Source: Sphingobium xenophagum NBRC 107872 (GTDB taxonomy: Bacteria; Pseudomonadota; Alphaproteobacteria; Sphingomonadales; Sphingomonadaceae). From it: a DNA stretch of 64,000 nt. Below are positions 1 to 64,000 of the stretch, piece after piece. The DNA is taken from assembly GCF_000367345.1 (NCBI RefSeq), contig NZ_BARE01000014.1:1-64000 (forward strand). Reading direction: 5' to 3'. Both the position numbers and the translations under genes were made by a program. The stretch's first letter is position 1; every line of letters starts with the position of its first letter. The notes under the pieces were generated by a model. The model was not told the DNA's origin, ran no database searches, and saw nothing but the letters and a program-made list of their open reading frames with translations.

Positions 1-4
1 GCCA

Positions 5-23
5 CCTCCCCTGCAAGGGGAGG
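5..23. repeat. Short perfect palindrome after the rhomboid gene
   Basis: A 19-bp palindrome with CCTCCCC and GGGGAGG arms around a TGCAA centre. It lies just beyond the 3' end of the minus-strand rhomboid gene. Nearly the same palindrome occurs at 44234-44252 and 50535-50553, each time just past the 3' end of a gene. It could act as a terminator stem, although no T-run is visible here, or it may be a short REP-like repeat. Confidence 0.6.
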
Positions 24-51
24 ATGGGTAGCTGCGCAAAGCAAACAGACT

Positions 52-690
52 TTAATTGAGGGGCTGGGGCGGCTTTCGGAAACGCCAGCGCAACAGCGGG
101 CGCGTCAGCACCAGCCCCACAAGAAAGCCGCCAATATGCGCGGCAATGGCGATCTGGCCAAGCTGCCCCATCCCGCCAGCGGTCGCGATGCCGATCATCA
201 GTTGCAAACCGATCCACGCCGCCGCCAGCCAGAGCAGGCGCACGATATTGGCCGAGATCGGCCCAATGCTGCGAACCGTCTGCTGGCTGTATAGCAGGGC
301 ATAGGTCGCCATGATCGCTGAGATCGCGCCGCTGGCGCCCACCATGGGATTGGTCGAACCGGGGTCGATCGCCCATTGCGCGGCGCATGCGCCATAAGCG
401 CCGGTCAGATAGAGGCAGAGCGTACCGCCCTTCCCCAACACCTGTTCGACCTGCCGCCCGCAAAACACCAGCATCAGCAGGTTGAAGCCGATATGCAGCC
501 AGCCTGCGTGGATCAGCGTGCAGCTGAGCGGCGTCAGCCAGGCAGGGACAGCCGCCATGCCATCCAGCAGCGCCGGATCGGCAATGCGCGCAGGAATGAA
601 GCCGCCGATGATGGCCGCATCATCCGTGCGCCCGGTCAGATCAAGCAGCAGAAACGCGACGAAGGTAATCGCCGCGATCCCGTTGGTCAT
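52..690 (-). CDS. Rhomboid family intramembrane serine protease
   Basis: A polytopic membrane protein of about 212 residues. Rhomboids cleave transmembrane substrates inside the bilayer with a Ser-His dyad. The GASGA motif (catalytic Ser about residue 120) and an AHIGG motif (catalytic His about residue 185) are both present, as is the HxxxN pair in the WLHIGFNLLM helix that forms the oxyanion region. I start at the ATG at 690 (MTNGIAA), which follows a CAGGCAGG stretch; a GTG at 711 is the alternative. The start lies 23 nt after the greA stop on the same strand, so it is probably co-transcribed at the end of the carA-to-greA run. The substrate is unknown. Confidence 0.88.
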   Translation of the reverse strand: MTNGIAAITFVAFLLLDLTGRTDDAAIIGGFIPARIADPALLDGMAAVPAWLTPLSCTLIHAGWLHIGFNLLMLVFCGRQVEQVLGKGGTLCLYLTGAYGACAAQWAIDPGSTNPMVGASGAISAIMATYALLYSQQTVRSIGPISANIVRLLWLAAAWIGLQLMIGIATAGGMGQLGQIAIAAHIGGFLVGLVLTRPLLRWRFRKPPQPLN

Positions 691-713
691 CCTGCCTGCA
701 GGTAATCTCACGA

Positions 714-1190
714 TCAGATGAAATCGATTTTTTCGACCTGGTAGAATTTGTCGCCCGACGGGACCGACACTTCCACATCTTCACCGACCGTGCGGCCAAT
801 CAGCGCGCGGCCAAGCGGGCTGTTATAGGAAATCATGCCCAGCTTCGCGTCCGCTTCGGCCTGACCCACGATCTGATATTTGACCGGCTTGTCATCCTCG
901 TCCAACAAGGTGACGGTCGCGCCGAACACGATCTTGTCGCCCGACAGGCTTTTGGGATCGATGATCTGCGCGCGCGAAAGCTTGTCCTCCAGATCGGAGA
1001 TGGTGGCCTCCACCTGACCCTGACGTTCCTTCGCCGCGTGATATTCGGCATTTTCCGACAGGTCGCCATGGGCGCGCGCCTCTTCGATGGCGTCAACGAT
1101 CAATGGCCGTTCAGCCTTGAGTTCGCGGAGTTGCCCCATGAGCTTGTCATAGCCCACCTGCAACATCGGCATCTTCTCAACGGTCGCCAT
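714..1190 (-). CDS. greA: Transcription elongation factor GreA
   Basis: 158 residues, the normal GreA length. The N-terminal half is the antiparallel coiled coil that enters the RNA polymerase secondary channel and stimulates cleavage of backtracked transcripts; the acidic tip is seen in the [10 protein letters not shown] region, with the DLSENAEY signature about residues 44-51. The C-terminal FKBP-like domain contains the conserved [10 protein letters not shown] stretch. The gene follows carB on the same strand after an 80-nt gap, and a rhomboid gene follows it. The carB-greA order is common in alphaproteobacteria. The identification is secure. Confidence 0.97.
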
Positions 1191-1270
1191 TATGCAAATC
1201 CTTCGTCAAAACTTCCCTTTGGCGGCGACCAACATGGTGCCACCCGCAGCGTGTGTCCTTGTGCAGGGGA

Positions 1271-4589
<3,319 letters not shown>

Positions 4590-4606
<17 letters not shown>

Positions 4607-4880
4607 TGGAAGCCTCTTCTTTATAGAGTTCGTTACCAACAAAGCCCATTTTCAATGGATAGTTGGCTTTTTTAAGTTCTTTGAGGATGCAATCGACCGC
4701 TTCATATTTTGCGTCCAGTGGCGGCTGGAGTTGAAGCTCGTCCTTGCCCCTCAAATTCAAAGTTGATCGCGGCAAGCCACATTTATCGGAGATCTTATCG
4801 AAATCGCTTTGAGAAAATTTGCGATCACTTGCACATCCCGCAAGCGCGATTGCGATCAAAATCCACGGTACTTGCCTCAA
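4590..4880 (-). CDS. Small putative lipoprotein between rraB and carB
   Basis: 96 residues that I do not recognise as a named family. The N-terminus [16 protein letters not shown] has a positively charged start, a hydrophobic core and an LAGC lipobox with the modified Cys at residue 16, so it is probably a lipoprotein. The mature part has two further cysteines (in DKCGLPRS and VDCILKEL), which could form a disulfide. The start overlaps rraB by 4 nt and the end overlaps carB by 17 nt, so translation is probably coupled across all three. The gene is visibly richer in A and T than its neighbours, which may mean it was acquired recently. No function can be assigned. Confidence 0.72.
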
Positions 4881-5245
4881 TGCACCGCCCCCGTCCGCGC
4901 CTCACACCCCCAGCCGTCATATTCGACGCCGCAGAGTATTTCGATCTGGAGGCATTTCTTGGTCAGGGCGCGGATCGAGGCTTCGTCGACTGCCTGTTCG
5001 CATTCCAGGAACAGGAACAGGTCGCCTTCTTCATCTTCCTCCCGGTCCAGTTCGACCATGCCGAACTGGCTGGCGATGGTCAGAACGCGTTCGAAATCCT
5101 TTTCCGATCCGCGAAAGCTTACATCCACCGGGCGCGGGATCATCGCCTTGTCGCCATTGGCGGCGAGGTTGGCGAGGACTTGGCGGTCCGCTTCCCATTC
5201 GGCGGCCAGCCGCGCTTCATCGACGGGAGGCAGCTTGATGCTCAT
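4877..5245 (-). CDS. rraB: RraB-like ribonuclease E inhibitor family protein
   Basis: 122 residues matching the RraB (DUF1260) fold in length and pattern: an N-terminal helix with a charged stretch, RPVDVSFRGSEKDFERV in the first ferredoxin-like half, and a second half ending in GVEYDGWGCEA. In gammaproteobacteria RraB binds RNase E and alters which transcripts it cleaves; whether this holds here is inference. The ATG overlaps the carA stop by 4 nt and the stop overlaps the next gene's start by 4 nt, so it is embedded in the car operon. The acidic DREEDEEGD stretch about residues 68-76 resembles the acidic segment of RraB. Confidence 0.75.
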   Translation of the reverse strand: MSIKLPPVDEARLAAEWEADRQVLANLAANGDKAMIPRPVDVSFRGSEKDFERVLTIASQFGMVELDREEDEEGDLFLFLECEQAVDEASIRALTKKCLQIEILCGVEYDGWGCEARTGAVH

Positions 5246-6420
5246 GCCGCCACGGCTTTTTTGAGGCCATCGACGAAGCGCTGGAACAGATAGAAGCTGT
5301 CCTGCGGGCCGGGCGAGGCTTCGGGGTGATACTGGACCGAGAAGGCATTTTTGTCAGTGAGCGCAATGCCGCAATTGCTGCCGTCGAACAGCGAGACATG
5401 GGTGGCGCGGACATTGGCGGGCAGCGTCGCCGCGTCGACCGCGAAGCCATGGTTCATGCTGGTAATCTCGACCAGCCCGTCCTCCAGCCGCTTGACCGGA
5501 TGGTTCGCGCCGCGGTGGCCCTGATGCATCTTGATGGTCTTTGCGCCGACGGCAAGGCCCAGCAACTGGTGGCCAAGGCAGATGCCGAACACGGGGATGT
5601 CCGCGTCCAGCACCTGCCGGATCACCGGCACGGCGTAAGCGCCGGTCGCGGCGGGATCGCCCGGACCGTTGGAGAGGAACACGCCATCGGGCGACAGGGC
5701 CGACACCTGATCGAAGGTCGCGGTGGCGGGCAGCACGGTGACGCGCGCGCCAGCCTTTACCAGGTTGCGGAAGATATTGTTCTTCGCGCCATAGTCGATC
5801 GCGACGACATGGGGGCGATCAGCGCCCGCCTCGCCATGGCTATAGCCCGCGCCCAGCGTCCAGCCGCCATCGTTCCACAAGCGGCTGTCCTTGCCTGTGA
5901 CTTCGATGGCCAGGTCCATGCCCTCCAGCCCCGGCCAGGCGGCGGCCTTGGCAGCCAGCGCGGCGATGTCGAACTGACCGTCGGGATCATGGGCGATGAC
6001 GATGTTGGGCGCGCCCTTTTCGCGGATCATGCGGGTCAGCGCACGGGTATCGACGCCCGACAGGCCAATGCGGCCATGATCGCGCATCCATGCGTCAAAT
6101 GGCTGGACGTTGCGGAAATTGCTGGGTTCGGTGACGTCCTGCCGCACGACGCAGCCCAGCGCAAAGGGCGTGTCCGCTTCCACATCGTCGGCGTTGGTGC
6201 CGACATTGCCGATATGGGGAAAGGTGAAGGTCACGACCTGACCCGCATAGCTGGGGTCGGTCATGATTTCCTGATAGCCGGTGATGGCGGTGTTGAAGCA
6301 AAGTTCGCCCACCGCTTCGCCCACCGCGCCGAAGCCACGGCCGAACACGGCGGAACCATCGGCAAAAACCAATACCCCTGTCGCTCCTTTGGGCACAATG
6401 AGGGTCTTGGCGTCAGCCAT
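5242..6420 (-). CDS. carA: Carbamoyl-phosphate synthase small subunit
   Basis: 392 residues. The glutaminase subunit releases ammonia from glutamine and passes it to CarB. The N-terminal CPSase domain begins VLVFADGSAVFGRGFGA and contains TGYQEIMTDPSYAGQ. The C-terminal class I amidotransferase domain has the nucleophile loop GICLGHQ (Cys about residue 281) and the downstream FSVQYHPEASPGP with its catalytic His and Glu. I start at the ATG at 6420, preceded by AAAAGGA on the coding strand, rather than 21 codons upstream. It is the first gene of a run carA, rraB, lipoprotein, carB, and is divergent from the YqeY gene. Confidence 0.97.
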   Translation of the reverse strand: MADAKTLIVPKGATGVLVFADGSAVFGRGFGAVGEAVGELCFNTAITGYQEIMTDPSYAGQVVTFTFPHIGNVGTNADDVEADTPFALGCVVRQDVTEPSNFRNVQPFDAWMRDHGRIGLSGVDTRALTRMIREKGAPNIVIAHDPDGQFDIAALAAKAAAWPGLEGMDLAIEVTGKDSRLWNDGGWTLGAGYSHGEAGADRPHVVAIDYGAKNNIFRNLVKAGARVTVLPATATFDQVSALSPDGVFLSNGPGDPAATGAYAVPVIRQVLDADIPVFGICLGHQLLGLAVGAKTIKMHQGHRGANHPVKRLEDGLVEITSMNHGFAVDAATLPANVRATHVSLFDGSNCGIALTDKNAFSVQYHPEASPGPQDSFYLFQRFVDGLKKAVAA

Positions 6421-6480
6421 GGTCGGGTGGTCCTTTTTTGCTTTTGCGGGGTCCCGTCTGGTGCGGGTTAAACGGCCGGT

Positions 6481-6509
6481 CACCTATGCCTGTGCGACGT
6501 CGCGGTCAA
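6481..6509 (-). promoter_or_regulatory. Candidate carA promoter
   Basis: On the minus strand a TTGACC at 6509-6504 is followed after 17 nt by TAGGTG at 6486-6481, a reasonable -35 and a weak -10, about 60 nt upstream of the chosen carA start. It lies in the 157-nt gap between carA and the divergent YqeY gene. The call rests on consensus only. Confidence 0.35.
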
Positions 6510-6577
6510 CGCCTGTTAAAAATCTCTTTTGGCGTTATATCTACTTCTTTCCCGATAAGAACAGGATTCGCTTCGCC

Positions 6578-7030
6578 ATGATTCGCGATACCATCAAGAG
6601 CGCCCAGATCACAGCCATGAAGGCGGGCGACAAGGAACGTCTGGCCGCCGTGCGCCTGATCCTGGCCAAGCTGAAGGACCGCGACATCGAATTGCGCGTG
6701 GCCACCAGCGTGCCCGACGACGATGTGGTGGTGGTCGAAGTGCTGCAAAAGATGGTCAAGCAGCGCCGCGAATCGATCGACATGTTCAAAAATGGCGGGC
6801 GCGACGAACTGGCCGCCAAGGAACAGAGCGAGCTGGAGGTAATCGAAAGCTTCCTGCCGCAACAGTTGAGCGAGGATGAGACGAAGGCGGCGATCGAGGG
6901 GATCAAGGCCGAAGTCGGCGCGGCGAGCGTCAAGGATATGGGCAAGGTGATGGCGGTGCTGAAGGAACGGCACGGCCAGGTGATCGACATGAGCAAGGCA
7001 AGCGCGCTGGTGAAGGCGGCGCTGGGGTGA
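6578..7030 (+). CDS. GatB/YqeY domain protein
   Basis: 150 residues of the YqeY family, which resembles the tRNA-binding tail domain of the amidotransferase subunit GatB. The start MIRDTIKSAQITAMKAGDK is the usual family N-terminus (a helix preceding KDRDIELR), and the C-terminal half has the VIESFLPQQLSEDET and VKDMGKVMAVLKERH segments typical of the family. The exact role is unsettled; it may act on tRNA-dependent amidation or be a helper of unknown kind. The frame is open far upstream, but the ATG at 6578 is the homologous start. It is divergent from carA. In many alphaproteobacteria it sits next to carA and dnaG, as here. Confidence 0.92.
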   Translation: MIRDTIKSAQITAMKAGDKERLAAVRLILAKLKDRDIELRVATSVPDDDVVVVEVLQKMVKQRRESIDMFKNGGRDELAAKEQSELEVIESFLPQQLSEDETKAAIEGIKAEVGAASVKDMGKVMAVLKERHGQVIDMSKASALVKAALG

Positions 7031-7040
7031 CATTATATAG

Positions 7041-7062
7041 CCCCTCCCGTCCAAGGGAGGGG
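7041..7062. repeat. Inverted repeat after the YqeY gene
   Basis: CCCCTCCC and GGGAGGGG arms around a short GTCCAA loop, starting 10 nt after the YqeY stop. The stem is strong but the following sequence lacks a T-run, so it is either a weak terminator or a REP-like palindrome of the same kind as those at 5-23 and 50535-50553. Confidence 0.5.
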
Positions 7063-7075
7063 TTGCCCACAACCG

Positions 7076-7104
7076 CCGTTCGTTTCGAGCGAAGTCGAGA
7101 AACG
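7076..7104. repeat. Single arm of repeat family B
   Basis: One arm of a palindromic repeat beginning CCGTTCGTTTCGAGCGAAG. Complete two-arm copies lie at 7452-7525 and 27181-27255, and an interrupted copy at 57649-57879. Only one arm is seen here, between the YqeY and GIY-YIG genes. Confidence 0.75.
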
Positions 7105-7151
7105 CCGGGCATGACGCTCGACTTAAAGGCCGGTTCAGGCATATTCCGCAC

Positions 7152-7556
7152 ATGGCTTTCTGGACCTACATGCTGAAATGCTCTGACGGTCGATATTATA
7201 CCGGCCACACCGACAATCTGGATCACCGCTTGGGCCAGCATCATAATGGTGAAGGCAGTGCGTTTACGCGAAAACGCCGTCCGGTAGCGCTGGTCTGGAG
7301 CGAAACGTTCGGCACGCGGATCGAGGCGTTGGAAGCCGAGCAGGTCATTGGCGGCTGGTCGCGCGCCAAGAAAGAGGCGCTGATTGCCGGGAACTGGTCA
7401 ATGGTATCGCACTTCGACAGACCGCCGCACGAGCGAAATCCGTCCCGCACCCCGTTCGTTTCGAGCGAAGTCGAGAAACCGCAAATGCCGCGTGCGGGTT
7501 TCTCGACTGCGCTCGAAACGAACGGCGGTAGTGAAGTGCCGCCGGAGGGGAGTTAA
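7152..7556 (+). CDS. GIY-YIG nuclease superfamily protein with a repeat-derived tail
   Basis: 134 residues. The first 85 match the short UPF0213/YhbQ-type GIY-YIG proteins: WTYMLKCSDGRYYTGHTDNLDHRLGQHHNG carries YML and YTG (in place of GIY and YIG), then the conserved Arg, and TRKRRPVALVW and the E-A-EQ helix follow. Such proteins are thought to act on branched or damaged DNA, but the role of this class is not established. From residue 101 to the end the protein is translated from a family-B palindrome (7452-7525), giving PFVSSEVEKP and GFSTALETNG, so the tail is probably not part of the ancestral fold. The TAA abuts the dnaG ATG with no spacing. Confidence 0.82.
   Translation: MAFWTYMLKCSDGRYYTGHTDNLDHRLGQHHNGEGSAFTRKRRPVALVWSETFGTRIEALEAEQVIGGWSRAKKEALIAGNWSMVSHFDRPPHERNPSRTPFVSSEVEKPQMPRAGFSTALETNGGSEVPPEGS
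7452..7525. repeat. Repeat family B, complete palindrome inside a coding sequence
   Basis: Two arms of about 29 bp (7452-7480 and 7496-7525) form a near-perfect inverted repeat, starting CCGTTCGTTTCGAGCGAAG and ending with its complement, around a loop of about 15 nt. It overlaps the last third of the GIY-YIG coding sequence and ends 31 nt before the dnaG start. In the transcript it would fold into a long hairpin close to the dnaG ribosome site. Confidence 0.9.
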
Positions 7557-9458
7557 ATGTCCCTGACCCCCGCCTTTCTCGATGAATTGCGTGCGCGTAC
7601 TTCGCTGTCCACGCTGATCGGGCGTACTGTGAAGGTGCAGAAGGCGGGGCGCGAATATAAGGCGTGCTGCCCGTTCCATAACGAAAAAACGCCCAGCTTC
7701 ACGATCAATGACGAGAAGGGCTTTTATCACTGCTTCGGCTGCGGCGCGCATGGCGACGCGATCCGGTGGATGACGGACCAGCGCGGCCTGCCCTTCATGG
7801 AGGCGGTGAAGGAACTGGCGCAGGCGGCGGGGATGGACGTGCCTGCGGCCGATCCGCGCGCGGCGAAACGGGCGGAGGCGGCCAAAGGGCTGCATGACGC
7901 GATGGCGGCGGCACAGGGCTTTTTCGAGGAGCAACTGGGCGGGATCGAGGGCGCGGAGGCGCGGGCCTATCTGGGCAAGCGCGGGATCAGCGATGCGACG
8001 CGACGAGCGTTCGGCTTTGGCTATTCGCCCGATGGACGCGGGCGGCTGAAAAGCGCGCTCAAGGAATTTGGCGAACCGATGCTGGTCGAGGCTGGCCTCC
8101 TGATCGACCCGGACGGTGCCGAGCCGGATGGCGGTAAAACCAGAAAGCGCGACACGTACGATCGTTTCCGCGGGCGGCTGATGCTGCCGATCCGCGACAT
8201 TCGCGGACGCGTGATTGCGTTTGGCGGGCGGACATTGGGCGCAGGGGAGCCGAAATATCTCAATTCCCCCGACACGCCTTTGTTCGACAAGGGGCGCACC
8301 CTCTACAATATCGACCGCGCCTCCCCCGCCAGCCGCAATACCGGCCGGGTGATCGTGGTCGAAGGCTATATGGATGTGGTCGCGCTGGCGCAGGCGGGCT
8401 TTGCCGATGCGGTTGCGCCGCTGGGCACGGCGCTGACCGAGCATCAGATCGAACGATTGTGGAAGATGGTCGAGGTGCCGATCCTGTGCTTCGATGGCGA
8501 TTCGGCGGGGCAGAAGGCGGCGATCCGCGCGGCGATGCGCGCCCTGCCCCTGCTGCGCCCCGGCCATAGCCTGGCCTTTGCGACGCTGCCTGCGGGCAAA
8601 GACCCCGACGACCTGATCCGCGCCGAAGGGCCAGCGGCGATGGAGGCGGTGCTGGCCGCCGCGCAGCCGCTGGTCGAACGGCTGTGGAGCCACGAACAGA
8701 CTGTCGCGCCACTCGATACGCCCGAACAAAAGGCGGCGCTCAAGCAAAGACTGGCCGCCATTACCGAGGCGATCGACCATCCCGACGTGCGCGCCCATTA
8801 TGCCCATGCGTTCCGCGAGCGCTATGACGCGCTGTTTTTCGCCCGGCCCGCCTTCAACAACGCCCCGCGCGGGCAAGGTGCCAATAATGCTGGCCGTTGG
8901 CAGCGCGACAGGAAGGGGAATTGGAAACCGCCGATCGCTCCGGTCGGCCAGGAAGCTCGCGCGATCGGCGCAACCGGCATGGAACAAAGGCTGTTGCGCG
9001 CGATTCTGGCCAGTTTGCTGCGCCATCCCGACCAGATTGTTCGCCATCGCGAGACATTGGCGAGCCTGCAAGTGGCGGATCGGGCGCTGGGTCAATTGCT
9101 CGCCGCGATGATTGCTGCATCCTTTCGCAAAGAAACAGTTGAAACCGATGGCCTCCTTACCATATTGGGGCCAGGTGAAGTGTATAATATGGCGAAGGGG
9201 ATGCTTCGGGCCGACACGTTCACATTCACCCCCCACAGGATGACAACCGACGCCGATCGCGTGACCCGCGATCTGGAGGAGGCCATTCGGGTGATGGCGC
9301 AGGGACCGGAGCTGGACGCTGCATTGGCGGAGGCGACGAGACGGGCGAGGGAAGACCTCAACGAGGCAAGCTATGCCGAGCAGCAACGGGTCCATCGGCT
9401 GAAAATGGACCATGAAAGCCGCTTGGCGGAACTCGCGCAGTCCGACGACATTGAGTGA
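7557..9458 (+). CDS. dnaG: DNA primase DnaG
   Basis: 633 residues. It makes RNA primers for DNA replication. The N-terminal CHC2 zinc domain shows Cys38, His41, Cys59 and Cys62 (CPFH and CFGC). The catalytic core follows, with the TOPRIM domain starting at VIVVEGYMDVVAL (Glu about residue 269) and CFDGDSAGQKAA. The C-terminal 180 residues, presumed to bind the helicase DnaB, are less conserved. The start has a GGAGGGGAG ribosome site overlapping the last codons of the GIY-YIG gene. rpoD follows after 77 nt, the classical dnaG-rpoD order; the expected rpsU of enterobacteria is absent. Confidence 0.98.
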   Translation: MSLTPAFLDELRARTSLSTLIGRTVKVQKAGREYKACCPFHNEKTPSFTINDEKGFYHCFGCGAHGDAIRWMTDQRGLPFMEAVKELAQAAGMDVPAADPRAAKRAEAAKGLHDAMAAAQGFFEEQLGGIEGAEARAYLGKRGISDATRRAFGFGYSPDGRGRLKSALKEFGEPMLVEAGLLIDPDGAEPDGGKTRKRDTYDRFRGRLMLPIRDIRGRVIAFGGRTLGAGEPKYLNSPDTPLFDKGRTLYNIDRASPASRNTGRVIVVEGYMDVVALAQAGFADAVAPLGTALTEHQIERLWKMVEVPILCFDGDSAGQKAAIRAAMRALPLLRPGHSLAFATLPAGKDPDDLIRAEGPAAMEAVLAAAQPLVERLWSHEQTVAPLDTPEQKAALKQRLAAITEAIDHPDVRAHYAHAFRERYDALFFARPAFNNAPRGQGANNAGRWQRDRKGNWKPPIAPVGQEARAIGATGMEQRLLRAILASLLRHPDQIVRHRETLASLQVADRALGQLLAAMIAASFRKETVETDGLLTILGPGEVYNMAKGMLRADTFTFTPHRMTTDADRVTRDLEEAIRVMAQGPELDAALAEATRRAREDLNEASYAEQQRVHRLKMDHESRLAELAQSDDIE

Positions 9459-9535
9459 TATGATCGTCCCGTCATGGGACGAGGGATTTGAATGATCGCT
9501 CCGGCAAGAAGGAGCGGCGGAGTTAAGGCGAATAA

Positions 9536-11593
9536 ATGGCGACCAAGGCGAACAGCAAAAGTGCGGGTGCGGGTGATGGCGGAGATGAAGGTGGCGATGC
9601 CCCGCTGCTCGACCTGAACGAAGCCTCGGTCAAGAAGCTGCTCGCCCGTGCCAAGAAGCGCGGCTACATCACCTATGACGAACTGAACAGCGCCCTGCCC
9701 CAGGACCAGATGTCGTCCGAGCAGATCGAGGATGTCATGTCCGCGCTCAACGACATGGGCGTCAACATCGTCGAAAATGAAGAAGCCGGCGATGATGGTG
9801 AGGACCAGCAGCGCGAGGATGACAATGACGACGCCAATGAAGTGGCGGAGGACGATGACGGTTCGCCCCGGCTGATCACCGAAAAAAAGAAGGAAACGGT
9901 CGATCGCACCGACGATCCCGTTCGCATGTATCTGCGCGAAATGGGCGCGGTGGAACTGCTCAGCCGTGAAGGCGAAATCGCCATCGCCAAGCGGATCGAG
10001 GCCGGTCGCGACACCATGATCCTGGGCCTGTGCGAAAGCCCGACGACCTTCAACGCGATCATCGAATGGTCGACGGCGCTCAACAATGGCGAAATGCAAC
10101 TGCGCGAGATTCTGGATCTCGACGCGATGCTGTCCAAAGACCCTGCGCCTGAAAGCCTGGAAGAAGGCGCCGAGGATGATGATGGCGAAATAAGCGAAAA
10201 GACCGCCGGTCCCAGCTTCAAGGAAGAGGAGGAGCCCGAAGAGGAGTCCGCCGACGCCGACGAGGATGAGGATGGTTCGGGCGAGCGCCGCACCCGCCGC
10301 GCCGAAGAGGAAGAGGAAGAGGACAACACCCTCTCCCTTGCGCAGATGGAAGAAACGCTCAAGCCGATGGCGCTGGAGAAGTTTGCGACCATCACGGAGA
10401 TTTTCCGCGCCTTTTCGAGCATCCAGGCCGCGCGCATGCTGGCCATGGGCAATGGCGACGCGCTGAGCCAGTCGGAAGAGGATCGCTATCACGAACTGCG
10501 CGAAAGCCTGACCGCCGAGGTCGAAAGCGTGCAGTTCCACCAGCAGAAGATCGAATATCTGGTCGATCAGCTTTATGCCTACAACCGGCGCCTGACCGCG
10601 CTGGGCGGCCAGATGCTGCGTCTGGCCGAGCGGCACAAGGTGCCGCGCAAGGACTTTCTCGACCGCTATGTGAACCATGAGCTGGACGATGGCTGGCTGG
10701 ACCGGGTTGCGGGTATCGACAAGAAATGGACCGCCTTCGTCGCTGCCGAAGGGCGCGCGGTGGAACGCATCCGCACCGAGGTCAGCGAAATCGCGCAGGC
10801 GACCGGCATGTCGCTCAGCGAGTTCCGCCGCATCGTCAACATGGTGCAGAAGGGCGAGCGCGAAGCGCGGATCGCCAAGAAGGAAATGGTCGAGGCGAAC
10901 CTGCGCCTCGTCATCTCCATCGCTAAAAAATATACGAACCGTGGCCTGCAATTCCTTGATCTTATTCAGGAAGGTAATATCGGCCTGATGAAGGCGGTCG
11001 ATAAGTTCGAATATCGCCGCGGTTACAAGTTCAGCACCTATGCGACCTGGTGGATTCGTCAGGCGATCACCCGGTCGATCGCGGATCAGGCGCGGACCAT
11101 CCGTATTCCGGTCCATATGATCGAAACGATCAACAAGCTGGTCCGCACCAGCCGCCAGTTCCTGCACGAGCAGGGCCGCGAACCGACCCCGGAGGAGATG
11201 GCCGAGCGCCTGTCCATGCCGCTGGAGAAGGTGCGCAAGGTGATGAAGATCGCCAAGGAACCGATCTCCCTCGAAACGCCGATCGGCGACGAGGAAGACA
11301 GCCATCTGGGCGACTTCATCGAGGACAAGAATGCGATCATCCCGGTGGATGCCGCGATCCAGGCGAACCTGAAGGAAACCGTCACCCGCGTGCTGGCGTC
11401 GCTGACCCCGCGCGAGGAACGCGTGCTGCGGATGCGCTTTGGCATCGGCATGAATACCGACCATACGCTGGAGGAAGTGGGCCAGCAGTTCAGCGTGACC
11501 CGCGAACGTATCCGCCAGATCGAGGCAAAGGCGCTGCGCAAGCTCAAACATCCGAGCCGCAGCCGCAAGATGCGCAGTTTCCTCGACCAGTAA
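9536..11593 (+). CDS. rpoD: RNA polymerase primary sigma factor
   Basis: 685 residues, the vegetative sigma-70. Region 1.1 lies at the N-terminus ([23 protein letters not shown]). Region 1.2 starts at [12 protein letters not shown]. The non-conserved insert about residues 200-265 is strongly acidic (runs of Glu and Asp). Regions 2.1-2.4, about residues 455-530, include [17 protein letters not shown], which melts and reads the -10 element. Region 4.2 near the end ([17 protein letters not shown]) reads the -35 element. It lies downstream of dnaG and is followed by a strong terminator. The identification is certain; the ATG at 9536 is the usual family start. Confidence 0.98.
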
Positions 11594-11615
11594 GCTGCTG
11601 CTTATTGCTAAGTAT

Positions 11616-11646
11616 CAAAGGGCGGTCTGATTGGGCCGCCCTTTTC
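11616..11646 (+). terminator. Rho-independent terminator of rpoD
   Basis: An AAAGGGCGG stem arm, a loop of about 11 nt, a CCGCCC arm and a CTTTT tail, starting 23 nt after the rpoD stop codon. Confidence 0.88.
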
Positions 11647-11739
11647 CATGGCGATCATGTCGTTTGCCGACACGACATTGGCGGATTGAACAAGCTCATC
11701 CTCCGTTAGTATCGCATCTGATTTCTCGTCATGACACAA

Positions 11740-11994
11740 CGTCATCCTGAATTTATTTCAGGATCCATTTCCCGTCACAAGCGGTCCGATTCTGACATTT
11801 GCTACCTTATGGGATAAGGCGTGTTCAAATGTCAGAATCTTTTCGGACCACTAGCAATCTTTTGATTCTAGTGGATTTTACGATTTTGACATTTGCAGGG
11901 CCATCCCAGCCGCCAGGGGATGCAAATGTCAAAATCAATCCACTAGCGGCGACCTGTGGTGCACGATGGATGCTGAAACAAGTTCAGCATGACG
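11740..11994. repeat. Repeat family A palindrome interrupted by an inserted element
   Basis: The left arm (11740-11768) begins CGTCATCCTGAATTT and the right arm (11966-11994) ends TTCAGCATGACG; the arms are imperfect inverted copies of each other, and each is itself a small hairpin. An intact copy lies at 50587-50676 with a 32-nt loop. Here the loop holds a 164-bp element at 11783-11946; without it, 14 + 19 = 33 nt of loop remain, and the join reads AAGC then CGGCG, aligning with AAGCCGCCG in the intact copy. The whole gap between rpoD and the next gene (11594-12189) holds only the terminator, this repeat and flanking repeat-like sequence; I see no gene in it. Confidence 0.88.
11783..11946. 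mobile_element. Double-hairpin element, copy 1 (putative non-autonomous mobile element)
   Basis: 164 bp, about 96% identical to 57682-57849. It has two successive hairpins (11783-11854 and 11868-11946). Both use the stem core TGACATTTG and CAAATGTCA and end in CCACTAG; the second begins CTAGTGG, while this copy lacks the first few bases (CTAGT) of the first. Hairpin 1 has an unpaired CTTTT in its right arm and hairpin 2 an unpaired TTAC in its left arm, so the two are inverted relative to each other, as in paired REP units. It encodes no conserved protein. It is inserted in the loop of a family-A repeat. Confidence 0.85.
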
Positions 11995-12189
11995 ATGAAG
12001 GAGCAGACAGTTCCCTATGCGATACCCCTTTCCCGCCGGGGGAGGATGAACGCTTTCCAAAACGCCATTAGCGGCTTTGCAAAGATCGTGGTCGCCTTTT
12101 TTCTCGTCCGTAAACCGCTCCTTTACCCCGTTCCCGTAGCTTGACCGTCAAATCCCCGCTGGCGGACCGGGGCGAACAGGGAATGGCAT

Positions 12190-12870
12190 ATGAGCGAAGC
12201 GGCACCACGCTATCAATTTGGCGATATATCGCGGATATTGGAGGCGCTCGTCGCTGCCGATGGCACGGCGGCCCATGCCTATGCCAATCGCGCGGGCGCC
12301 AGCGTGGCGCGGGATTCGCTTCTGTCGCTGGGTGATCTGGCGGATGGTGCCTATTATCTGTGCCTGCTGCATGGCCGGCATCCCGGCGTGATCGATCATG
12401 CCGCCACGCGATCGGCCGACAATGCCGCGCGTGCATGGTTGATCGAGGCCGCAGATTCCTTCGCATCCGAACGCGCCTATCTGACCCAGGTTTCGGTCGC
12501 GGTCGGCCCCGCCCCCAGCACGGCGGGCCAGGCCGATTGCGAAACCACCGTTGGCCAGCAACGCCATGCGCTCGACATGCTGGCCCAGTCCGACCGGCGC
12601 GGTTGCGCCATGGGCGCGGCGATGGCGCTGATGCTCGACTGGCGCGCGGTGCGTCACATTCTCGACATGGCGGCGCTTCGTGCCGGCATGGAGCCGCACC
12701 GCTGCACCCTGCCCGAACGGGCCGCCACGCTGGAGGTCGCGCGCGCGATCGGCGGGGATGACGTGGTCGACCGGGCCATCCAGTTCGGCGCGCGCCAGTT
12801 GCTGAACCAGCATCGCGGCCTGTGGGATCTGCTGGCCGCCCGCGCCGACATCCGCGCGCGCCAGAACTGA
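12190..12870 (+). CDS. Conserved hypothetical protein, 226 residues
   Basis: I do not recognise the family. The protein is alanine-rich and predicted mostly helical, with no signal peptide, no membrane segment and no known motif; three cysteines are scattered. It has features of a real gene: good codon use, an ATG preceded by a GGGAATGGCAT stretch, and no better frame on either strand. It lies between the repeat island after rpoD and a MoxR-type ATPase gene 84 nt downstream, and may share a transcript with the latter. No function is proposed. Confidence 0.7.
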   Translation: MSEAAPRYQFGDISRILEALVAADGTAAHAYANRAGASVARDSLLSLGDLADGAYYLCLLHGRHPGVIDHAATRSADNAARAWLIEAADSFASERAYLTQVSVAVGPAPSTAGQADCETTVGQQRHALDMLAQSDRRGCAMGAAMALMLDWRAVRHILDMAALRAGMEPHRCTLPERAATLEVARAIGGDDVVDRAIQFGARQLLNQHRGLWDLLAARADIRARQN

Positions 12871-12954
12871 TCCTGGGGCTATATCGCCCGCGCGGCTTGC
12901 GCACCCGCATCGCTTTGCCTAGTCCGGTAGCCATGACAGGCAAGCGGACGAACT

Positions 12955-13803
12955 ATGATGCGTTTTGAAGGCACCCAGGATTATGTCGCCACCGACGACC
13001 TGAAGGTCGCGGTCAATGCCGCGGTGCTGCTGCGCCGCCCGCTGCTGGTGAAGGGGGAGCCGGGCACCGGCAAGACCGTGCTGGCGCAGGAGATTGCGAC
13101 CGCGCTGGGGGCGCCGCTGATCGAATGGAACGTCAAATCGACGACCAAGGCGCATCAGGGGCTTTATGAATATGACGCCGTCGCCCGTCTGCGCGACGGC
13201 CAGCTGGGCGACGAGCGCGTCCACGACATTGCCAACTATATCCGCAAGGGCAAGCTGTGGGAGGCATTCACCTCCCCCACCCTGCCCGTGCTGCTGATCG
13301 ACGAGATCGACAAGGCCGACATCGAATTTCCCAATGACCTGTTGCAGGAACTCGATCGCATGGCGTTCCATGTGTATGAGACTGGCGAGACGATTGCGGC
13401 CAAGGATCGCCCGATCGTCATCATCACATCGAACAATGAGAAGGAATTGCCCGACGCCTTCCTGCGTCGCTGCTTCTTCCACTATATCAAATTCCCCGAT
13501 CGCGACACGATGCAGGCGATCGTCGACGTGCATTTCCCCGGCATCCAGAAAATCCTGGTGTCGAAGGCGATGGATATTTTCTACGACATCCGCGACGTGC
13601 CGGGCCTGAAGAAAAAGCCCAGCACCAGCGAGTTGCTCGACTGGCTCAAGCTGCTGCTGAATGAGGATATGCCGCTGGACGTCCTCCAGAACAGCGATCC
13701 GACCAAGGCCATCCCGCCGCTTCATGGGGCGCTCCTTAAAAATGAGCAGGATGTGATGATGTTCGAACGGCTGGCCTTCATGGCCCGGCGTCAGGGGCGC
13801 TGA
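12955..13803 (+). CDS. MoxR-family AAA+ ATPase
   Basis: 282 residues. MoxR proteins are AAA+ chaperones that usually work with a VWA-domain partner to activate or mature another protein. Walker A is GEPGTGKTVL (about residues 39-48), Walker B VLLIDEIDKAD (about 112-122), sensor 1 IVIITSNNEKELPDAF, and the arginine finger follows in LRRCFFHYI. The ORF starts ATGATG and either codon may be used; AAGCGGACG lies upstream. The partner VWA gene expected downstream is absent: the next gene, a GFA-fold protein, starts 1 nt after the stop. The substrate is therefore unknown. Confidence 0.92.
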   Translation: MMRFEGTQDYVATDDLKVAVNAAVLLRRPLLVKGEPGTGKTVLAQEIATALGAPLIEWNVKSTTKAHQGLYEYDAVARLRDGQLGDERVHDIANYIRKGKLWEAFTSPTLPVLLIDEIDKADIEFPNDLLQELDRMAFHVYETGETIAAKDRPIVIITSNNEKELPDAFLRRCFFHYIKFPDRDTMQAIVDVHFPGIQKILVSKAMDIFYDIRDVPGLKKKPSTSELLDWLKLLLNEDMPLDVLQNSDPTKAIPPLHGALLKNEQDVMMFERLAFMARRQGR

Positions 13804-13804
13804 C

Positions 13805-14218
13805 ATGGCGCATGAAGGCGGATGCCTGTGCGGTGCCGTCCGCATCAGGATCGACGCGGAACCGATGGCGGCGCGGCAATGCTGGTGCCGCCTGTGCCAA
13901 TATCTGGGCGGCGGGTCCAGCACGGTGAATATCTGCTTCCCCAGCGAGCATGTCATCACCACCGGCGAGGTGCGCTGGCATGACAGTGTCGCCGACAGCG
14001 GCAATGCGATGAAGCGCGGCTTCTGCCCGACCTGCGGCACGCCGTTGTTCAGCCTGGCCGAATCGCGTTCGCACCTGACCTTCATCCGCGCTGGCGCGCT
14101 GGACGATCCGGCACTCTTGGGTCCGCAGGCCATTATCTGGACCGATGCAGCCCCTGCCTGGGCCTATCATGATCCCGACCTGCCCCATTATCCGGCACAA
14201 ATCCCGCCTGTCGCCTGA
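13805..14218 (+). CDS. GFA family zinc-binding protein
   Basis: 137 residues with the glutathione-dependent formaldehyde-activating (GFA/CENP-V) fold. The cysteine pattern is complete: GGCLCGAVRI near the N-terminus, then CWCRLCQ, then FCPTCGTPLF, giving the two zinc sites of the family. Members have varied and mostly unproven roles, so glutathione or formaldehyde as substrate is not implied. It starts 1 nt after the MoxR gene stop, which implies one transcript. Confidence 0.87.
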   Translation: MAHEGGCLCGAVRIRIDAEPMAARQCWCRLCQYLGGGSSTVNICFPSEHVITTGEVRWHDSVADSGNAMKRGFCPTCGTPLFSLAESRSHLTFIRAGALDDPALLGPQAIIWTDAAPAWAYHDPDLPHYPAQIPPVA

Positions 14219-14303
14219 TTTAGACTCTTGCGCGCACGCGCTTTGCCTGTAGCCTTTCCTTCACATTCAAGGCCGCGCCAAGACGGTCTGGATCTGGAGA
14301 AGG

Positions 14304-15332
14304 ATGCCGATGCCCAAGCGCGCCCTCATCATGGTTTCAGCCGCCCTCTGCCTGGCCGTGCCCTCGCTGGCGCGCGCGGCGGATGACGCGGAAGCATGGA
14401 CGCCAACCGAAACCGCTATCCGCGCCACGACAGCGGGGATCAGCCTGCCGCAGACCATCGGCGGCCTGTCCCTGACGAAGAGCGGCGAGGCGTCCAATGG
14501 CGGGCGCGCGGTCGACAATTATGCGCAATTCCTGTCCGACGACGGCGCGATCCAGGCGACGCTGTACGTCTATCTGCCCACCTATGCCGACGCATCCCTG
14601 GCCGCCTATATGACCGACAAGGCGATCATGGAGCGGTTCGGATCACGCACGCGCCGCACCGCCTATGCCAGCGCGCCAGTGGCGGGCAAGGCGGACAGCG
14701 CGATCCGCGCCGTCTATGACGATGCCGCCGACGGCGAATTGACGACGGCAGCGGGCTTTGTCCATGCCGGGCGCTGGATCGTCAAAATCCGCGTGACCGG
14801 GCCGACGGAACGCCGCGCCGATGTGCTGGCCGGGCTGGACGGCATGCTGGCCGGACTGGCGCTGGACGATCCCGCTTCGTTGCACACTACCGGGCCAGCG
14901 CGCTTTGACGCCTGCCCCGCCGCCGACATGCGCGACGCGCAGTTGACCAAGGATGCAGCGACGCCAGCCACGATCCCGCAGGAAGTCCGCATTCCGCGCG
15001 ATGGCAAGGACATTCTGTGCGTGCGCGGATCGGTGACCACCGCCGATGGCAGCTATGACATGCTTCAGCAGGCCGGGCGCAGCGACGGCGCGATCATCGT
15101 GCCGGTGGATGACAGCGGCACGGTGCTGGCCTTCGATCCGGCGGCGGCGGGCAAGGGATATAAGCTGTCGATCCATATGGTCGGGCAGACCGACCTTTAT
15201 GGCGTCTATGACCGCGTCCCCAGCCCCCGCCAGATCGCCGCGATCCTTGACGGCAAAGACCCCCAGACGGCGCAGGCAGAGGCGACCGCCGCCTATGCCG
15301 CCAATGGTGCCGTTACGATGGTGCGGCACTGA
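14304..15332 (+). CDS. Exported hypothetical protein, 342 residues
   Basis: A Sec signal peptide is clear: MPKRALIMVSAALCLAVPSL, with cleavage likely after ARA (about residue 25). The mature protein is predicted periplasmic with two similar-sized halves; a long middle stretch GRWIVKIRVTGPTERRADVL resembles the strands of small beta-rich domains. I do not recognise a family. The start may be the ATG at 14304 or the one at 14310; GGAGAAGG precedes both. It stands alone between the GFA gene and the MHS transporter gene. Confidence 0.72.
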   Translation: MPMPKRALIMVSAALCLAVPSLARAADDAEAWTPTETAIRATTAGISLPQTIGGLSLTKSGEASNGGRAVDNYAQFLSDDGAIQATLYVYLPTYADASLAAYMTDKAIMERFGSRTRRTAYASAPVAGKADSAIRAVYDDAADGELTTAAGFVHAGRWIVKIRVTGPTERRADVLAGLDGMLAGLALDDPASLHTTGPARFDACPAADMRDAQLTKDAATPATIPQEVRIPRDGKDILCVRGSVTTADGSYDMLQQAGRSDGAIIVPVDDSGTVLAFDPAAAGKGYKLSIHMVGQTDLYGVYDRVPSPRQIAAILDGKDPQTAQAEATAAYAANGAVTMVRH

Positions 15333-15511
15333 CGCGCCACAGCAACCGTCCGTAGCGGATTGCGGCATCGCCCATGCGTACCGCACCATCATGCGGCTGT
15401 TGATGGCACGATCATTCCGAAGCGCGCCTGACGATGGCATCTGGCCACTGGATTTTCGTCCCGACTGCTGCCATGCAGGAATGATAACGGTAACATTGGG
15501 GAAAATGGGTC

Positions 15512-17182
15512 ATGGTGACCGACATTGAGGGCGGCCTGCCCAAGCATCATGGCGCAACCCAGAATGAGAAGCTGGTCATCGCCGCCTCCTCGCTCGGGAC
15601 GGTGTTCGAATGGTATGATTTCTATCTCTACGGGCTGCTGGCCACCTATATTTCGGCGCAATTCTTCTCCGGCGTGAACGAAACGACCGGCTTCATCTTC
15701 GCGCTCGCGGCCTTCGCGGCGGGCTTTGCGGTGCGACCGTTCGGGGCGATCGTGTTCGGGCGGATCGGCGACATGGTCGGGCGCAAGAATACATTTCTGG
15801 TAACGATGGGTATCATGGGCCTGTCGACCTTCGCGGTCGGCCTGTTGCCAAGCTATGCGAGCATCGGCATGGCCGCGCCGATCATCCTGCTGGTCATGCG
15901 GTTGGCGCAGGGGCTGGCGCTGGGCGGCGAATATGGCGGGGCGGCGACCTATGTGGCCGAACATGCGCCGGAAAATAAGCGCGGCCTCTATACCAGCTGG
16001 ATTCAGACGACGGCGACCTTCGGCCTGTTCGCTGCGCTGCTGGTCGTGATCGGCTTTCGCTTCGCGCTGGGCGAGGACGCCTTTGCCGCCTGGGGCTGGA
16101 GGCTGCCCTTCCTCATTTCCATCCTGCTGCTGGGCGTGTCGATGTGGATACGGCTGCAACTCAACGAAAGCCCGGTCTTTCAAAAGATGAAGGACGAAGG
16201 CACGACGTCGAAGGCACCGCTGACCGAGGCGTTCGGGCAATGGGGCAATCTGCGCTGGGTGATCATCGCGCTGCTGGGCGCGGTGATGGGTCAGGCGGTG
16301 GTCTGGTACACCGGGCAATTCTATGCGCTTTTCTTTCTGGAAAAGACGATGCGGATGGATGGGGCGACGGCCAACATCCTGATCGCGATCGCGCTGGCGC
16401 TGGCGACGCCCTTCTTCATCTTTTTCGGCTGGCTCAGTGACAAGATCGGGCGCAAGCCAATCATCCTGGGTGGCTGCGCGCTGGCGGCGATCAGCTATTT
16501 CCCGCTGTTCGGTGCGCTGACCACTGCCGCCAATCCGGCACTGGCGGCGGCGCAGGCGTCGGCCCCCGTAACGATCGTCGCCCATGGCGGCGAATGTTCA
16601 TTCCAGTTCGATCCGGTCGGCAAGAACCGTTTTGACCAGACAAGCTGCGACGTCGCTAAAGCCTATATGGCCAAGAGCGGGGTGAGCTACGCCAATGTCG
16701 AGGCGGCAGCGGGCAGTCCCGCCGTGGTGAAGGTGGGCAGCGTCAGCTTCACCGCGCCCGACGCGGCGACCCTGACCGGCCCCGGCAAGACGGCGGCAAT
16801 TGGCGCTTTTCAGGACGCGCTAAAGGCCGGGCTGGCGCAGGCCGGCTATCCCGAAAAGGCGGACAATGCGCGGATCGACAAGGTAGCGGTGGTCGCGATT
16901 TTGTGGGCGCTGGCGATGCTGGTGACGATGGTTTACGGGCCGATCGCCGCGATGCTGGTCGAACTGTTCCCCAGCCGCATTCGCTATACGTCGATGTCGC
17001 TGCCCTATCATATCGGCAATGGCTGGTTCGGCGGGTTCCTGCCCACGACCGCCTTCGCGATGGTCGCGGCGACGGGCAATATCTATTATGGCCTCTGGTA
17101 CCCGGTGCTGATCGCGGCGGCCACTGTCGTCGTCGGCTTGCTGTTCCTGCCGGAGACGTTCCGGCGCAATATCGACGAGTGA
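15512..17182 (+). CDS. MHS-type MFS transporter with large periplasmic insert
   Basis: 556 residues, against about 430-450 for the family. Metabolite:H+ symporters (ProP, KgtP, ShiA type) carry organic acids, betaines or similar. The N-terminus SLGTVFEWYDFYLYG is the family hallmark; the loop 2-3 motif is FGRIGDMVGRKNTF, and RLAQGLALGGEYGGAATY marks helix 4. After helix 9, a loop of about 110 residues (codons at 16525-16885) is inserted; by topology it faces the periplasm, and it holds two cysteines (ECSF and SCDV). Helices 10-12 then follow (VELFPSRIRYTSMSLPYHIG). The substrate is not predictable. It is convergent with putA, 31 nt apart. Confidence 0.93.
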   Translation: MVTDIEGGLPKHHGATQNEKLVIAASSLGTVFEWYDFYLYGLLATYISAQFFSGVNETTGFIFALAAFAAGFAVRPFGAIVFGRIGDMVGRKNTFLVTMGIMGLSTFAVGLLPSYASIGMAAPIILLVMRLAQGLALGGEYGGAATYVAEHAPENKRGLYTSWIQTTATFGLFAALLVVIGFRFALGEDAFAAWGWRLPFLISILLLGVSMWIRLQLNESPVFQKMKDEGTTSKAPLTEAFGQWGNLRWVIIALLGAVMGQAVVWYTGQFYALFFLEKTMRMDGATANILIAIALALATPFFIFFGWLSDKIGRKPIILGGCALAAISYFPLFGALTTAANPALAAAQASAPVTIVAHGGECSFQFDPVGKNRFDQTSCDVAKAYMAKSGVSYANVEAAAGSPAVVKVGSVSFTAPDAATLTGPGKTAAIGAFQDALKAGLAQAGYPEKADNARIDKVAVVAILWALAMLVTMVYGPIAAMLVELFPSRIRYTSMSLPYHIGNGWFGGFLPTTAFAMVAATGNIYYGLWYPVLIAAATVVVGLLFLPETFRRNIDE

Positions 17183-17213
17183 GACAGTGAAGCCGACATG
17201 GTGATCGGCCTGC

Positions 17214-20200
17214 TCAGCCGATCATCATCAGGCTGGCATTGCCACCCGCCGCCGTCGTGTTGATGGAGGTCGACACTTCCTCCATCAGCCAGTCGAGGCA
17301 ATAGCCATCCGGCCCCGGCGCATGGACCGGGACGATGCGGCCCGGCCAGTCGGCGACGGCCCGCACCATGGCGGAGACTATGTCCGGCTCACCGTCGACC
17401 AGCACGGCGGCGACGGGCGTGTCGGCGGGTTTGGCGAAGCGCGCGGTCACATCGGCTGGCAGGCCGGGGGGCAGCGCCATGTCCTGCACCAGCGCGTCGT
17501 TGCCGGTAGCGAGGATCGCGGCCATCTGCCGGAACAGGCCCGCGCGGGTTGCGGGGCGCAGCAGCATCGTGCCGCGCGGGTGGAGGCTGTAGAGATTGCG
17601 TTCCCCCACCGGGCCGGGCAGCGTCAGTTCCAGCCCCAGCGCGGACCTGTCGCCAATGCGGCGGACCTGGGTGGCGGCCTCGCCCTCCCCTTGCGCGTCG
17701 AGCCAGTCCGCAAAGCTGTTGAGCGGGGAGATGAGCGGCGTGACCCGCGTGGCGCTGACCGGGGGCGTGGTGACGAGGCGGCCAAGATAGAGCGGACCGC
17801 CCGCCTTTGGCCCGGTGCCCGACAGGCCGCATCCGCCAAAGGGCTGAACCCCGACGATCGCGCCGATGACGTTGCGGTTCACATAGATGTTGCCGACCTT
17901 CACGCGGCTCGTGACCCGCGCGATGGTTTCGTCCAGCCGCGTATGCAGGCCGAATGTCAGGCCATAGCCGGTGGCGTTGATCGCATCGACCAGTGCATCG
18001 ATCCGGTCTCGCCTGAACCGCAGGACGTGGAGGACGGGACCGAAAATCTCCCGATCGAGATCGGCCAGGCTATCGATTTCGATGATGGTCGGCGCGACGA
18101 AGGTGCCATGCGCGGTTTCGGGCGGGAGCGCTTGTTGCTCGACCTTGCGGCCCAGTGCGCGCATGGCGTCGATATGCGATGTGATGCCGTCGCGGGCTTC
18201 TGCGGTGATGACCGGGCCTATGTCCACCCGCAGCGCGTCGGTGCGGCCAATGCGCAATTCGGCCAGCGCCCCCTTCAACATGGTGAGGGTGCGGTCGGCC
18301 ACTTCCTCTTGCAGGCACAGGACACGCAAGGCCGAGCAACGCTGGCCCGCACTGTCGAAGGCGGACGCAATGACGTCGGCCACCACCTGCTCGGCCAGTG
18401 CGCTGCTGTCCACGATCATCGCATTCTGGCCGCCGGTTTCTGCGATCAGCGGTATGGGATGGCCGGTGGGTGACAGGCGGGTGGCGAGCTGGCGCTGGAT
18501 CAGGCGGGCGACATCGGTGGAGCCGGTGAACATGACGGCGGCGGTCTGCGGCGCGGCGACCAGCGCGGCGCCGATGCTGCCGTCGCCGGGGACCAGATGA
18601 AGCGCGTCTGTCGGCACGCCCGCTTCATGCAGCAGGCGCACGGCTTCAGCGGCGATCAGCGGCGTTTCCTCGGCAGGCTTGGCCAGCACGGCGTTGCCAG
18701 CGACCAGCGCGGCGGCGACCTGGCCGGTGAAGATGGCCAGCGGGAAGTTCCACGGGCTGATGCAGGTGACGACGCCCAGCGGCATCTGTTCCGCGCCAAG
18801 GCGGGCGCGGGCCTGCTGCGCGTAATAGCGCAGAAAGTCGATCGCCTCGCGCACTTCGGCGATGGCGTTGGGGATGGACTTGCCCGCTTCGCGCACGATG
18901 AGGCCGAGCAGGATGGGCATCCGTTCCTGCATGGCGTCCGCCGCCCGTTCCAGCGCGGCGGCGCGATCGGCGACGGGCGTGGTGGGCCATGCGGACGCGG
19001 CGGCGCGGATGGCGGCGGCCTGGGCCTCTTGCGCCGTGGCGTCGATGACGGCGCCGACGATGTCGCGATGGTCGGCGGGGTTGCGGACCGGACGCGCCAC
19101 CCCTGCCCCGCCAGCGGGCGCGGCGCTCCAGTCGAGCGTGGCGCTGTGCTGGAGCGCCTCGGTCAGGCTGGCGAGTGTGGTTTCGTCGCTAAGGTCCAGC
19201 CCATCCGCATTGCGGCGGTCGGGATAGATGGCGGCGGGGAGCGCGATGAGATCATGATGCGCGCCCGGTCTTGGCATGGCTTTGACCATATCGACCGGGT
19301 CGGCGATCATCTCCTCGACCGAGACGGCGGGATCGGCGATGCGATTGACGAAGCTGCTGTTCGCGCCATTTTCCAGCAGGCGGCGGACGAGATAGGCGAG
19401 CAATGTTTCATGCGTGCCGACCGGCGCATAGATGCGGCAGGGGCGGTTCAACCTGGTCGGCCCGACCACCTGTTCGTAAAGCGGTTCGCCCATGCCGTGG
19501 AGGCACTGGAATTCGTAGCTGCCGATGCTGAAATCCGGGCCTGCCATCTGGTAGATGGTGGCGAGCGTCTGGGCATTATGGGTGGCGAATTGCGGAAACA
19601 CCGCATCGGGCGCGGCGAGCAGTTTGCGGGCGCAGGCGATATAGGCGATGTCGGTATGCAGCTTGCGGGTGTAGACCGGAAAGTCGGCTAGGCCATCGAC
19701 CTGCGCACGCTTGATTTCCGCGTCCCAATAGGCGCCCTTCACCAGCCGCACCATGATCCGGCGGTCGGCGCGGCGCGCGAGGTCGACGATCCAGTCGATG
19801 ACGAACGGGCAGCGCTTGCCATAGCCCTGCACGACAAAGCCAAGGCCGTTCCAGTCGGTGAGCGCGGGATGAAGCGCCAGGCTTTCGAGCAGGTCGAGCG
19901 AAAGCTCCAGCCGGTCGGCCTCCTCCGCGTCGATGTTGAAGCCGATATTATAGCCCTTCGCGAGCGCGGCGAGTTGCTGCACGCGGGGCAGCAATTCGGC
20001 CATGACCCGGTCCGCCTGCGCGCGGGCATAGCGGGGATGGAGGGCGGACAGCTTGATAGAGATACCCGGCCCGGCATAGATGCCGCGTCCGCCCGACGCC
20101 TTGCCAATGGCGTGGATCGCCCGTTCATAATCGGCATAATAGCGTGCGGCATCGGCCGCGGTGGTCGCCGCTTCGCCCAGCATGTCATAGCTGTAGGCGA

Positions 20201-20837
20201 ACCCCTTGGCCTCCATGATCTTGGCGCGTTTGAGCGCTTCCTTGATGGTTTCGCCCGTGACGAACTGTTCCCCCATCATCCGCATGGCGAGATCCACGCC
20301 GCGCCGGATCACCGGCTCGCCCGCGCGGTTGAGCAGGCGGGCCAGCGCCGCGCCCAGCCCGCGATCATCAACGCTGCCGACCAGCTTGCCAGTGACCACC
20401 AGACCCCAGGTGGCGGCGTTGACGAACAGCGACCTGTCGGTGCCAAGATGCGATCCCCAGTCGCCATCGGCGATCTTGTCGCGGATCAGCGCGTCGCGGG
20501 TCGCGGCATCGGGAATACGCAGCAGAGCTTCGGCCAGGCACATCAGCGCGACCCCTTCCTGACTGGAAAGGGCATATTCCTGCACCAGCCCTTCGACCCC
20601 GCTCCCCTTGTGATTGGCGCGCAGCGCGGTGACGAGCGTGCGGGCGGTTTCGCGGGCCGCGGCGCGGGTCGCATCGGGAAGGGTCGCAGCGGCGATCAGC
20701 GGCGCAAGCGCCTCTGCCTCGTCCCGGCGATGGGCGGCGGTAATCGCCTGCCGCAGCGGAGATTGCGCGCGGATGGCAGGGGCAAAGGCGGCGAAAGGTG
20801 GCTGAGCGGTCATGGCGTGCAGACTATCGCATTTCAT
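17214..20837 (-). CDS. putA: Bifunctional proline dehydrogenase / glutamate semialdehyde dehydrogenase
   Basis: About 1207 residues. It oxidises proline to pyrroline-5-carboxylate with FAD, then to glutamate with NAD. The N-terminal half has the FAD-binding barrel (SIKLSALHPRY, FVVQGYGKRCPFVIDW, MVRLVKGAYWDAEIK). The C-terminal half is an aldehyde dehydrogenase with TCISPWNFPLAIF, FTGSTDVARLI and the catalytic Cys in SAGQRCSALRVL (about residue 834). There is no N-terminal ribbon-helix-helix domain, so PutA is not its own repressor here; the divergent Lrp-type gene probably regulates it. AAGGCGGA lies 8 nt before the ATG at 20837; ATGs at 20858 and 20813 are alternatives. Confidence 0.96.
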   Translation of the reverse strand: MKCDSLHAMTAQPPFAAFAPAIRAQSPLRQAITAAHRRDEAEALAPLIAAATLPDATRAAARETARTLVTALRANHKGSGVEGLVQEYALSSQEGVALMCLAEALLRIPDAATRDALIRDKIADGDWGSHLGTDRSLFVNAATWGLVVTGKLVGSVDDRGLGAALARLLNRAGEPVIRRGVDLAMRMMGEQFVTGETIKEALKRAKIMEAKGFAYSYDMLGEAATTAADAARYYADYERAIHAIGKASGGRGIYAGPGISIKLSALHPRYARAQADRVMAELLPRVQQLAALAKGYNIGFNIDAEEADRLELSLDLLESLALHPALTDWNGLGFVVQGYGKRCPFVIDWIVDLARRADRRIMVRLVKGAYWDAEIKRAQVDGLADFPVYTRKLHTDIAYIACARKLLAAPDAVFPQFATHNAQTLATIYQMAGPDFSIGSYEFQCLHGMGEPLYEQVVGPTRLNRPCRIYAPVGTHETLLAYLVRRLLENGANSSFVNRIADPAVSVEEMIADPVDMVKAMPRPGAHHDLIALPAAIYPDRRNADGLDLSDETTLASLTEALQHSATLDWSAAPAGGAGVARPVRNPADHRDIVGAVIDATAQEAQAAAIRAAASAWPTTPVADRAAALERAADAMQERMPILLGLIVREAGKSIPNAIAEVREAIDFLRYYAQQARARLGAEQMPLGVVTCISPWNFPLAIFTGQVAAALVAGNAVLAKPAEETPLIAAEAVRLLHEAGVPTDALHLVPGDGSIGAALVAAPQTAAVMFTGSTDVARLIQRQLATRLSPTGHPIPLIAETGGQNAMIVDSSALAEQVVADVIASAFDSAGQRCSALRVLCLQEEVADRTLTMLKGALAELRIGRTDALRVDIGPVITAEARDGITSHIDAMRALGRKVEQQALPPETAHGTFVAPTIIEIDSLADLDREIFGPVLHVLRFRRDRIDALVDAINATGYGLTFGLHTRLDETIARVTSRVKVGNIYVNRNVIGAIVGVQPFGGCGLSGTGPKAGGPLYLGRLVTTPPVSATRVTPLISPLNSFADWLDAQGEGEAATQVRRIGDRSALGLELTLPGPVGERNLYSLHPRGTMLLRPATRAGLFRQMAAILATGNDALVQDMALPPGLPADVTARFAKPADTPVAAVLVDGEPDIVSAMVRAVADWPGRIVPVHAPGPDGYCLDWLMEEVSTSINTTAAGGNASLMMIG

Positions 20838-20911
20838 CAGGTCAATCCGCCTTTTCATCCGCGCAGTTATGATCGATATGACCTATGATTGAACCATGTC
20901 AGGCAATATGA

Positions 20912-21391
20912 ATGGGTAAACCGCCGCAAATAGTCGATCTGGATGATTTCGATCGCCGGATCATCGCCGCGCTGGTGGAGGATGGGCGGATGACCGTGAC
21001 CGACCTTGCCATGGCGGTCGGGCTGTCCAAGACCCCCTGCCAGGTAAGGCTGCGGCGATTGCAGGAAAGCGGCGTGATCCGGGGGTTCCGGGCGATGGTC
21101 GATCCGGCCAAGCTGGGGATGGACCATGTCGCCTTTGCCGAGGTCAAGCTGTCCGACACGCGGGAAAGCGCGCTGACCGAGTTCAACGACGCGGTGCGGC
21201 GCATTCCCGAAGTCGAGGAATGCCATATGATCGCCAGCAGCTTCGACTATCTGCTCAAGGTGCGGACGGCGGACATCCGCCGCTATCGCACCGTGCTGGG
21301 AGAGAAGATTTCCAGCCTGCCCCATGTCGCCAGCACATCGACCTTCGTGGCGATGGAAACGGTGCTGGAGGCCGGAGGCAGGCGGAAATAG
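20912..21391 (+). CDS. Lrp/AsnC family regulator, probable putA activator
   Basis: 159 residues. It has an N-terminal helix-turn-helix (LDDFDRRIIAALVEDGRMTVTDLAMAVGLSKTPC, about residues 9-42) and a C-terminal ligand-sensing RAM domain (VEECHMIASSFDYLLKVRTADIRRY). It is divergent from putA across a gap of about 75 nt. In Rhodobacter and Agrobacterium the corresponding Lrp-type PutR activates putA in response to proline; by position this is the likely role here. It is convergent with uxuB, with only 6 nt between the stops. Confidence 0.92.
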   Translation: MGKPPQIVDLDDFDRRIIAALVEDGRMTVTDLAMAVGLSKTPCQVRLRRLQESGVIRGFRAMVDPAKLGMDHVAFAEVKLSDTRESALTEFNDAVRRIPEVEECHMIASSFDYLLKVRTADIRRYRTVLGEKISSLPHVASTSTFVAMETVLEAGGRRK

Positions 21392-21397
21392 GCAGCG

Positions 21398-22867
21398 TCA
21401 ATTGGGGCGAAAAGTCTCCAGCGCGGCGCGCGCGCCATAGGTTTCCAAAATGGTCAGCCAGCGGACCAGTATATCGCGGAACAGCGGATTTGCGCCCAGA
21501 GCAGGCGGCACGACCGCGTCGAAGGCGAGGATGGCGGCGACCCGATCCTGCGTCGTCGCTGCCGCGCCCAGCATGGCGGCGATCGGCACGGCCAGCGGAT
21601 CGTCCACGACATGCAGATTGCCCAGATCGTCATGGCCCACCTGCCAGCGAATCCAGGCGGCGACCGCCAGCGACAGGGCGTCGATACCCTGCCCCGCCTC
21701 GATCCGCGCGGCGATGGTGGCAAGCAGACGCTGGGGCAGTTTCTGCGATCCGTCCATCGCGATCTGGTGCGTACGGTGGCGCAGCGTAGGATTGTCGAAG
21801 CGGGCCATCAGCTCGCGGCGATAGGCCGCCACGTCGAGTTCCGCCGGGGGCGAAAGGGTCGTTTCTGCCTCGTCCCATAGCGTTTCGACGAAGATGCGGG
21901 CTTCGGGCAGGGCTAGGACGTCATGGACATAGTCGATCGCGGCAAGGCCACCCAGATAGGCGATGCCGCTGTGCGCGCCGTTGAGCAGGCGGAGCTTGGC
22001 TTCCTCCCACGGGGCGACGGCCGCGGTGATCTGAACGCCTGCGCCAAAATCCGGGCGCGGGCCGCAGAAATCATCCTCGATCACCCATTGGATGAACGGT
22101 TCGGTCTTGACCATGGCCTGATCTTCAACGCCCAGACGCATGGTCAGGGCGGCTATGTCGTCGGGCGTGGTCGCAGGAACGATACGATCGACCATGGTTT
22201 CAGGGAAAGCGCCTTCCGCCGCGATCCATTCCGCCAGAGCGGCGTCGTGACGACGGGCGAGCGCCAGTACGGCATTGCGCAGGCGGGTGCCGTTATGGGG
22301 AAGATTGTCGCAACTGATCGCGGTGAAGGGAGGCAGTCCCGCCACTTTGCGCCGTGCCAGCGCCGCGACGATATAGCCGGGCGCGGTCTGCGGCTGTTCC
22401 AGCGACAGGAGGTCGGCGGCAAGTTGCGCGTCATCCTCGATCAGCGCGCCGGTGGCAGGGTCGAGCTTATAGCCTTTTTCCGTGATGGTGAGCGTGACGA
22501 TATGGGTGTCGGGCGCTGCCATGGCGGCGATGAGCGCCTGCGGCGCCCTGGGCGCGACGATGACGTCCTGCACCGCACCGACGATGCGCGCCTGTTCCGA
22601 TCCGCCATCGCGCACCAGCATGGTATAAAGGCCGTCCTGCGGCACCATCTGGTTGCGCACGGCAGGCGAACGCAGAGAGGCGGCGGTGATGCCCCAGCGC
22701 AGGTCGCCTGCGTTCAGGGCGTCGTCAAACAGCACCGCCTGATGCGCGCGGTGGAACGCGCCGATGCCCAGATGGACGACTCCCGGCTTGACCTGGCTAC
22801 GGTCATAATTTGGGCGAAGGACGTCGGCGGGAAGCGCCGCGAGCATCTGACTCGACAGGCGGGTCAC
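21398..22867 (-). CDS. uxuB: Fructuronate reductase / mannitol dehydrogenase family
   Basis: 489 residues of the long-chain mannitol dehydrogenase family. The Rossmann N-terminus is VVHLGIGAFHRAHQAV, then LTITEKGYKL; the catalytic region includes NGAHSGIAYLG (Lys-Asn-His-type active site, variant). Next to uxaC, the expected reaction is reduction of D-fructuronate to D-mannonate with NADH in hexuronate catabolism. The start overlaps the uxaC stop by 4 nt. A tagaturonate or mannitol dehydrogenase activity is possible from sequence alone; context favours UxuB. Confidence 0.9.
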   Translation of the reverse strand: MTRLSSQMLAALPADVLRPNYDRSQVKPGVVHLGIGAFHRAHQAVLFDDALNAGDLRWGITAASLRSPAVRNQMVPQDGLYTMLVRDGGSEQARIVGAVQDVIVAPRAPQALIAAMAAPDTHIVTLTITEKGYKLDPATGALIEDDAQLAADLLSLEQPQTAPGYIVAALARRKVAGLPPFTAISCDNLPHNGTRLRNAVLALARRHDAALAEWIAAEGAFPETMVDRIVPATTPDDIAALTMRLGVEDQAMVKTEPFIQWVIEDDFCGPRPDFGAGVQITAAVAPWEEAKLRLLNGAHSGIAYLGGLAAIDYVHDVLALPEARIFVETLWDEAETTLSPPAELDVAAYRRELMARFDNPTLRHRTHQIAMDGSQKLPQRLLATIAARIEAGQGIDALSLAVAAWIRWQVGHDDLGNLHVVDDPLAVPIAAMLGAAATTQDRVAAILAFDAVVPPALGANPLFRDILVRWLTILETYGARAALETFRPN

Positions 22868-24279
22868 AGCTTGTAGGCCTGCTTGACGAGGTCATAGGCC
22901 AGCGCGCGGGCGACCTCGAACGCTTCATCCTCCTCCATGCGATGTTCGACCACCAGTTGCGCCAGCCAGCCGCAATCCATGCGGCGGGCGACGTCATGGC
23001 GCGCCGGGATCGACAGGAAGGCGCGGGTATCATCGTTGAAGCCGACCGTGTTGTAGAAACCGGCGGTTTCCGTCGCGCGCTCGCGAAAGCGGCGCATCCC
23101 TTCCGGGCTGTCATGGAACCACCAGGGCGGGCCAAGCTTGAGCGCGGGATAATGGCCGGCCAGCGGCGCCAGTTCGCGCGAATAGACATCTTCGTCAAGG
23201 GTGAAGAGAATGAGGGTCAGGCGCGGGTCGGTGCCATAAAGGTCGAGCAAGGGCTTCAACGCGGTGACAAATTCCCCTGCGGTCGGGATGTCGGCGCCCT
23301 TGTCCTTGCCAAAGCGCGCCAGCACGGCGGCATTATGGTTGCGATGTACGCCGGGGTGCAACTGCATCACCATGCCGTCCTCAATCGACATGCGCGCCAT
23401 TTCGGTGAGCATATGGCCGCGGAACAGTTCCGCCGCCGCCGCGCTGACCGGACCGGTGGTGACCCTGGCGTAGAGCGCCTCAATCTCCGCGCGGGGCAGA
23501 TTGGCGGTGAAGGCGGACGGATGGCCATGATCGGTCGAGGTCGCGCCCGCCGCGCGAAAATCTGCGCGGCGCTTTTCATGGGCGCGCAGATAGCCGGCAT
23601 AGCTGCCCGCATCCTCGCCCGTCATGGCGCAGAAACGCTGGACATTGGCGATGAACTTGGGATCGTCGGGGTCCAGCACCGGATCGGGACGATAGGCGGT
23701 GACGACCTTGCCGCCCCAACCGCTGGCGCGGATCGCGCGGTGATGGTCGAGCGGGTCAAGCGGGCCTTCGGTGGTGGCGATGACTTCGATATTATAGCGA
23801 TCGAACAGCGCGCGCGGGCGGAATTGCGGCGTTTTGAGCGCGGCGTCGATCAGGTCGTAATAATGATCGGCCGTCTCCGCCTCCAGCCGGACGTCGATGC
23901 CGAAGGCCTCGGCAAAGACCCAATCGAGCCACATGCGCGACGGCGTGCCCCGGAAGAGATGATAGTTGGCGGCAAAGATGCGCCAGATGGCGCGCGGATC
24001 ACTGGCGGTTGCGCTGCCATCGACGGTGGGAACGCCCAGTTCGTCCAGCCTGACGCCCTGGCTGAACAGCATGCGGAACACATAATGGTCAGGGACGATC
24101 AGCAAATCCGCCGGGTTGGCGAATGGCTCGTCATAGGCGAACCAGCGCGGGTCGGTGTGGCCGTGGGGCGAGACGATGGGCAGATCCCTGACGCTGGCAT
24201 ACAGCGCGCGGGCGATGTCGCGGGTGCGCGGTTCGGCCGGGAACAGACGATCGGGATGCAGAATGAGAGGCTTAGGCAA
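22864..24279 (-). CDS. uxaC: Glucuronate isomerase
   Basis: 471 residues, the standard UxaC length. It interconverts D-glucuronate with D-fructuronate, and D-galacturonate with D-tagaturonate. The metal-binding SPHGHTDPRWF near residue 37 and the downstream LHPGVHRNHN and GDDTRAFLS-type segment (FNDDTRAFLSIPARHDV) are diagnostic. It is in an operon with the transporter gene upstream (3-nt gap) and uxuB downstream (4-nt overlap). The next enzymes, mannonate dehydratase (uxuA) and KDG kinase, are not in the window. Confidence 0.96.
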   Translation of the reverse strand: MPKPLILHPDRLFPAEPRTRDIARALYASVRDLPIVSPHGHTDPRWFAYDEPFANPADLLIVPDHYVFRMLFSQGVRLDELGVPTVDGSATASDPRAIWRIFAANYHLFRGTPSRMWLDWVFAEAFGIDVRLEAETADHYYDLIDAALKTPQFRPRALFDRYNIEVIATTEGPLDPLDHHRAIRASGWGGKVVTAYRPDPVLDPDDPKFIANVQRFCAMTGEDAGSYAGYLRAHEKRRADFRAAGATSTDHGHPSAFTANLPRAEIEALYARVTTGPVSAAAAELFRGHMLTEMARMSIEDGMVMQLHPGVHRNHNAAVLARFGKDKGADIPTAGEFVTALKPLLDLYGTDPRLTLILFTLDEDVYSRELAPLAGHYPALKLGPPWWFHDSPEGMRRFRERATETAGFYNTVGFNDDTRAFLSIPARHDVARRMDCGWLAQLVVEHRMEEDEAFEVARALAYDLVKQAYKL

Positions 24280-24282
24280 GAA

Positions 24283-25569
24283 TCATGCTCCTTCGACGCG
24301 GCCTATGCCAGCGGTGGTGACGACCTGATAACGCGGAATGACAAGGTGGATGGCGCATAGCGCGACGAGATAGGCACAGGATGCGACGGCGAAGATCGGT
24401 CCGTAGCTGCCGATATTTTCCAGGATCGTTCCGGCAAATTTCGCCATCATCATGCCGCCGATCGCGCCCGCCAGGCCGCCAAGGCCGATGACCGATCCGG
24501 CCATCCAGCGCGGAAACACATCACCCGGCAATGCGTAGAGATTGGCGGAAAAGCCCTGATGCCCGGCGCAGGCCAGCCCGATCAGGCCGACCGCAACCCA
24601 CATGTTGGGCGCGTGGGTCGCAAAGGCGATCGGCACGGCACACAGGGCCGCCAGAAACATCGCGCTCTTGCGCGCGCGGTTGACGCTCCAGCCGCGCCCC
24701 ATGAAGCGCGAGGATGCCCAGCCGCCAGCGACCGACCCGACATCGGCCAGCAGATAGACCGCGACCAGCGGCGGGCCGAAATCCAGCATCTTGACGCCAT
24801 ATTGCTTGTTGAAGAAGTCCGGCAACCAGAAGAGGAAGGTCCACCAGACCGGGTCAATCAGGAAGCGGCCCAGCATATAGGCCCATGTCTGGCGCAGCCG
24901 AAACAGCGCGGTCCATTTGACGGGGCGCTGTTCTTCGACAGGGTCGGTTTCGATCCAGGCCAGCTCCTGCGCGCTCAGGCTCTTTTTCTCGCGCGGGCGA
25001 CGGTAGAAACCGAGCCAGGCGGCCAGCCAGACCACGCTCAGCAGGCCGGTGAGGATGAAGGCCCAGCGCCAGCCCATGGTGACGGCGATGACCGGCACGA
25101 TCAACGGAGTCAGGATCGCGCCGACATTGGACCCGGCATTGAAGATACCGATAGCGAGCGCCCGTTCCTTCTTGGGAAACCATTCATTGGTTGCGGCGAT
25201 CGCGGCGGGGAAGGTTCCCGCTTCGCCCAGCGCGAGCGGGATGCGGGCGATCAGCATGCCCGCGGTCGAGGTGAAAAAGATGTGGGCGACATGGCCGATC
25301 GTCCACAGCGTCACCGCCACCGCATAGCCCGCGCGCGCCCCGATCCTGTCGATCAGTCGGCCGAAAAGAACATAGGCGATGCCGTAACCGGCCTGAAACC
25401 AGATGGCGAGGTCGGCATAGCCGCGCTCCGTCCAGCCATAACGTTGCTAAAGATCCGGCTTGAGCGTCGGCAGGACGAGCCGATCGATATAGGAGAGCAC
25501 GACCGCCGCGAACAGCAGGGCACAAACGATCCAGCGTATTTTACCCGATGGCTTTGGGATGTCGGTCAT
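24283..25569 (-). pseudogene. Hexuronate MFS transporter (ExuT-like), interrupted by an in-frame stop
   Basis: Read through the stop, this is 428 residues of an anion:cation symporter such as ExuT. The N-terminus begins MTDIPKPSGKIRWIVCALLF and includes SYIDRLVLPTLKPDL; then codon 41 is TAG (25449-25447), after which QRYGWTERGYADLAIWF continues the family alignment in the same frame with no other lesion. A C-to-T change of CAG (Gln) explains it. The downstream part keeps the transporter motifs (IPLALGEAGTFPAAIAA). A GTG at 25320 could start a shorter product lacking the first two helices, unlikely to be functional. It is the first gene of the uxaC-uxuB operon. A sequencing error, suppression or readthrough are alternatives. 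Confidence 0.85.
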
Positions 25570-25903
25570 GCAGACGCTCCAGGGAAAATCATTCGTCCTT
25601 CCGACGAAGGCGGGGGTACCGATTATGTTTGAGCGTCACGCCCGCTCGACCGGTCATGGGAAGGGTGAGGGCCGGCGTGCAGACCGCCCCCACCCTTCCG
25701 CGCCAATGGCGCGCTTTCCCTCCCCCGGCAGGAGAGGAAAACTCTGTTCAGCGTCGCTATCACTCGTTCGCCATGACGGCACCGCCATCGCGGCGGTCAC
25801 AGGTGACGAAATGCTTGGCCTTAATGTTCTTTGCCATGGAACGGTCCTGCTGCGACGCTTCCGGCGGTGCGATCCGAGTGATGCCGCCGCGCGGTGATGA
25901 ATA
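25570..25903. other. Intergenic region upstream of the hexuronate operon
   Basis: About 330 nt without a credible gene. The part near 25660-25740 has an imperfect inverted repeat (GGGTGAGGGC with CCCCCACCCTT) and looks like decayed REP-type sequence. Open frames here are short and poorly coding. Together with the operator at 25904-25921 it forms the 513-nt divergent gap before the LacI-type gene. Confidence 0.6.
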
Positions 25904-25921
25904 AATGATAGCGGTACCATT
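25904..25921. promoter_or_regulatory. LacI-type operator between the hexuronate operon and its regulator
   Basis: AATGATAGCGGTACCATT is an 18-bp pseudo-palindrome with a central CG; 14 of 18 positions match its own reverse complement, the form expected for LacI-family operators. It lies 160 nt upstream of the LacI-type start and about 335 nt upstream of the transporter start. The half-site TGATAGCG recurs at 29752-29765. Confidence 0.68.
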
Positions 25922-26082
25922 GGAACAAGTGCAGCAGGCTTGTCAATCGTGCAGCGCAGCATGAACAACTGGCGCGCAATCGCGCCGGATGCTCGGCCAA
26001 TTCATGTCTATTGTGGCGTGTCATTTTGCGCTTCGCGATGAACGCCAGATTGCGCTACGAACCTCGCCGTAAAACATTTAGC

Positions 26083-27174
26083 ATGACAAGGCCCAATCCG
26101 TTGAGTGACAGCAGAGCATCCCGCCGCCAGCGCAATGCGCCAACGATCAATGACGTGGCCCGCGAGGCCGGGGTGTCTCCGATGACGGTCTCACGCGTCA
26201 TCAACGGGGAAAAGGCCGTCCGCCCGGCAACCCGCGCCAAGGTGGACGTAGCGATTGCCGCCCTGAATTACGCGCCGAGCGCAGCGGCGCGCAGCCTGGC
26301 CGGTGGCGAGGAGATGCGGATCGGCCTGCTCTACAGCAACCCGTCCTCATCCTATCTGAGCGAATTTCTGGTCGGCAGCCTGGAGCAGGCGAGCGGTAGC
26401 GGCGTGCATCTGGTGGTCGAGAAATGGGATGAGCAAACCTCCATCAAGGCAGTGATCGACCATCTGCTGCGCGGGCGAATCGATGGGGTGATCCTGCCGC
26501 CCCCGCTCTGCGACCTTCAGGACATGGCGCATGCCCTGGTCGCGGCCAATATTCCCGCCGTCGCCGTCGCCACCGGGCGATCGGATGGCGAACTGGCGGC
26601 GGTGCGGATCGACGATCGGCAGGCCGCCTATGAAATGACCCGCCACCTCGTCTCGCTGGGGCACAGCCGCATCGGCTTCATCAAGGGCCATCCCAATCAG
26701 AGCGCCAGCATCCGGCGGCTGGAAGGCTATGTCGATGCGCTGGATGAAGCAGGCATCGCCGTCCAGAATGATTATATCGCCCAGGGCTATTTCACTTACC
26801 GATCCGGGCTGGACGCCGCCGAACATATATTGGCGCTGCCCGATGCGCCGACGGCCATCTTTGCCAGCAATGACGATATGGCGGCCGCAACCGTGGCGAT
26901 CGCCCATCGGGGCGGACTGGACGTGCCGGGCGACCTGACCGTATGCGGCTTTGACGACACATCGCTGGCGACCACGATCTGGCCCGAACTGACGACGATC
27001 CGCCAGCCCATCAGCGCGATGTCGCGCGCGGCGGTGGAGTTGCTGGTCAAAATGCTACGCGCACGGCGCGCGCAGGATGAAGACATGCCCGCGCATCTCG
27101 TGCTGGACCATCAGTTGATCCGGCGCCAATCGGACGCTCCGCCGCGGGTGCGGCCAAGGGTAGTCGGGCGGTAG
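26083..27174 (+). CDS. LacI-family transcriptional regulator
   Basis: About 363 residues. The N-terminal helix-turn-helix is TINDVAREAGVSPMTVSRVI with the hinge helix NYAPSAAARSLAGGE; the rest is the periplasmic-binding-protein-like sensor domain (MRIGLLYSNPSSSYL, GRIDGVILPPPL, IFASNDDMAAATVAIAHRGG, VCGFDDTSLATTIWPELTTIRQP). I start at the ATG at 26083 (MTRPNPLSD), since the segment upstream is unlike the family; no strong ribosome site is visible. It is divergent from the hexuronate transporter-uxaC-uxuB operon and is likely its repressor, with a uronate or derivative as inducer (inference from position). Confidence 0.9.
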   Translation: MTRPNPLSDSRASRRQRNAPTINDVAREAGVSPMTVSRVINGEKAVRPATRAKVDVAIAALNYAPSAAARSLAGGEEMRIGLLYSNPSSSYLSEFLVGSLEQASGSGVHLVVEKWDEQTSIKAVIDHLLRGRIDGVILPPPLCDLQDMAHALVAANIPAVAVATGRSDGELAAVRIDDRQAAYEMTRHLVSLGHSRIGFIKGHPNQSASIRRLEGYVDALDEAGIAVQNDYIAQGYFTYRSGLDAAEHILALPDAPTAIFASNDDMAAATVAIAHRGGLDVPGDLTVCGFDDTSLATTIWPELTTIRQPISAMSRAAVELLVKMLRARRAQDEDMPAHLVLDHQLIRRQSDAPPRVRPRVVGR

Positions 27175-27180
27175 CACCAT

Positions 27181-27255
27181 CGGTTCGTTTCGCACGAAGT
27201 CGAGCAACATCCGGCACGGCGCCTTGTGTTTCTCGACTTCGCTCGAAACGAACGA
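27181..27255. repeat. Repeat family B, complete palindrome between convergent genes
   Basis: A two-arm inverted repeat starting GGTTCGTTTCGCACGAAG and ending CTCGAAACGAACGA, with a loop of about 20 nt. It fills the 92-nt space between the converging LacI-type gene and purB, where it could end transcription from both sides. Confidence 0.85.
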
Positions 27256-27266
27256 CTGTTCGATAG

Positions 27267-28583
27267 TTATGCTTCGCCGAACACCCGGCGGAAAATGGTG
27301 TCGACCTGCTTGAAATGATAATCGAGGTTGAACTTGTCCTCGATCTCGGCAACCGGCAGCGCGGCGGTGACGTCAGCGTCGGCCTTGAGCAGTTCGAGCA
27401 GCGAGAGTTGGCCGTCTGATTCCCAGACCTTCATCGCGTTGCGCTGGACATAGCGATAGCTGTCCTCGCGGCTGACGCCCGCCTGGGTGAGAGCCAGCAG
27501 CACGCGCTGCGAATGGACAAGCCCGCCCATCTTGTCGAGATTCTTCATCATCCGCTCAGGATAGACCAGCAGCTTGTCGATCACGCCCGTCAGGCGAGCC
27601 AGCGCGAAGTCGAGCGTGATGGTCGCGTCGGGACCGAAGAAACGCTCGACCGACGAATGGCTGATGTCGCGTTCGTGCCACAGCGCGACATTTTCCAGCG
27701 CGGGCACGACTGCGGCGCGCACGACGCGGGCCAGGCCGGTCAGATTTTCGGTCAGCACCGGATTGCGCTTGTGCGGCATGGCCGACGAACCCTTCTGGCC
27801 GGGCGAGAAATATTCCTCCGCCTCCAGCACTTCGGTGCGCTGGAGATGGCGAACCTCGACAGCCAGGCGCTCGATCGAACTGGCGATGACGCCCAGCGTC
27901 GCGAAGAACATGGCGTGGCGATCACGCGGGATCACCTGGGTCGAGACAGGCTCGACGGAAAGGCCCAGTTTGGCCGCAACATGCTCTTCAACCGCGGGGT
28001 CGATATTGGCGAAGGTGCCGACCGCACCGGAAATGGCGCAGGTCGCGACTTCGGCGCGCGCAGCGATCAGGCGCGCCTTGCAGCGGGTGAATTCGGCATA
28101 GGCTTCCGCCATTTTGAGGCCAAAGGTCACCGGCTCGGCATGGATGCCATGGCTGCGGCCAATGGTCGGGGTCAGCTTATGCTCAAACGCCCGGCGCTTG
28201 ATCACGTCGAGCAGCTTGTCGAGATCCTCGATGAGAATGTCGGACGCGCGCGCCAGTTGCACCGCCAGGCAGGTGTCGAGCACGTCGGAGCTGGTCATGC
28301 CCTGATGCATGAAGCGGGCTTCATCGCCCACCTGCTCGGCCACCCAGGTCAGGAAGGCGATGACGTCATGCTTGGTCACCGCCTCGATCGCGTCGATCGC
28401 CGCGACGTCGATCACCGGGTTGGTCGCCCACCAGTCCCACAGCGCCTTGGCCGCCGATGGCGGCACGACGCCCAGTTCGCCCAGCTTCTCGGTCGCGTGC
28501 GCTTCAATCTCGAACCAGATTTTGAAGCGGGCTTCCGGTTCCCAGAGAGCGGTCATTGCGGGGCGGGCGTAGCGAGGGACCAT
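27267..28583 (-). CDS. purB: Adenylosuccinate lyase
   Basis: 438 residues of the fumarase/aspartase superfamily. It catalyses two steps of purine synthesis: release of fumarate from SAICAR and from adenylosuccinate. The signature GSSAMPHKRNPV and the catalytic loop regions MTSSDVLDTCLAVQL and TPTIGRSHGIHAEP are present. I start at the ATG at 28583 (MVPRYARPAMTALW), the usual family N-terminus; the frame is open 52 codons further. It stands alone on the minus strand. Confidence 0.97.
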   Translation of the reverse strand: MVPRYARPAMTALWEPEARFKIWFEIEAHATEKLGELGVVPPSAAKALWDWWATNPVIDVAAIDAIEAVTKHDVIAFLTWVAEQVGDEARFMHQGMTSSDVLDTCLAVQLARASDILIEDLDKLLDVIKRRAFEHKLTPTIGRSHGIHAEPVTFGLKMAEAYAEFTRCKARLIAARAEVATCAISGAVGTFANIDPAVEEHVAAKLGLSVEPVSTQVIPRDRHAMFFATLGVIASSIERLAVEVRHLQRTEVLEAEEYFSPGQKGSSAMPHKRNPVLTENLTGLARVVRAAVVPALENVALWHERDISHSSVERFFGPDATITLDFALARLTGVIDKLLVYPERMMKNLDKMGGLVHSQRVLLALTQAGVSREDSYRYVQRNAMKVWESDGQLSLLELLKADADVTAALPVAEIEDKFNLDYHFKQVDTIFRRVFGEA

Positions 28584-28864
28584 GGGCGAATCCTGCATAG
28601 GAAGGGAAAGGTGCCGCGCGCCTAGCAGCGTCCTTGCGCCGGGGCAAATCGCGCCGGTTGCGCCAAAGAAAATCGAGTTAAACGCTTCGGCTGATCGCAA
28701 TTGGAACAGCAAAGACAGTCGAATCGAGTATATTCCCAAGACAAGCTGTTAGACATGAACGGATGTTCAGGAACATTACCCGCTTTTGGGTCATTATCCC
28801 CTCGTCATTCAATGCTGCACAGATTGTTTTATTCTGTGACGGCCAAGTAACCGAGGAGATTGCC

Positions 28865-29305
28865 ATGATCCGCACGCTTCTAATCACGAGCGCCCTTGCT
28901 ATCGCCGCTCCCGCCATCGCGCAGGAGACGATGCCATCACAGGGCGCAATGCCCGCGACGCCTGCCCAGCCTGCCATGCCGGGCGATCCGCAGGCGGGCA
29001 TGCCGCAGGCCGAAACGCCAGCGACTCCCGCAACGCCAGCCAATCCCGGCAATGCAGTCGCATCGATCGTCGACACCGAATTTCCGGCCTATGACGCCAA
29101 TAGCGACGGCCAACTCGACCAGGCGGAATTTTCCAAATGGATGGTTGCCCTGAAGGATCAGGAAATGAAGGCAACCGGCAAAAGTTTGCCTGCCGAGCAG
29201 GTCACGGCATGGGCCAGCGGCGCATTCACCACGGCGGACACTGACAAGAGCGTGTCCATCAGCAAGCCGGAACTGGTCGCCTATCTGAGCGGCGGCGCCG
29301 GTTAA
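28865..29305 (+). CDS. Exported EF-hand protein
   Basis: 146 residues. The signal peptide MIRTLLITSALAIAAPAIAQ has a clear cleavage site after AIAQ. A proline- and alanine-rich linker (repeats of ATPA and MP) covers about residues 22-60. Two EF-hands follow: the canonical DANSDGQLDQAEF (about residues 76-88) and a second, DTDKSVSISKPEL. It probably binds calcium outside the inner membrane; its partner is unknown. I start at 28865, preceded by GAGGAGATTGCC; the frame is open earlier but that part lacks a signal sequence. A terminator follows. Confidence 0.85.
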   Translation: MIRTLLITSALAIAAPAIAQETMPSQGAMPATPAQPAMPGDPQAGMPQAETPATPATPANPGNAVASIVDTEFPAYDANSDGQLDQAEFSKWMVALKDQEMKATGKSLPAEQVTAWASGAFTTADTDKSVSISKPELVAYLSGGAG

Positions 29306-29371
29306 AAAGACGCAGAGATCCTCCCCGTCGCGAAGGACGGAGAAGAAGAGCCCGAAAGGGTCGCAACAAAT

Positions 29372-29404
29372 GGGCGGTATGGTGAAAACCATGCCGCCCT
29401 TTTT
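29372..29404 (+). terminator. Rho-independent terminator after the EF-hand gene
   Basis: GGGCGGTATGGT and ACCATGCCGCCC arms with a short GAAA loop, followed by five T residues. It lies 67 nt after the EF-hand stop and just before the end of the converging small gene at 29423, so it may serve both. Confidence 0.9.
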
Positions 29405-29422
29405 GCGTGGTCAGGATTTGTT

Positions 29423-29617
29423 CTAGCTGCGTTTCCGCGCGTACAGCAATGCCGCGACGATCGCGGCCGAGCCGATGCCGACAGCCGCGCCGGTCCAGGC
29501 GACTTTGCCAGCGGATTTACGCGCCGCGCTGGCAAGGTCGCGCTTGTCGTCGACGGGTTGCACGGGGGTGGCGGATGGAGCGTCGGTGTCCGGCGCAGTC
29601 TTTTCGGTTTTGCTCAT
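29423..29617 (-). CDS. Small single-pass membrane protein
   Basis: 64 residues with a charged, disordered N-terminal half (Pro, Thr, Asp, Lys) and one C-terminal hydrophobic helix (WTGAAVGIGSAAIVAALLYA, about residues 40-59) ending ARKRS, so the C-terminus is probably cytoplasmic or membrane-anchored. I recognise no family. Codon use is consistent with a real gene, and similar tiny membrane proteins are common in sphingomonads. The ATG is at 29617. Confidence 0.6.
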   Translation of the reverse strand: MSKTEKTAPDTDAPSATPVQPVDDKRDLASAARKSAGKVAWTGAAVGIGSAAIVAALLYARKRS

Positions 29618-29727
29618 GACAGGGACAGCTATGCCGCAAAGCGGCGGCGGGGAAAAGATGAAAGGCGGCTACATGACAACTATCCGTCGCAATCCGCCTG
29701 TGCCACCATCCTTGTCCAACCTGCCCC

Positions 29728-29765
29728 TTGACTTCCAAGCAATGACGATGTTGTTAGCGCTATCA
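29728..29765 (+). promoter_or_regulatory. Promoter and LacI-type operator of the sugar porter operon
   Basis: TTGACT (29728-29733) is followed after 17 nt by TTGTTA, a weak -10, which is overlapped by the palindrome TGTTAGCGCTATCA (29752-29765). The palindrome is of the LacI-operator kind (central GC), placed so that a bound repressor would block RNA polymerase. On its complementary strand it contains TGATAGCG, as in the operator at 25904-25921. Confidence 0.55.
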
Positions 29766-29825
29766 GTAACGGTCGCATGGCCGGGGCATGTTGCAACGAG
29801 ATAAAGATGGGAAGGACGCGAGAGG

Positions 29826-31238
29826 ATGAGTGAGGGTAGCGCGCAGAAGGTCAACATGGCCTTTATCGCGGCGATCGTTGCGGTGGCGACGATCGGCGGT
29901 TTCATGTTCGGTTATGACAGCGGGGTCATCAACGGCACGCAGAAGGGGCTGGAAAGCGCCTTTGACCTCGGCAAGCTGGGCATTGGCATCAATGTCGGCG
30001 CGATCCTGGTCGGGTCGTCGATCGGTGCCTTTGGCGCGGGACGGATGGCCGACATGATCGGGCGGCGCGGCGTCATGATGCTGGCGGCGATCCTGTTTCT
30101 GCTCAGCGCGCTGATGGCGGGGGCCGCCGGTTCTTCCGCCATCTTCATCCTTGCGCGGATCATCGGCGGACTGGGCGTCGGCGCGGCGAGCGTGATTTCG
30201 CCGGTCTATATTTCGGAAGTCACCCCGGCTGCCGTGCGCGGGCGGCTGTCGAGCGTCCAGCAGGTCATGATCATTTCCGGCCTGACCGGCGCGTTCGTCG
30301 CCAATTTCGTGCTGGCGCGTCATGCCGGCGGATCGACCGCCCCGCTCTGGCTCGATTTCCCGGCATGGCGCTGGATGTTCTGGCTACAGGCTATTCCGGC
30401 AGCGATCTATTTGCTCGCCCTGTTGTTCATCCCCGAAAGCCCCCGCTATCTGGTGGCGCGCGGGCGCGAGGACGAGGCGCTGGCGGTATTGACCCGCCTG
30501 TTCGGCGCGCAGGAAGCTGCGCGCAAGGTGGTGGAGATTCGCGACAGCCTGGCCGCCGACCATCATCGGCCCAAATTGTCCGACCTCATTGAAAAAAGCA
30601 GCGGCAAGATCCGCCCGATCGTGTGGACCGGCATTGGCCTGGCCGTGTTCCAGCAGCTGGTCGGCATCAACGTCGTCTTTTATTATGGCGCGACACTGTG
30701 GGAAGCCGTCGGCTTTTCGGAAGATAATGCGTTGCAGATCAATATATTGTCTGGCGTACTCTCGATCGGCGCTTGCCTGGGGTCGATGTTGCTGATCGAC
30801 CGGATCGGGCGCAAGCCACTGCTGCTGATCGGATCGGCGGGGATGGCGGTGACGCTGGCGATCGTCGCCTATGCCTTTTCCACCGCCATCACCGGCGCGG
30901 ACGGCGGGGTCACGCTGCCGGGGCATAATGGCCTGATCGCCCTGATCTCGGCAAATCTCTATGTGATCTTCTTCAACATGAGCTGGGGCCCGATCATGTG
31001 GGTGATGCTGGGCGAGATGTTCCCCAACCAGATTCGCGGATCGGGTCTGGCGGTCGCGGGTTTTGCCCAATGGATCGCCAATGCGGCCATATCGGTCAGC
31101 TTTCCCGCGCTGGCTGTATCGCCGGGGCTGGTCATGACCTATAGCGGCTATGCGCTGTTCGCCGCGATCTCCTACTTCTTCGTGCGCAAGATGGTGCAGG
31201 AGACCAAGGGTCGCGAGCTTGAGGAGATGGTTGGTTGA
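29826..31238 (+). CDS. Sugar porter family MFS transporter
   Basis: 470 residues, twelve helices. The sugar-porter hallmarks are present: GYDSGVINGTQKGL in helix 1, GRMADMIGRRGVMM in loop 2-3, PVYISEVTPAAVRGRL, PESPRYLVARGREDEA after helix 6, QQLVGINVVFYYG in helix 7, DRIGRKPLL in loop 8-9, and VMLGEMFPNQIRGSG. It is a proton-coupled monosaccharide importer of the GalP, XylE or GlcP type; the sugar is not determined. The downstream mutarotase gene overlaps by 4 nt, which fits hexose or pentose uptake. A LacI-type operator lies upstream. Confidence 0.94.
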   Translation: MSEGSAQKVNMAFIAAIVAVATIGGFMFGYDSGVINGTQKGLESAFDLGKLGIGINVGAILVGSSIGAFGAGRMADMIGRRGVMMLAAILFLLSALMAGAAGSSAIFILARIIGGLGVGAASVISPVYISEVTPAAVRGRLSSVQQVMIISGLTGAFVANFVLARHAGGSTAPLWLDFPAWRWMFWLQAIPAAIYLLALLFIPESPRYLVARGREDEALAVLTRLFGAQEAARKVVEIRDSLAADHHRPKLSDLIEKSSGKIRPIVWTGIGLAVFQQLVGINVVFYYGATLWEAVGFSEDNALQINILSGVLSIGACLGSMLLIDRIGRKPLLLIGSAGMAVTLAIVAYAFSTAITGADGGVTLPGHNGLIALISANLYVIFFNMSWGPIMWVMLGEMFPNQIRGSGLAVAGFAQWIANAAISVSFPALAVSPGLVMTYSGYALFAAISYFFVRKMVQETKGRELEEMVG

Positions 31239-32092
31239 GCAACGGGCCGCTTGTATTGCGGGCGGGGGCGCTGGAAGCGGCGCTTTCCCCCGCTGCGGGC
31301 GGATCGCTGCTATGGCTGCGCCACGGGGGCGAGGATGTGCTGCGCCCCGCGCCGGAGGATTGCCACGATCCCCTGGGCATGGCGAGCTTTCCGCTCGTCC
31401 CCTATGCCAACCGGATAGCGAATGGGCGGTTCAGCTTTGACGGGCGCGACTATCAGTTGCCGCGCAATTTCGGCGATCATCCGCACAGCATCCATGGCAC
31501 TGGCTGGCAGGCGGCCTGGACCGTCGCCGATCAGGGGGCGGATGCGGTGCGGCTGGTTCAGGATCATGCGCGCGGCGCGGCATGGCCATGGCCCTATCGC
31601 GCCGAGCAGCATGTGGCACTACGCCCCGACGCGATCGACATGCGCCTGACGCTGACCAATATCGGCGATGCGCCGATGCCGGCCGGGCTGGGATTTCACC
31701 CCTATTTCCTGGCCGACGCCGGAACGCAGCTGCGCTTCGCAGCGACCAGCCTGTGGCTTTCGACCCCCGACATGCTGCCGGACCGGGAAGTCGCCGCCGA
31801 CACGCTGGGCGACTGGTCGCGCGGGGCCAGGGTGATGGGCGACACGCTGATCGACAATGCCTATGGCGGATGGGACGGGCACGCGATCATTGCGCGCGGC
31901 GATGGCCTGCGCGTCGCCGTGACAGCGAGCGGCGCGGATTGGCTGCATGTCTATCGTCCGCCCAATTCGGCCGATTTCTGTATCGAACCAGTGAGCCACT
32001 GTCCCGACGCGATCAATCGGGCGGACGGCATGAGCGTGCTGGCACCGGGTGACGCCACCCAATTGTCGATGACGATCCGCATCGACAAATAG
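31235..32092 (+). CDS. Aldose 1-epimerase family protein
   Basis: 285 residues. It interconverts the alpha and beta anomers of sugars. Family features are the N-terminal AALSPAAGGSLLWLRHGG, HSIHGTGWQAAW with the catalytic-type His, and GLGFHPYFL; the C-terminal FCIEPVSHCPDAIN contains the conserved Glu. It starts with TTG at 31235, overlapping the porter stop by 4 nt, with GAGGAG 8 nt upstream. Its link to the sugar porter gives it a supporting role in sugar uptake; galactose and other sugars are possible. Confidence 0.9.
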   Translation: MSNGPLVLRAGALEAALSPAAGGSLLWLRHGGEDVLRPAPEDCHDPLGMASFPLVPYANRIANGRFSFDGRDYQLPRNFGDHPHSIHGTGWQAAWTVADQGADAVRLVQDHARGAAWPWPYRAEQHVALRPDAIDMRLTLTNIGDAPMPAGLGFHPYFLADAGTQLRFAATSLWLSTPDMLPDREVAADTLGDWSRGARVMGDTLIDNAYGGWDGHAIIARGDGLRVAVTASGADWLHVYRPPNSADFCIEPVSHCPDAINRADGMSVLAPGDATQLSMTIRIDK

Positions 32093-32155
32093 GATGAGAC
32101 GCTTCCGAAATGTGACGGGATCGCCTAAGCTGCCCCTATTGAGCAGCAAGAGGAC

Positions 32156-32500
32156 ATGCCGATGCAATTTTTGCGGACTGCCTTCTGGGTCGTAATCGCG
32201 GTCGTCCTGGCCTTTTTCTGCATGGCGAATTATGTGCCCGTGACCGTCCGCCTGTGGGGCGACATGGTGATGGAAACCAAGTTGCCGGTTTTGCTGATCG
32301 GTGCATTTCTGCTGGGCGCGCTGCCCTTCTGGATCATGGCGCGCGCGACGCGCTGGCGGTTGAAGCGTCGGCTGGACAGCGCGGAACGCGCGCTGGCCGT
32401 CACCGCCGCCGCCACGCCGCCTGCGGTCGTCACCCCGCCTCTGGACGCGGACGTCCCCTCTCCGTCCCTTTCCCCTCTCAATCCTACAGGACCCGTATGA
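32156..32500 (+). CDS. LapA-like (DUF1049) membrane protein
   Basis: 114 residues with two membrane helices: FLRTAFWVVIAVVLAFFCMA (about residues 5-24) and LPVLLIGAFLLGALPFWIMA (about 43-62), separated by a NYVPVTVRLWG loop. This matches the LapA / YciS-type small membrane proteins, which in E. coli are linked with LapB in regulating lipopolysaccharide synthesis. The Pro- and Ala-rich tail is cytoplasmic. It overlaps pyrF by 4 nt (ATGA); the lapA-pyrF pairing is found in alphaproteobacteria and enterobacteria. Confidence 0.85.
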   Translation: MPMQFLRTAFWVVIAVVLAFFCMANYVPVTVRLWGDMVMETKLPVLLIGAFLLGALPFWIMARATRWRLKRRLDSAERALAVTAAATPPAVVTPPLDADVPSPSLSPLNPTGPV

Positions 32501-33171
32501 GTAGCCCCCTCTATGTCGCGATCGACACGCCGGACCTCGGCAAGGCGCAAAATCTGGCGCAGCAGGTGCGTCATCATGTCGGCGGGCTGAAACTGGGTCT
32601 CGAATTCTTCTGCGCCAATGGTCATCACGGCGTGCATGAGATGATGAAGTTCGGGCTGCCGATCTTTCTGGATCTGAAGCTGCACGACATTCCCAATACG
32701 GTGGCCAAGGCGGTGCAGGCATTGCACATGCTGGAACCGGCGATCCTGACCGTCCATGCCGCAGGCGGACGGGCGATGCTGGAGGATGCGAAGGCCGCGG
32801 CGGGCATCAAGACCAAGGTGGTGGCGGTTACGGTGCTCACCAGCCTGGACGATGCCGACCTGCTCGACATCGGCGTAGGCGGCAAGGCGGAGGATCAGGT
32901 GCGGCGATTGGCGGACCTGGCGCAAAATGCCGGGCTGGACGGCATCGTCTGTTCCGGCGAGGAAGTGGCGATGGTCAAGAAACATTGGCCCGACGGCTTT
33001 TTCGTCGTGCCCGGCGTGCGCCCGGCGGGCGGCGCGATGGGGGACCAGAAGCGCGCCGTGACGCCGCGACAGGCGCTGGATCGCGGCGCATCCATCCTGG
33101 TCGTCGGGCGGCCGATCAGCCTGGCGGAAAATCCCGATCTCGCCGCGCGCGAGATTGAAGCGACGCTGTAG
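32497..33171 (+). CDS. pyrF: Orotidine 5'-phosphate decarboxylase
   Basis: 224 residues. It converts OMP to UMP, the last step of pyrimidine synthesis. The signature DLKLHDIPNTVAKAV contains the catalytic Asp-Lys-Lys-Asp arrangement; GVRPAGGAMGDQKR and SILVVGRPIS form the phosphate-binding region. The ATG at 32497 overlaps the LapA-like stop by 4 nt; a frame open further upstream runs over the LapA gene and is not used. A terminator hairpin follows 52 nt downstream. Confidence 0.96.
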   Translation: MSSPLYVAIDTPDLGKAQNLAQQVRHHVGGLKLGLEFFCANGHHGVHEMMKFGLPIFLDLKLHDIPNTVAKAVQALHMLEPAILTVHAAGGRAMLEDAKAAAGIKTKVVAVTVLTSLDDADLLDIGVGGKAEDQVRRLADLAQNAGLDGIVCSGEEVAMVKKHWPDGFFVVPGVRPAGGAMGDQKRAVTPRQALDRGASILVVGRPISLAENPDLAAREIEATL

Positions 33172-33222
33172 GGTATAATGCGTTCACGATGATGTTGGAC
33201 GTTGCATCCTGTAACGAGAAAC

Positions 33223-33244
33223 GGGGCGGGATTTCTCCCGCCCC
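33223..33244. terminator. Hairpin between converging pyrF and the barrel gene
   Basis: GGGGCGGGA and TCCCGCCCC arms around a TTTC loop. A short T-rich stretch (CTTTT) follows on the plus strand. It probably ends both pyrF and the minus-strand barrel gene, whose stop codon lies 10 nt away. Confidence 0.72.
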
Positions 33245-33253
33245 GCCCTGCTT

Positions 33254-33907
33254 TTAGAAGCGCCAGCCGACGCTGGCCACGACCTGATGCCGGTCAGTGT
33301 CGATGTCGAATTCGCTGCTGGTGGCGCCGTCCATAAAGTCGATATGGGCGCTGTCATATTTGGAGTAGCGATATTCCAGCTTGGCAAAGGTGTTCTGGTT
33401 GATGGCGCGCTCCACGCCGCCACCGATGCGCCAGCCGTCGAGCTTGAACGCGGTGTCGGTCGTTTCGTCGGTATCGCCCGCCAGCACGTTGAGCTTGGTG
33501 TTGGTGTAGCCGCCTTTCACATAAACCAGCGTATTGGGGCTGGCGAGGATACCGGCGCGCGCGCCGATATAGAGGTCACGGCCCTGGCTCACCCGGCCGA
33601 AACCGAACTGGTCGGTCAGGTCGTAACGATCGCTCTTGGCGGTCGAGTCGGTATATTCGCCTTCGACGCCTACGACCGCGCTGCCCAGATTAATGTCGTA
33701 GCCAGCGCCTACGCCGTAGAGCAGGCCGTCGATCGACTGATCGTCGCGACCATTATTATTGTCGATATCGCTGCCCGCGCCGACATGGTCATAGCCCAAA
33801 ATCGCTTCGACGCGCGGGCCGGTAAAGGTCGGGCCGACGTCCTGGGCCAGAGCAGGTGTGGCGACCGCGGTTCCGGCCAGAAAGGTTGCGACCACAAACT
33901 TACGCAT
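33254..33907 (-). CDS. Outer-membrane beta-barrel protein
   Basis: 217 residues. The signal peptide is MRKFVVATFLAGTAVATPAL with cleavage after ALAQ. The mature part is a small OmpA/OmpX-like or opacity-type barrel of about eight strands: alternating hydrophobic segments (GARAGILASPNTLVYVKGGY, GGGVERAINQNTFAKLEYRY) and a terminal HQVVASVGWRF ending in Phe, the signal recognised by the BAM complex. The start is the ATG at 33907; the seven codons upstream do not belong to a signal peptide. Role unknown. Confidence 0.88.
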   Translation of the reverse strand: MRKFVVATFLAGTAVATPALAQDVGPTFTGPRVEAILGYDHVGAGSDIDNNNGRDDQSIDGLLYGVGAGYDINLGSAVVGVEGEYTDSTAKSDRYDLTDQFGFGRVSQGRDLYIGARAGILASPNTLVYVKGGYTNTKLNVLAGDTDETTDTAFKLDGWRIGGGVERAINQNTFAKLEYRYSKYDSAHIDFMDGATSSEFDIDTDRHQVVASVGWRF

Positions 33908-34116
33908 ATGCTTAACTCCAATTGTCATTCACGCCCCGCAGGGGTGAGACGTTGAAGCCGGAACAAAGCCGTTGGTTTCATGAACCTAAGATAAACAAGG
34001 ACTTATGTTGCCGAATTGGCACAGTTCAGGCCGTTTCGTCCCCGTCCTGAGTGCTGGGAACGACGAGCCGATCGCACGCCGTTCAGCGTTCCACCGCATC
34101 GACGGCGTCGATGTGA

Positions 34117-37100
34117 TCAATAATCCTTCGACACGCGCACGTTGGCGCTTTCGCGGCCCAGCGTCGATATGGCGCCAAGCAGCGATAGCCAGCGCGTGAC
34201 CTGATATTCGATCCGGGTCGCGCTGTATCCCTGCCCGTCGGTGATCAGTTCGACATAGGTTTTGCGGGTCAGATATTTGCCCGCCGCGATCGACGTCCCC
34301 TGCCCCTGCGTCGGATCGGCAGCGATGATGCGCAGCCGGTCCAGCCCCGCTGCCTTGCGCACCGCATTGATCGGGTCGAGCCCGCCGCCGCCCTGCAACG
34401 AACCGACCGCAGAAGCGAGTTGCAACGCTTCGGGCGCGGACAGGTTGGTGATCGACGTGCCAAAGAGGATGCGGGACAGAAGTTCGTCCTGCGGCAGCGC
34501 GGGAACGCTGGTGAAGGTGATTTCGGGCTTCAGGCCGGTACCGCCGACATGGATGGTGGCGGTAAGATCACTGACGTCGGCCTGCGCGTCGATGTCCAGC
34601 GTCGGGTTGACGGGGGTCTTGCCGTCAAACTGGATGCGCCCTTCGCGCAGGTCGAACCGGCGCCCGGCAAATTCATAGCCGCCGCGCACCAGTTCCGCCC
34701 GGCCCGCGATCGCCGGGTTGGTGACCGTACCGCCAATGTCGAGAATGGCGCGCCATTCGCTGTCGAGGCCAAGGCCGGTGACGGTCAGGCGGTTGCGCGC
34801 CCGCGCCTTGATCGCCAGCGCCCAGGGGACGTTGGCGCGCACCCGCTCAACCTCCTCGCCACGCCTGTTGATTTCGGTCACCGCCAGTTCCGGAATCTGC
34901 GCCACGGCGGCGGCGCGGCCCAGCGTGAAGCGGCTCTTGTTGAGCGTCAGGTCGCCGCCGATCGTCCCGCCCACACCATCGGAACGCAGGGTGATCGGCC
35001 CGGTGACCGTGGCGGCAATATCGTCCCGTTCCAGCAGGGCGGCATTGTCCGCCTGCATCGCAAGGTCCATGCCGACGCCCGCTATGCCGTTGAAGGTGAA
35101 GCGCCCGGTGCCGCTTACGCTGCCGCCATTTTGCGCGGTCGCGGCAAAGCTGGAAATGACCAGTTGCGCGCCGGAGAAACGCCCGCGCGCCTTGACATTT
35201 TTCAGGCGCATGCCGGTGACGGGGCTGTTGATCGCGGCATTTTCGGTCGCCAGCGATCCGGTGATCTGCGGGTTGCCCAGCGTGCCGCGCATGTCCGCGG
35301 AAACATCGACCGGGCCACCGATGTCGACAATTTCCACCCCGGTCAGCCGCCACAGCGTGTCCGCCGTGCCGCCATAGCGCAGCTGCGCGAAGAGTGGCGC
35401 GCGGTTGAGCCGTTCGACCAGGCCGCCTTCGCGCCCCAGCGGATTGAGCAACGCCTGCGCCCGGCCGATCGTCTTGCCATCGGCAACGAAGATCATGCGG
35501 GTGGCGAGACGATCCGCCGTCAGCGCGGCGTTGACGCCGACATCGACCGGGCGGGAACTCAGGGACAGGCCAGACCGCGACAGGCCACGGATGCGCAGTT
35601 CCGCGGTCCCCGTCGGCAGGCCGCCGCCGCGCGGCTGGGCGTAGCTGAGCGAACCTGTCGCGGTGCCGCCCAGACCCAGATTGTCATAGCCAATGTCGAG
35701 CAGGGACAGCGGCAGTTTCTGCATCCGCGCCTCGACATGGGTGGACGCGCTGCCCAGTTCGCCCGCCAGCTGCAATGATCCGCCCGCATAGCTGATGGTA
35801 GCAGGCGACAGGCGCCAGCCATCATCGGTACGGGTCAGCAGCGCCGCGCGGGTCAGGCGGATGGGACGCTTGTCGACAGTGCCGCCAGCGGTCAGGCGGA
35901 TTTGCTCGGCATCGACCTGCGCTTCGCCCTGTATGTCGAAGATGCGGCCGCGCTGCCCGGACAGGCTGCCGCGTATCTTGCCCTGACCATCGACCAGATC
36001 GGCATTGGCGGCAAAGCGCCCCAGCAGCACCCCGCCGACGCGCAGGCCCCGCGCCTGCGCCGTGGCTGTCAGCGTCGTGCGCGAAGGATCAAGCAACATC
36101 GTCGCATCCAGCGTGCCGCGTCGCACCGCGATGACGGTCGGTCCGTCGAAGCTGGCATCGTTGGCGGTCAGTTTGAGCTGGACCTGCTGGATCGCATCCA
36201 CTGGCTTCAGGCTGATATAGCCCGTCACCGGGCCGTTAACCGCCAATTGGCCGTCCAGCCCGCCGGTCACCGGGCGAATATCACCGCTGGCGGTGACGCC
36301 GGACACGTCGATCCGCGCGATGCGGACCACCGCCTGTCCGCCCTGCGGCAGCAGGATGACGCCCCGGCCGGTGAAGGGACCAAGGGTCGATCCGCCCGCA
36401 GCGGTATAGCTGTATCCGCTTGCATCGGGGATCAGCTTTGCGCGCACGTCGCGCAGGCCCAGCGCCTTCATCGGGCTGGCCAGCAGCACATCGATGGTCG
36501 GGCGGTCGATCCTGCCATCCAGCGTCAGCCTGACCGGACCATATTGGCCATGCCGCCCCTGCCCCTCCAGATGCATCGTGCCGTCGCGATGGCGCAGGCC
36601 ATTGCCCGTCAGCGTCAGCAGCGGCGCATCAAGCTGCAAATTGGTGAGCGCCAACTGGCCATCGGGGCGCAGCGCGAGCGCGCTGCGAACGGTCGGCAGG
36701 CCGCCGCCCAGCGTACGCAGAAATTCATTGTCCAGCCGCCGCACCCGCGCCAGCGCATTGCCGCTCAGGCCAAAGCTGCGATTGGGACCGGGCACTGCGC
36801 GCAATTTCGACGTCAGGTCGACGATGCCGAAGCCACGAATGGCCAAACCGACAATCTGGCCATCCAGACCAAAATCATACCGACCTGTCTGGAGGTCGGC
36901 GAGCATCAGCAGCTTGCCGCGCAACTTGTCCGACCGCACGTCCATCGGATTGCTGACAATCTGCTGGCCCTTGATCTGGAGCACGCCGTCGAGCGCGAAA
37001 TTGCGGACGATCCCTTCGACCAGTTCGCCCTGCCCATCGAGCCGCGCGGCGCGCAGGCGTACCGGGACCAGCGCCGGGCCATTTTCCGACCGACGCCCCT

Positions 37101-38295
37101 TGCCATCCATCCGCACGGTGCTGATCACCGTCTTGTCGAACGCCAGTTGGCGGGCGGTGAGCAGATATTCATAGCCCAGCGTCGCGAATGCACCGTCCAG
37201 ACGGATTTTCGCCGCGACATCCTGCCCGCGCATAGTCTTGAACAAGGCCTGTGGACGGGCGAGCTTCAACTGCACCAGCATATTGTCGAGCGCATTGTTG
37301 CGCAGGTCGATCGCCCCGTCGGCTTCCAGATCGATCGCGGCGGAACGGAGCCAGAGGCGACCGTCAATCACCCGGTCCACCATCGTCCCGTTGGCGCGCA
37401 CGACCAGGCGCGGCGCGGCAATACGCTGGACAAGGCCATTGCCGACGATCGCGCCGCCCTCGATCGAACCACGGGCCGAATAGGCGCCCTGGCGCGCGGC
37501 CAGCACGAAATCGGCGACGGGCTGGGCATCGAGCGTGGCGGACAGGCGACCGTCCCAACGGCTCCAGCCGCCCTTGCCGCCGATGCGCAGATTGGCGTCC
37601 TGCTTCAGGCCCGCCATCGCCGCCAGGACGCCGCCCCTTGGCGCATTGACCGTGACGTCCAGGCGGAAACGATCATCGTCGGGGCGACTGTCGAGCGCGA
37701 TGGTCAGCGCGTCCTGCCCGTCGATCACGCGGGCGGTCAGATCTATGATCGCACGGCCGCCGCGAATGTCCGCGTCGCCCGCCATCGTCGCCTGCTGCGC
37801 ACGGCCAGTAATGCCCGGCGCGATCGTCAGCCGACCGACCGAAAATTCCATCAGCCGGATGTCGAAACCGGGAAGGATCGGCCCCTGCTTCCGGCTGGGA
37901 TTGAGCTTGGGCAATTTGTGCAGGGTGGCGCGCGGGATCACCAGCCGGTCGATGTCCAGCCGGTTATAGGCCCAGGCGAAGGGCCACCAGTCCAGTTCGA
38001 CCCGTGGCGCGTCGAAGAAGCGGCCCGTCGGGTCGGACAGGGTCAGATTGTGGAGAACGGCCTTGTGATAAATGCTGCCATCGATCCGGTCGACCTGGAT
38101 GCGCAGGCCCGATGGCGGTTTGATCGTCGCGATCCGGCTGATGAGGAAGCGATGGCCGGGCGCCGTGTCGAGCCAGGCCAGCGCGCCAGCGACGATCAGC
38201 AGCAAAGTGACGATGATGCCCAGCACCCAGCGCTGCCAGCGTCCATCCCAGGCGCGGCGGCGATGCGGCTTCTCGGCGGGCGCTTCGTCCACCAT
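34117..38295 (-). CDS. tamB: Translocation and assembly module protein TamB
   Basis: 1392 residues. The N-terminal membrane anchor is RWVLGIIVTLLLIVAGALAW (about residues 22-41). The long periplasmic part is a repetitive beta-groove of AsmA/TamB type, built of short strands such as LDGQLAVNGPVTG and VDVSADMRGTLGN. The C-terminal DUF490 domain ends the protein (VELITDGQGYSATRIEYQVTRWLSLLGA). TamB spans the periplasm and works with TamA in outer-membrane protein insertion; related proteins move phospholipids. It follows tamA with a 1-nt stop/start overlap, so the two are coupled. Confidence 0.94.
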   Translation of the reverse strand: MVDEAPAEKPHRRRAWDGRWQRWVLGIIVTLLLIVAGALAWLDTAPGHRFLISRIATIKPPSGLRIQVDRIDGSIYHKAVLHNLTLSDPTGRFFDAPRVELDWWPFAWAYNRLDIDRLVIPRATLHKLPKLNPSRKQGPILPGFDIRLMEFSVGRLTIAPGITGRAQQATMAGDADIRGGRAIIDLTARVIDGQDALTIALDSRPDDDRFRLDVTVNAPRGGVLAAMAGLKQDANLRIGGKGGWSRWDGRLSATLDAQPVADFVLAARQGAYSARGSIEGGAIVGNGLVQRIAAPRLVVRANGTMVDRVIDGRLWLRSAAIDLEADGAIDLRNNALDNMLVQLKLARPQALFKTMRGQDVAAKIRLDGAFATLGYEYLLTARQLAFDKTVISTVRMDGKGRRSENGPALVPVRLRAARLDGQGELVEGIVRNFALDGVLQIKGQQIVSNPMDVRSDKLRGKLLMLADLQTGRYDFGLDGQIVGLAIRGFGIVDLTSKLRAVPGPNRSFGLSGNALARVRRLDNEFLRTLGGGLPTVRSALALRPDGQLALTNLQLDAPLLTLTGNGLRHRDGTMHLEGQGRHGQYGPVRLTLDGRIDRPTIDVLLASPMKALGLRDVRAKLIPDASGYSYTAAGGSTLGPFTGRGVILLPQGGQAVVRIARIDVSGVTASGDIRPVTGGLDGQLAVNGPVTGYISLKPVDAIQQVQLKLTANDASFDGPTVIAVRRGTLDATMLLDPSRTTLTATAQARGLRVGGVLLGRFAANADLVDGQGKIRGSLSGQRGRIFDIQGEAQVDAEQIRLTAGGTVDKRPIRLTRAALLTRTDDGWRLSPATISYAGGSLQLAGELGSASTHVEARMQKLPLSLLDIGYDNLGLGGTATGSLSYAQPRGGGLPTGTAELRIRGLSRSGLSLSSRPVDVGVNAALTADRLATRMIFVADGKTIGRAQALLNPLGREGGLVERLNRAPLFAQLRYGGTADTLWRLTGVEIVDIGGPVDVSADMRGTLGNPQITGSLATENAAINSPVTGMRLKNVKARGRFSGAQLVISSFAATAQNGGSVSGTGRFTFNGIAGVGMDLAMQADNAALLERDDIAATVTGPITLRSDGVGGTIGGDLTLNKSRFTLGRAAAVAQIPELAVTEINRRGEEVERVRANVPWALAIKARARNRLTVTGLGLDSEWRAILDIGGTVTNPAIAGRAELVRGGYEFAGRRFDLREGRIQFDGKTPVNPTLDIDAQADVSDLTATIHVGGTGLKPEITFTSVPALPQDELLSRILFGTSITNLSAPEALQLASAVGSLQGGGGLDPINAVRKAAGLDRLRIIAADPTQGQGTSIAAGKYLTRKTYVELITDGQGYSATRIEYQVTRWLSLLGAISTLGRESANVRVSKDY

Positions 38296-40337
38296 CAGAA
38301 GGCTTGCCCCAGCGACACATAGACGGCGACGCGCGGATCGCCCTTTTGCGGGTTGATCGGCGTACCGACGTCGATGCGGATCGGGCCGAAGTTGCTATAA
38401 TAGCGCAGCCCAAGCCCGGTGCCGATGCGCAGGTCGCGGAAGCGCGGCAGGAAGGTGGTGGAGATATTGCCTGCATCGATGAAGGGCACGACGCCGAAAT
38501 TGCCAAAGCGCACCCGCCCCTCCAGCGAGAATTCCGCGAGACTCTTGCCGCCGACCGGGTCGTTGTCCACGCCGAAACGCGGGCCGATCGCCTGATAGCC
38601 ATAACCGCGAACCGACGCGCCGCCGCCCGCATAGAAGCGCCGCGACGGCGCGATCTGATCGACGGTGGAGCCAAGGATCGTGCCAAAGCGCGCACGGGCC
38701 GCGACGACGAGCTTTTCGCCCATCGGCTGATAGATGCTGCCATCCACCTGCACCTTGGCATAACCGAAGGTTTTGTCCTGAAAGGAAAGTTCGGGACTGA
38801 ACCGGCCACCCAGACGAAAGCCCTTGGTCGGGTTGAGCAGATCATCGCTGCCGTCATAGGTCAGGCTTAACGGAATTGCGCCGATCAGGAAGGTGCGCCG
38901 CGCACCGCCGCTGAAGGCATCGGCTTCGTCGGAAGCGATGAGTTCCGCGCCGATGCGCCACACCCAGTCCTTCTGGAACAGGATGTTCGTCTGCCGCTCC
39001 AGCCCGCCTGCCAGGGTGATGGTACGCGCGTCATAGGCGTCGCGCCGGATGTTGCTGACCGACAGCAGGCCGGTCAGCACATTGTCGCGGCGGTGGAAAT
39101 TGTTGCGGCGATAGGTGAAGGACGCGGTCTGTTCCTGCGTGCCGACGACGCCGCGCACCGTTACCGCGCCTTCGGGCGGGAAGAAATTGCGGTGCTGCCA
39201 ACTGACTTCAGCGCGATAGCCTTCGCCCGTGCCATAACCCAGCTGCCCCGCGATGGTGCGTAGTGGCGCGGGGCGGACATCGACTGCCAGATCGACATGG
39301 GAACCATCGCCCGCCTCTTTGGGCGTCAGGTTGACCGAGGAGACAAGCCCGGTTGCGACGATGGCGCGGCGCAGATCCTCGACATCCGACGCCTTGTAGG
39401 GATCGCCGGGATGGAAGCGGGCGATTTCCTGAACATGGTGCGCGCTGAACAATTTTTCGTTGTTCATGCGGATCGCGCCAAAGCTGCGATAGCCGCCCGG
39501 CGTGATGATGATGTCAAGGTCGCCCTTGCGCTCCTCATGGTCGATCCGCACTTCGGGTTCATCGACCTTGGCAAAGGGGAACCCGGTTTCGGCCAGCACT
39601 ACGGACAGCGCGTCGCGCCCGGCCAGAATGGCGTCGGCATCGACCGGATCGCCAACCTTGGGCGGGAAGGCGGCGCGCAATTGCGCTTCCTTGTCGCCGG
39701 TTTCGGCAAGGCCGGTCAGATCGACCGAATCGAGCAGATATTGCGTGCCGGGGACAATGTCGAAGCTGACGGCCAGGCGATCGCTGCCCGCTGGCGGCGC
39801 GGCAACCGCGCCCCGGATGCGCGCGGCATAATAGCCCTTGGCGCGCAGCAGCCGGTCCAGCAGTTCATTATCCTCTTTGATGCGACGATTGATCTGCGCG
39901 AGGTTGGCGGGCTTGCCATCGCCCTGCCGCAGCGCCGACAATTCCTCGAAGCGCTGCTTGAAGGTCGCATCGGCAATCGTGTCGATGCCGTTCAGTTGTA
40001 CGGTGTAGCGCCGCTCCTCCCCCGCGTCAGCAAAGGTCGCGGCTTCCTCGACCGGCTCGACCGGCTGGGCGGCGTCAGGGAGAGCGTCAGGCGTCGCCAC
40101 CTGGGTATCAGCCGGGTCGGCGGGCAGCGGCTTCACCCTGTCCTCCTGCCCCATGTCCGGCCAGTCCAGGCCGATGTCGGGCATGGTGTCGAGCGACTGG
40201 TCCGGCACGGCTTGCGGTGGCGCGACGGACTGCGCCAGCGCCCCGCCCGGACAGGCGAGCAACATAGGAACAAGCAGGAGCCGTGCGGAATGCGGGCGGC
40301 CAGGAGGGCGGCGAAAGGTCCGCAAACCATGGGTCAT
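38295..40337 (-). CDS. tamA: Outer-membrane assembly protein TamA (BamA/Omp85 family)
   Basis: 680 residues. A signal peptide (LLLVPMLLACPGGALAQS) is followed by a Pro-rich acidic stretch about residues 40-105, then POTRA domains (YTVQLNGIDTIADATFKQRF; the last with PYKASDVEDLRRAIVATGLV), and a 16-strand barrel from about residue 365. The barrel contains the lid-loop motif in FYAGGGASVRGYGYQ and ends GDPRVAVYVSLGQAF with terminal Phe. It acts with TamB. The acidic linker before the first POTRA is longer than I would expect. rcdA lies 77 nt upstream on the same strand. Confidence 0.94.
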   Translation of the reverse strand: MTHGLRTFRRPPGRPHSARLLLVPMLLACPGGALAQSVAPPQAVPDQSLDTMPDIGLDWPDMGQEDRVKPLPADPADTQVATPDALPDAAQPVEPVEEAATFADAGEERRYTVQLNGIDTIADATFKQRFEELSALRQGDGKPANLAQINRRIKEDNELLDRLLRAKGYYAARIRGAVAAPPAGSDRLAVSFDIVPGTQYLLDSVDLTGLAETGDKEAQLRAAFPPKVGDPVDADAILAGRDALSVVLAETGFPFAKVDEPEVRIDHEERKGDLDIIITPGGYRSFGAIRMNNEKLFSAHHVQEIARFHPGDPYKASDVEDLRRAIVATGLVSSVNLTPKEAGDGSHVDLAVDVRPAPLRTIAGQLGYGTGEGYRAEVSWQHRNFFPPEGAVTVRGVVGTQEQTASFTYRRNNFHRRDNVLTGLLSVSNIRRDAYDARTITLAGGLERQTNILFQKDWVWRIGAELIASDEADAFSGGARRTFLIGAIPLSLTYDGSDDLLNPTKGFRLGGRFSPELSFQDKTFGYAKVQVDGSIYQPMGEKLVVAARARFGTILGSTVDQIAPSRRFYAGGGASVRGYGYQAIGPRFGVDNDPVGGKSLAEFSLEGRVRFGNFGVVPFIDAGNISTTFLPRFRDLRIGTGLGLRYYSNFGPIRIDVGTPINPQKGDPRVAVYVSLGQAF

Positions 40338-40414
40338 GGCGATGGTCTAGACCAAATATGGGCGAAAGCGCCAGCCTTAGAAGCGGTAGAATGCGGCCAG
40401 TTGCCGCGACACGA

Positions 40415-40894
40415 TCAGAAGGCGCTGTGCAGGCGATCGATCAGCGCGCGCGCCGGATTGGCGTCCCTGACCGTGGCCGGACCCAGCATCATGTCCATCC
40501 GGTCCTGCAATCGCGCGACGCGATCGTATAATTCCTGGCTCGCATCGATCAGCGACCGCGCCATGAAAGGAAAATCGGCGGCGAGTTCGGGCGGCGTCTG
40601 GGTCGCGCGGCCAAGCCGATATTTCTCGTCCGACAGATCGGCATCGCCAATCTCGCCCCGCTGCCAGGCCCGCTGGCTGAGCAGCCAGGCGATGATGTGC
40701 ATCAGCCGGGTGGTCACTTTCAGCGATTCGCAGGCGAAGGAGACGCGGCGCAGCGGATCGCTCATCCCCTCGTCCAGGCTGTTGCTGCCGTCGAAATAGG
40801 ACCGTGCCTCGTCAGCCATGACCATGGCTTCGAGATACAGGCCGTCGACCAGCCGCCGGTGAAGGCCACGATCCAGAAAAGCTGCGCTCTGCAT
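40415..40894 (-). CDS. rcdA: RcdA-like DUF1465 protein, ClpXP adaptor family
   Basis: 159 residues, all-helical, matching DUF1465 from start to end (AFLDRGLHRRLVDGLYLEAM, LRRVSFACESLKVTTRLMHI, IAWLLSQRAWQRGEI). In Caulobacter, RcdA is a ClpXP adaptor that helps degrade the cell-cycle regulator CtrA. Orthology here is a family-level inference; cofactors CpdR and PopA are not in the window. A candidate CtrA box lies about 80 nt upstream. tamA follows on the same strand. Confidence 0.85.
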   Translation of the reverse strand: MQSAAFLDRGLHRRLVDGLYLEAMVMADEARSYFDGSNSLDEGMSDPLRRVSFACESLKVTTRLMHIIAWLLSQRAWQRGEIGDADLSDEKYRLGRATQTPPELAADFPFMARSLIDASQELYDRVARLQDRMDMMLGPATVRDANPARALIDRLHSAF

Positions 40895-40974
40895 GCAGGA
40901 TGACTGACATATTATCGCAACCTTGTCAGGCCCATCGATGCGCTTTTAGCGGGGGCTGTCCCATTCAGGGCCGG

Positions 40975-40990
40975 TTAGCGCGACGTTAAC
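40975..40990. promoter_or_regulatory. Candidate CtrA binding site upstream of rcdA
   Basis: TTAG, 7 nt, then TTAAC: one mismatch from the CtrA consensus TTAA-N7-TTAAC. It lies 81 nt upstream of the rcdA start and 26 nt after the stop of the ydcH-type gene. Known knowledge: rcdA is transcribed under CtrA control in Caulobacter. The assignment here rests on motif and position. Confidence 0.5.
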
Positions 40991-41015
40991 CACAAAATCC
41001 CGCGCCAGCACCGAT

Positions 41016-41213
41016 TTACGCGATGATGTCGGGCACCAGCCCGTCTTCCAGCTGCGCAATCTCGTCGCGCAGGCGCAGCTTGCGTTTCTTGAACCGGGCA
41101 ATCTGCATCTGGTCGCCCGCACCCGACTCCATCAGCACGGCAATCGCGCTGTCGAGGTCGCGATGCTCCACCCGCAACAATTCCAGGCGGCGCATAATAT
41201 CTTCCCTACTCAC
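41016..41213 (-). CDS. YdcH family (DUF465) small protein
   Basis: 65 residues, predicted as one helical hairpin: RRLELLRVEHRDLDSAIAVL then QMQIARFKKRKLRLRDEIAQ, the DUF465 pattern with the conserved lysine-rich LKKRKLRLRDEI-type motif. The role of this widespread family is unknown. It starts with ATG at 41213 and lies upstream of rcdA. A second, shorter member is at 41384-41542 on the other strand. Confidence 0.85.
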   Translation of the reverse strand: MSREDIMRRLELLRVEHRDLDSAIAVLMESGAGDQMQIARFKKRKLRLRDEIAQLEDGLVPDIIA

Positions 41214-41383
41214 TGCGCCCCCGATCCGTCACCCACGCTCGTCATGTCCCCTGATACCCTGCCGCCCGGACGCGGGCCATCGCAAATTTTTCTCATTCAG
41301 GCGCAGCGTGCGAATCAGCGCGAGACACGATGATTATTTCATGATCTACTTCGTCGTCCATCACCCCTCATCTGGAGAATGTT

Positions 41384-41542
41384 ATGGAAAACAGCCACAT
41401 TTCAGCTCTTTCTGCCAAGCACGCAGGTATCGACGCCCGAATCAAGGCGGAGACGAGTCGGCCTATGCCCGACGCTATTTTGGTGGCTTCGCTCAAGAAG
41501 CAGAAATTGCGGTTGAAGGAAGAACTGGAAGCGCAGCACTAA
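41384..41542 (+). CDS. Second YdcH family (DUF465) protein, 52 residues
   Basis: A short gene easily missed. It begins MENSHISALSAKHAGIDARI and ends with the family motif LKKQKLRLKEELEAQH, close to the KKRKLRLRDEI of the neighbour at 41016. A TCTGGAGAA ribosome site lies about 7 nt before the ATG at 41384. It is divergent from the other YdcH gene across 170 nt. The terminator at 41636-41677 ends it. Function unknown. Confidence 0.82.
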   Translation: MENSHISALSAKHAGIDARIKAETSRPMPDAILVASLKKQKLRLKEELEAQH

Positions 41543-41635
41543 GCATCAAGCGCGCTACGGGAGGAGGCCGGGACACGGCGGCTACAGGCTGCCGGTCCGG
41601 CCCTTCGCCTTCATTCCGCTCCACATTTTCAGACA

Positions 41636-41677
41636 ATAAAAAGCCCCGCAACCAACAGGTAGGCGGGGCTGTTTATT
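41636..41677. terminator. Bidirectional terminator
   Basis: AGCCCCGC (41642-41649) and GCGGGGCT (41663-41670) arms. GTTTATTT follows on the plus strand and TTTTTATTG on the minus strand, so it can terminate both the plus-strand YdcH gene and the converging minus-strand PilZ gene. Confidence 0.9.
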
Positions 41678-41688
41678 TCCGGACTGGA

Positions 41689-42063
41689 TCAGCGGCGCAG
41701 CAAGCCGCGCTGGTGCAGCCGCAGATAATCGGGCACCGTCTGTTGCGCCGCGCCCGTCGAAACAGGCTTGCGCGCCAGTTGCGGGTCGATCGGCTCGTCA
41801 AAGGCCAAACCAATCTTGTCCCCGCGCGCCCAGGCGACGGTGCCGGTCATCTTGCCGATGCCGCGCAGTTCAAATTCCACCTTGATGCCCGCCGGAACTC
41901 CCCGTTCGCAATCGGCCATCAGGCCGGTGGCCGACAGGTTGCGGACGCGGGCCTTGCCCAGCGGTACGCCTTCGGGCGTCATGAAACTGGTCAGCAGGAA
42001 CAGGCTGTCACGCGGCGCGGCGCGGGCCGGTCCCCGATCGGAAGATTCCTGTTGGTCGTTCAT
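41689..42063 (-). CDS. PilZ domain protein
   Basis: 124 residues, one PilZ-like domain. The core VRNLSATGLMADCERGVPAG matches the (D/N)xSxxG part of the c-di-GMP site, and GTVAWARGDKIGLAFDEP the last strand pair. The RxxxR half of the binding motif is not clearly seen (only PRDS near residue 17), so c-di-GMP binding is uncertain. It lies 68 nt after dksA on the same strand. Confidence 0.83.
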   Translation of the reverse strand: MNDQQESSDRGPARAAPRDSLFLLTSFMTPEGVPLGKARVRNLSATGLMADCERGVPAGIKVEFELRGIGKMTGTVAWARGDKIGLAFDEPIDPQLARKPVSTGAAQQTVPDYLRLHQRGLLRR

Positions 42064-42131
42064 GCCAAGACCCGCGAATAAAATGCCAGATAATTGGCGG
42101 GCACCATAGGCGCGGGGGGATGGAGAAAGGG

Positions 42132-42596
42132 TTAATCGTCGCGGGAAATCTTCTCTTGCCGCTCATGCCGTTCCTGCGCTTCGACGGTCATGGTCGCGAT
42201 CGGCCGGGCCTCCAGCCGACCCAGCGAAATCGGTTCGCCGGTGACTTCGCAATAACCATATTCGCCGTCCTCGATCCGGCGGAGCGCCGCCTCGATCTTG
42301 GAGATCAGCTTGCGCTGGCGGTCGCGGGTGCGCAGTTCGATCGACCAGTCGGTCTCGCTCGATGCGCGGTCATTCAGGTCGGGTTCGCGAAGCGGCTCAT
42401 TCTGAAGGACGGCAAGCGTCCCTTCGGCTTCGGCATGGATCTGCTTTTTCCAGTCCCACAAGCGCTGCCGGAAATATTCCAGCTGCAACGGGTTCATGAA
42501 TTCCTCATCGGCGGAAGGCCGGTAGTCTGCAGGAAGTTCGACAGTCGATTTGGGCGGCTTGTCGCCGTCTTTATCGGAATTCAGGACCGATGCCAT
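42132..42596 (-). CDS. dksA: DksA, zinc-free alphaproteobacterial type
   Basis: 154 residues. DksA enters the RNA polymerase secondary channel and, with ppGpp, adjusts transcription during starvation. The coiled-coil part has LRTRDRQRKLISKIEAALRR and the tip acidic residues in LNDRASSETDW. The zinc-finger positions are Cys116, Thr119, Thr137 and Ala140: only one of the four cysteines is kept. DksA proteins with reduced cysteine sets are known in alphaproteobacteria and Pseudomonas (DksA2) and can work without zinc. The PilZ gene follows downstream. Confidence 0.95.
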   Translation of the reverse strand: MASVLNSDKDGDKPPKSTVELPADYRPSADEEFMNPLQLEYFRQRLWDWKKQIHAEAEGTLAVLQNEPLREPDLNDRASSETDWSIELRTRDRQRKLISKIEAALRRIEDGEYGYCEVTGEPISLGRLEARPIATMTVEAQERHERQEKISRDD

Positions 42597-43006
42597 CTGG
42601 CTCTCCGACTCGGAGGACGCCGGCGCTTAACGACCGGGCGCCCATGACTTTTCATTGAAGGCGCGTCATAGCGACGGGCGAAGGGCGACACAAGCAGGCA
42701 ATATTGCTGCGGTTCGTTTTCATCGGGGCTTGACGCCGGCGCAGCCGAGTCCCGCGCGCAAGGCAAATCGGCGAAACGCATCAAGCGATTTTTACCTGGC
42801 TCGCGACAGTCGTTCCATAGTGGGACGTTAACCATTTCCCTTTGGAAGAAGGTAGGATTTTCCTCGACTTGAATATCACATTCAGGGTTAACAGCGTTGC
42901 AGTTAACGCTTTCTTTTGCGTTCTTACGCATAGGAAGTTCCTACCAGCCCATCATTGGAAAAAGCCAATGCCGGGTCAGGGGGCAACAAAGTAAAGAGTG
43001 GATCCT
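42597..43006. other. Divergent intergenic region between dksA and the serine-rich gene
   Basis: 410 nt, A+T richer than its surroundings, with no credible gene. It has several TTAA-containing words (near 42828, 42887 and 42902), including TTAACCAT, a CtrA-type half-site, but I find no pair with the 7-nt spacing. It must hold both the dksA promoter (minus strand) and the promoter of the serine-rich gene (plus strand). Confidence 0.6.
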
Positions 43007-44131
43007 ATGTCGGTACGGATGGCATTGGCTAAGTTATGCGCCTGCACTTGCGGCGGAGCGATCATTGGCGGTGGCGCGGTGCATGTCGCCGAAAATGCGC
43101 GGCCGGCAGTGGTTCATAGCAGCAAGAGCACGAAGGCGGCAGCGCCGCGCAAACGCTATGCCGTGCGGACAGTGAAGCGCAAGGTGGTGCGTACGGTGAA
43201 AACCAGCACGCCGCGCACCGTCACGGTCGTCACGCAACAGGCTCCCATTCCCCTGCCTGCGCCGATGCCGATGGCCGAAATGCCGGTCATGTCCGGCGGC
43301 GGTGGCGCGGTTCCTGTCGTCATGGGCGGTGGCGGCGGCTTTGGCGGCGGCGGCTTCATCGGCGGCTTTTTCGGCGGCGGTGGCGGCGGCAGCGGCGGCG
43401 GGTCGGTGGTGATCTCCTCGACCAGCAGCTCGACCGGCGGCATCAGCAGCTCGACCAGCTCGACCACTGGCGGCGTATCGACATCGACCGGCGGGGTTTC
43501 GACTTCCACCGGCGGCGTGTCCACGTCAACGGGTGGCGTGTCCACCTCCAGCGGCAATGTGTCGACATCGAGCGGCGTTTCGACGTCGAGCGGTAATGTC
43601 TCCACGTCGAGCGGCAATGTCAGCAGCAGCTCGTCCTCGTCCAGCTCCAGCTCGTCATCCTCCTCCTCCTCGTCCAGTTCTTCATCGAGCAGTTCGGGCG
43701 GATCGAGCGGCGGCAAGCCCGGCAAGCCCGGCCATGGTCATGGCCATGATCACGGGTCGAGTGGCTCCAGCGGCAGTTCGGGATCGAGCGGCAGCAGCGG
43801 TTCGTCGGGCAGTTCCGGGTCGAGCGGCAGCAGTTCGTCGTCCTCTTCTTCGTCATCCTCGTCGAGCAGTTCCTCCTCGTCGGGCGGATCGTCCAGCTTC
43901 GGCAGCACGGGCAGCAGCGGATCGAGCGGCAGTTCGGGGTCGAGCAGTTCCTCCTCGTCGAGCAGCAGCAGCTCTTCTTCCTCGTCCAGCAGCTCCAGCG
44001 GTGGATCGAGCAGCAGCAGCGGCGGCACGGACGTCCCTGCCCCGCCGATGATCCTGCTGTTCGGCGCAGCCGCGGTCGCACTGGTCGCCCGCCGTCGCTT
44101 TGCCGATCGCAAGGCCGACAAGGCCGCCTGA
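43007..44131 (+). CDS. Serine-rich low-complexity surface protein with VPAPP sorting tail
   Basis: 374 residues. The N-terminus MSVRMALAKLCACTCGGAII has a hydrophobic stretch with two Cys near a GG, so it may be exported or a lipoprotein. After a basic, Thr-rich segment and a Gly-rich one (about residues 90-135) come repeats of GGVSTST, then long Ser runs, a GKPGHGHGHDHG island, GSSGSS repeats and more Ser runs. The end is TDVPAPPMILLFGAAAVALV then ARRRF, a PEP-CTERM-like tail: motif, helix, basic cluster. Such tails are cleaved by exosortase in sphingomonads; no exosortase gene is in the window. The start may be GTG at 42998. A terminator follows. Confidence 0.82.
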   Translation: MSVRMALAKLCACTCGGAIIGGGAVHVAENARPAVVHSSKSTKAAAPRKRYAVRTVKRKVVRTVKTSTPRTVTVVTQQAPIPLPAPMPMAEMPVMSGGGGAVPVVMGGGGGFGGGGFIGGFFGGGGGGSGGGSVVISSTSSSTGGISSSTSSTTGGVSTSTGGVSTSTGGVSTSTGGVSTSSGNVSTSSGVSTSSGNVSTSSGNVSSSSSSSSSSSSSSSSSSSSSSSSSGGSSGGKPGKPGHGHGHDHGSSGSSGSSGSSGSSGSSGSSGSSGSSSSSSSSSSSSSSSSSSGGSSSFGSTGSSGSSGSSGSSSSSSSSSSSSSSSSSSSSGGSSSSSGGTDVPAPPMILLFGAAAVALVARRRFADRKADKAA

Positions 44132-44150
44132 CCCGTCAGGCGATGACATG

Positions 44151-44190
44151 AAAAAGGGCGGCTCCCGGTATCGGGGGCCGCCCTTTTTCG
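44151..44190 (+). terminator. Rho-independent terminator after the serine-rich gene
   Basis: AAAGGGCGGC and GCCGCCCTTT arms with a loop of about 16 nt and a run of five T residues, 20 nt after the stop codon. Confidence 0.9.
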
Positions 44191-44233
44191 TTTGATGCTG
44201 ATGCGCTTTTGCAAAACCCGTTACCGGAACGGT

Positions 44234-44252
44234 CCTCCCCTTGCAGGGGAGG
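44234..44252. repeat. Short palindrome after the host-attachment-family gene
   Basis: CCTCCCC and GGGGAGG arms with a TTGCA centre, then ATGGG. Almost the same as 5-23 and 50535-50553. It lies 21 nt past the 3' end of the minus-strand gene at 44274. Confidence 0.6.
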
Positions 44253-44273
44253 ATGGGCGCAAAGGGCACAGGA

Positions 44274-44714
44274 TCAATTGTCGGCAATGATCCGTTCAAT
44301 GTCCGCGATCGGATGATTGACCAGATCCTTGGCGATCTCGCCTGCCAGGCGGCTTTCGACTTCCTTGTGATAATGTTTGCGCATTTCGCCCAGCGTGCCG
44401 GGCGGGGCGACGATGATCAACTTTTCATAATCATTGGCGAAGGCGCGATGCTTGAGGATGTCGGCGGCCTGCGCGGCAAAGCGATCCTCCTCCAGATCGT
44501 GAAAATTGGTTTCCGACATGGCGCTGCGATGGCCGCCCACCGAATTGAACGCGCGGCCGGGCGTGTCGCTGCCCTGTTCGCGATCGGCCGGGTTATCCTG
44601 CTTCTCGACCTGCTCGGTTTCCAGGCTGGGAATGGCGGCGTCGCCCTTGTTCCGGAAAAACAGCATCTTGCGGCCGTCAGCTACCAATATGAGCGCGTCC
44701 TGTTCTATCTGCAT
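44274..44714 (-). CDS. Host attachment protein family (PF10116-type)
   Basis: 146 residues. The pattern ALILVADGRKMLFFRNKGD at the start, the central RAFNSVGGHRSAMSETNFHDLEE, and ANDYEKLIIVAPPGTLGEMR with the final HPIADIERII match the family first described as needed for attachment of Agrobacterium to plant cells. It resembles the fold of peptide-release-factor-like RNase H domains, so the true role may be different. It is transcribed divergently from serS, 93 nt away. Confidence 0.85.
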   Translation of the reverse strand: MQIEQDALILVADGRKMLFFRNKGDAAIPSLETEQVEKQDNPADREQGSDTPGRAFNSVGGHRSAMSETNFHDLEEDRFAAQAADILKHRAFANDYEKLIIVAPPGTLGEMRKHYHKEVESRLAGEIAKDLVNHPIADIERIIADN

Positions 44715-44807
44715 CGCCTGGTCCTTTTCATTTTAACGGATGCCTGTTCAACGATCGGCAGCGCGCAGGGTTGCGTGGCTCGTCGCACGACGGCATAGGA
44801 CTGGCCC

Positions 44808-46088
44808 ATGCACGACATCCGTTTCATCCGCGAAAATCCCGCCGCTTTCGACGCTGGCCTGGCCCGGCGCGGGCTGGCCCCCTTGTCCGCCGAGATATTG
44901 GCGCTGGACGAGCAAAGCCGGGCGATCAAGACGCAGTTGCAGGTCGGACAGGCCCGCCGCAATGAGGCGAGCAAGCTGATCGGCCAGGCCATGGGCGCGG
45001 GCGACAAGGACAAGGCGGAAGCGCTGAAGGCCGAAGTCGCGGCGATCAAGGAAAGCACCCCCGCTCTGGAAGCGCAGGACCGGGAAGTCGGCGACGCGCT
45101 GGGCGCGATGCTGGCCGCCATCCCCAACCTGCCCGCCGACGATGTGCCGCAGGGCGACGATGAAGCCGACAATGTGGAAGTCAGCCGGTGGGGCACGCCC
45201 CGCGACTTCGACTTTGCGCCGCAGGACCATGCCGATTTCGGCCCGGCGCTGGGGCTGGATTTTGAGGGCGGCGCGGCCCTGTCCGGCGCGCGGTTCACTG
45301 CGCTGCGCGGCCAGATGGCGCGGCTGCACCGGGCGCTGGCGCAATTCATGCTGGACCGGCAGACGGCCGAGAATGGCTATGAGGAGGTCAACCCGCCGCT
45401 GCTGGTGCGTGACGAGGCTTTGTTCGGCACCGGGCAATTGCCCAAATTCGCCGAGGATCTGTTCAGGACCACCGATGGTCGCTGGCTGATCCCGACCGCC
45501 GAAGTCAGCCTCACCAATCTGGTCGCGAACCAGATCGTGCCGCTCTCTGACCTGCCCGTCCGGCTGACGGCGCTGACCCCCTGTTTCCGTTCCGAAGCCG
45601 GGTCCGCCGGGCGCGACACGCGCGGCTTCATCCGCCAGCACCAGTTCGAGAAGGTCGAGCTTGTCGCGATCTGCGCGCCCGACGAGTCAGAGGCGGAGCA
45701 TGAACGCATGTGCGCGGCGGCGGAGGGTATCCTTCAGGCGCTTGGGCTTCCCTATCGCAAGATGCTGCTCTGCACCGGCGACATGGGCTTTGGCGCGCGC
45801 AAGACATGGGATCTGGAAGTCTGGCTGCCCAGCCAGAACACCTATCGCGAGATCAGCTCTGTTTCCAACTGCGGCGATTTTCAGGCGCGGCGGATGAACG
45901 CGCGCTACAAGCCGGAGGGAGAGAAGCAGACCCGTTTCCTTCACACGTTGAACGGATCGGGTCTGGCCGTGGGCCGCACATTGGTAGCGGTGCTGGAAAA
46001 TTACCAGCAGGCCGACGGCAGCGTGATCGTGCCGGAGGCGCTGGCGCCCTATATGGGTGGGGTGACGCGCCTGACGCCAAAGGCTTAG
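44808..46088 (+). CDS. serS: Serine--tRNA ligase
   Basis: 426 residues, class II synthetase. The N-terminal helical arm (about residues 1-110) binds the long variable arm of tRNA-Ser. Motif 2 is [25 protein letters not shown] and motif 3 is [20 protein letters not shown]. The start [20 protein letters not shown] is the normal one. A family-C repeat separates it from surE, which is probably on the same transcript. Confidence 0.98.
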
Positions 46089-46185
46089 CCGTTCGCCCTG
46101 AGCGAAGTCGAAGGGCCATGCCGAGCGCTAGCGAGGCGGCTTCGCTTCGCTCAGCGGAAGGCTTCGACAAGCTCAGCCCGAACGG
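46089..46185. repeat. Repeat family C, palindrome between serS and surE
   Basis: Left arm CCGTTCGCCCTGAGCGAAG and right arm GACAAGCTCAGCCCGAACGG, inverted repeats with a loop of about 45 nt that has its own inverted piece (GCGCTAGCGAGGCGGC). It fills the gap between the serS stop and the surE start, ending 14 nt before the surE ATG. It is a different sequence family from A and B but similar in architecture. Confidence 0.85.
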
Positions 46186-46198
46186 AGTTGTTTATTCC

Positions 46199-46963
46199 AT
46201 GCGTATCCTGCTCACCAATGACGATGGCGTTCACGCGCCCGGCCTCAAAGTGCTGGAAGCCATCGCCCGCCAATTTTCCGACGATATCTGGATCGTCGCG
46301 CCGAGCGAGGAACAGTCGGGCGCGGGGCATAGCCTGACGCTCACCCGGCCCCTGCGCATCCGCAAGCATGGCGCGCAGCATTACAGCGTCACCGGCACGC
46401 CGACCGACGCAGTGATGATGGCCGTGGGGCATTTGATGAAGGACGCGCGGCCGGACCTCATCCTGTCGGGCGTCAATCGCGGCGCCAACCTGGCGGAGGA
46501 TGTGACCTATTCGGGCACCGTCGCCGCCGCGATGGAAGGGGCGATTTCGGGGATCAGGTCGATTGCGCTGAGCCAGGTCTATGCGCGTGAGGGGATGGGC
46601 GACACGGTGCCCTTTGCCGCTGCGCAGGCATGGGGCGCAAAAGCCATCGCCCCGCTGATCGCCATGCCGCCTTCGCGCCGGATGCTGTTCAACGTCAACT
46701 TCCCGGCGATAGAACCCGACGCGGTCAAGGGCATCCGCGTCGTGCGGCAGGGCTTTCACGATGTCGATCGCACGAAGATCATCGAAGGGACCGACCCGCG
46801 CGGCTACCGCTATTACTGGTTCAGCCTGGGCAGCAGCGATGCAGTGCCGGAGGGGAGCGATCTGGCGGCGATCGCGCAGGACTATGTCACCGTTACGCCC
46901 CTCCATTACGACCTGACGCAGGACAGCGCCATGGCGGCGACTGCAGCGGCGTTCGGGCAATAG
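46199..46963 (+). CDS. surE: 5'/3'-nucleotidase SurE
   Basis: 254 residues. It is a metal-dependent phosphatase on nucleoside monophosphates and short polyphosphates. Metal ligands are at the start (MRILLTNDDGVHAPG, Asp8 and Asp9), with the later SGVNRGANLAEDVTYSGTV; EEQSGAGHSLT precedes. It starts with ATG at 46199, after the family-C repeat. In many proteobacteria surE is followed by pcm and nlpD; here an NlpD-like gene follows directly and pcm is missing. Confidence 0.95.
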   Translation: MRILLTNDDGVHAPGLKVLEAIARQFSDDIWIVAPSEEQSGAGHSLTLTRPLRIRKHGAQHYSVTGTPTDAVMMAVGHLMKDARPDLILSGVNRGANLAEDVTYSGTVAAAMEGAISGIRSIALSQVYAREGMGDTVPFAAAQAWGAKAIAPLIAMPPSRRMLFNVNFPAIEPDAVKGIRVVRQGFHDVDRTKIIEGTDPRGYRYYWFSLGSSDAVPEGSDLAAIAQDYVTVTPLHYDLTQDSAMAATAAAFGQ

Positions 46964-47008
46964 CGGCAGGGGGTGGCAAGCGCGGCGCGATGCGATAGAC
47001 AGGCGGCG

Positions 47009-48046
47009 ATGTCACGTCCGCTTCTTCCATCCGCCATGTTGCTCGCGCCGCTGATACTGGCCGCCTGTATCCCCATGGAGGCCCGCAACGAAACGCCCCC
47101 GCCCCGGTTGAATGCCGACGCGGCCACTGTCGAACTGGTGGAAGCCGAGCCGGTATGGACCGCGCAGCAGGTGGTCGCCAATGCGCAAACGGTGGCGACG
47201 TCCACCTATGTCGTCCAGCCCGGCGACACGCTGCGCGGCATCGGCAATCGCACCGGCGCGGGATCGGAAGCGATTGCGCGCGCCAATGGGCTGACACCGC
47301 CCTTTGCCATCCGCATCGGCCAGAAACTCACTATTCCCGGCGGTCGCTATCATCTGGTGGCGGAAGGGGAGACGGGCATCGCCATCGCGTCCGCCTATGG
47401 CGTGGCGTGGAGCCGCATCGTTGCCGCCAACGGCCTGACGGAACCGTTCATGCTGCGGCGCGGACAACGGCTGCTGTTGCCGGGCGAGGCTCCGGCGACG
47501 GCCCCCAGCCTGGAGCAGCGCGCCGCCGCGTTCCATATCGACATTGATGATGTGCTGACCGGCGGCCAGCCAGCGGCGGCAGAAAATGCGCCGGTGGCGG
47601 TCGCTTCGTCGCAGCCGCGCCCGCTGCCAAGCAACGTGCCGATCGCCCAGCCCGGCAGCTTTGCGGGGCGTTTCGACTGGCCGGTCAAGGGCAAGCTGCT
47701 ATCGCGCTTTGGCCCCGGCGAAAGCGGCGCGAAGAATAATGGCATCGATATTGGCGTCCCCGCCGGCACGCCGATCCGTGCGGCGGCGGACGGCGTTGTC
47801 GCCTATGCGGGCGACCGGGTGGCGGTGTTTGGCGGGCTGGTGCTGATCAACCATGGCAGCGGCTGGGTCAGCGCCTATGGCCATGCCAGCCGCGTGGATG
47901 TGGTGCGCGGCCAGAAAATCACGCGCGGCCAGACCATCGGCCTGACCGGCGACACCGGCTATGCCAGCCAGCCCAAGCTGCATTTCGAATTGCGCAAGGA
48001 CCGGGTGCCGGTAAATCCCGTTACGCATCTGCCGACCGCGCCATGA
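47009..48046 (+). CDS. NlpD-like lipoprotein with LysM and M23 peptidase domains
   Basis: 345 residues. Lipoprotein signal MSRPLLPSAMLLAPLILAAC with the lipobox Cys at about residue 20. LysM repeats: TYVVQPGDTLRGIGNRTGAG and a second LVAEGETGIAIASAYGV. The C-terminal M23/LytM domain is GKLLSRFGPGESGAKNNGID, later GWVSAYGHASRVDVVRGQ and PKLHFELRKDRVPVNP. The usual first zinc ligand (HxxxD form) is replaced (NNGIDIG), so it may be a non-catalytic activator of amidases, as in NlpD/EnvC. It overlaps the channel gene by 4 nt. Confidence 0.9.
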   Translation: MSRPLLPSAMLLAPLILAACIPMEARNETPPPRLNADAATVELVEAEPVWTAQQVVANAQTVATSTYVVQPGDTLRGIGNRTGAGSEAIARANGLTPPFAIRIGQKLTIPGGRYHLVAEGETGIAIASAYGVAWSRIVAANGLTEPFMLRRGQRLLLPGEAPATAPSLEQRAAAFHIDIDDVLTGGQPAAAENAPVAVASSQPRPLPSNVPIAQPGSFAGRFDWPVKGKLLSRFGPGESGAKNNGIDIGVPAGTPIRAAADGVVAYAGDRVAVFGGLVLINHGSGWVSAYGHASRVDVVRGQKITRGQTIGLTGDTGYASQPKLHFELRKDRVPVNPVTHLPTAP

Positions 48047-49098
48047 GGATAAACCGGGGATCATCGCGGACTACCGAAGGCTTTTTGCGGCGGCGCTCCT
48101 CCCTGCCGATGTGGATGGACCTGAGCTGGCGCGTCGGCCTGGTATTCGCGCTGATCGCAGTGGTGCTGCTGCTCCACTGGGTCGGGCGGGACGGGCTGAA
48201 GGACAATCTCGACAATCATATCAGCTTTGTCGATGTGCTCTATTTCACGACCGTCACCGTGACGACGGTGGGCTATGGCGACATTGTCCCGGTCACACCC
48301 GAAGCGCGATTGTTCGAATCGCTGTTCGTCACGCCGATCCGGCTGTTCGTGTGGCTCATTTTCCTCGGCACAGCCTATTCGCTTTTCCTCCGCAACATCC
48401 TCTACAGGTGGCGCATGGCCCGCATACAAGCCGATCTGCACAATCACATCATCGTCACCGGCTTTGGCACCAGCGGGCAGGAAGCGGTGCATGAACTGCT
48501 GGCGCGCGGCACCGACCCGCGTGAGATCGTCGTGATCGACGGCAGCGAAGCCGCGCTGGAACTGGCCGAGGCGCAGGGGTGCAATATATTGTGCGGGGAT
48601 TCGACCCGCGACCGGACGTTGAAGGATGTCGCGATCCACCGCGCGCGCAGCATGATCGTATCGGCCGGGCGCGACGATACGTCGATCCTGATCACGCTGT
48701 CCGCCCGCCACCTCGCCCCGCGCCTGCCGATCAGCATCGTCGTGCGGAACGAGGATAACGAACTGCCCGCGCGGCAGGCAGGCGCGACCACGGTGATCAA
48801 CCCGGTCAGCTTTGCCGGGCTGCTGCTGGCGGGCAGCACCAGCGGCAAGCATATTGCCGACTATATGGCCGATCTGGCGGCGTCTGGCGGACGGGTGAAG
48901 CTGAACGAGCGCTTCGTTAGCCCGCAGGAAATTGGCGGGCCGCTGTCCGCCATCACCACCGGCCTTGGCGTGCGCATCTATCGCGACGATAGGCCGATCG
49001 GTTTCTGGGAGCCGGGCGCGCAGCAGCTTCAGACCGGCGACCTGATCATCGAGATTGTCGAGAGCGACGGTCTGGGGACAGGCGGCGAACCGGCCTGA
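48043..49098 (+). CDS. Potassium channel with RCK (TrkA-N) domain
   Basis: 351 residues. Two membrane helices flank the filter TTVGYGD (about residues 74-80), then a cytoplasmic TrkA-N Rossmann domain [20 protein letters not shown] with [14 protein letters not shown], and a C-terminal TrkA-C-like part. This is a 2TM ligand-gated K+ channel (MthK-like). It starts with ATG overlapping the NlpD-like gene by 4 nt. Downstream, rimO begins after 61 nt. Confidence 0.93.
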
Positions 49099-49159
49099 AA
49101 GAGCGCGCCAATCGCGCGGCGTGACATTCCGCGCAAAAATCCCTATGTGCGCGGCCATC

Positions 49160-50527
49160 ATGGCAACCAAATTTCCTGACGCGCCGAAAATCGGCATGGT
49201 TTCGCTCGGCTGTCCCAAAAACCTGGTGGACAGCGAACGCATCCTGACGAAGCTGCGCTCCGACGGCTATCAGATGTCCGCCGACTATGCCGGCGCCGAC
49301 GTCGTGCTGGTCAATACGTGCGGCTTTCTCGATTCGGCTAAGGAGGAATCGCTGGAAGCGATCGGCGAGGCGATGGCCGAAAATGGCCGCGTCATCGTGA
49401 CGGGCTGCATGGGGGATGAGGCAGACCTGATCCGCGCGAAATTCCCGCAAGTGCTGGCCGTCACCGGCGCGCATCAATATGAGCAGGTCGTCAATGCGGT
49501 GCATGACGCATCGCCGCCCGTCCCCAACGCCTTTGTCGACCTGGTGCCCGAAGGCGGGCTGAAACTGACGCCGCGCCATTACAGCTATCTGAAGATTTCC
49601 GAAGGCTGCAACCATCGCTGTTCCTTCTGCATCATCCCCTCGATCCGGGGCGATCTGGTGTCGCGGCGGATCGACGCGGTGCTGCGCGAGGCGGAGAAGC
49701 TGGTCGCGGCGGGGACCAGGGAATTGCTGGTGATCAGCCAGGATACGTCGGCCTATGGCGTCGATACGCGGCATGAGGCGCGGTCGTGGAAAGGCCGCGA
49801 CGTGCGCGCGCACATGACCGACATGGCGCGCGAACTGGGGCAGCTGCGTACCGCCGAAGGGCGCGCGCCCTGGGTACGGCTGCACTATGTCTACCCCTAC
49901 CCCCATGTCGATCAGGTCATCCCGTTGATGGCCGACGGGCTGCTGACGCCCTATCTCGACATTCCCTTCCAGCACGCCGCCCCCAGCGTATTGAAGGCGA
50001 TGAAACGCCCGGCCAATGAAGCCAAGGTGCTGGACCGCATCCATAAATGGCGCAGCATCTGCCCGGACATCACCATCCGCTCGACCTTCGTGGTCGGCTT
50101 TCCCGGTGAGACGGAGGCGGATTTCCAATATCTGCTCGACTGGCTGGATGAAGCGCAACTCGACCGTGTCGGCGCGTTCCGCTTCGAGCCGGTCGAGGGT
50201 GCGGCGGCCAACGCCCTGCCCGGCGCGGTGCCCGACGAGGTCAAGGAAGAACGCTATCAGCGGATCATGGAAAAGACCGCCGCGATCAGCGCCGCCAAGC
50301 TCTCGGCCAAGGTCGGCCGCGTGCTGCCGGTAATCGTCGATGAAGTGGGCGAACCGGACGAAGAGGACGGCTCGATCGGCGCGACTGCGCGCTCACAGGC
50401 CGACGCGCCGGAAATCGACGGCAATGTTTTCCTGCGCGATGTCGGCGAAGGACGGAAGGCTGGCGACATGATCGACGTCACAATCGAGGATGCCGACGAG
50501 CATGATCTCTATGGGGTGCCGGTTTAA
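49160..50527 (+). CDS. rimO: Ribosomal protein S12 methylthiotransferase
   Basis: 455 residues. A radical SAM enzyme that adds a methylthio group to Asp89 of ribosomal protein S12. The N-terminal MTTase domain has Cys18 ([12 protein letters not shown]), NTCGFLD and TGCMGDE for the auxiliary cluster. The radical SAM cysteines are in CNHRCSFC (Cys150, 154, 157), and the TRAM domain follows. I use the ATG at 49160 ([12 protein letters not shown]); the longer frame covers the end of the channel gene. Confidence 0.96.
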
Positions 50528-50534
50528 CATTCAT

Positions 50535-50553
50535 CCTCCCCTGCAAGGGGAGG
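50535..50553. repeat. Short palindrome after rimO
   Basis: CCTCCCCTGCAAGGGGAGG, the same 19-bp palindrome as at 5-23, starting 8 nt after the rimO stop codon. Confidence 0.65.
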
Positions 50554-50586
50554 ACTAACGCGCATGACTTTTCGTTATTCCTCCAA

Positions 50587-50676
50587 CGTCATCCTGAATT
50601 TATTTCAGGATCCATCATGCGCCAAAAGCCGCCGCTGGGGACGAGAAATGGATGCTGAAACAAGTTCAGCATGACG
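50587..50676. repeat. Repeat family A, intact palindrome
   Basis: Left arm 50587-50615 (CGTCATCCTGAATTTATTTC...) and right arm 50648-50676 (ends GTTCAGCATGACG) around a 32-nt loop. The arms are 29 bp each, with five mismatches when paired. Each arm can fold on itself (CCTGAA with TTCAGG). The sequence after it (GCAGCAGTTCC, then TTTGCGATA) also resembles the sequence downstream of the interrupted copy at 11740-11994. Confidence 0.9.
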
Positions 50677-50752
50677 ATGAAGATAGGGGCAGCAGTTCCA
50701 TTTGCGATAACTCTGCCTTCGAGGGTAGGATGGGAAAGCAGGGCAAATCACC

Positions 50753-51589
50753 TTACCCTGCCACGAACCCGTCCTGATATTCCGTCTTGATCGCCTTGCG
50801 CATCGTCGCATCGACCGGCAGCGCGACCTCATATGTCCCTTCCGCATAAGGCCCGGCGCTGTAGGGGCCGACCACGACGGTCACGCCGTCGATCAGCTTG
50901 CCGTCCTTGGACGTCAGCACCAGCACCTGTTCCATCGGATCGATGCACTGGCTGAATTCATCGGCGTCCCGCACCACCGGCGCACCGCGTTTTTCCGCGC
51001 GTTGCTTGTCGAGTTCGGCGCAGAAGCGGTCGCGGATGGCGGCGGCGAAGGCGGCGGGCGTGGTCATCACCGCCTTGACACTGGTTTCGCGGCTGCGCGC
51101 CTTGTCCCATAGCAGGCTGTCATAGCCGGTCATGCCGTGCGCGCCGCCGGTAAAGACGTAGGTTTGCGACTGGAGCGCCAGGAAGCGCGGGGTATCGGCC
51201 GACACGCTCCATTCCGTTTCCAGGCTGTGCGCGCGAAACGGATAGCCGGCCTGCTTGGCGGACGCGCTGTCATCCTTCGCCATTTTGAGCGCATCGGCCT
51301 TGGACGTCGTCAATTGCTTGTCGAACTTGTCGACCAGCGCGGGGATGGCCGCCGCCTGCGCCGGATAGGCATAGGCGAATTCCAGCAGCGCGCTCTTGTC
51401 CGTCTGCTTGAAGGGTTTGGCCGGGGGAGCCGGTGGCGGCGTTCCCGCCATCCTGTCGGCAAAGCGCGTCGCCGCGACATTGGCCGCATCATTGCCGCCC
51501 GCCTCCTCGTGCGAGGGGCTGCAAGCAACCAGCAGCATCGCGGCGACACCCAAAAGCCCCGCCGACCGGGCCAGTTCCCCCTGCCGCAT
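50753..51589 (-). CDS. Lipoprotein with DUF3298-type domain
   Basis: 278 residues. Lipoprotein signal MRQGELARSAGLLGVAAMLL followed by VACS, lipobox Cys about residue 23. The mature protein contains a PdaC/RsiV-like part (EFAYAYPAQAAAIPAL) and DUF3298 (FTGGAHGMTGYDSLLWDKA, VVVGPYSAGPYAEGTYEVALP). Such domains occur in RsiV-like anti-sigma factors and periplasmic lipoproteins of unknown role. The start overlaps the preceding small gene by 1 nt (TGATG). Confidence 0.86.
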   Translation of the reverse strand: MRQGELARSAGLLGVAAMLLVACSPSHEEAGGNDAANVAATRFADRMAGTPPPAPPAKPFKQTDKSALLEFAYAYPAQAAAIPALVDKFDKQLTTSKADALKMAKDDSASAKQAGYPFRAHSLETEWSVSADTPRFLALQSQTYVFTGGAHGMTGYDSLLWDKARSRETSVKAVMTTPAAFAAAIRDRFCAELDKQRAEKRGAPVVRDADEFSQCIDPMEQVLVLTSKDGKLIDGVTVVVGPYSAGPYAEGTYEVALPVDATMRKAIKTEYQDGFVAG

Positions 51590-51789
51590 CAGTGCGCCCG
51601 CGCAGCGCGGCAGCGTTCGCCGATCGCCTTGCGCGCATAGTCGCTTTGCAGCGCCTGCCCTGCATTGGGCCAACCCTCGGCGATCAGCGCCTGTTCGACG
51701 GCATGGCCATTTTCAAAACGGCCGCTTTCCGCCAGCACATAGGCACGGGCGCGGGCGGCCTGGAGGCCGCGGTCATCGGAATGAATCAT
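51589..51789 (-). CDS. Small hypothetical protein coupled to the DUF3298 lipoprotein
   Basis: 66 residues from the ATG at 51789, which has a GGAGAGAG ribosome site. It is soluble, with regular alternation of charged and alanine residues and no known motif, except that GRFENGHAVEQALIAEGWPN looks like a short helix-turn. Its stop codon overlaps the next start (TGATG), implying coupled translation with the lipoprotein gene. Confidence 0.7.
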   Translation of the reverse strand: MIHSDDRGLQAARARAYVLAESGRFENGHAVEQALIAEGWPNAGQALQSDYARKAIGERCRAARAH

Positions 51790-51933
51790 CGTCTCTCTCC
51801 TTGGCATTTTGCGATGCGGATGAAGCTAGGCCTCAGCGGCGCGGGACGCAAATGGGGAAAGGGCGACATGTGCGATGCGGGCGATGAAATTTCGCGCTTT
51901 CCATCCCTTGCGCCTTTCTCCTAAACCGACCCC

Positions 51934-53328
51934 ATGACCGATTATTCAGCCCTGCTTAAAGCCGACAACGACCAGCCCGCCCGTTCGATCCACCTTGTCG
52001 AGGCGGCGGGCTATGACGACTGGCTGGCGGCCCAGCCGGATCGGGTCCGTGCGATCGCGGCGGCGCAGAAATTTCAGGGGAAGCCGGGTGAACTGGCGAT
52101 CGTGCCGGGCGAAGCCGCAGGCGACTGGTGGGTGGTGGCGGGCATCGCCAACAAGGCCGCGCCCGGCCCTTGGTGCCTCGCGAAACTCGCCGAAACCCTG
52201 CCCGAAGGCATGTATCGACTGGCCGAAGGATCGCCCGATGCGGCGGCCCTTGGCTGGCTGACGGCGCATTACCGGTTCGATCGCTACCGCAAGGACGAAA
52301 ACCCGGTCGCGCCCCGCGTGCTGCTGACCAGCGACGTGGCACGGATCGAATCGACGGTGCAGCTGGCGCAGGCGATCGCGCTGGTGCGCGACCTGGTCAA
52401 CACGCCTGCCGCCGACATGGGGCCGCCCGATCTGGAAGCCGCCGTGACGCAACTGGGCAAGACGTTCGGCGCCAGCGTCAGCACGACCCGCGGCGATGCC
52501 CTGGAACAGGGCTATCCGATGATCCATGCAGTGGGCAAGGCTGCGGACAAGAGCTTCGCGCCGCGCCTCATCGAACTGACATGGGGCGATCCGGCAGCGC
52601 CCCGCATCGCGATCATCGGCAAGGGCATCTGCTTCGACAGTGGCGGGCTGGACATCAAGCCTTCGTCGGGCATGCGCCTGATGAAGAAGGATATGGGCGG
52701 CGCGGCCCATGCCCTTGCGCTGGCGCAACTGATCATGGGGGCGCGTCTGCCGGTGCGGCTGCACCTGCTGATCCCGGCGGCGGAAAATGCCATCAGCGGC
52801 AACGCCTTCCGCCCCGGCGACATATTGCGCACCCGCAAGGGGCTGACGGTCGAGATCGGCAATACCGATGCCGAAGGAAGGCTGGTGCTGGGCGACGCGC
52901 TGACCCGCGCTGGCGAGGAGAAGCCGGAACTCATCATCGACTATGCCACGCTGACCGGCGCGGCGCGGGTCGCGGTGGGACCGGACCTGCCCGCGCTGTT
53001 CGCCAATGACGATGCGCTGGCGACGGAGATGGCGGCGGCTGGCACGGCGGTAGATGACCCGACCTGGCGGCTGCCCCTGTGGGACGGCTATGCCGACATG
53101 CTGAAGTCCGACATTGCCGACATCAACAATGCGGGCGAAGGCGGATTTGCCGGGGCGATCACCGCCGCGCTCTTCCTCAAACGCTTCGTGCCGGACGATG
53201 TGCCCTGGCTGCATCTCGACACGTTCGCCTGGCGACCGAGCGCGAAACCGGGCCGGGCGAAGGGTGGCGAAGCATTGGGATTACGCGCGGTTTTCCGACT
53301 GTTGCAACAGCGATACGGGCGTGATTGA
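51934..53328 (+). CDS. M17 leucyl aminopeptidase family protein
   Basis: 464 residues. The N-terminal domain is short. The C-terminal metallopeptidase contains the metal and catalytic residues: GKGICFDSGGLDIKPSSGMR, MKKDMGGAA, and the signature NTDAEGRLVLGDAL. It removes N-terminal residues, releasing Leu and other amino acids, in the cytoplasm with two zinc or manganese ions. It is transcribed from 51934, probably alone; the two genes before it are on the other strand. Confidence 0.94.
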   Translation: MTDYSALLKADNDQPARSIHLVEAAGYDDWLAAQPDRVRAIAAAQKFQGKPGELAIVPGEAAGDWWVVAGIANKAAPGPWCLAKLAETLPEGMYRLAEGSPDAAALGWLTAHYRFDRYRKDENPVAPRVLLTSDVARIESTVQLAQAIALVRDLVNTPAADMGPPDLEAAVTQLGKTFGASVSTTRGDALEQGYPMIHAVGKAADKSFAPRLIELTWGDPAAPRIAIIGKGICFDSGGLDIKPSSGMRLMKKDMGGAAHALALAQLIMGARLPVRLHLLIPAAENAISGNAFRPGDILRTRKGLTVEIGNTDAEGRLVLGDALTRAGEEKPELIIDYATLTGAARVAVGPDLPALFANDDALATEMAAAGTAVDDPTWRLPLWDGYADMLKSDIADINNAGEGGFAGAITAALFLKRFVPDDVPWLHLDTFAWRPSAKPGRAKGGEALGLRAVFRLLQQRYGRD

Positions 53329-53390
53329 TATTGCACGAGAATGTCGGCGTCCGTTACGCAACCGGATTGTGCATCGTGCGTTAAGGCCAC

Positions 53391-53798
53391 ATGAACGCTC
53401 ATCCCGCCACCGATCTTTCGCCCGCAATCGACCGGCCCGGCCTGCTGCCGCTGACCCACTGGATGCGCACCCTTGTTGACTATGTCCGGTCGGGCAAGCC
53501 CGATCTGACCAACCGGCAGATGGCGCTGATGCTGACCGTCTATATTGCCGCCGGGCCACATACGGTAAGGGGTCTGGCCGAGGCGCTGCATGTGTCAAAG
53601 CCCGTAATCACCCGCGCGCTCAACAAATTGTCGGCCCTTGGCTATCTGCGCCGCGAACGCGATGTCAGCGACCGGCGCAATATTTTTATCACCCGGACCA
53701 CCAAAGGGGCGGAATTTCTTGACGCCTTTCACCTTTTCATCGCAGGAACCGCGCGCGATGACAGGTACGAACAACCCCGCGCGGAACGAACCGCCTGA
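53391..53798 (+). CDS. MarR family transcriptional regulator
   Basis: 135 residues. Winged helix-turn-helix: LTNRQMALMLTVYIAAGPHT, then VRGLAEALHVSKPVITRALN as the recognition helix and GYLRRERDVSDRRNIFI as the wing. The last 14 codons overlap the start of the NlpC/P60 gene in another frame by 41 nt. The effector is unknown; with the NlpC/P60 gene it might form one transcript. Confidence 0.88.
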   Translation: MNAHPATDLSPAIDRPGLLPLTHWMRTLVDYVRSGKPDLTNRQMALMLTVYIAAGPHTVRGLAEALHVSKPVITRALNKLSALGYLRRERDVSDRRNIFITRTTKGAEFLDAFHLFIAGTARDDRYEQPRAERTA

Positions 53799-54666
53799 AA
53801 GAACCCGTTTCAAGCTCGACGGGCGTTCCGTCGCGCTCGACCGCCGCGTTCATGCGGCGCGGGGTGACCTGGCCGATCTGGCGCTGGCGGGGACGTTATT
53901 TTCCGCCCATTACGCCCGCGCCGTCCCGCTCACCTGCGTCGCGCCCGGCTCGCCAATCCTGACCGCGCCATCGGCGACGGGCGAAGCCGTCAGCGAATTG
54001 CTGCGCGGCGAGACATTTCATGCGCTGGACGTGATGACCGACTGGGCCTGGGGCTTTTGCGGGCATGACGGTTATGTCGGCTATATCCGTCGGGAAGCGC
54101 TGGACGTGCTGGAACCAGTGAGCCACCGGATCACCGTCAACACCGCTCCGCTGTTCAGCGCGCCGGACATCAAGGCGCCGATCGCTGACTACTGGCCGGG
54201 CGGCGCGCTGTTTTCGGGTGAGGCGGAGGATGGCTTCATCGCCTGCGCCGAAGGCTTCATCCATATCCGTCATGCCACCCCGCTCGACACGATCGCCGCC
54301 GATTGGGTCGCCGTGGCGGAGCGCTATCTGGGCCAGCCCTATGTCTGGGGCGGGCGCGGGCATCGCGGCATCGACTGTTCGGGGCTGGTGCAGGTCGCGC
54401 TCGGCCAGTGCGGCATATCCGTACCGCGCGACACGGACCTGCAATGCGAAGGGATCGGCAATCCGATCGACAGCGAGGCCGTGTTGCAGCGGGGCGACAT
54501 CCTCTTCTTCCCCCGCCATGTCGGCATCATGATCGACGGCAAGACCCTGCTGCACGCCAATGCACACTGGATGGCGGTGGTCGCGGAACCCCTGGCCGAC
54601 GTGGTCGCGCGGCTGGCCGGGGATCATGCCCAACCCATCATCGCGCGGCGGAGGATCGGCGCATGA
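53758..54666 (+). CDS. NlpC/P60 family cysteine peptidase with SH3 domains
   Basis: 302 residues. Two bacterial SH3-like segments (LTAPSATGEAVSELLRGETF with WAWGFCGHDGYVGYIRREAL, then ADYWPGGALFSGEAEDGFI) come before the C-terminal NlpC/P60 domain: YVWGGRGHRGIDCSGLVQVA with the catalytic Cys, DILFFPRHVGIMIDG with the His, and LLHANAHWM. Such enzymes cut peptidoglycan peptides (gamma-D-Glu-meso-DAP). No signal peptide is evident, so it may act on recycled cytoplasmic muropeptides, like the YkfC type. It overlaps argC by 4 nt. Confidence 0.9.
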   Translation: MTGTNNPARNEPPERTRFKLDGRSVALDRRVHAARGDLADLALAGTLFSAHYARAVPLTCVAPGSPILTAPSATGEAVSELLRGETFHALDVMTDWAWGFCGHDGYVGYIRREALDVLEPVSHRITVNTAPLFSAPDIKAPIADYWPGGALFSGEAEDGFIACAEGFIHIRHATPLDTIAADWVAVAERYLGQPYVWGGRGHRGIDCSGLVQVALGQCGISVPRDTDLQCEGIGNPIDSEAVLQRGDILFFPRHVGIMIDGKTLLHANAHWMAVVAEPLADVVARLAGDHAQPIIARRRIGA

Positions 54667-55607
54667 CGACACAGGTTTTCATCGACGGCGGCGTCGGCAC
54701 CACCGGCATCGAAATCGCCGACCGGCTGGCCGGACGCCCCGAATTGTCGCTGATCCGTCTGGACGAGAAGGATCGCAAGGATGCGCGCGCGCGCCGCGAT
54801 GCACTGAACGCGGCTGACGTCGTGATCCTGTGCCTGCCCGACGATGCTGCGCGCGAAGCCGTGGCGCTGATCGACAATGACCGCACCTGCGTTATCGACG
54901 CATCGACCGCGCATCGGGTGGCGGATGGCTGGACCTATGGCTTTCCCGAACTGGAACCGGGGCATCGCGAGAAGCTGGCCGCCAGCCGCTTCGTCGCCAA
55001 TCCGGGCTGCTGGCCGACCGGCTTTCTGGCGCTGGTGCGGCCGCTGACGCTGGCCGGTCTCCTGCCGGCCGACTGGCCCGTCACCGTGTCGGGCGCGTCG
55101 GGCTATTCGGGCGGCGGCAAGGCGATGATCGCGGAATATGAAGGGGCCAACGGCGCGCCGACCGCTCTGCGCGCCTATGGCCTTGGCCTAGCGCACAAGC
55201 ATGTGCCGGAAATGACCCGCTATTCCGGGCTGGCTCACGCGCCGCTGTTCGCGCCCGCCGTCGCCAACGCCTATCGCGGGATGCTGGTGGAAGTGCCGTT
55301 GCAATTGCGCGCGATGCCCGGATCGCCCACGCTGGCGGACGTCCATGCGGCTTTGGCGTCGGCCTATGCCGGATCGCCGATCGTGAGCGTCGCCGCGCTG
55401 GCCGACAGCGACGCCATGGGCAAGATCGATCTGGAACAGGTTGGCGCGACCGACCGTCTGCAACTGTTCGTGTTCGGCAACGCTGCCGCCGGTCAGGCGC
55501 GGCTGGTCGCGGCGCTCGACAATCTGGGCAAGGGCGCGGCGGGCGCGGCGGTGCAGAATCTCAACATATTGGCGGGACTGCCCGAAACCGCCGGATTGCG
55601 CCTCTAG
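54663..55607 (+). CDS. argC: N-acetyl-gamma-glutamyl-phosphate reductase, type 2
   Basis: 314 residues, the shorter type 2 form. It reduces N-acetylglutamyl phosphate to the semialdehyde in arginine synthesis. The Rossmann start FIDGGVGTTGIEIADRLAGR, the catalytic Cys in ANPGCWPTGFLAL, and SGASGYSGGGKAM are seen. ATG at 54663 overlaps the NlpC/P60 stop by 4 nt, so the two may be co-translated. Confidence 0.95.
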   Translation: MTTQVFIDGGVGTTGIEIADRLAGRPELSLIRLDEKDRKDARARRDALNAADVVILCLPDDAAREAVALIDNDRTCVIDASTAHRVADGWTYGFPELEPGHREKLAASRFVANPGCWPTGFLALVRPLTLAGLLPADWPVTVSGASGYSGGGKAMIAEYEGANGAPTALRAYGLGLAHKHVPEMTRYSGLAHAPLFAPAVANAYRGMLVEVPLQLRAMPGSPTLADVHAALASAYAGSPIVSVAALADSDAMGKIDLEQVGATDRLQLFVFGNAAAGQARLVAALDNLGKGAAGAAVQNLNILAGLPETAGLRL

Positions 55608-55634
55608 GACTTCAAACCCGTCGCGGGTCGACCG

Positions 55635-55844
55635 TCAGTGAATCGTGCCCAGCGGCTGATCATGGGTCAGCAGCACGATCAGGCGTTCGATCTGCCGCCA
55701 GTGGCAAAAATGGATATGGTTGCCCACGTCCAGGCTGCGGTCGGCGCGGGCAGCGGCTTCATAACCGGCATTTTCGCCGAACAGCGCCATCAGTTCGGCG
55801 GCGTCCTCATAGCTCTTTCGGCCCGAAAGATATGGCAACTGCAT
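55635..55844 (-). CDS. Small hypothetical protein, 69 residues
   Basis: The ATG at 55844 (MQLPYLSGRKSYEDAAELMA) is likely; ATGs at 55856 and 55877 are also possible. The protein ends GNHIHFCHWRQIERLIVLLT then HDQPLGTIH, with several histidines in a cluster. It is soluble and not recognised, but codon use is good and no opposing gene exists. It converges with argC. Confidence 0.62.
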   Translation of the reverse strand: MQLPYLSGRKSYEDAAELMALFGENAGYEAAARADRSLDVGNHIHFCHWRQIERLIVLLTHDQPLGTIH

Positions 55845-56079
55845 TGCGACCCCCATTATATTTCCGGCGACACCCATTGGTTCGCTCCCTTGTTCAATCC
55901 CCGTGCCATTTCAACGCTTTGACGGGGTTGGCGGCATGCGAGGGTGAACAGGTCATTAGCCAAGTCCCACGATGGGACAAACATCCCGCAACGGCACGGC
56001 CAGTCCCGAAACGACGCCCGTGGCCCTGTGACAGCAAAGCCGCTGGCCTTGTCGCATCGTCCATGGCAAGGGGCTGCGC

Positions 56080-56253
56080 ATGAGCAATGACAGGAAAGAA
56101 CCGACCGGCGCGGGCGCGATCATCGCCCTCCTCATCCTGGGGGGGGCGATCATTGGCGGGATGATGGGCCAGCCCAGCATCGGCCTGCTGGCGGGCGTGG
56201 CCGCTGGCGTGCTGATCGCCGTGCTGTTGTGGCTGCGCGACCGGCGCAAATAA
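56080..56253 (+). CDS. Small two-helix membrane protein
   Basis: 57 residues, starting MSNDRKEPTGAGAIIALLIL; two glycine-rich hydrophobic helices (AIIALLILGGAIIGGMMG and LLAGVAAGVLIAVLLWL) separated by QPSIG, then a basic end RDRRK. No known family. It precedes the sugar dehydrogenase by 60 nt on the same strand. The length and hydrophobicity are those of small sphingomonad membrane proteins. Confidence 0.66.
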   Translation: MSNDRKEPTGAGAIIALLILGGAIIGGMMGQPSIGLLAGVAAGVLIAVLLWLRDRRK

Positions 56254-56313
56254 GCGTCGAAACTGCCGCCCATCCACCTTGCCCGATGCGGCACGGCGAC
56301 ATAGATGTGGGGG

Positions 56314-57639
56314 ATGAACAAGCATCTGATCGCCCTCCCCCTCGTCGTCCTCACGCTGGCCGGCGGCGCATTCCTCTATCTTGCGCAAGGGGACACGGCC
56401 CAGTTGCCACCCGGCGCGGACACGGGGCGCGAACCGGTATTCACCGGACCGCGCAGCGAGATGATCCCGACGGTCAATATCGCCGAAGTAAAGCCCTGGA
56501 CCGCTGGCGAAGCGCCGGTGCCCGCCAAGGGGCTGGCCGTCGCCCGTTTTGCCGACGGACTGTCCCATCCCCGCTCCATGCTGCGCCTGCCCAATGGCGA
56601 TGTGCTGGTGGCCGAAACCAACAGCCCGCCCCGCCCGACCGGCGGCATCGTCAACCGGGTGATGAATTATTTGATGAACAAGGCGGGCGCTGGCGATCCA
56701 TCGCCAAACCGCATCTCGCTGCTGCGCGACGCCGATGGCGACGGGCGGGCCGAAACCAGGACAGCCTTCCTGACCGGGTTGAATTCGCCCTATGGCATGG
56801 CGCTGCTGGGCAATACGCTGTTCGTGGCCAACACGAACGCGCTGATGGCCTTCCCCTACAAGCCGGGCGATACGAAGATCAGCGCACCGGGCCGCAAGAT
56901 ATTGAACCTGCCCGCGCAGGCCCCCAACATGCACTGGACGCGCAGCCTGACCGTCAGCCCCGAAGGGATGCTCTATGTCGGCGTCGGGTCCAACAGCAAT
57001 ATCGGCGAAAACGGGCTGGAAACGGAAGCCAATCGCGCAGCGGTGCTGGAGGTCAATCCCAGGACCGGCGATTATCGCATCTGGGCGTCGGGCCTGCGCA
57101 ACCCGGTGGGCCTGGCCTTCGAACCCAAGAGCGGCGCGCTGTGGGGCGTAGTGAATGAGCGCGACATGCTGGGCAGTGACCTGGTGCCTGACTATCTGGC
57201 GCGGATCGAATTTGGCGGCTTCTATGGCTGGCCGTGGAATTATTGGGGCGGGTATGAGGATCGTCGTGTCCAGCCGCAGCGCCCGGAAATCCGCGAATAT
57301 ACCAAGCGTCCCGACTATGCGCTGGGCAATCATGTCGCCGCGCTGGGTCTGACCTTCGCTGACAAGGTGACGCTGGGCGCGCCCTATACCGACGGCGCGT
57401 TCGTCGGCCTGCATGGCAGCTGGAACCGCAAGCCTGCCGCAGGATATAAGGTGGTGTTTGTCGGCTTCACCGATGGCGAGGCGGGCAAGGCCAAGCCGGT
57501 CGATGTGCTGACCGGCTTCCTCGACCAGGATGGCAAGGCCCATGGTCGCCCGGTCGACGTGACCGCCGACGCCAAGGGCGCGCTGCTGGTCAGCGACGAT
57601 GTCGGCGGCGTGGTGTGGCGGGTGACGAAAGGGAAGTGA
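56314..57639 (+). CDS. PQQ-dependent sugar dehydrogenase family protein (YliI/sorbosone type)
   Basis: 441 residues. The N-terminal hydrophobic segment LIALPLVVLTLAGGAFLYLA is a signal or anchor. The rest is a six-blade beta-propeller of the GDH-B / soluble aldose-sugar dehydrogenase class (ARFADGLSHPRSMLRLPNGD; LTVSPEGMLYVGVGSNSN; WASGLRNPVGLAFEPKSG; VTADAKGALLVSDDVGGVVW). It may oxidise aldose sugars in the periplasm with PQQ; no PQQ biosynthesis genes are in the window. I start at the ATG at 56314, MNKHLIALP. Confidence 0.87.
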   Translation: MNKHLIALPLVVLTLAGGAFLYLAQGDTAQLPPGADTGREPVFTGPRSEMIPTVNIAEVKPWTAGEAPVPAKGLAVARFADGLSHPRSMLRLPNGDVLVAETNSPPRPTGGIVNRVMNYLMNKAGAGDPSPNRISLLRDADGDGRAETRTAFLTGLNSPYGMALLGNTLFVANTNALMAFPYKPGDTKISAPGRKILNLPAQAPNMHWTRSLTVSPEGMLYVGVGSNSNIGENGLETEANRAAVLEVNPRTGDYRIWASGLRNPVGLAFEPKSGALWGVVNERDMLGSDLVPDYLARIEFGGFYGWPWNYWGGYEDRRVQPQRPEIREYTKRPDYALGNHVAALGLTFADKVTLGAPYTDGAFVGLHGSWNRKPAAGYKVVFVGFTDGEAGKAKPVDVLTGFLDQDGKAHGRPVDVTADAKGALLVSDDVGGVVWRVTKGK

Positions 57640-57648
57640 TCCCCAGAT

Positions 57649-57879
57649 CCGTTCGCTTCGAGCGAAGTCGAGAAGCCTTGGCTAGTGGTCCGATTCTGAC
57701 ATTTGCTACCTTATGGGATAAGGCGTGTTCAAATGTCAGAATCTTTTCGGACCTCTAGCAATCTTTGATCCTAGTGGATTTTACGATTTTGACTTTTGCA
57801 GACCCATCCCAGCCGCCAGGGGATGCAAATGTCAAAATCAATCCACTAGACGTTTCTCGACTTCGCTCGAAACGAACGG
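57649..57879. repeat. Repeat family B palindrome interrupted by an inserted element
   Basis: The left arm (57649-57675) begins CCGTTCGCTTCGAGCGAAG; the right arm (57853-57879) is its complement, ending CGAAACGAACGG. In the intact copies at 7452-7525 and 27181-27255 the arms are 15-20 nt apart; here they are separated by the 168-bp element at 57682-57849. The repeat and its insert fill the space between the sugar dehydrogenase and the DUF815 gene (57640-57890). Confidence 0.88.
57682..57849. mobile_element. Double-hairpin element, copy 2 (putative non-autonomous mobile element)
   Basis: 168 bp, about 96% identical to 11783-11946 over the shared part. This copy has a complete left end, CTAGTGGTCCG, and ends CCACTAG, so the outer boundaries are 7-bp inverted repeats. 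Hairpin 1 is 57682-57757 and hairpin 2 is 57771-57849; both have the TGACATTTG / CAAATGTCA type core (one base altered in hairpin 2, GACTTTTGC). It lies in the loop of a family-B repeat. No coding sequence is conserved between copies. Confidence 0.86.
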
Positions 57880-57890
57880 ATATATGCTTG

Positions 57891-58706
57891 TTACACGCGC
57901 AACCCGTTGCGGCCCGCCAGTTCGACGACATATTGCCATGCCACCCGCCCGGACCGGCTGCCGCGCTGGGTCGACCATTGGACCGCCTCCATCGGATCGA
58001 AACAGATGCCAAGCTTGTCCGCATAGCCGCGCACGATCGCGACATAGGCGTCCTGATCGAGCGCGTGGAAGCCCAGGCTCAAACCGAACCGATCAGACAG
58101 CGCCATCCGGTCATCCACCACGTCGCGCGGATTGATCGGGTCATCCTGCTCCGACAGATGCCGGGGCACGATATGGCGGCGGTTCGACGTCACATAGAGC
58201 CGCACATTGGCCGGGCGCGCCGCCGTGCCCCCCTGCAACAAGGATCGCAGCGACCGGGCATCGCCCACCCCTTCGTCAAAGCCCAGATCGTCGAGGAACA
58301 GGATGAAGGGCCGGTTCGTGCCGCGCAGCAAAGAGAAAAGCGTGGGCAGGCTCGCCAGTTCGTCGATCGCGCATTGCAGCAGGGCGATGTCCCGGCCCTC
58401 CCGCTGCAACTGGCCGACGACGGACGCCACCACCGCCGACTTGCCCGTCCCGCGCGCGCCCCATAGCAGCACGTCATGCGCCGCGTGGCCCGCCGCATGA
58501 CGGCGGCTATTGTCGAGCAGCGCGCCCTTTTGCGCGTCGATCCCGGTCAGCAGGTCGTAATCCACCGGCGCGAATGCCTCCACCGCCCGGATAGCCCGAC
58601 CGTCCCATACATAAGCAGGCGACGCGGCAAGATCGGCGGACGGCGCGGGCGGCGGCGCGAGCCGTTCCAGCGCCTCGGCAATGCGGATGAGGAGATCGTC
58701 GGTCAT
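57891..58706 (-). CDS. ATP-binding protein, DUF815 family
   Basis: 271 residues. A P-loop ATPase of the AAA class: Walker A LLWGARGTGKSAVV (about residues 80-93), Walker B FILFLDDLGFDEG (about 133-145), sensor segment RLYVTSNRRHIVP. The DUF815 family is widespread in proteobacteria and of unknown role. It ends 11 nt from the repeat island and is divergent from the Sua5-type gene. Confidence 0.9.
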   Translation of the reverse strand: MTDDLLIRIAEALERLAPPPAPSADLAASPAYVWDGRAIRAVEAFAPVDYDLLTGIDAQKGALLDNSRRHAAGHAAHDVLLWGARGTGKSAVVASVVGQLQREGRDIALLQCAIDELASLPTLFSLLRGTNRPFILFLDDLGFDEGVGDARSLRSLLQGGTAARPANVRLYVTSNRRHIVPRHLSEQDDPINPRDVVDDRMALSDRFGLSLGFHALDQDAYVAIVRGYADKLGICFDPMEAVQWSTQRGSRSGRVAWQYVVELAGRNGLRV

Positions 58707-58842
58707 GCCGGGGACTTACCGGGCGAGCGACAGCGCGGCAAGCCATGGCGCGCCTCGCATCCGCTCCTCTCGTCAGCCCATGTCATGCGACTGACGCAAT
58801 GGCCTTTTACTCGGTCGGTTCGCCGTCTATATCGCGGGGGCC

Positions 58843-59799
58843 GTGACCATCCCAAATCCAGCCTATTCCACCCGATCCTGCCGCTACGGCGCAGAATCCC
58901 TGCGCGAGGCGGCGTTGCTGATCCGCGCTGGTGAACCAGTCGCGGTGCCCACCGAAACCGTCTATGGCCTGGCCGCCAATGCAACCGACAGCCACGCCGT
59001 CGCCGCCATCTACAGCGCCAAGGGGCGACCGAGTTTCAATCCGCTGATCGTCCATGTCGCCGACCGGACGATGGCCGAGCGGCTGGCGGATTTCTCGCCC
59101 GTCGCCAACAGTCTGGCGGATCGGTTCTGGCCGGGACCGTTGACGCTGGTGCTGCCGGTCCGGGCCGACAGCGGCCTCTCCCCGCTGGTGATGGCGGGCC
59201 TGCCCACGGTGGCGCTGCGCTTGCCAGCGCACCCCGCGATGCGCGCGCTGATCCGCGAAAGCGGACGGCCTCTTGCCGCGCCATCGGCCAATCGCAGCGG
59301 GTCGATCAGCCCGACACGGGCCGAGCATGTGCTGGCCAGCCTCAATGGCCGGGTGCGCTTGATACTGGATGAAGGGCCGACCAGCGAGGGCGTGGAATCG
59401 ACCATCGCCGCGCCGGAGCATGATCATGTGCGGCTGCTGCGCCCCGGTTCAGTGACGGCGGCGATGCTGGAGGAAGCGACCGGCCTGCCCATCCTGATCG
59501 GCAAGGGCGAAACGAAGATCGAAGCGCCGGGCCAGTTAGAAAGCCATTATGCGCCGTCCAAGCCGGTACGGCTCGACGCCATGCGGGCGGAGCGGGACGA
59601 ATATCTGATCGGCTTCGGCCTGATGCCCTGCCACATCAATCTCAGCCCGGAGGCGGACGTCCGGGAGGCGGCCGCCAATCTCTTCGCCGCGCTGCACATC
59701 GCCGACGCGAGCGCGCAGCAGCGCATCGCCGTCGCCCCCATCCCCGAAAGCGGGATAGGCGCGGCGATCAACGACCGGCTGAAACGCGCGGCGGCTTAG
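58843..59799 (+). CDS. L-threonylcarbamoyladenylate synthase, Sua5 type
   Basis: 318 residues. It makes threonylcarbamoyl-AMP from Thr, bicarbonate and ATP, the first step of the t6A modification of tRNAs reading ANN codons. The YrdC domain (about residues 15-205) has PVAVPTETVYGLAANATD, KGRPSFNPLIVHV and APSANRSGSISPT; the C-terminal Sua5 domain follows (LESHYAPSKPVRL). It starts with GTG at 58843, with CGGGGG upstream; an ATG is not available near. Confidence 0.94.
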   Translation: MTIPNPAYSTRSCRYGAESLREAALLIRAGEPVAVPTETVYGLAANATDSHAVAAIYSAKGRPSFNPLIVHVADRTMAERLADFSPVANSLADRFWPGPLTLVLPVRADSGLSPLVMAGLPTVALRLPAHPAMRALIRESGRPLAAPSANRSGSISPTRAEHVLASLNGRVRLILDEGPTSEGVESTIAAPEHDHVRLLRPGSVTAAMLEEATGLPILIGKGETKIEAPGQLESHYAPSKPVRLDAMRAERDEYLIGFGLMPCHINLSPEADVREAAANLFAALHIADASAQQRIAVAPIPESGIGAAINDRLKRAAA

Positions 59800-59850
59800 A
59801 GCGGCGCAATTCCACCTGCGGGGGTCGGGATTGCAGTCGAAAGTCGTTGT

Positions 59851-60117
59851 TTAATCGCAATTGTCGTAGCCAGCATCCCTGCACTGGCGGCGGCGTTCCT
59901 TGTCCGCCTTCTTGCGCGCCTTGCCATCACGCGCTTCCTGCTCGCGCATCTTGCGACCATAATTGCGGTCGGCCTCGTCCTGGCTGGTCGTTGCCCAGTC
60001 CGCCGCCTGCGCGCCCGCGCGCACCGGCATGGTGGCAATGTCCAGCGCCGTCTTGGCAATACAGCCGGGCAGAGCCAGCAGCATCAGCGGCGCGGCCAGC
60101 ATCATCATCTTGTTCAT
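59851..60117 (-). CDS. Small putative lipoprotein
   Basis: 88 residues. Start MNKMMMLAAPLMLLALPGC with lipobox Cys at residue 19. The mature part has an amphipathic helix, then a very charged segment (RNYGRKMREQEARDGKARKK) and a C-terminal CRDAGYDNCD with two cysteines. The ATG at 60117 is chosen because the upstream codons do not form a signal. Family unknown; found near msrA. Confidence 0.75.
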   Translation of the reverse strand: MNKMMMLAAPLMLLALPGCIAKTALDIATMPVRAGAQAADWATTSQDEADRNYGRKMREQEARDGKARKKADKERRRQCRDAGYDNCD

Positions 60118-60215
60118 CTTCAGTCCCCCGACGTGGTTCGCCGCCCTACTGGCATAGCCCATCTTAACCATAGCCTAAGCTGGCTACAAAAAGCGGTAAA
60201 GCACGTCGCGGAAAA

Positions 60216-60749
60216 TCAGGCGTCCATCTTTTCGGCAAAGCCCTTGCGCAACTTCGCGAGCTTGGGCGGGATCACTGCCATGCAATAGGGATTGCGGTCG
60301 CCGACCCGGTCCCAATATTGCTGATGATAATCCTCCGCCGGATACCAGGGGCCGTCCGGCTCGATCGTGGTGACGATTGCGTCGGCATGATCCGGCTGCG
60401 CCCGGCCGATCGCGGCCTTTGCCTCGGCCTCCTGCTCAGGAGAATGAGGGAAGATGGCGGATCGATATTGGGTGCCGACATCATTGCCCTGCCGGTTCAG
60501 CGTCGTCGGGTTATGCGTCGCAAAGAAAATGTCGAGCAGATCGGCATAGCTGATCACGTCGGGATCGAAACTGACGCGGATGGCCTCGGCATGGCCGGTC
60601 GTGCCGGAACAGACCTGTTCATAGGTCGGGTTGGGCCGCTCCCCGCCAATATAGCCGCTCTCGACGGCGCTCACGCCTTTCAGATTCTGATACACCGCCT
60701 CGGTACACCAGAAGCATCCACCTGCCAGCGTCGCGATTTCTTGCGCCAT
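60216..60749 (-). CDS. msrA: Peptide-methionine (S)-S-oxide reductase
   Basis: 177 residues. It repairs oxidised methionine. The active site is [10 protein letters not shown] (Cys12 nucleophile, Cys15), with [25 protein letters not shown] following and [10 protein letters not shown] near the end. Preceded by AAGGAAT at its ATG (60749). It lies 87 nt downstream of the acyl-CoA ligase gene on the same strand. Confidence 0.97.
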
Positions 60750-60836
60750 GATTATTCCTTCCAAACCTGATTAGTCCCCGCCGCCATTCGCCCGAACGGT
60801 GGCAGGGGCTATGCTTGGACATGCAGATAGGAAGGC

Positions 60837-62543
60837 TCAGGCCGCTGTTCCAGCCTCCGCAGCGCGCGCGGCCGCTTTCGCGCGTTCCTCGGCGACCAGT
60901 TCCTTGCGCGATAGCTTGCCGACCAGCGTGCGGGGCAGGTTCAGCCGCACCTCGACCTCGCACACCCGTTCATGCTTGCCCAGTTGCGGATTGAGCCAGT
61001 CCTTCAACGCCGCGCCGTCAATCTCCGCATCCTCGGCCAGCGTCACGAACGCCTTGGGCTGTTCGCCGCGGTAACGGTCGGGGATGCCGATGACCAGCGC
61101 CTCCTTGACCATCGGATGATGGTAGAGGACCGCCTCGACCTGGCTCGGAAACACTTTGAAGCCGCCAACGGCGATCATGTCCTTCAATCGGTCGACGATG
61201 CGGACATAGCCATCCTCGTCAATCTCGCCCACATCGCCGGTGCGGATGAAATCGCCGATAAAGACATCGGCGTCGGCATCCGGCCGGTTCCAATAGCCTT
61301 TCATGATCTGCGGCCCGGCGAACAGCAATTCGCCCGGCTCTCCGGGCGGCGGCGGCCTGGTAGGGTCTTCGCGATCCACCAGCTTCACCCGCGTCCCCGG
61401 CACCGGCTGTCCCACCGTCCCGGTCTTGTTCAGCCCCTCATAGGGATTGGAACAGACGATCGGGCTGGTTTCGGTGAGGCCATAACCTTCGATCAGCTTG
61501 GCGCCCGTCGCCGCCTCGAACCGTTGCCGCACTTCCAGCGGCAGCGGCGCACCGCCCGAAATACAGGCCCGCAGCGACGAAAAGTCGATGTTGCGGATCG
61601 CTGGATGATCCAGCAGCGCCTGGAACATGGTCGGCACGCCCGGCAGCGATGTCGCCTTGACCCGCTGCACCGCCGCCAGCACCTGCGCTGCGTCGAAACG
61701 GGGCAGCATGACCATCTCGCCGCCATTGATCACGGTGCGGTTGAGCGTGCAGGTATTGGCGAACACATGGAAGAAGGGCAGCACCGCGATGATGCGATCC
61801 TCCTCATTCGCGTGCGGGTCGATCGCCTGCGCCTGCCGCGCATTGGCGGTCAGATTCTGGTGGGTCAGCATCGCCCCCTTGGGCGTGCCTGTCGTCCCGC
61901 CTGTATATTGCAGCAGGGCGATGTCCCGCTCCGGGTCGATCGAGGGCACCGTGCAGTCGCCCGCATTGGCGATCAGCCTGTCATAGCGCAGCACGCGCGG
62001 ATCGTCCGGCAAGGGCACGGACTCGCTCGCCTTGAACAGGCGGAACAGCAGGGATTTGACCGGGGGCAGCATCTCCGCCACCGATCCGACCACCAGCTTC
62101 TCCAGGCTGCTATGCTCCAGCACTTCCAACGCGGTAGGAAGCAGCGCCTTGGCCGACAGGGTGAACAGGATTTTCGTCCCGCTATCCTCGACCTGATGTT
62201 CCAGTTCGGCAGCGGTGTAGAGGGGGGAGAAATTGACGACGATCGCGCCAGCGATCAGCGCGCCATAATAGGCCGCGACATAATGGGGCGTGTTGGGCAG
62301 ATACAGGCCCACCCGGTCGCCCTTTTGCACCCCCATCGCCTGCAAACCGCATGCAATGCGGCGGATTTGCCCGAACATCGTACCATAGCTGAACCGGCGA
62401 CCCATGAAATCGATCATCGGTGCATCGGGGTGGGCCAGCGCGCTGCTGGTGACCATCTCACCCATCGACAAAGGGGGGAATGTTCGTTCCCATACGGTGG
62501 GGTGCTGATAATGCTCCCGCCAGATTTTCTCTATGCTCTCCAT
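60837..62543 (-). CDS. Long-chain fatty-acid--CoA ligase
   Basis: 568 residues of the adenylate-forming superfamily. It activates fatty acids to acyl-CoA. The P-loop is LLQYTGGTTGTPKGAMLTHQ; the core motif YGLTETSPIVCSNP; the C-terminal domain hinge DRLKDMIAVGGFKVFPSQVE with the catalytic Lys (about residue 540, in LPRTLVGKLSRKELV). FadD-like by length and motifs. Terminates before msrA. Confidence 0.93.
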   Translation of the reverse strand: MESIEKIWREHYQHPTVWERTFPPLSMGEMVTSSALAHPDAPMIDFMGRRFSYGTMFGQIRRIACGLQAMGVQKGDRVGLYLPNTPHYVAAYYGALIAGAIVVNFSPLYTAAELEHQVEDSGTKILFTLSAKALLPTALEVLEHSSLEKLVVGSVAEMLPPVKSLLFRLFKASESVPLPDDPRVLRYDRLIANAGDCTVPSIDPERDIALLQYTGGTTGTPKGAMLTHQNLTANARQAQAIDPHANEEDRIIAVLPFFHVFANTCTLNRTVINGGEMVMLPRFDAAQVLAAVQRVKATSLPGVPTMFQALLDHPAIRNIDFSSLRACISGGAPLPLEVRQRFEAATGAKLIEGYGLTETSPIVCSNPYEGLNKTGTVGQPVPGTRVKLVDREDPTRPPPPGEPGELLFAGPQIMKGYWNRPDADADVFIGDFIRTGDVGEIDEDGYVRIVDRLKDMIAVGGFKVFPSQVEAVLYHHPMVKEALVIGIPDRYRGEQPKAFVTLAEDAEIDGAALKDWLNPQLGKHERVCEVEVRLNLPRTLVGKLSRKELVAEERAKAAARAAEAGTAA

Positions 62544-62592
62544 GGGGGAAGTCTATGGCCAACGGTCACTTTACGCAAGCGTCAACCTCAGC

Positions 62593-62632
62593 AAAAAGGC
62601 CGCACCGACTGCCCGGCGCGGCCCTGAAAAAA
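62593..62632 (-). terminator. Rho-independent terminator downstream of trcR
   Basis: On the minus strand, GGCCGC and GCGGCC arms (62618-62623 and 62598-62603) with a loop of about 14 nt and a TTTTT run. It lies 48-88 nt after the trcR stop. Confidence 0.85.
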
Positions 62633-62680
62633 TGCTGCATTGCGGCGACTTACGGCCAGTCGCCCAATGACGCTACGGCA

Positions 62681-63379
62681 TCAAACGCTGCCCTTGTTGT
62701 TGCTGAACGGATCAAGGATCGTGGCGATGCCCGAAATCAGTTCCGCCTCGCTGCGCAGCGCCTCATCAGCGCGCCGGGCATTGTCGTCACGCTCGCGCCG
62801 CAGCTCCTCGATCAGCGCCGCACGGTCGCCATCCAGCCGCGAATCGGCCGGCGCCTCGATGCCCAGCTTCTTGGCGGTCTTGGCCACCAGAGCGTCCAGT
62901 TCGCGCTGCGAACACAGACCCAGCGTCACCGGGTCCTTGGGCGTGATGTTGGAAATGTTCCAGTGGGTCCGGTCGCGGATCGCCGCGATGGTGGTGCGGG
63001 TGGTGCCGATCAGCTTGCCGATCGCGCCATCGGACACTTCGGGGTGATTGCGCAGGATCCAGGCGATGCCATCGGGCTTGTCCTGCCGCTTGGACACCGG
63101 CGTGTATCGCGGCCCCTTGGTGCGACGGACAGGCTCCGGGCCTTTCAGCATCTTCAGCTTATAGTCGGGATTCTGTTCGCCCTTGTGGATTTCTTCCATC
63201 GTGATTTCATGGGCGCGCACCGGGTCACGGCCGGTATATTTGGTGCTGGCGGTATCATCGGCGATCGCCTGCACTTCCAGGATGTGAAGCCCGCAAAATT
63301 CCGCAATCTGTTCAAAGCTCAGAGCGCTGTTGTCGACCAGCCAGCTGGCGGTCGCATGGGGCATGAGTGGCTGGGACAC
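62681..63379 (-). CDS. trcR: DUF1013 protein, TrcR-like cell cycle regulator
   Basis: About 232 residues. The family shows ALSFEQIAEFCGLHILEVQA (helix-turn-helix-like), TKGPRYTPVSKRQDKPDGIA, and the second helix-turn-helix VSDGAIGKLIGTTRTTIAAI. In Caulobacter the DUF1013 protein TrcR tracks with RNA polymerase and supports cell-cycle transcription; this is family knowledge. I start at GTG 63379, which has GGAGA 8 nt upstream; ATG 63364 is the alternative. Terminators lie on both sides. Confidence 0.9.
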   Translation of the reverse strand: MSQPLMPHATASWLVDNSALSFEQIAEFCGLHILEVQAIADDTASTKYTGRDPVRAHEITMEEIHKGEQNPDYKLKMLKGPEPVRRTKGPRYTPVSKRQDKPDGIAWILRNHPEVSDGAIGKLIGTTRTTIAAIRDRTHWNISNITPKDPVTLGLCSQRELDALVAKTAKKLGIEAPADSRLDGDRAALIEELRRERDDNARRADEALRSEAELISGIATILDPFSNNKGSV

Positions 63380-63395
63380 GGGAACATTCTCCGGC

Positions 63396-63431
63396 ACAAA
63401 AACGATAAGGGCCGCCCAAGCAGGGCGGCCG
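63396..63431 (-). terminator. Rho-independent terminator of the glycosyltransferase gene
   Basis: GGCCGCCC (63410-63417) and GGGCGGCC (63423-63430) arms with an AAGCA loop. On the minus strand CTTATCGTTTTT follows. It lies about 50 nt after the stop of the gene at 63480. Confidence 0.85.
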
Positions 63432-63479
63432 CGACCGTCTGGAGATAGTCGATCATGCCCGTTCGAGCAAGGAAAAGCG

Positions 63480-64000
63480 TCAGGCCGCGCTGTCCAGCCC
63501 CAACCGGTCGATGGTGTGCAGTCCCGCCAGGAACTCGCGCGCGCTGCGTTCCCAGCTAAAGCTGCGGCCATAGGCGGCACAGGCCGCCCGGTCGCAGGCC
63601 AGCGCAGTGGCGATCGCCTGCCCCAGATCCTCCGACAGCGCGCCGCATTCGGGGGTCACGATATCGACCGGCCCGGTGACGGGATAGGCCGCGACCGGCG
63701 TGCCGCAGGCCAGCGCCTCTATCATCACCAGGCCGAACGTGTCGGTGCGGCTCGGAAAAACGAACACATCGGCCCCGGCATAGGCGCCTGCCAGCGTCTC
63801 GCCGAACAATGGCCCCATGAACAGCGCTTCGGGATAGCGCCGCTCCAGCGATGCGCGCGCCGGGCCGTCGCCGACGACCACCTTGGTGCCGGGATGATCG
63901 GTCGCCAGAAAGGCTTCCAGATTCTTCTCCACCGCCACCCGGCCAACCGCCAGCATGATCGGCCGGGGCAGATCGGCGAACAGGGCGGGCGGCTGCGCGT
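63480..64000 (-). CDS. Group 1 (GT4-type) glycosyltransferase, truncated by the window edge
   Basis: The C-terminal 173 residues are visible; the start lies beyond 64000. It is a GT-B enzyme: LPRPIMLAVGRVAVEKNLEA, then VVVGDGPARASLE, the nucleotide-sugar site FVFPSRTDTFGLVMIEALAC and GTPVAAYPVTGPVD. It resembles glycosyltransferases (MgtA-type alpha-mannosyltransferase and similar) that transfer sugar to lipids or diacylglycerol. Donor and acceptor are unknown. trcR is 101 nt downstream on the same strand. Confidence 0.88.
   Translation of the reverse strand, partial: AQPPALFADLPRPIMLAVGRVAVEKNLEAFLATDHPGTKVVVGDGPARASLERRYPEALFMGPLFGETLAGAYAGADVFVFPSRTDTFGLVMIEALACGTPVAAYPVTGPVDIVTPECGALSEDLGQAIATALACDRAACAAYGRSFSWERSAREFLAGLHTIDRLGLDSAA

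What the first reader, a model, noticed from the sequence alone, without database searches (positions are those of the whole stretch)
11783..11946. A 165-bp double-hairpin element, present twice in the window
Seen: two copies (11783-11946 and 57682-57849), about 96% identical, each made of two hairpins with the shared core TGACATTTG / CAAATGTCA and ends CTAGTGG / CCACTAG. Each hairpin has a bulge, on the right arm in the first (CTTTT) and on the left arm in the second (TTAC), so the hairpins are related and mutually inverted, as in paired REP units. The spacer between them (CAATCTTTTGATT) is also partly palindromic. No coding capacity is conserved. Inference: a non-autonomous mobile repeat, perhaps moved by a single-strand (Y1/RAYT-like) or other hairpin-recognising transposase.
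Basis: partly seen in the sequence, partly recalled or inferred. Interest (0 to 1): 0.85.

Follow-up and report, generated by a model that had tools for sequence, protein, structure and literature searches.

The report
Double-hairpin jumping repeat of alphaproteobacteria
A 168-base repeat made of two hairpins is a small gene-less jumping element, found in many alphaproteobacteria and most likely moved by a common bacterial relative of the mariner transposon (IS630/IS870 group), not by the single-strand machinery first suspected.

Summary
Both copies are there, 96% identical, with the hairpins and bulges described. The genome holds five places: three full elements, one half, one single-hairpin hybrid. 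The left-arm pattern is in 27 of 94 genomes of the genus, and related elements occur widely in Alphaproteobacteria. The unit is the 164-171 bp double hairpin. Its arms are unequal: outer arms have 24 positions; inner arms carry 3-5 extra bases in 65 of 66 (A) and 3-4 in 64 of 66 (B) elements. Arms covary within each hairpin, hardly between hairpins.

It is mobile. At two sites, sister species are empty with a single CTAG where this genome has the element between two. The outer ends resemble those of IS630-family elements of the IS870 group (up to 25 of 30 positions, CTAG included), which also lie in CTAG. Likely nature: a MITE moved by cut-and-paste into TA of CTAG. Y1/RAYT is not supported: this genome has no Y1_Tnp match and 9 of 11 element-bearing genomes checked lack one.

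Bolder lead: in Alphaproteobacteria these IS ends, and the element's A end, mostly carry GANTC (the CcrM site) at a fixed position. Caution: only 8 of 30 element-bearing genomes searched hold an L271-like transposase, so the mover is inferred from ends and target.

The parts
11778..11946 (+). Element copy 1 (169 bp), A-B double hairpin; left terminal CTAG decayed to CAAG
11778..11854 (+). Copy 1 hairpin A (77 bp): outer arm 11778-11801, inner arm 11826-11854 with a 5-nt bulge at about 11840-11844
11788..11792 (+). GATTC (GANTC, CcrM-type site) at positions 11-15 of the A end of copy 1
   Evidence: sequence; position counts
11855..11867 (+). Copy 1 spacer CAATCTTTTGATT
11868..11946 (+). Copy 1 hairpin B (79 bp): inner arm 11868-11895 with TTAC bulge 11878-11881, outer arm 11923-11946
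57682..57849 (+). Element copy 2 (168 bp), CTAG at both ends; absent in sister genome G099, where a single CTAG stands
57682..57758 (+). Copy 2 hairpin A (77 bp)
57759..57770 (+). Copy 2 spacer CAATCTTTGATC
57771..57849 (+). Copy 2 hairpin B (79 bp); outer arm 57826-57849 begins, on the reverse strand, CTAGTGGATTGATT, the same first 14 bases as the right end of the IS630-family element in L271

Best explanation
[quoted passage not shown] A transposase of the IS870 group of IS630 elements, supplied in trans, would cut it out and insert it at TA inside CTAG, so one CTAG becomes two. Each outer end is folded back on an inner copy of itself. The inner copies nearly always carry 3-5 extra bases between CTAGTGGNNN and GA..., which breaks the spacing seen in the working ends; I infer that this disables them, so that only the outermost pair is used. 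SHOWN: a multi-copy family in many Alphaproteobacteria; A-B architecture with inner-arm bulges; within-hairpin covariation; exact insertion at CTAG against empty sites; end similarity to IS870-group ISs that also lie in CTAG. INFERRED: the transposase identity, TA rather than CTAG as the duplicated unit, and the role of the bulges.
For: Empty sites: copy 57682 filled GCCTTGG|CTAG...CTAG|ACG against empty GCCTCGG|CTAG|GCG in G099; the C138 copy is empty as GATGATGA|CTAG|GCTTTCC in G020, G094 and G092. Ends: an IS630-family element of 1155 bp with a 370-aa transposase (NF033545, 267 bits) has ends CTAGTGGATTGATTCCAACGTTTGGAACCC and CTAGTGGATTGATCGG; the best identities of IS ends to element ends are 25 of 30 positions, CTAG included. 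A matrix built from element ends (positions 5-30) puts 17 of 31 right ends of ISs from alphaproteobacteria and 7 of 8 on IMG/VR contigs above the 99th percentile of 1725 other CTAG sites, and 0 of 12 from other proteobacteria and 0 of 6 actinobacterial; 7 of the 8 top-scoring 'null' sites lie in fetched IS870-group loci and look like IS ends (one, L383, was on my list and slipped through the filter). Six IS copies in genome G183 with the same printed ends all lie in C|TA..TA|G. The group includes an element annotated IS870 family. In IMG/VR contig L332 an IS end of this group sits at a CTAG in an element's inner-arm bulge. Architecture: 97.4% of cells paired, 24 of 48 pairs changed on both sides, 0 of 500 shuffles; mutual information 4.2 and 5.8 bits within hairpins against 0.5-0.7 between. 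DDE_3 is in 10 of 11 element-bearing genomes and 17 of 30 others.
Against: Only 8 of 30 element-bearing genomes searched have a match to the L271 transposase at E <= 1e-25, some of them fragments. The own genome's IS870-group copy has different ends, CTAGTCACCTGGAACTG. No IS with ends identical to the element was found. IS left ends score much lower than right ends (1 of 31 above the null 99th percentile). Tc1/mariner transposition is not known to need folded ends, so the conserved folding is not explained by the transposase. Three of the five own sites gave no clean empty site: C87 and C122 stand in changed flanks, and copy 11778 had no listed match spanning both flanks outside the own genome (capped list).
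Confidence: 0.78

Rival explanations
1. A REP/REPIN-like repeat moved by a Y1 tyrosine (RAYT) transposase through single-stranded hairpins.
For: Strong hairpins with bulges on fixed arms and mutually inverted pairs, as in REPINs; pairing within hairpins is kept.
Against: No Y1_Tnp match in the own genome; 2 of 11 element-bearing and 12 of 30 element-free genomes have one. Insertion is at CTAG with one CTAG turned into two. No one-sided GTAG foot; low copy number.
Confidence: 0.06
2. The element is kept because it works in the host, for example as a two-way transcription terminator or mRNA-stability hairpin, and mobility is incidental or ancient.
For: Both window copies stand in intergenic DNA: behind the sigma-70 gene that ends at 11593, and between two convergent genes that end at 57639 and 57891. 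Hairpin pairing is kept by paired changes. 22 of 30 element-bearing genomes lack an L271-like transposase.
Against: At the two sites that could be compared, sister species lack the copy. Mismatched cells show no G-T preference (AC 33, GT 25), which speaks against selection on RNA. Outer ends stay close to IS ends.
Confidence: 0.12
3. The within-hairpin covariation is not selection: palindromes correct themselves by template switching during replication, so a change in one arm is copied to the other. This rival concerns the folding, not the mobility.
For: Of 309 cells that depart from the commonest pair, 205 changed on both sides, 23 on one side and 81 are unpaired; L028 and L148 have each lost a bulge, as correction would do.
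Against: The bulges, which such correction would erase, are kept in 65 of 66 (A) and 64 of 66 (B) elements.
Confidence: 0.4

Closest known systems
RUP of Streptococcus pneumoniae with IS630-Spn1
   Same: Small repeat with TA at its termini and terminal repeats like those of an IS630-family IS, thought on indirect evidence to be moved in trans (PMC2229807, passages)
   Different: 107 bp; the passages seen describe no double hairpin with off-spaced inner arms; other host
CIR repeats (CcrM-associated intergenic repeats) of Caulobacter and Brucella
   Same: Two inverted-repeat arms joined by a linker, TA at the termini, GANTC site, intergenic, Alphaproteobacteria (PMC2229807, passages; the 2003 CIR paper is not held)
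   Different: About 110 bp with GANTC at or near a terminal loop; here 164-171 bp with GATTC in the stem, 11 bases from the end
IS870 group of the IS630 family
   Same: Similar ends, CTAG site, TA termini
   Different: Autonomous, about 1.15 kb, with transposase; I saw no fold-back inner arms in the printed ends
Correia/NEMIS elements of Neisseria
   Same: Small, TA at termini, TIR of 24 bp in the review's table (PMC2229807)
   Different: Different host and described layout; sequences not compared here
REP/REPIN with RAYT
   Same: Paired, mutually inverted hairpins
   Different: No Y1_Tnp in this genome, symmetric foot, low copy number, insertion at CTAG

Membership tests
MITE of the IS630/Tc1-mariner family | Short, non-coding, multi-copy | tested here: met
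   164-171 bp in 66 of 66 elements; left-arm pattern in 27 of 94 genus genomes
MITE of the IS630/Tc1-mariner family | Terminal inverted repeats like those of an IS630-family IS | tested here: met
   Up to 25 of 30 positions; 17 of 31 right ends of ISs from alphaproteobacteria above the null 99th percentile, but only 1 of 31 left ends; no identical ends found
MITE of the IS630/Tc1-mariner family | TA target, duplicated | tested here: met
   Single CTAG in empty sites, two in the filled 57682 site; in the C138 copy the right TA reads CG. TA and CTAG duplication cannot be told apart
MITE of the IS630/Tc1-mariner family | Mobilised in trans by the IS transposase | not testable with these tools
   needs a transposition assay
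MITE of the IS630/Tc1-mariner family | Partner IS in the same genome | tested here: inconclusive
   L271-like transposase in 8 of 30 element-bearing genomes; DDE_3 in 10 of 11
REP/REPIN (RAYT) | Y1/RAYT transposase in the genome | tested here: not met
   0 in the own genome; 2 of 11 element-bearing genomes
REP/REPIN (RAYT) | High copy number (over 100 per genome; abstract of PMC2817692 seen) | tested here: not met
   1-11 left-arm matches per positive genome
CIR repeat | About 110 bp, GANTC at or near a terminal loop | tested here: not met
   164-171 bp; GANTC at stem positions 11-15 of the A end in 52 of 66
CIR repeat | Two inverted-repeat arms with linker, TA termini | tested here: met
CIR repeat | Sequence similarity to CIR1-4 | not tested
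   CIR sequences not at hand

The most novel reading that the evidence does not exclude
Transposition of the IS870 group and of this MITE is tied to the alphaproteobacterial cell cycle through CcrM: both carry GANTC at fixed distances from the cut (11 bases in one end, often 24 in the other), with the middle base free, so hemimethylated DNA just behind the fork would open a window for jumping, as Dam sites do for IS10 (recalled). This would also explain why the CIR repeats carry conserved CcrM sites.
Probability: 0.27. Interest if true: 0.8.

Novelty: new variant of a known kind. Interest (0 to 1): 0.6.

Why it matters
It gives a widespread alphaproteobacterial repeat a likely mover (IS870-group transposase) and target (CTAG), replacing the REP/RAYT reading. 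Its layout, two working ends each folded back on an off-spaced inner copy, is a testable design for a MITE that must not use its own inner ends. The fixed GANTC sites offer a direct, cheap test of whether a cell-cycle methylase times transposition, and may tie the old puzzle of CcrM-associated repeats to a transposon family.

Tried and rejected
Y1/RAYT partner: rejected on absence. Rfam family: none at gathering score. Autonomous copy within the 118 fetched stretches: among the lone arms listed I saw truncated elements and chance matches but no IS. Four arms as four co-evolving sites for one protein: not supported, information is shared within hairpins. RNA selection: not supported by mismatch types. 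My first null for end similarity was contaminated by element variants and discarded; it showed that some elements, several from Bradyrhizobium and Xanthobacteraceae, read GATTCTAACATTYG, nearer the IS ends; one search repeats it with elements masked. CcrM reading as settled: held back, because 4 of 6 actinobacterial ISs have GAGTC at position 11 in both ends, so the word may be a transposase contact, and because in a second alphaproteobacterial genus 15 of 21 ISs have it in the left end instead. Rows dropped before counts: 14 ISs with unclear ends (named), 5 unclear, 2 duplicates and 1 without candidate ends, transposases with under 300 residues aligned, exact duplicates, and L296, which had no candidate ends. 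In one search the right end of L340 was mis-called by the script (the right end printed has GATTC at 11); it is counted as a miss. A strict regular expression saw 38 pairs and 78 single hairpins among 116 units in the 118 stretches; the profile search finds a decayed partner beside many of those singles. Papers: searches gave capped listings; nothing I saw in them names this repeat or GANTC in IS630/IS870 ends. The papers that hold the letters CTAGTGG were not opened; PMC9296519, which holds GANTC and IS630, was, and treats them apart. Only open-licence papers are held.

Full report
OBSERVATION. The window holds the two copies described, at 11778-11946 and 57682-57849, 96% identical. As single-stranded DNA the first folds to -47.1 kcal/mol, z -9.8, 0 of 200 shuffles as good. 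The own genome (4.49 Mb, 138 contigs) has five places: three full elements, one A hairpin alone (C122), and one single hairpin made of the A outer arm and the B outer arm (C87).

DISTRIBUTION. A match to the element, full or partial, was found in 16 of 61 genomes: 14 of 37 of the genus, own genome included, and 2 of 24 others. The left-arm pattern with up to 2 mismatches is in 27 of 94 genomes of the genus, 78 matches by my addition, 1-11 per positive genome; the reversed pattern gave 0 in all 94. The 80 record titles shown name taxa that I know as Alphaproteobacteria, except 2 unassigned Proteobacteria MAGs. It is not a census. The element in Sphingobium sp. AP50 (L094) reads the same as that of G110 of the window's genus (L069), so the genus is probably Sphingobium (inference).

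ANATOMY. In the 118 stretches, which the pattern had picked for at least one good hairpin, a profile search kept 137 hits: 98 full double hairpins (6 at stretch edges), 16 A-type, 14 B-type and 9 other partial ones. So the pair is the usual unit. In the genus, of 30 loci fetched out of the 78 matches, 21 were full, 2 A alone and 7 single hairpins with both outer ends (my reading of its rows). In 66 distinct full elements the outer arms have 24 aligned positions; the inner arms have 3-5 extra bases in A (65 of 66) and 3-4 in B (64 of 66). Pairing holds in 97.4% of cells; 24 of 48 pairs show changes on both sides (205 cells; 23 cells changed on one side, 81 unpaired); 0 of 500 shuffles reach this, and slid controls pair 29-42%. 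Related sequences can exceed such shuffles, as the tool warns, but the slid control keeps relatedness. Information is shared within each hairpin (4.24 and 5.76 bits summed) but little between hairpins (0.52-0.70). The paired changes are therefore a property of each hairpin, not of four sites read by one protein. Mispairs are AC 33 and GT 25, which gives no hint of RNA. Whether selection on folded DNA or template-switch correction keeps the pairing is open; the persistent bulges speak for some selection.

MOBILITY. Joined flanks of the five own sites were searched in 94 genomes of the genus. For copy 57682, G099 aligns through with one CTAG where this genome has CTAG-element-CTAG; four more distant relatives shown beside it also lack the element, with diverged junctions. 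For the C138 copy, G020, G094 and G092 are empty with one CTAG, while G009 carries the element at the same place (L023); there the right TA reads CG in both filled species.

MOVER. The own genome has no Y1_Tnp; of 41 genomes, 2 of 11 with the element and 12 of 30 without have one. DDE_3, the IS630 catalytic family, is in 10 of 11 and 17 of 30. Among the ends of 30 DDE_3 loci, one, L271, has ends CTAGTGGATTGAT..., the first 14 bases of its right end being those of the element's B outer end. It encodes a 370-aa IS630 transposase whose stop codon lies in the terminal CTAG. Its relatives include an element annotated as IS870 family (H6, 74% identity). Their ends were collected by script. Best matches to element ends are 25 of 30 positions. 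For the IS in L414 the first 30 bases of the right end close with CATTTGCATCCC and of the left end with TGACATTTGAATCCC; the same words close element ends, for example L197 A and L114 B. A matrix of element ends separates IS870-group right ends from 1725 other CTAG sites: 17 of 31 from alphaproteobacteria, 7 of 8 on IMG/VR contigs, 0 of 12 from other proteobacteria and 0 of 6 actinobacterial are above the null 99th percentile; left ends reach it in 1 of 31 and 0 of 8, 12 and 6. Six IS copies in G183 with the same printed ends all lie in C|TA...TA|G. The title of Tenzen and Ohtsubo 1991, seen in a reference list, states TA in CTAG for IS630, and ISY100 duplicates TA by cut and paste (PMC2170065, passages). 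AGAINST: 8 of 30 element-bearing genomes searched hold an L271-like transposase at E <= 1e-25, some as fragments, and the own genome's group member has other ends.

HOW IT WORKS. Most likely the transposase binds the two outer ends and moves the element into CTAG. In IS right ends from alphaproteobacteria the GANTC word starts at position 11 in 28 of 31, as in the outer A arm; the inner arms are off by 3-5 bases, which I infer makes them dead ends (not tested).

THE CcrM LEAD. With C of CTAG as 1, GANTC starts at position 11 of the right end in 28 of 31 ISs from alphaproteobacteria, with all four middle bases (A 12, T 8, C 6, G 2), in 8 of 8 on IMG/VR contigs (host unknown), in 1 of 12 from other proteobacteria (G544, 78% complete), and in 4 of 6 actinobacterial, there GAGTC each time and in both ends. 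At position 24 of the left end: 14 of 31, 7 of 8, 1 of 12, 0 of 6. In a further alphaproteobacterial genus, 6 of 21 have it at 11 of the right end; the other 15 have it at 11 of the left end, by my reading. The rows are related by descent and are not independent. In the elements, the A end has it at 11 in 52 of 66 and the B end at 24 in 20 of 66; A at 24 is 1 of 66 and B at 11 is 0 of 66. The own genome has a CcrM-like gene (RAMA domain, G000:C138:46398; a 376-aa methyltransferase-like ORF), and among 14 control genomes only Caulobacter rings. CcrM is described as highly conserved in Alphaproteobacteria (PMC9296519, passages). The actinobacterial cases mean the word may simply be a transposase contact.

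KNOWN KINDS. The nearest are RUP with IS630-Spn1 and the CIR repeats, both known to me here through passages of a review (PMC2229807). CIR shares two arms, a linker, TA ends and GANTC, but differs in length and in the place of GANTC; the CIR paper is not held, so kinship is untested. REP families of the GTAG and CGTC kinds are 20-40 bp and tagged at one end (PMC3733652, abstract, passages). In the capped listings and the passages cited I saw nothing naming this repeat or GANTC in IS630 ends.

VERDICT. A real, widespread IS630-type MITE with an unusual folded layout: a new variant of a known kind.

Noticed in passing
window 57648-57680 and 57850-57880: Copy 2 lies between two inverted copies of another palindromic repeat (ATCCGTTCGYTTCGAGCGAAGTCGAGAA); the same pair surrounds the single CTAG of the empty site in G099.
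   Followed up: partly
window 11740-11775 and 11970-12000: Copy 1 lies between stretches that look like another repeat (GTCATCCTGAA..TTCAGGATCC and GCTGAAACAAGTTCAGCATGACG).
   Followed up: no
L332:7757-7882: IMG/VR contig in which the end of an IS870-group element stands at a CTAG in the inner-arm bulge of a double-hairpin element; cut by the contig end.
   Followed up: partly
L334, L335, L338: IMG/VR contigs (8-20 kb) with two full copies each; inner CTAGs are decayed in 5 of 6 copies, while 7 of 12 outer CTAGs are intact.
   Followed up: no
L271:958-2070: The transposase frame of this IS ends in the TAG of the terminal CTAG, so the target supplies the stop codon.
   Followed up: no
L113, L117, L120, L136, L156 (Novosphingobium): A shorter, single-hairpin form of about 73 bp with two outer-type arms recurs in Novosphingobium.
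   Followed up: partly
L416-L425, L428-L430, L435, L436: An IS870-group subgroup in another alphaproteobacterial genus with GANTC at 11 in the left end and often a second at 33.
   Followed up: no
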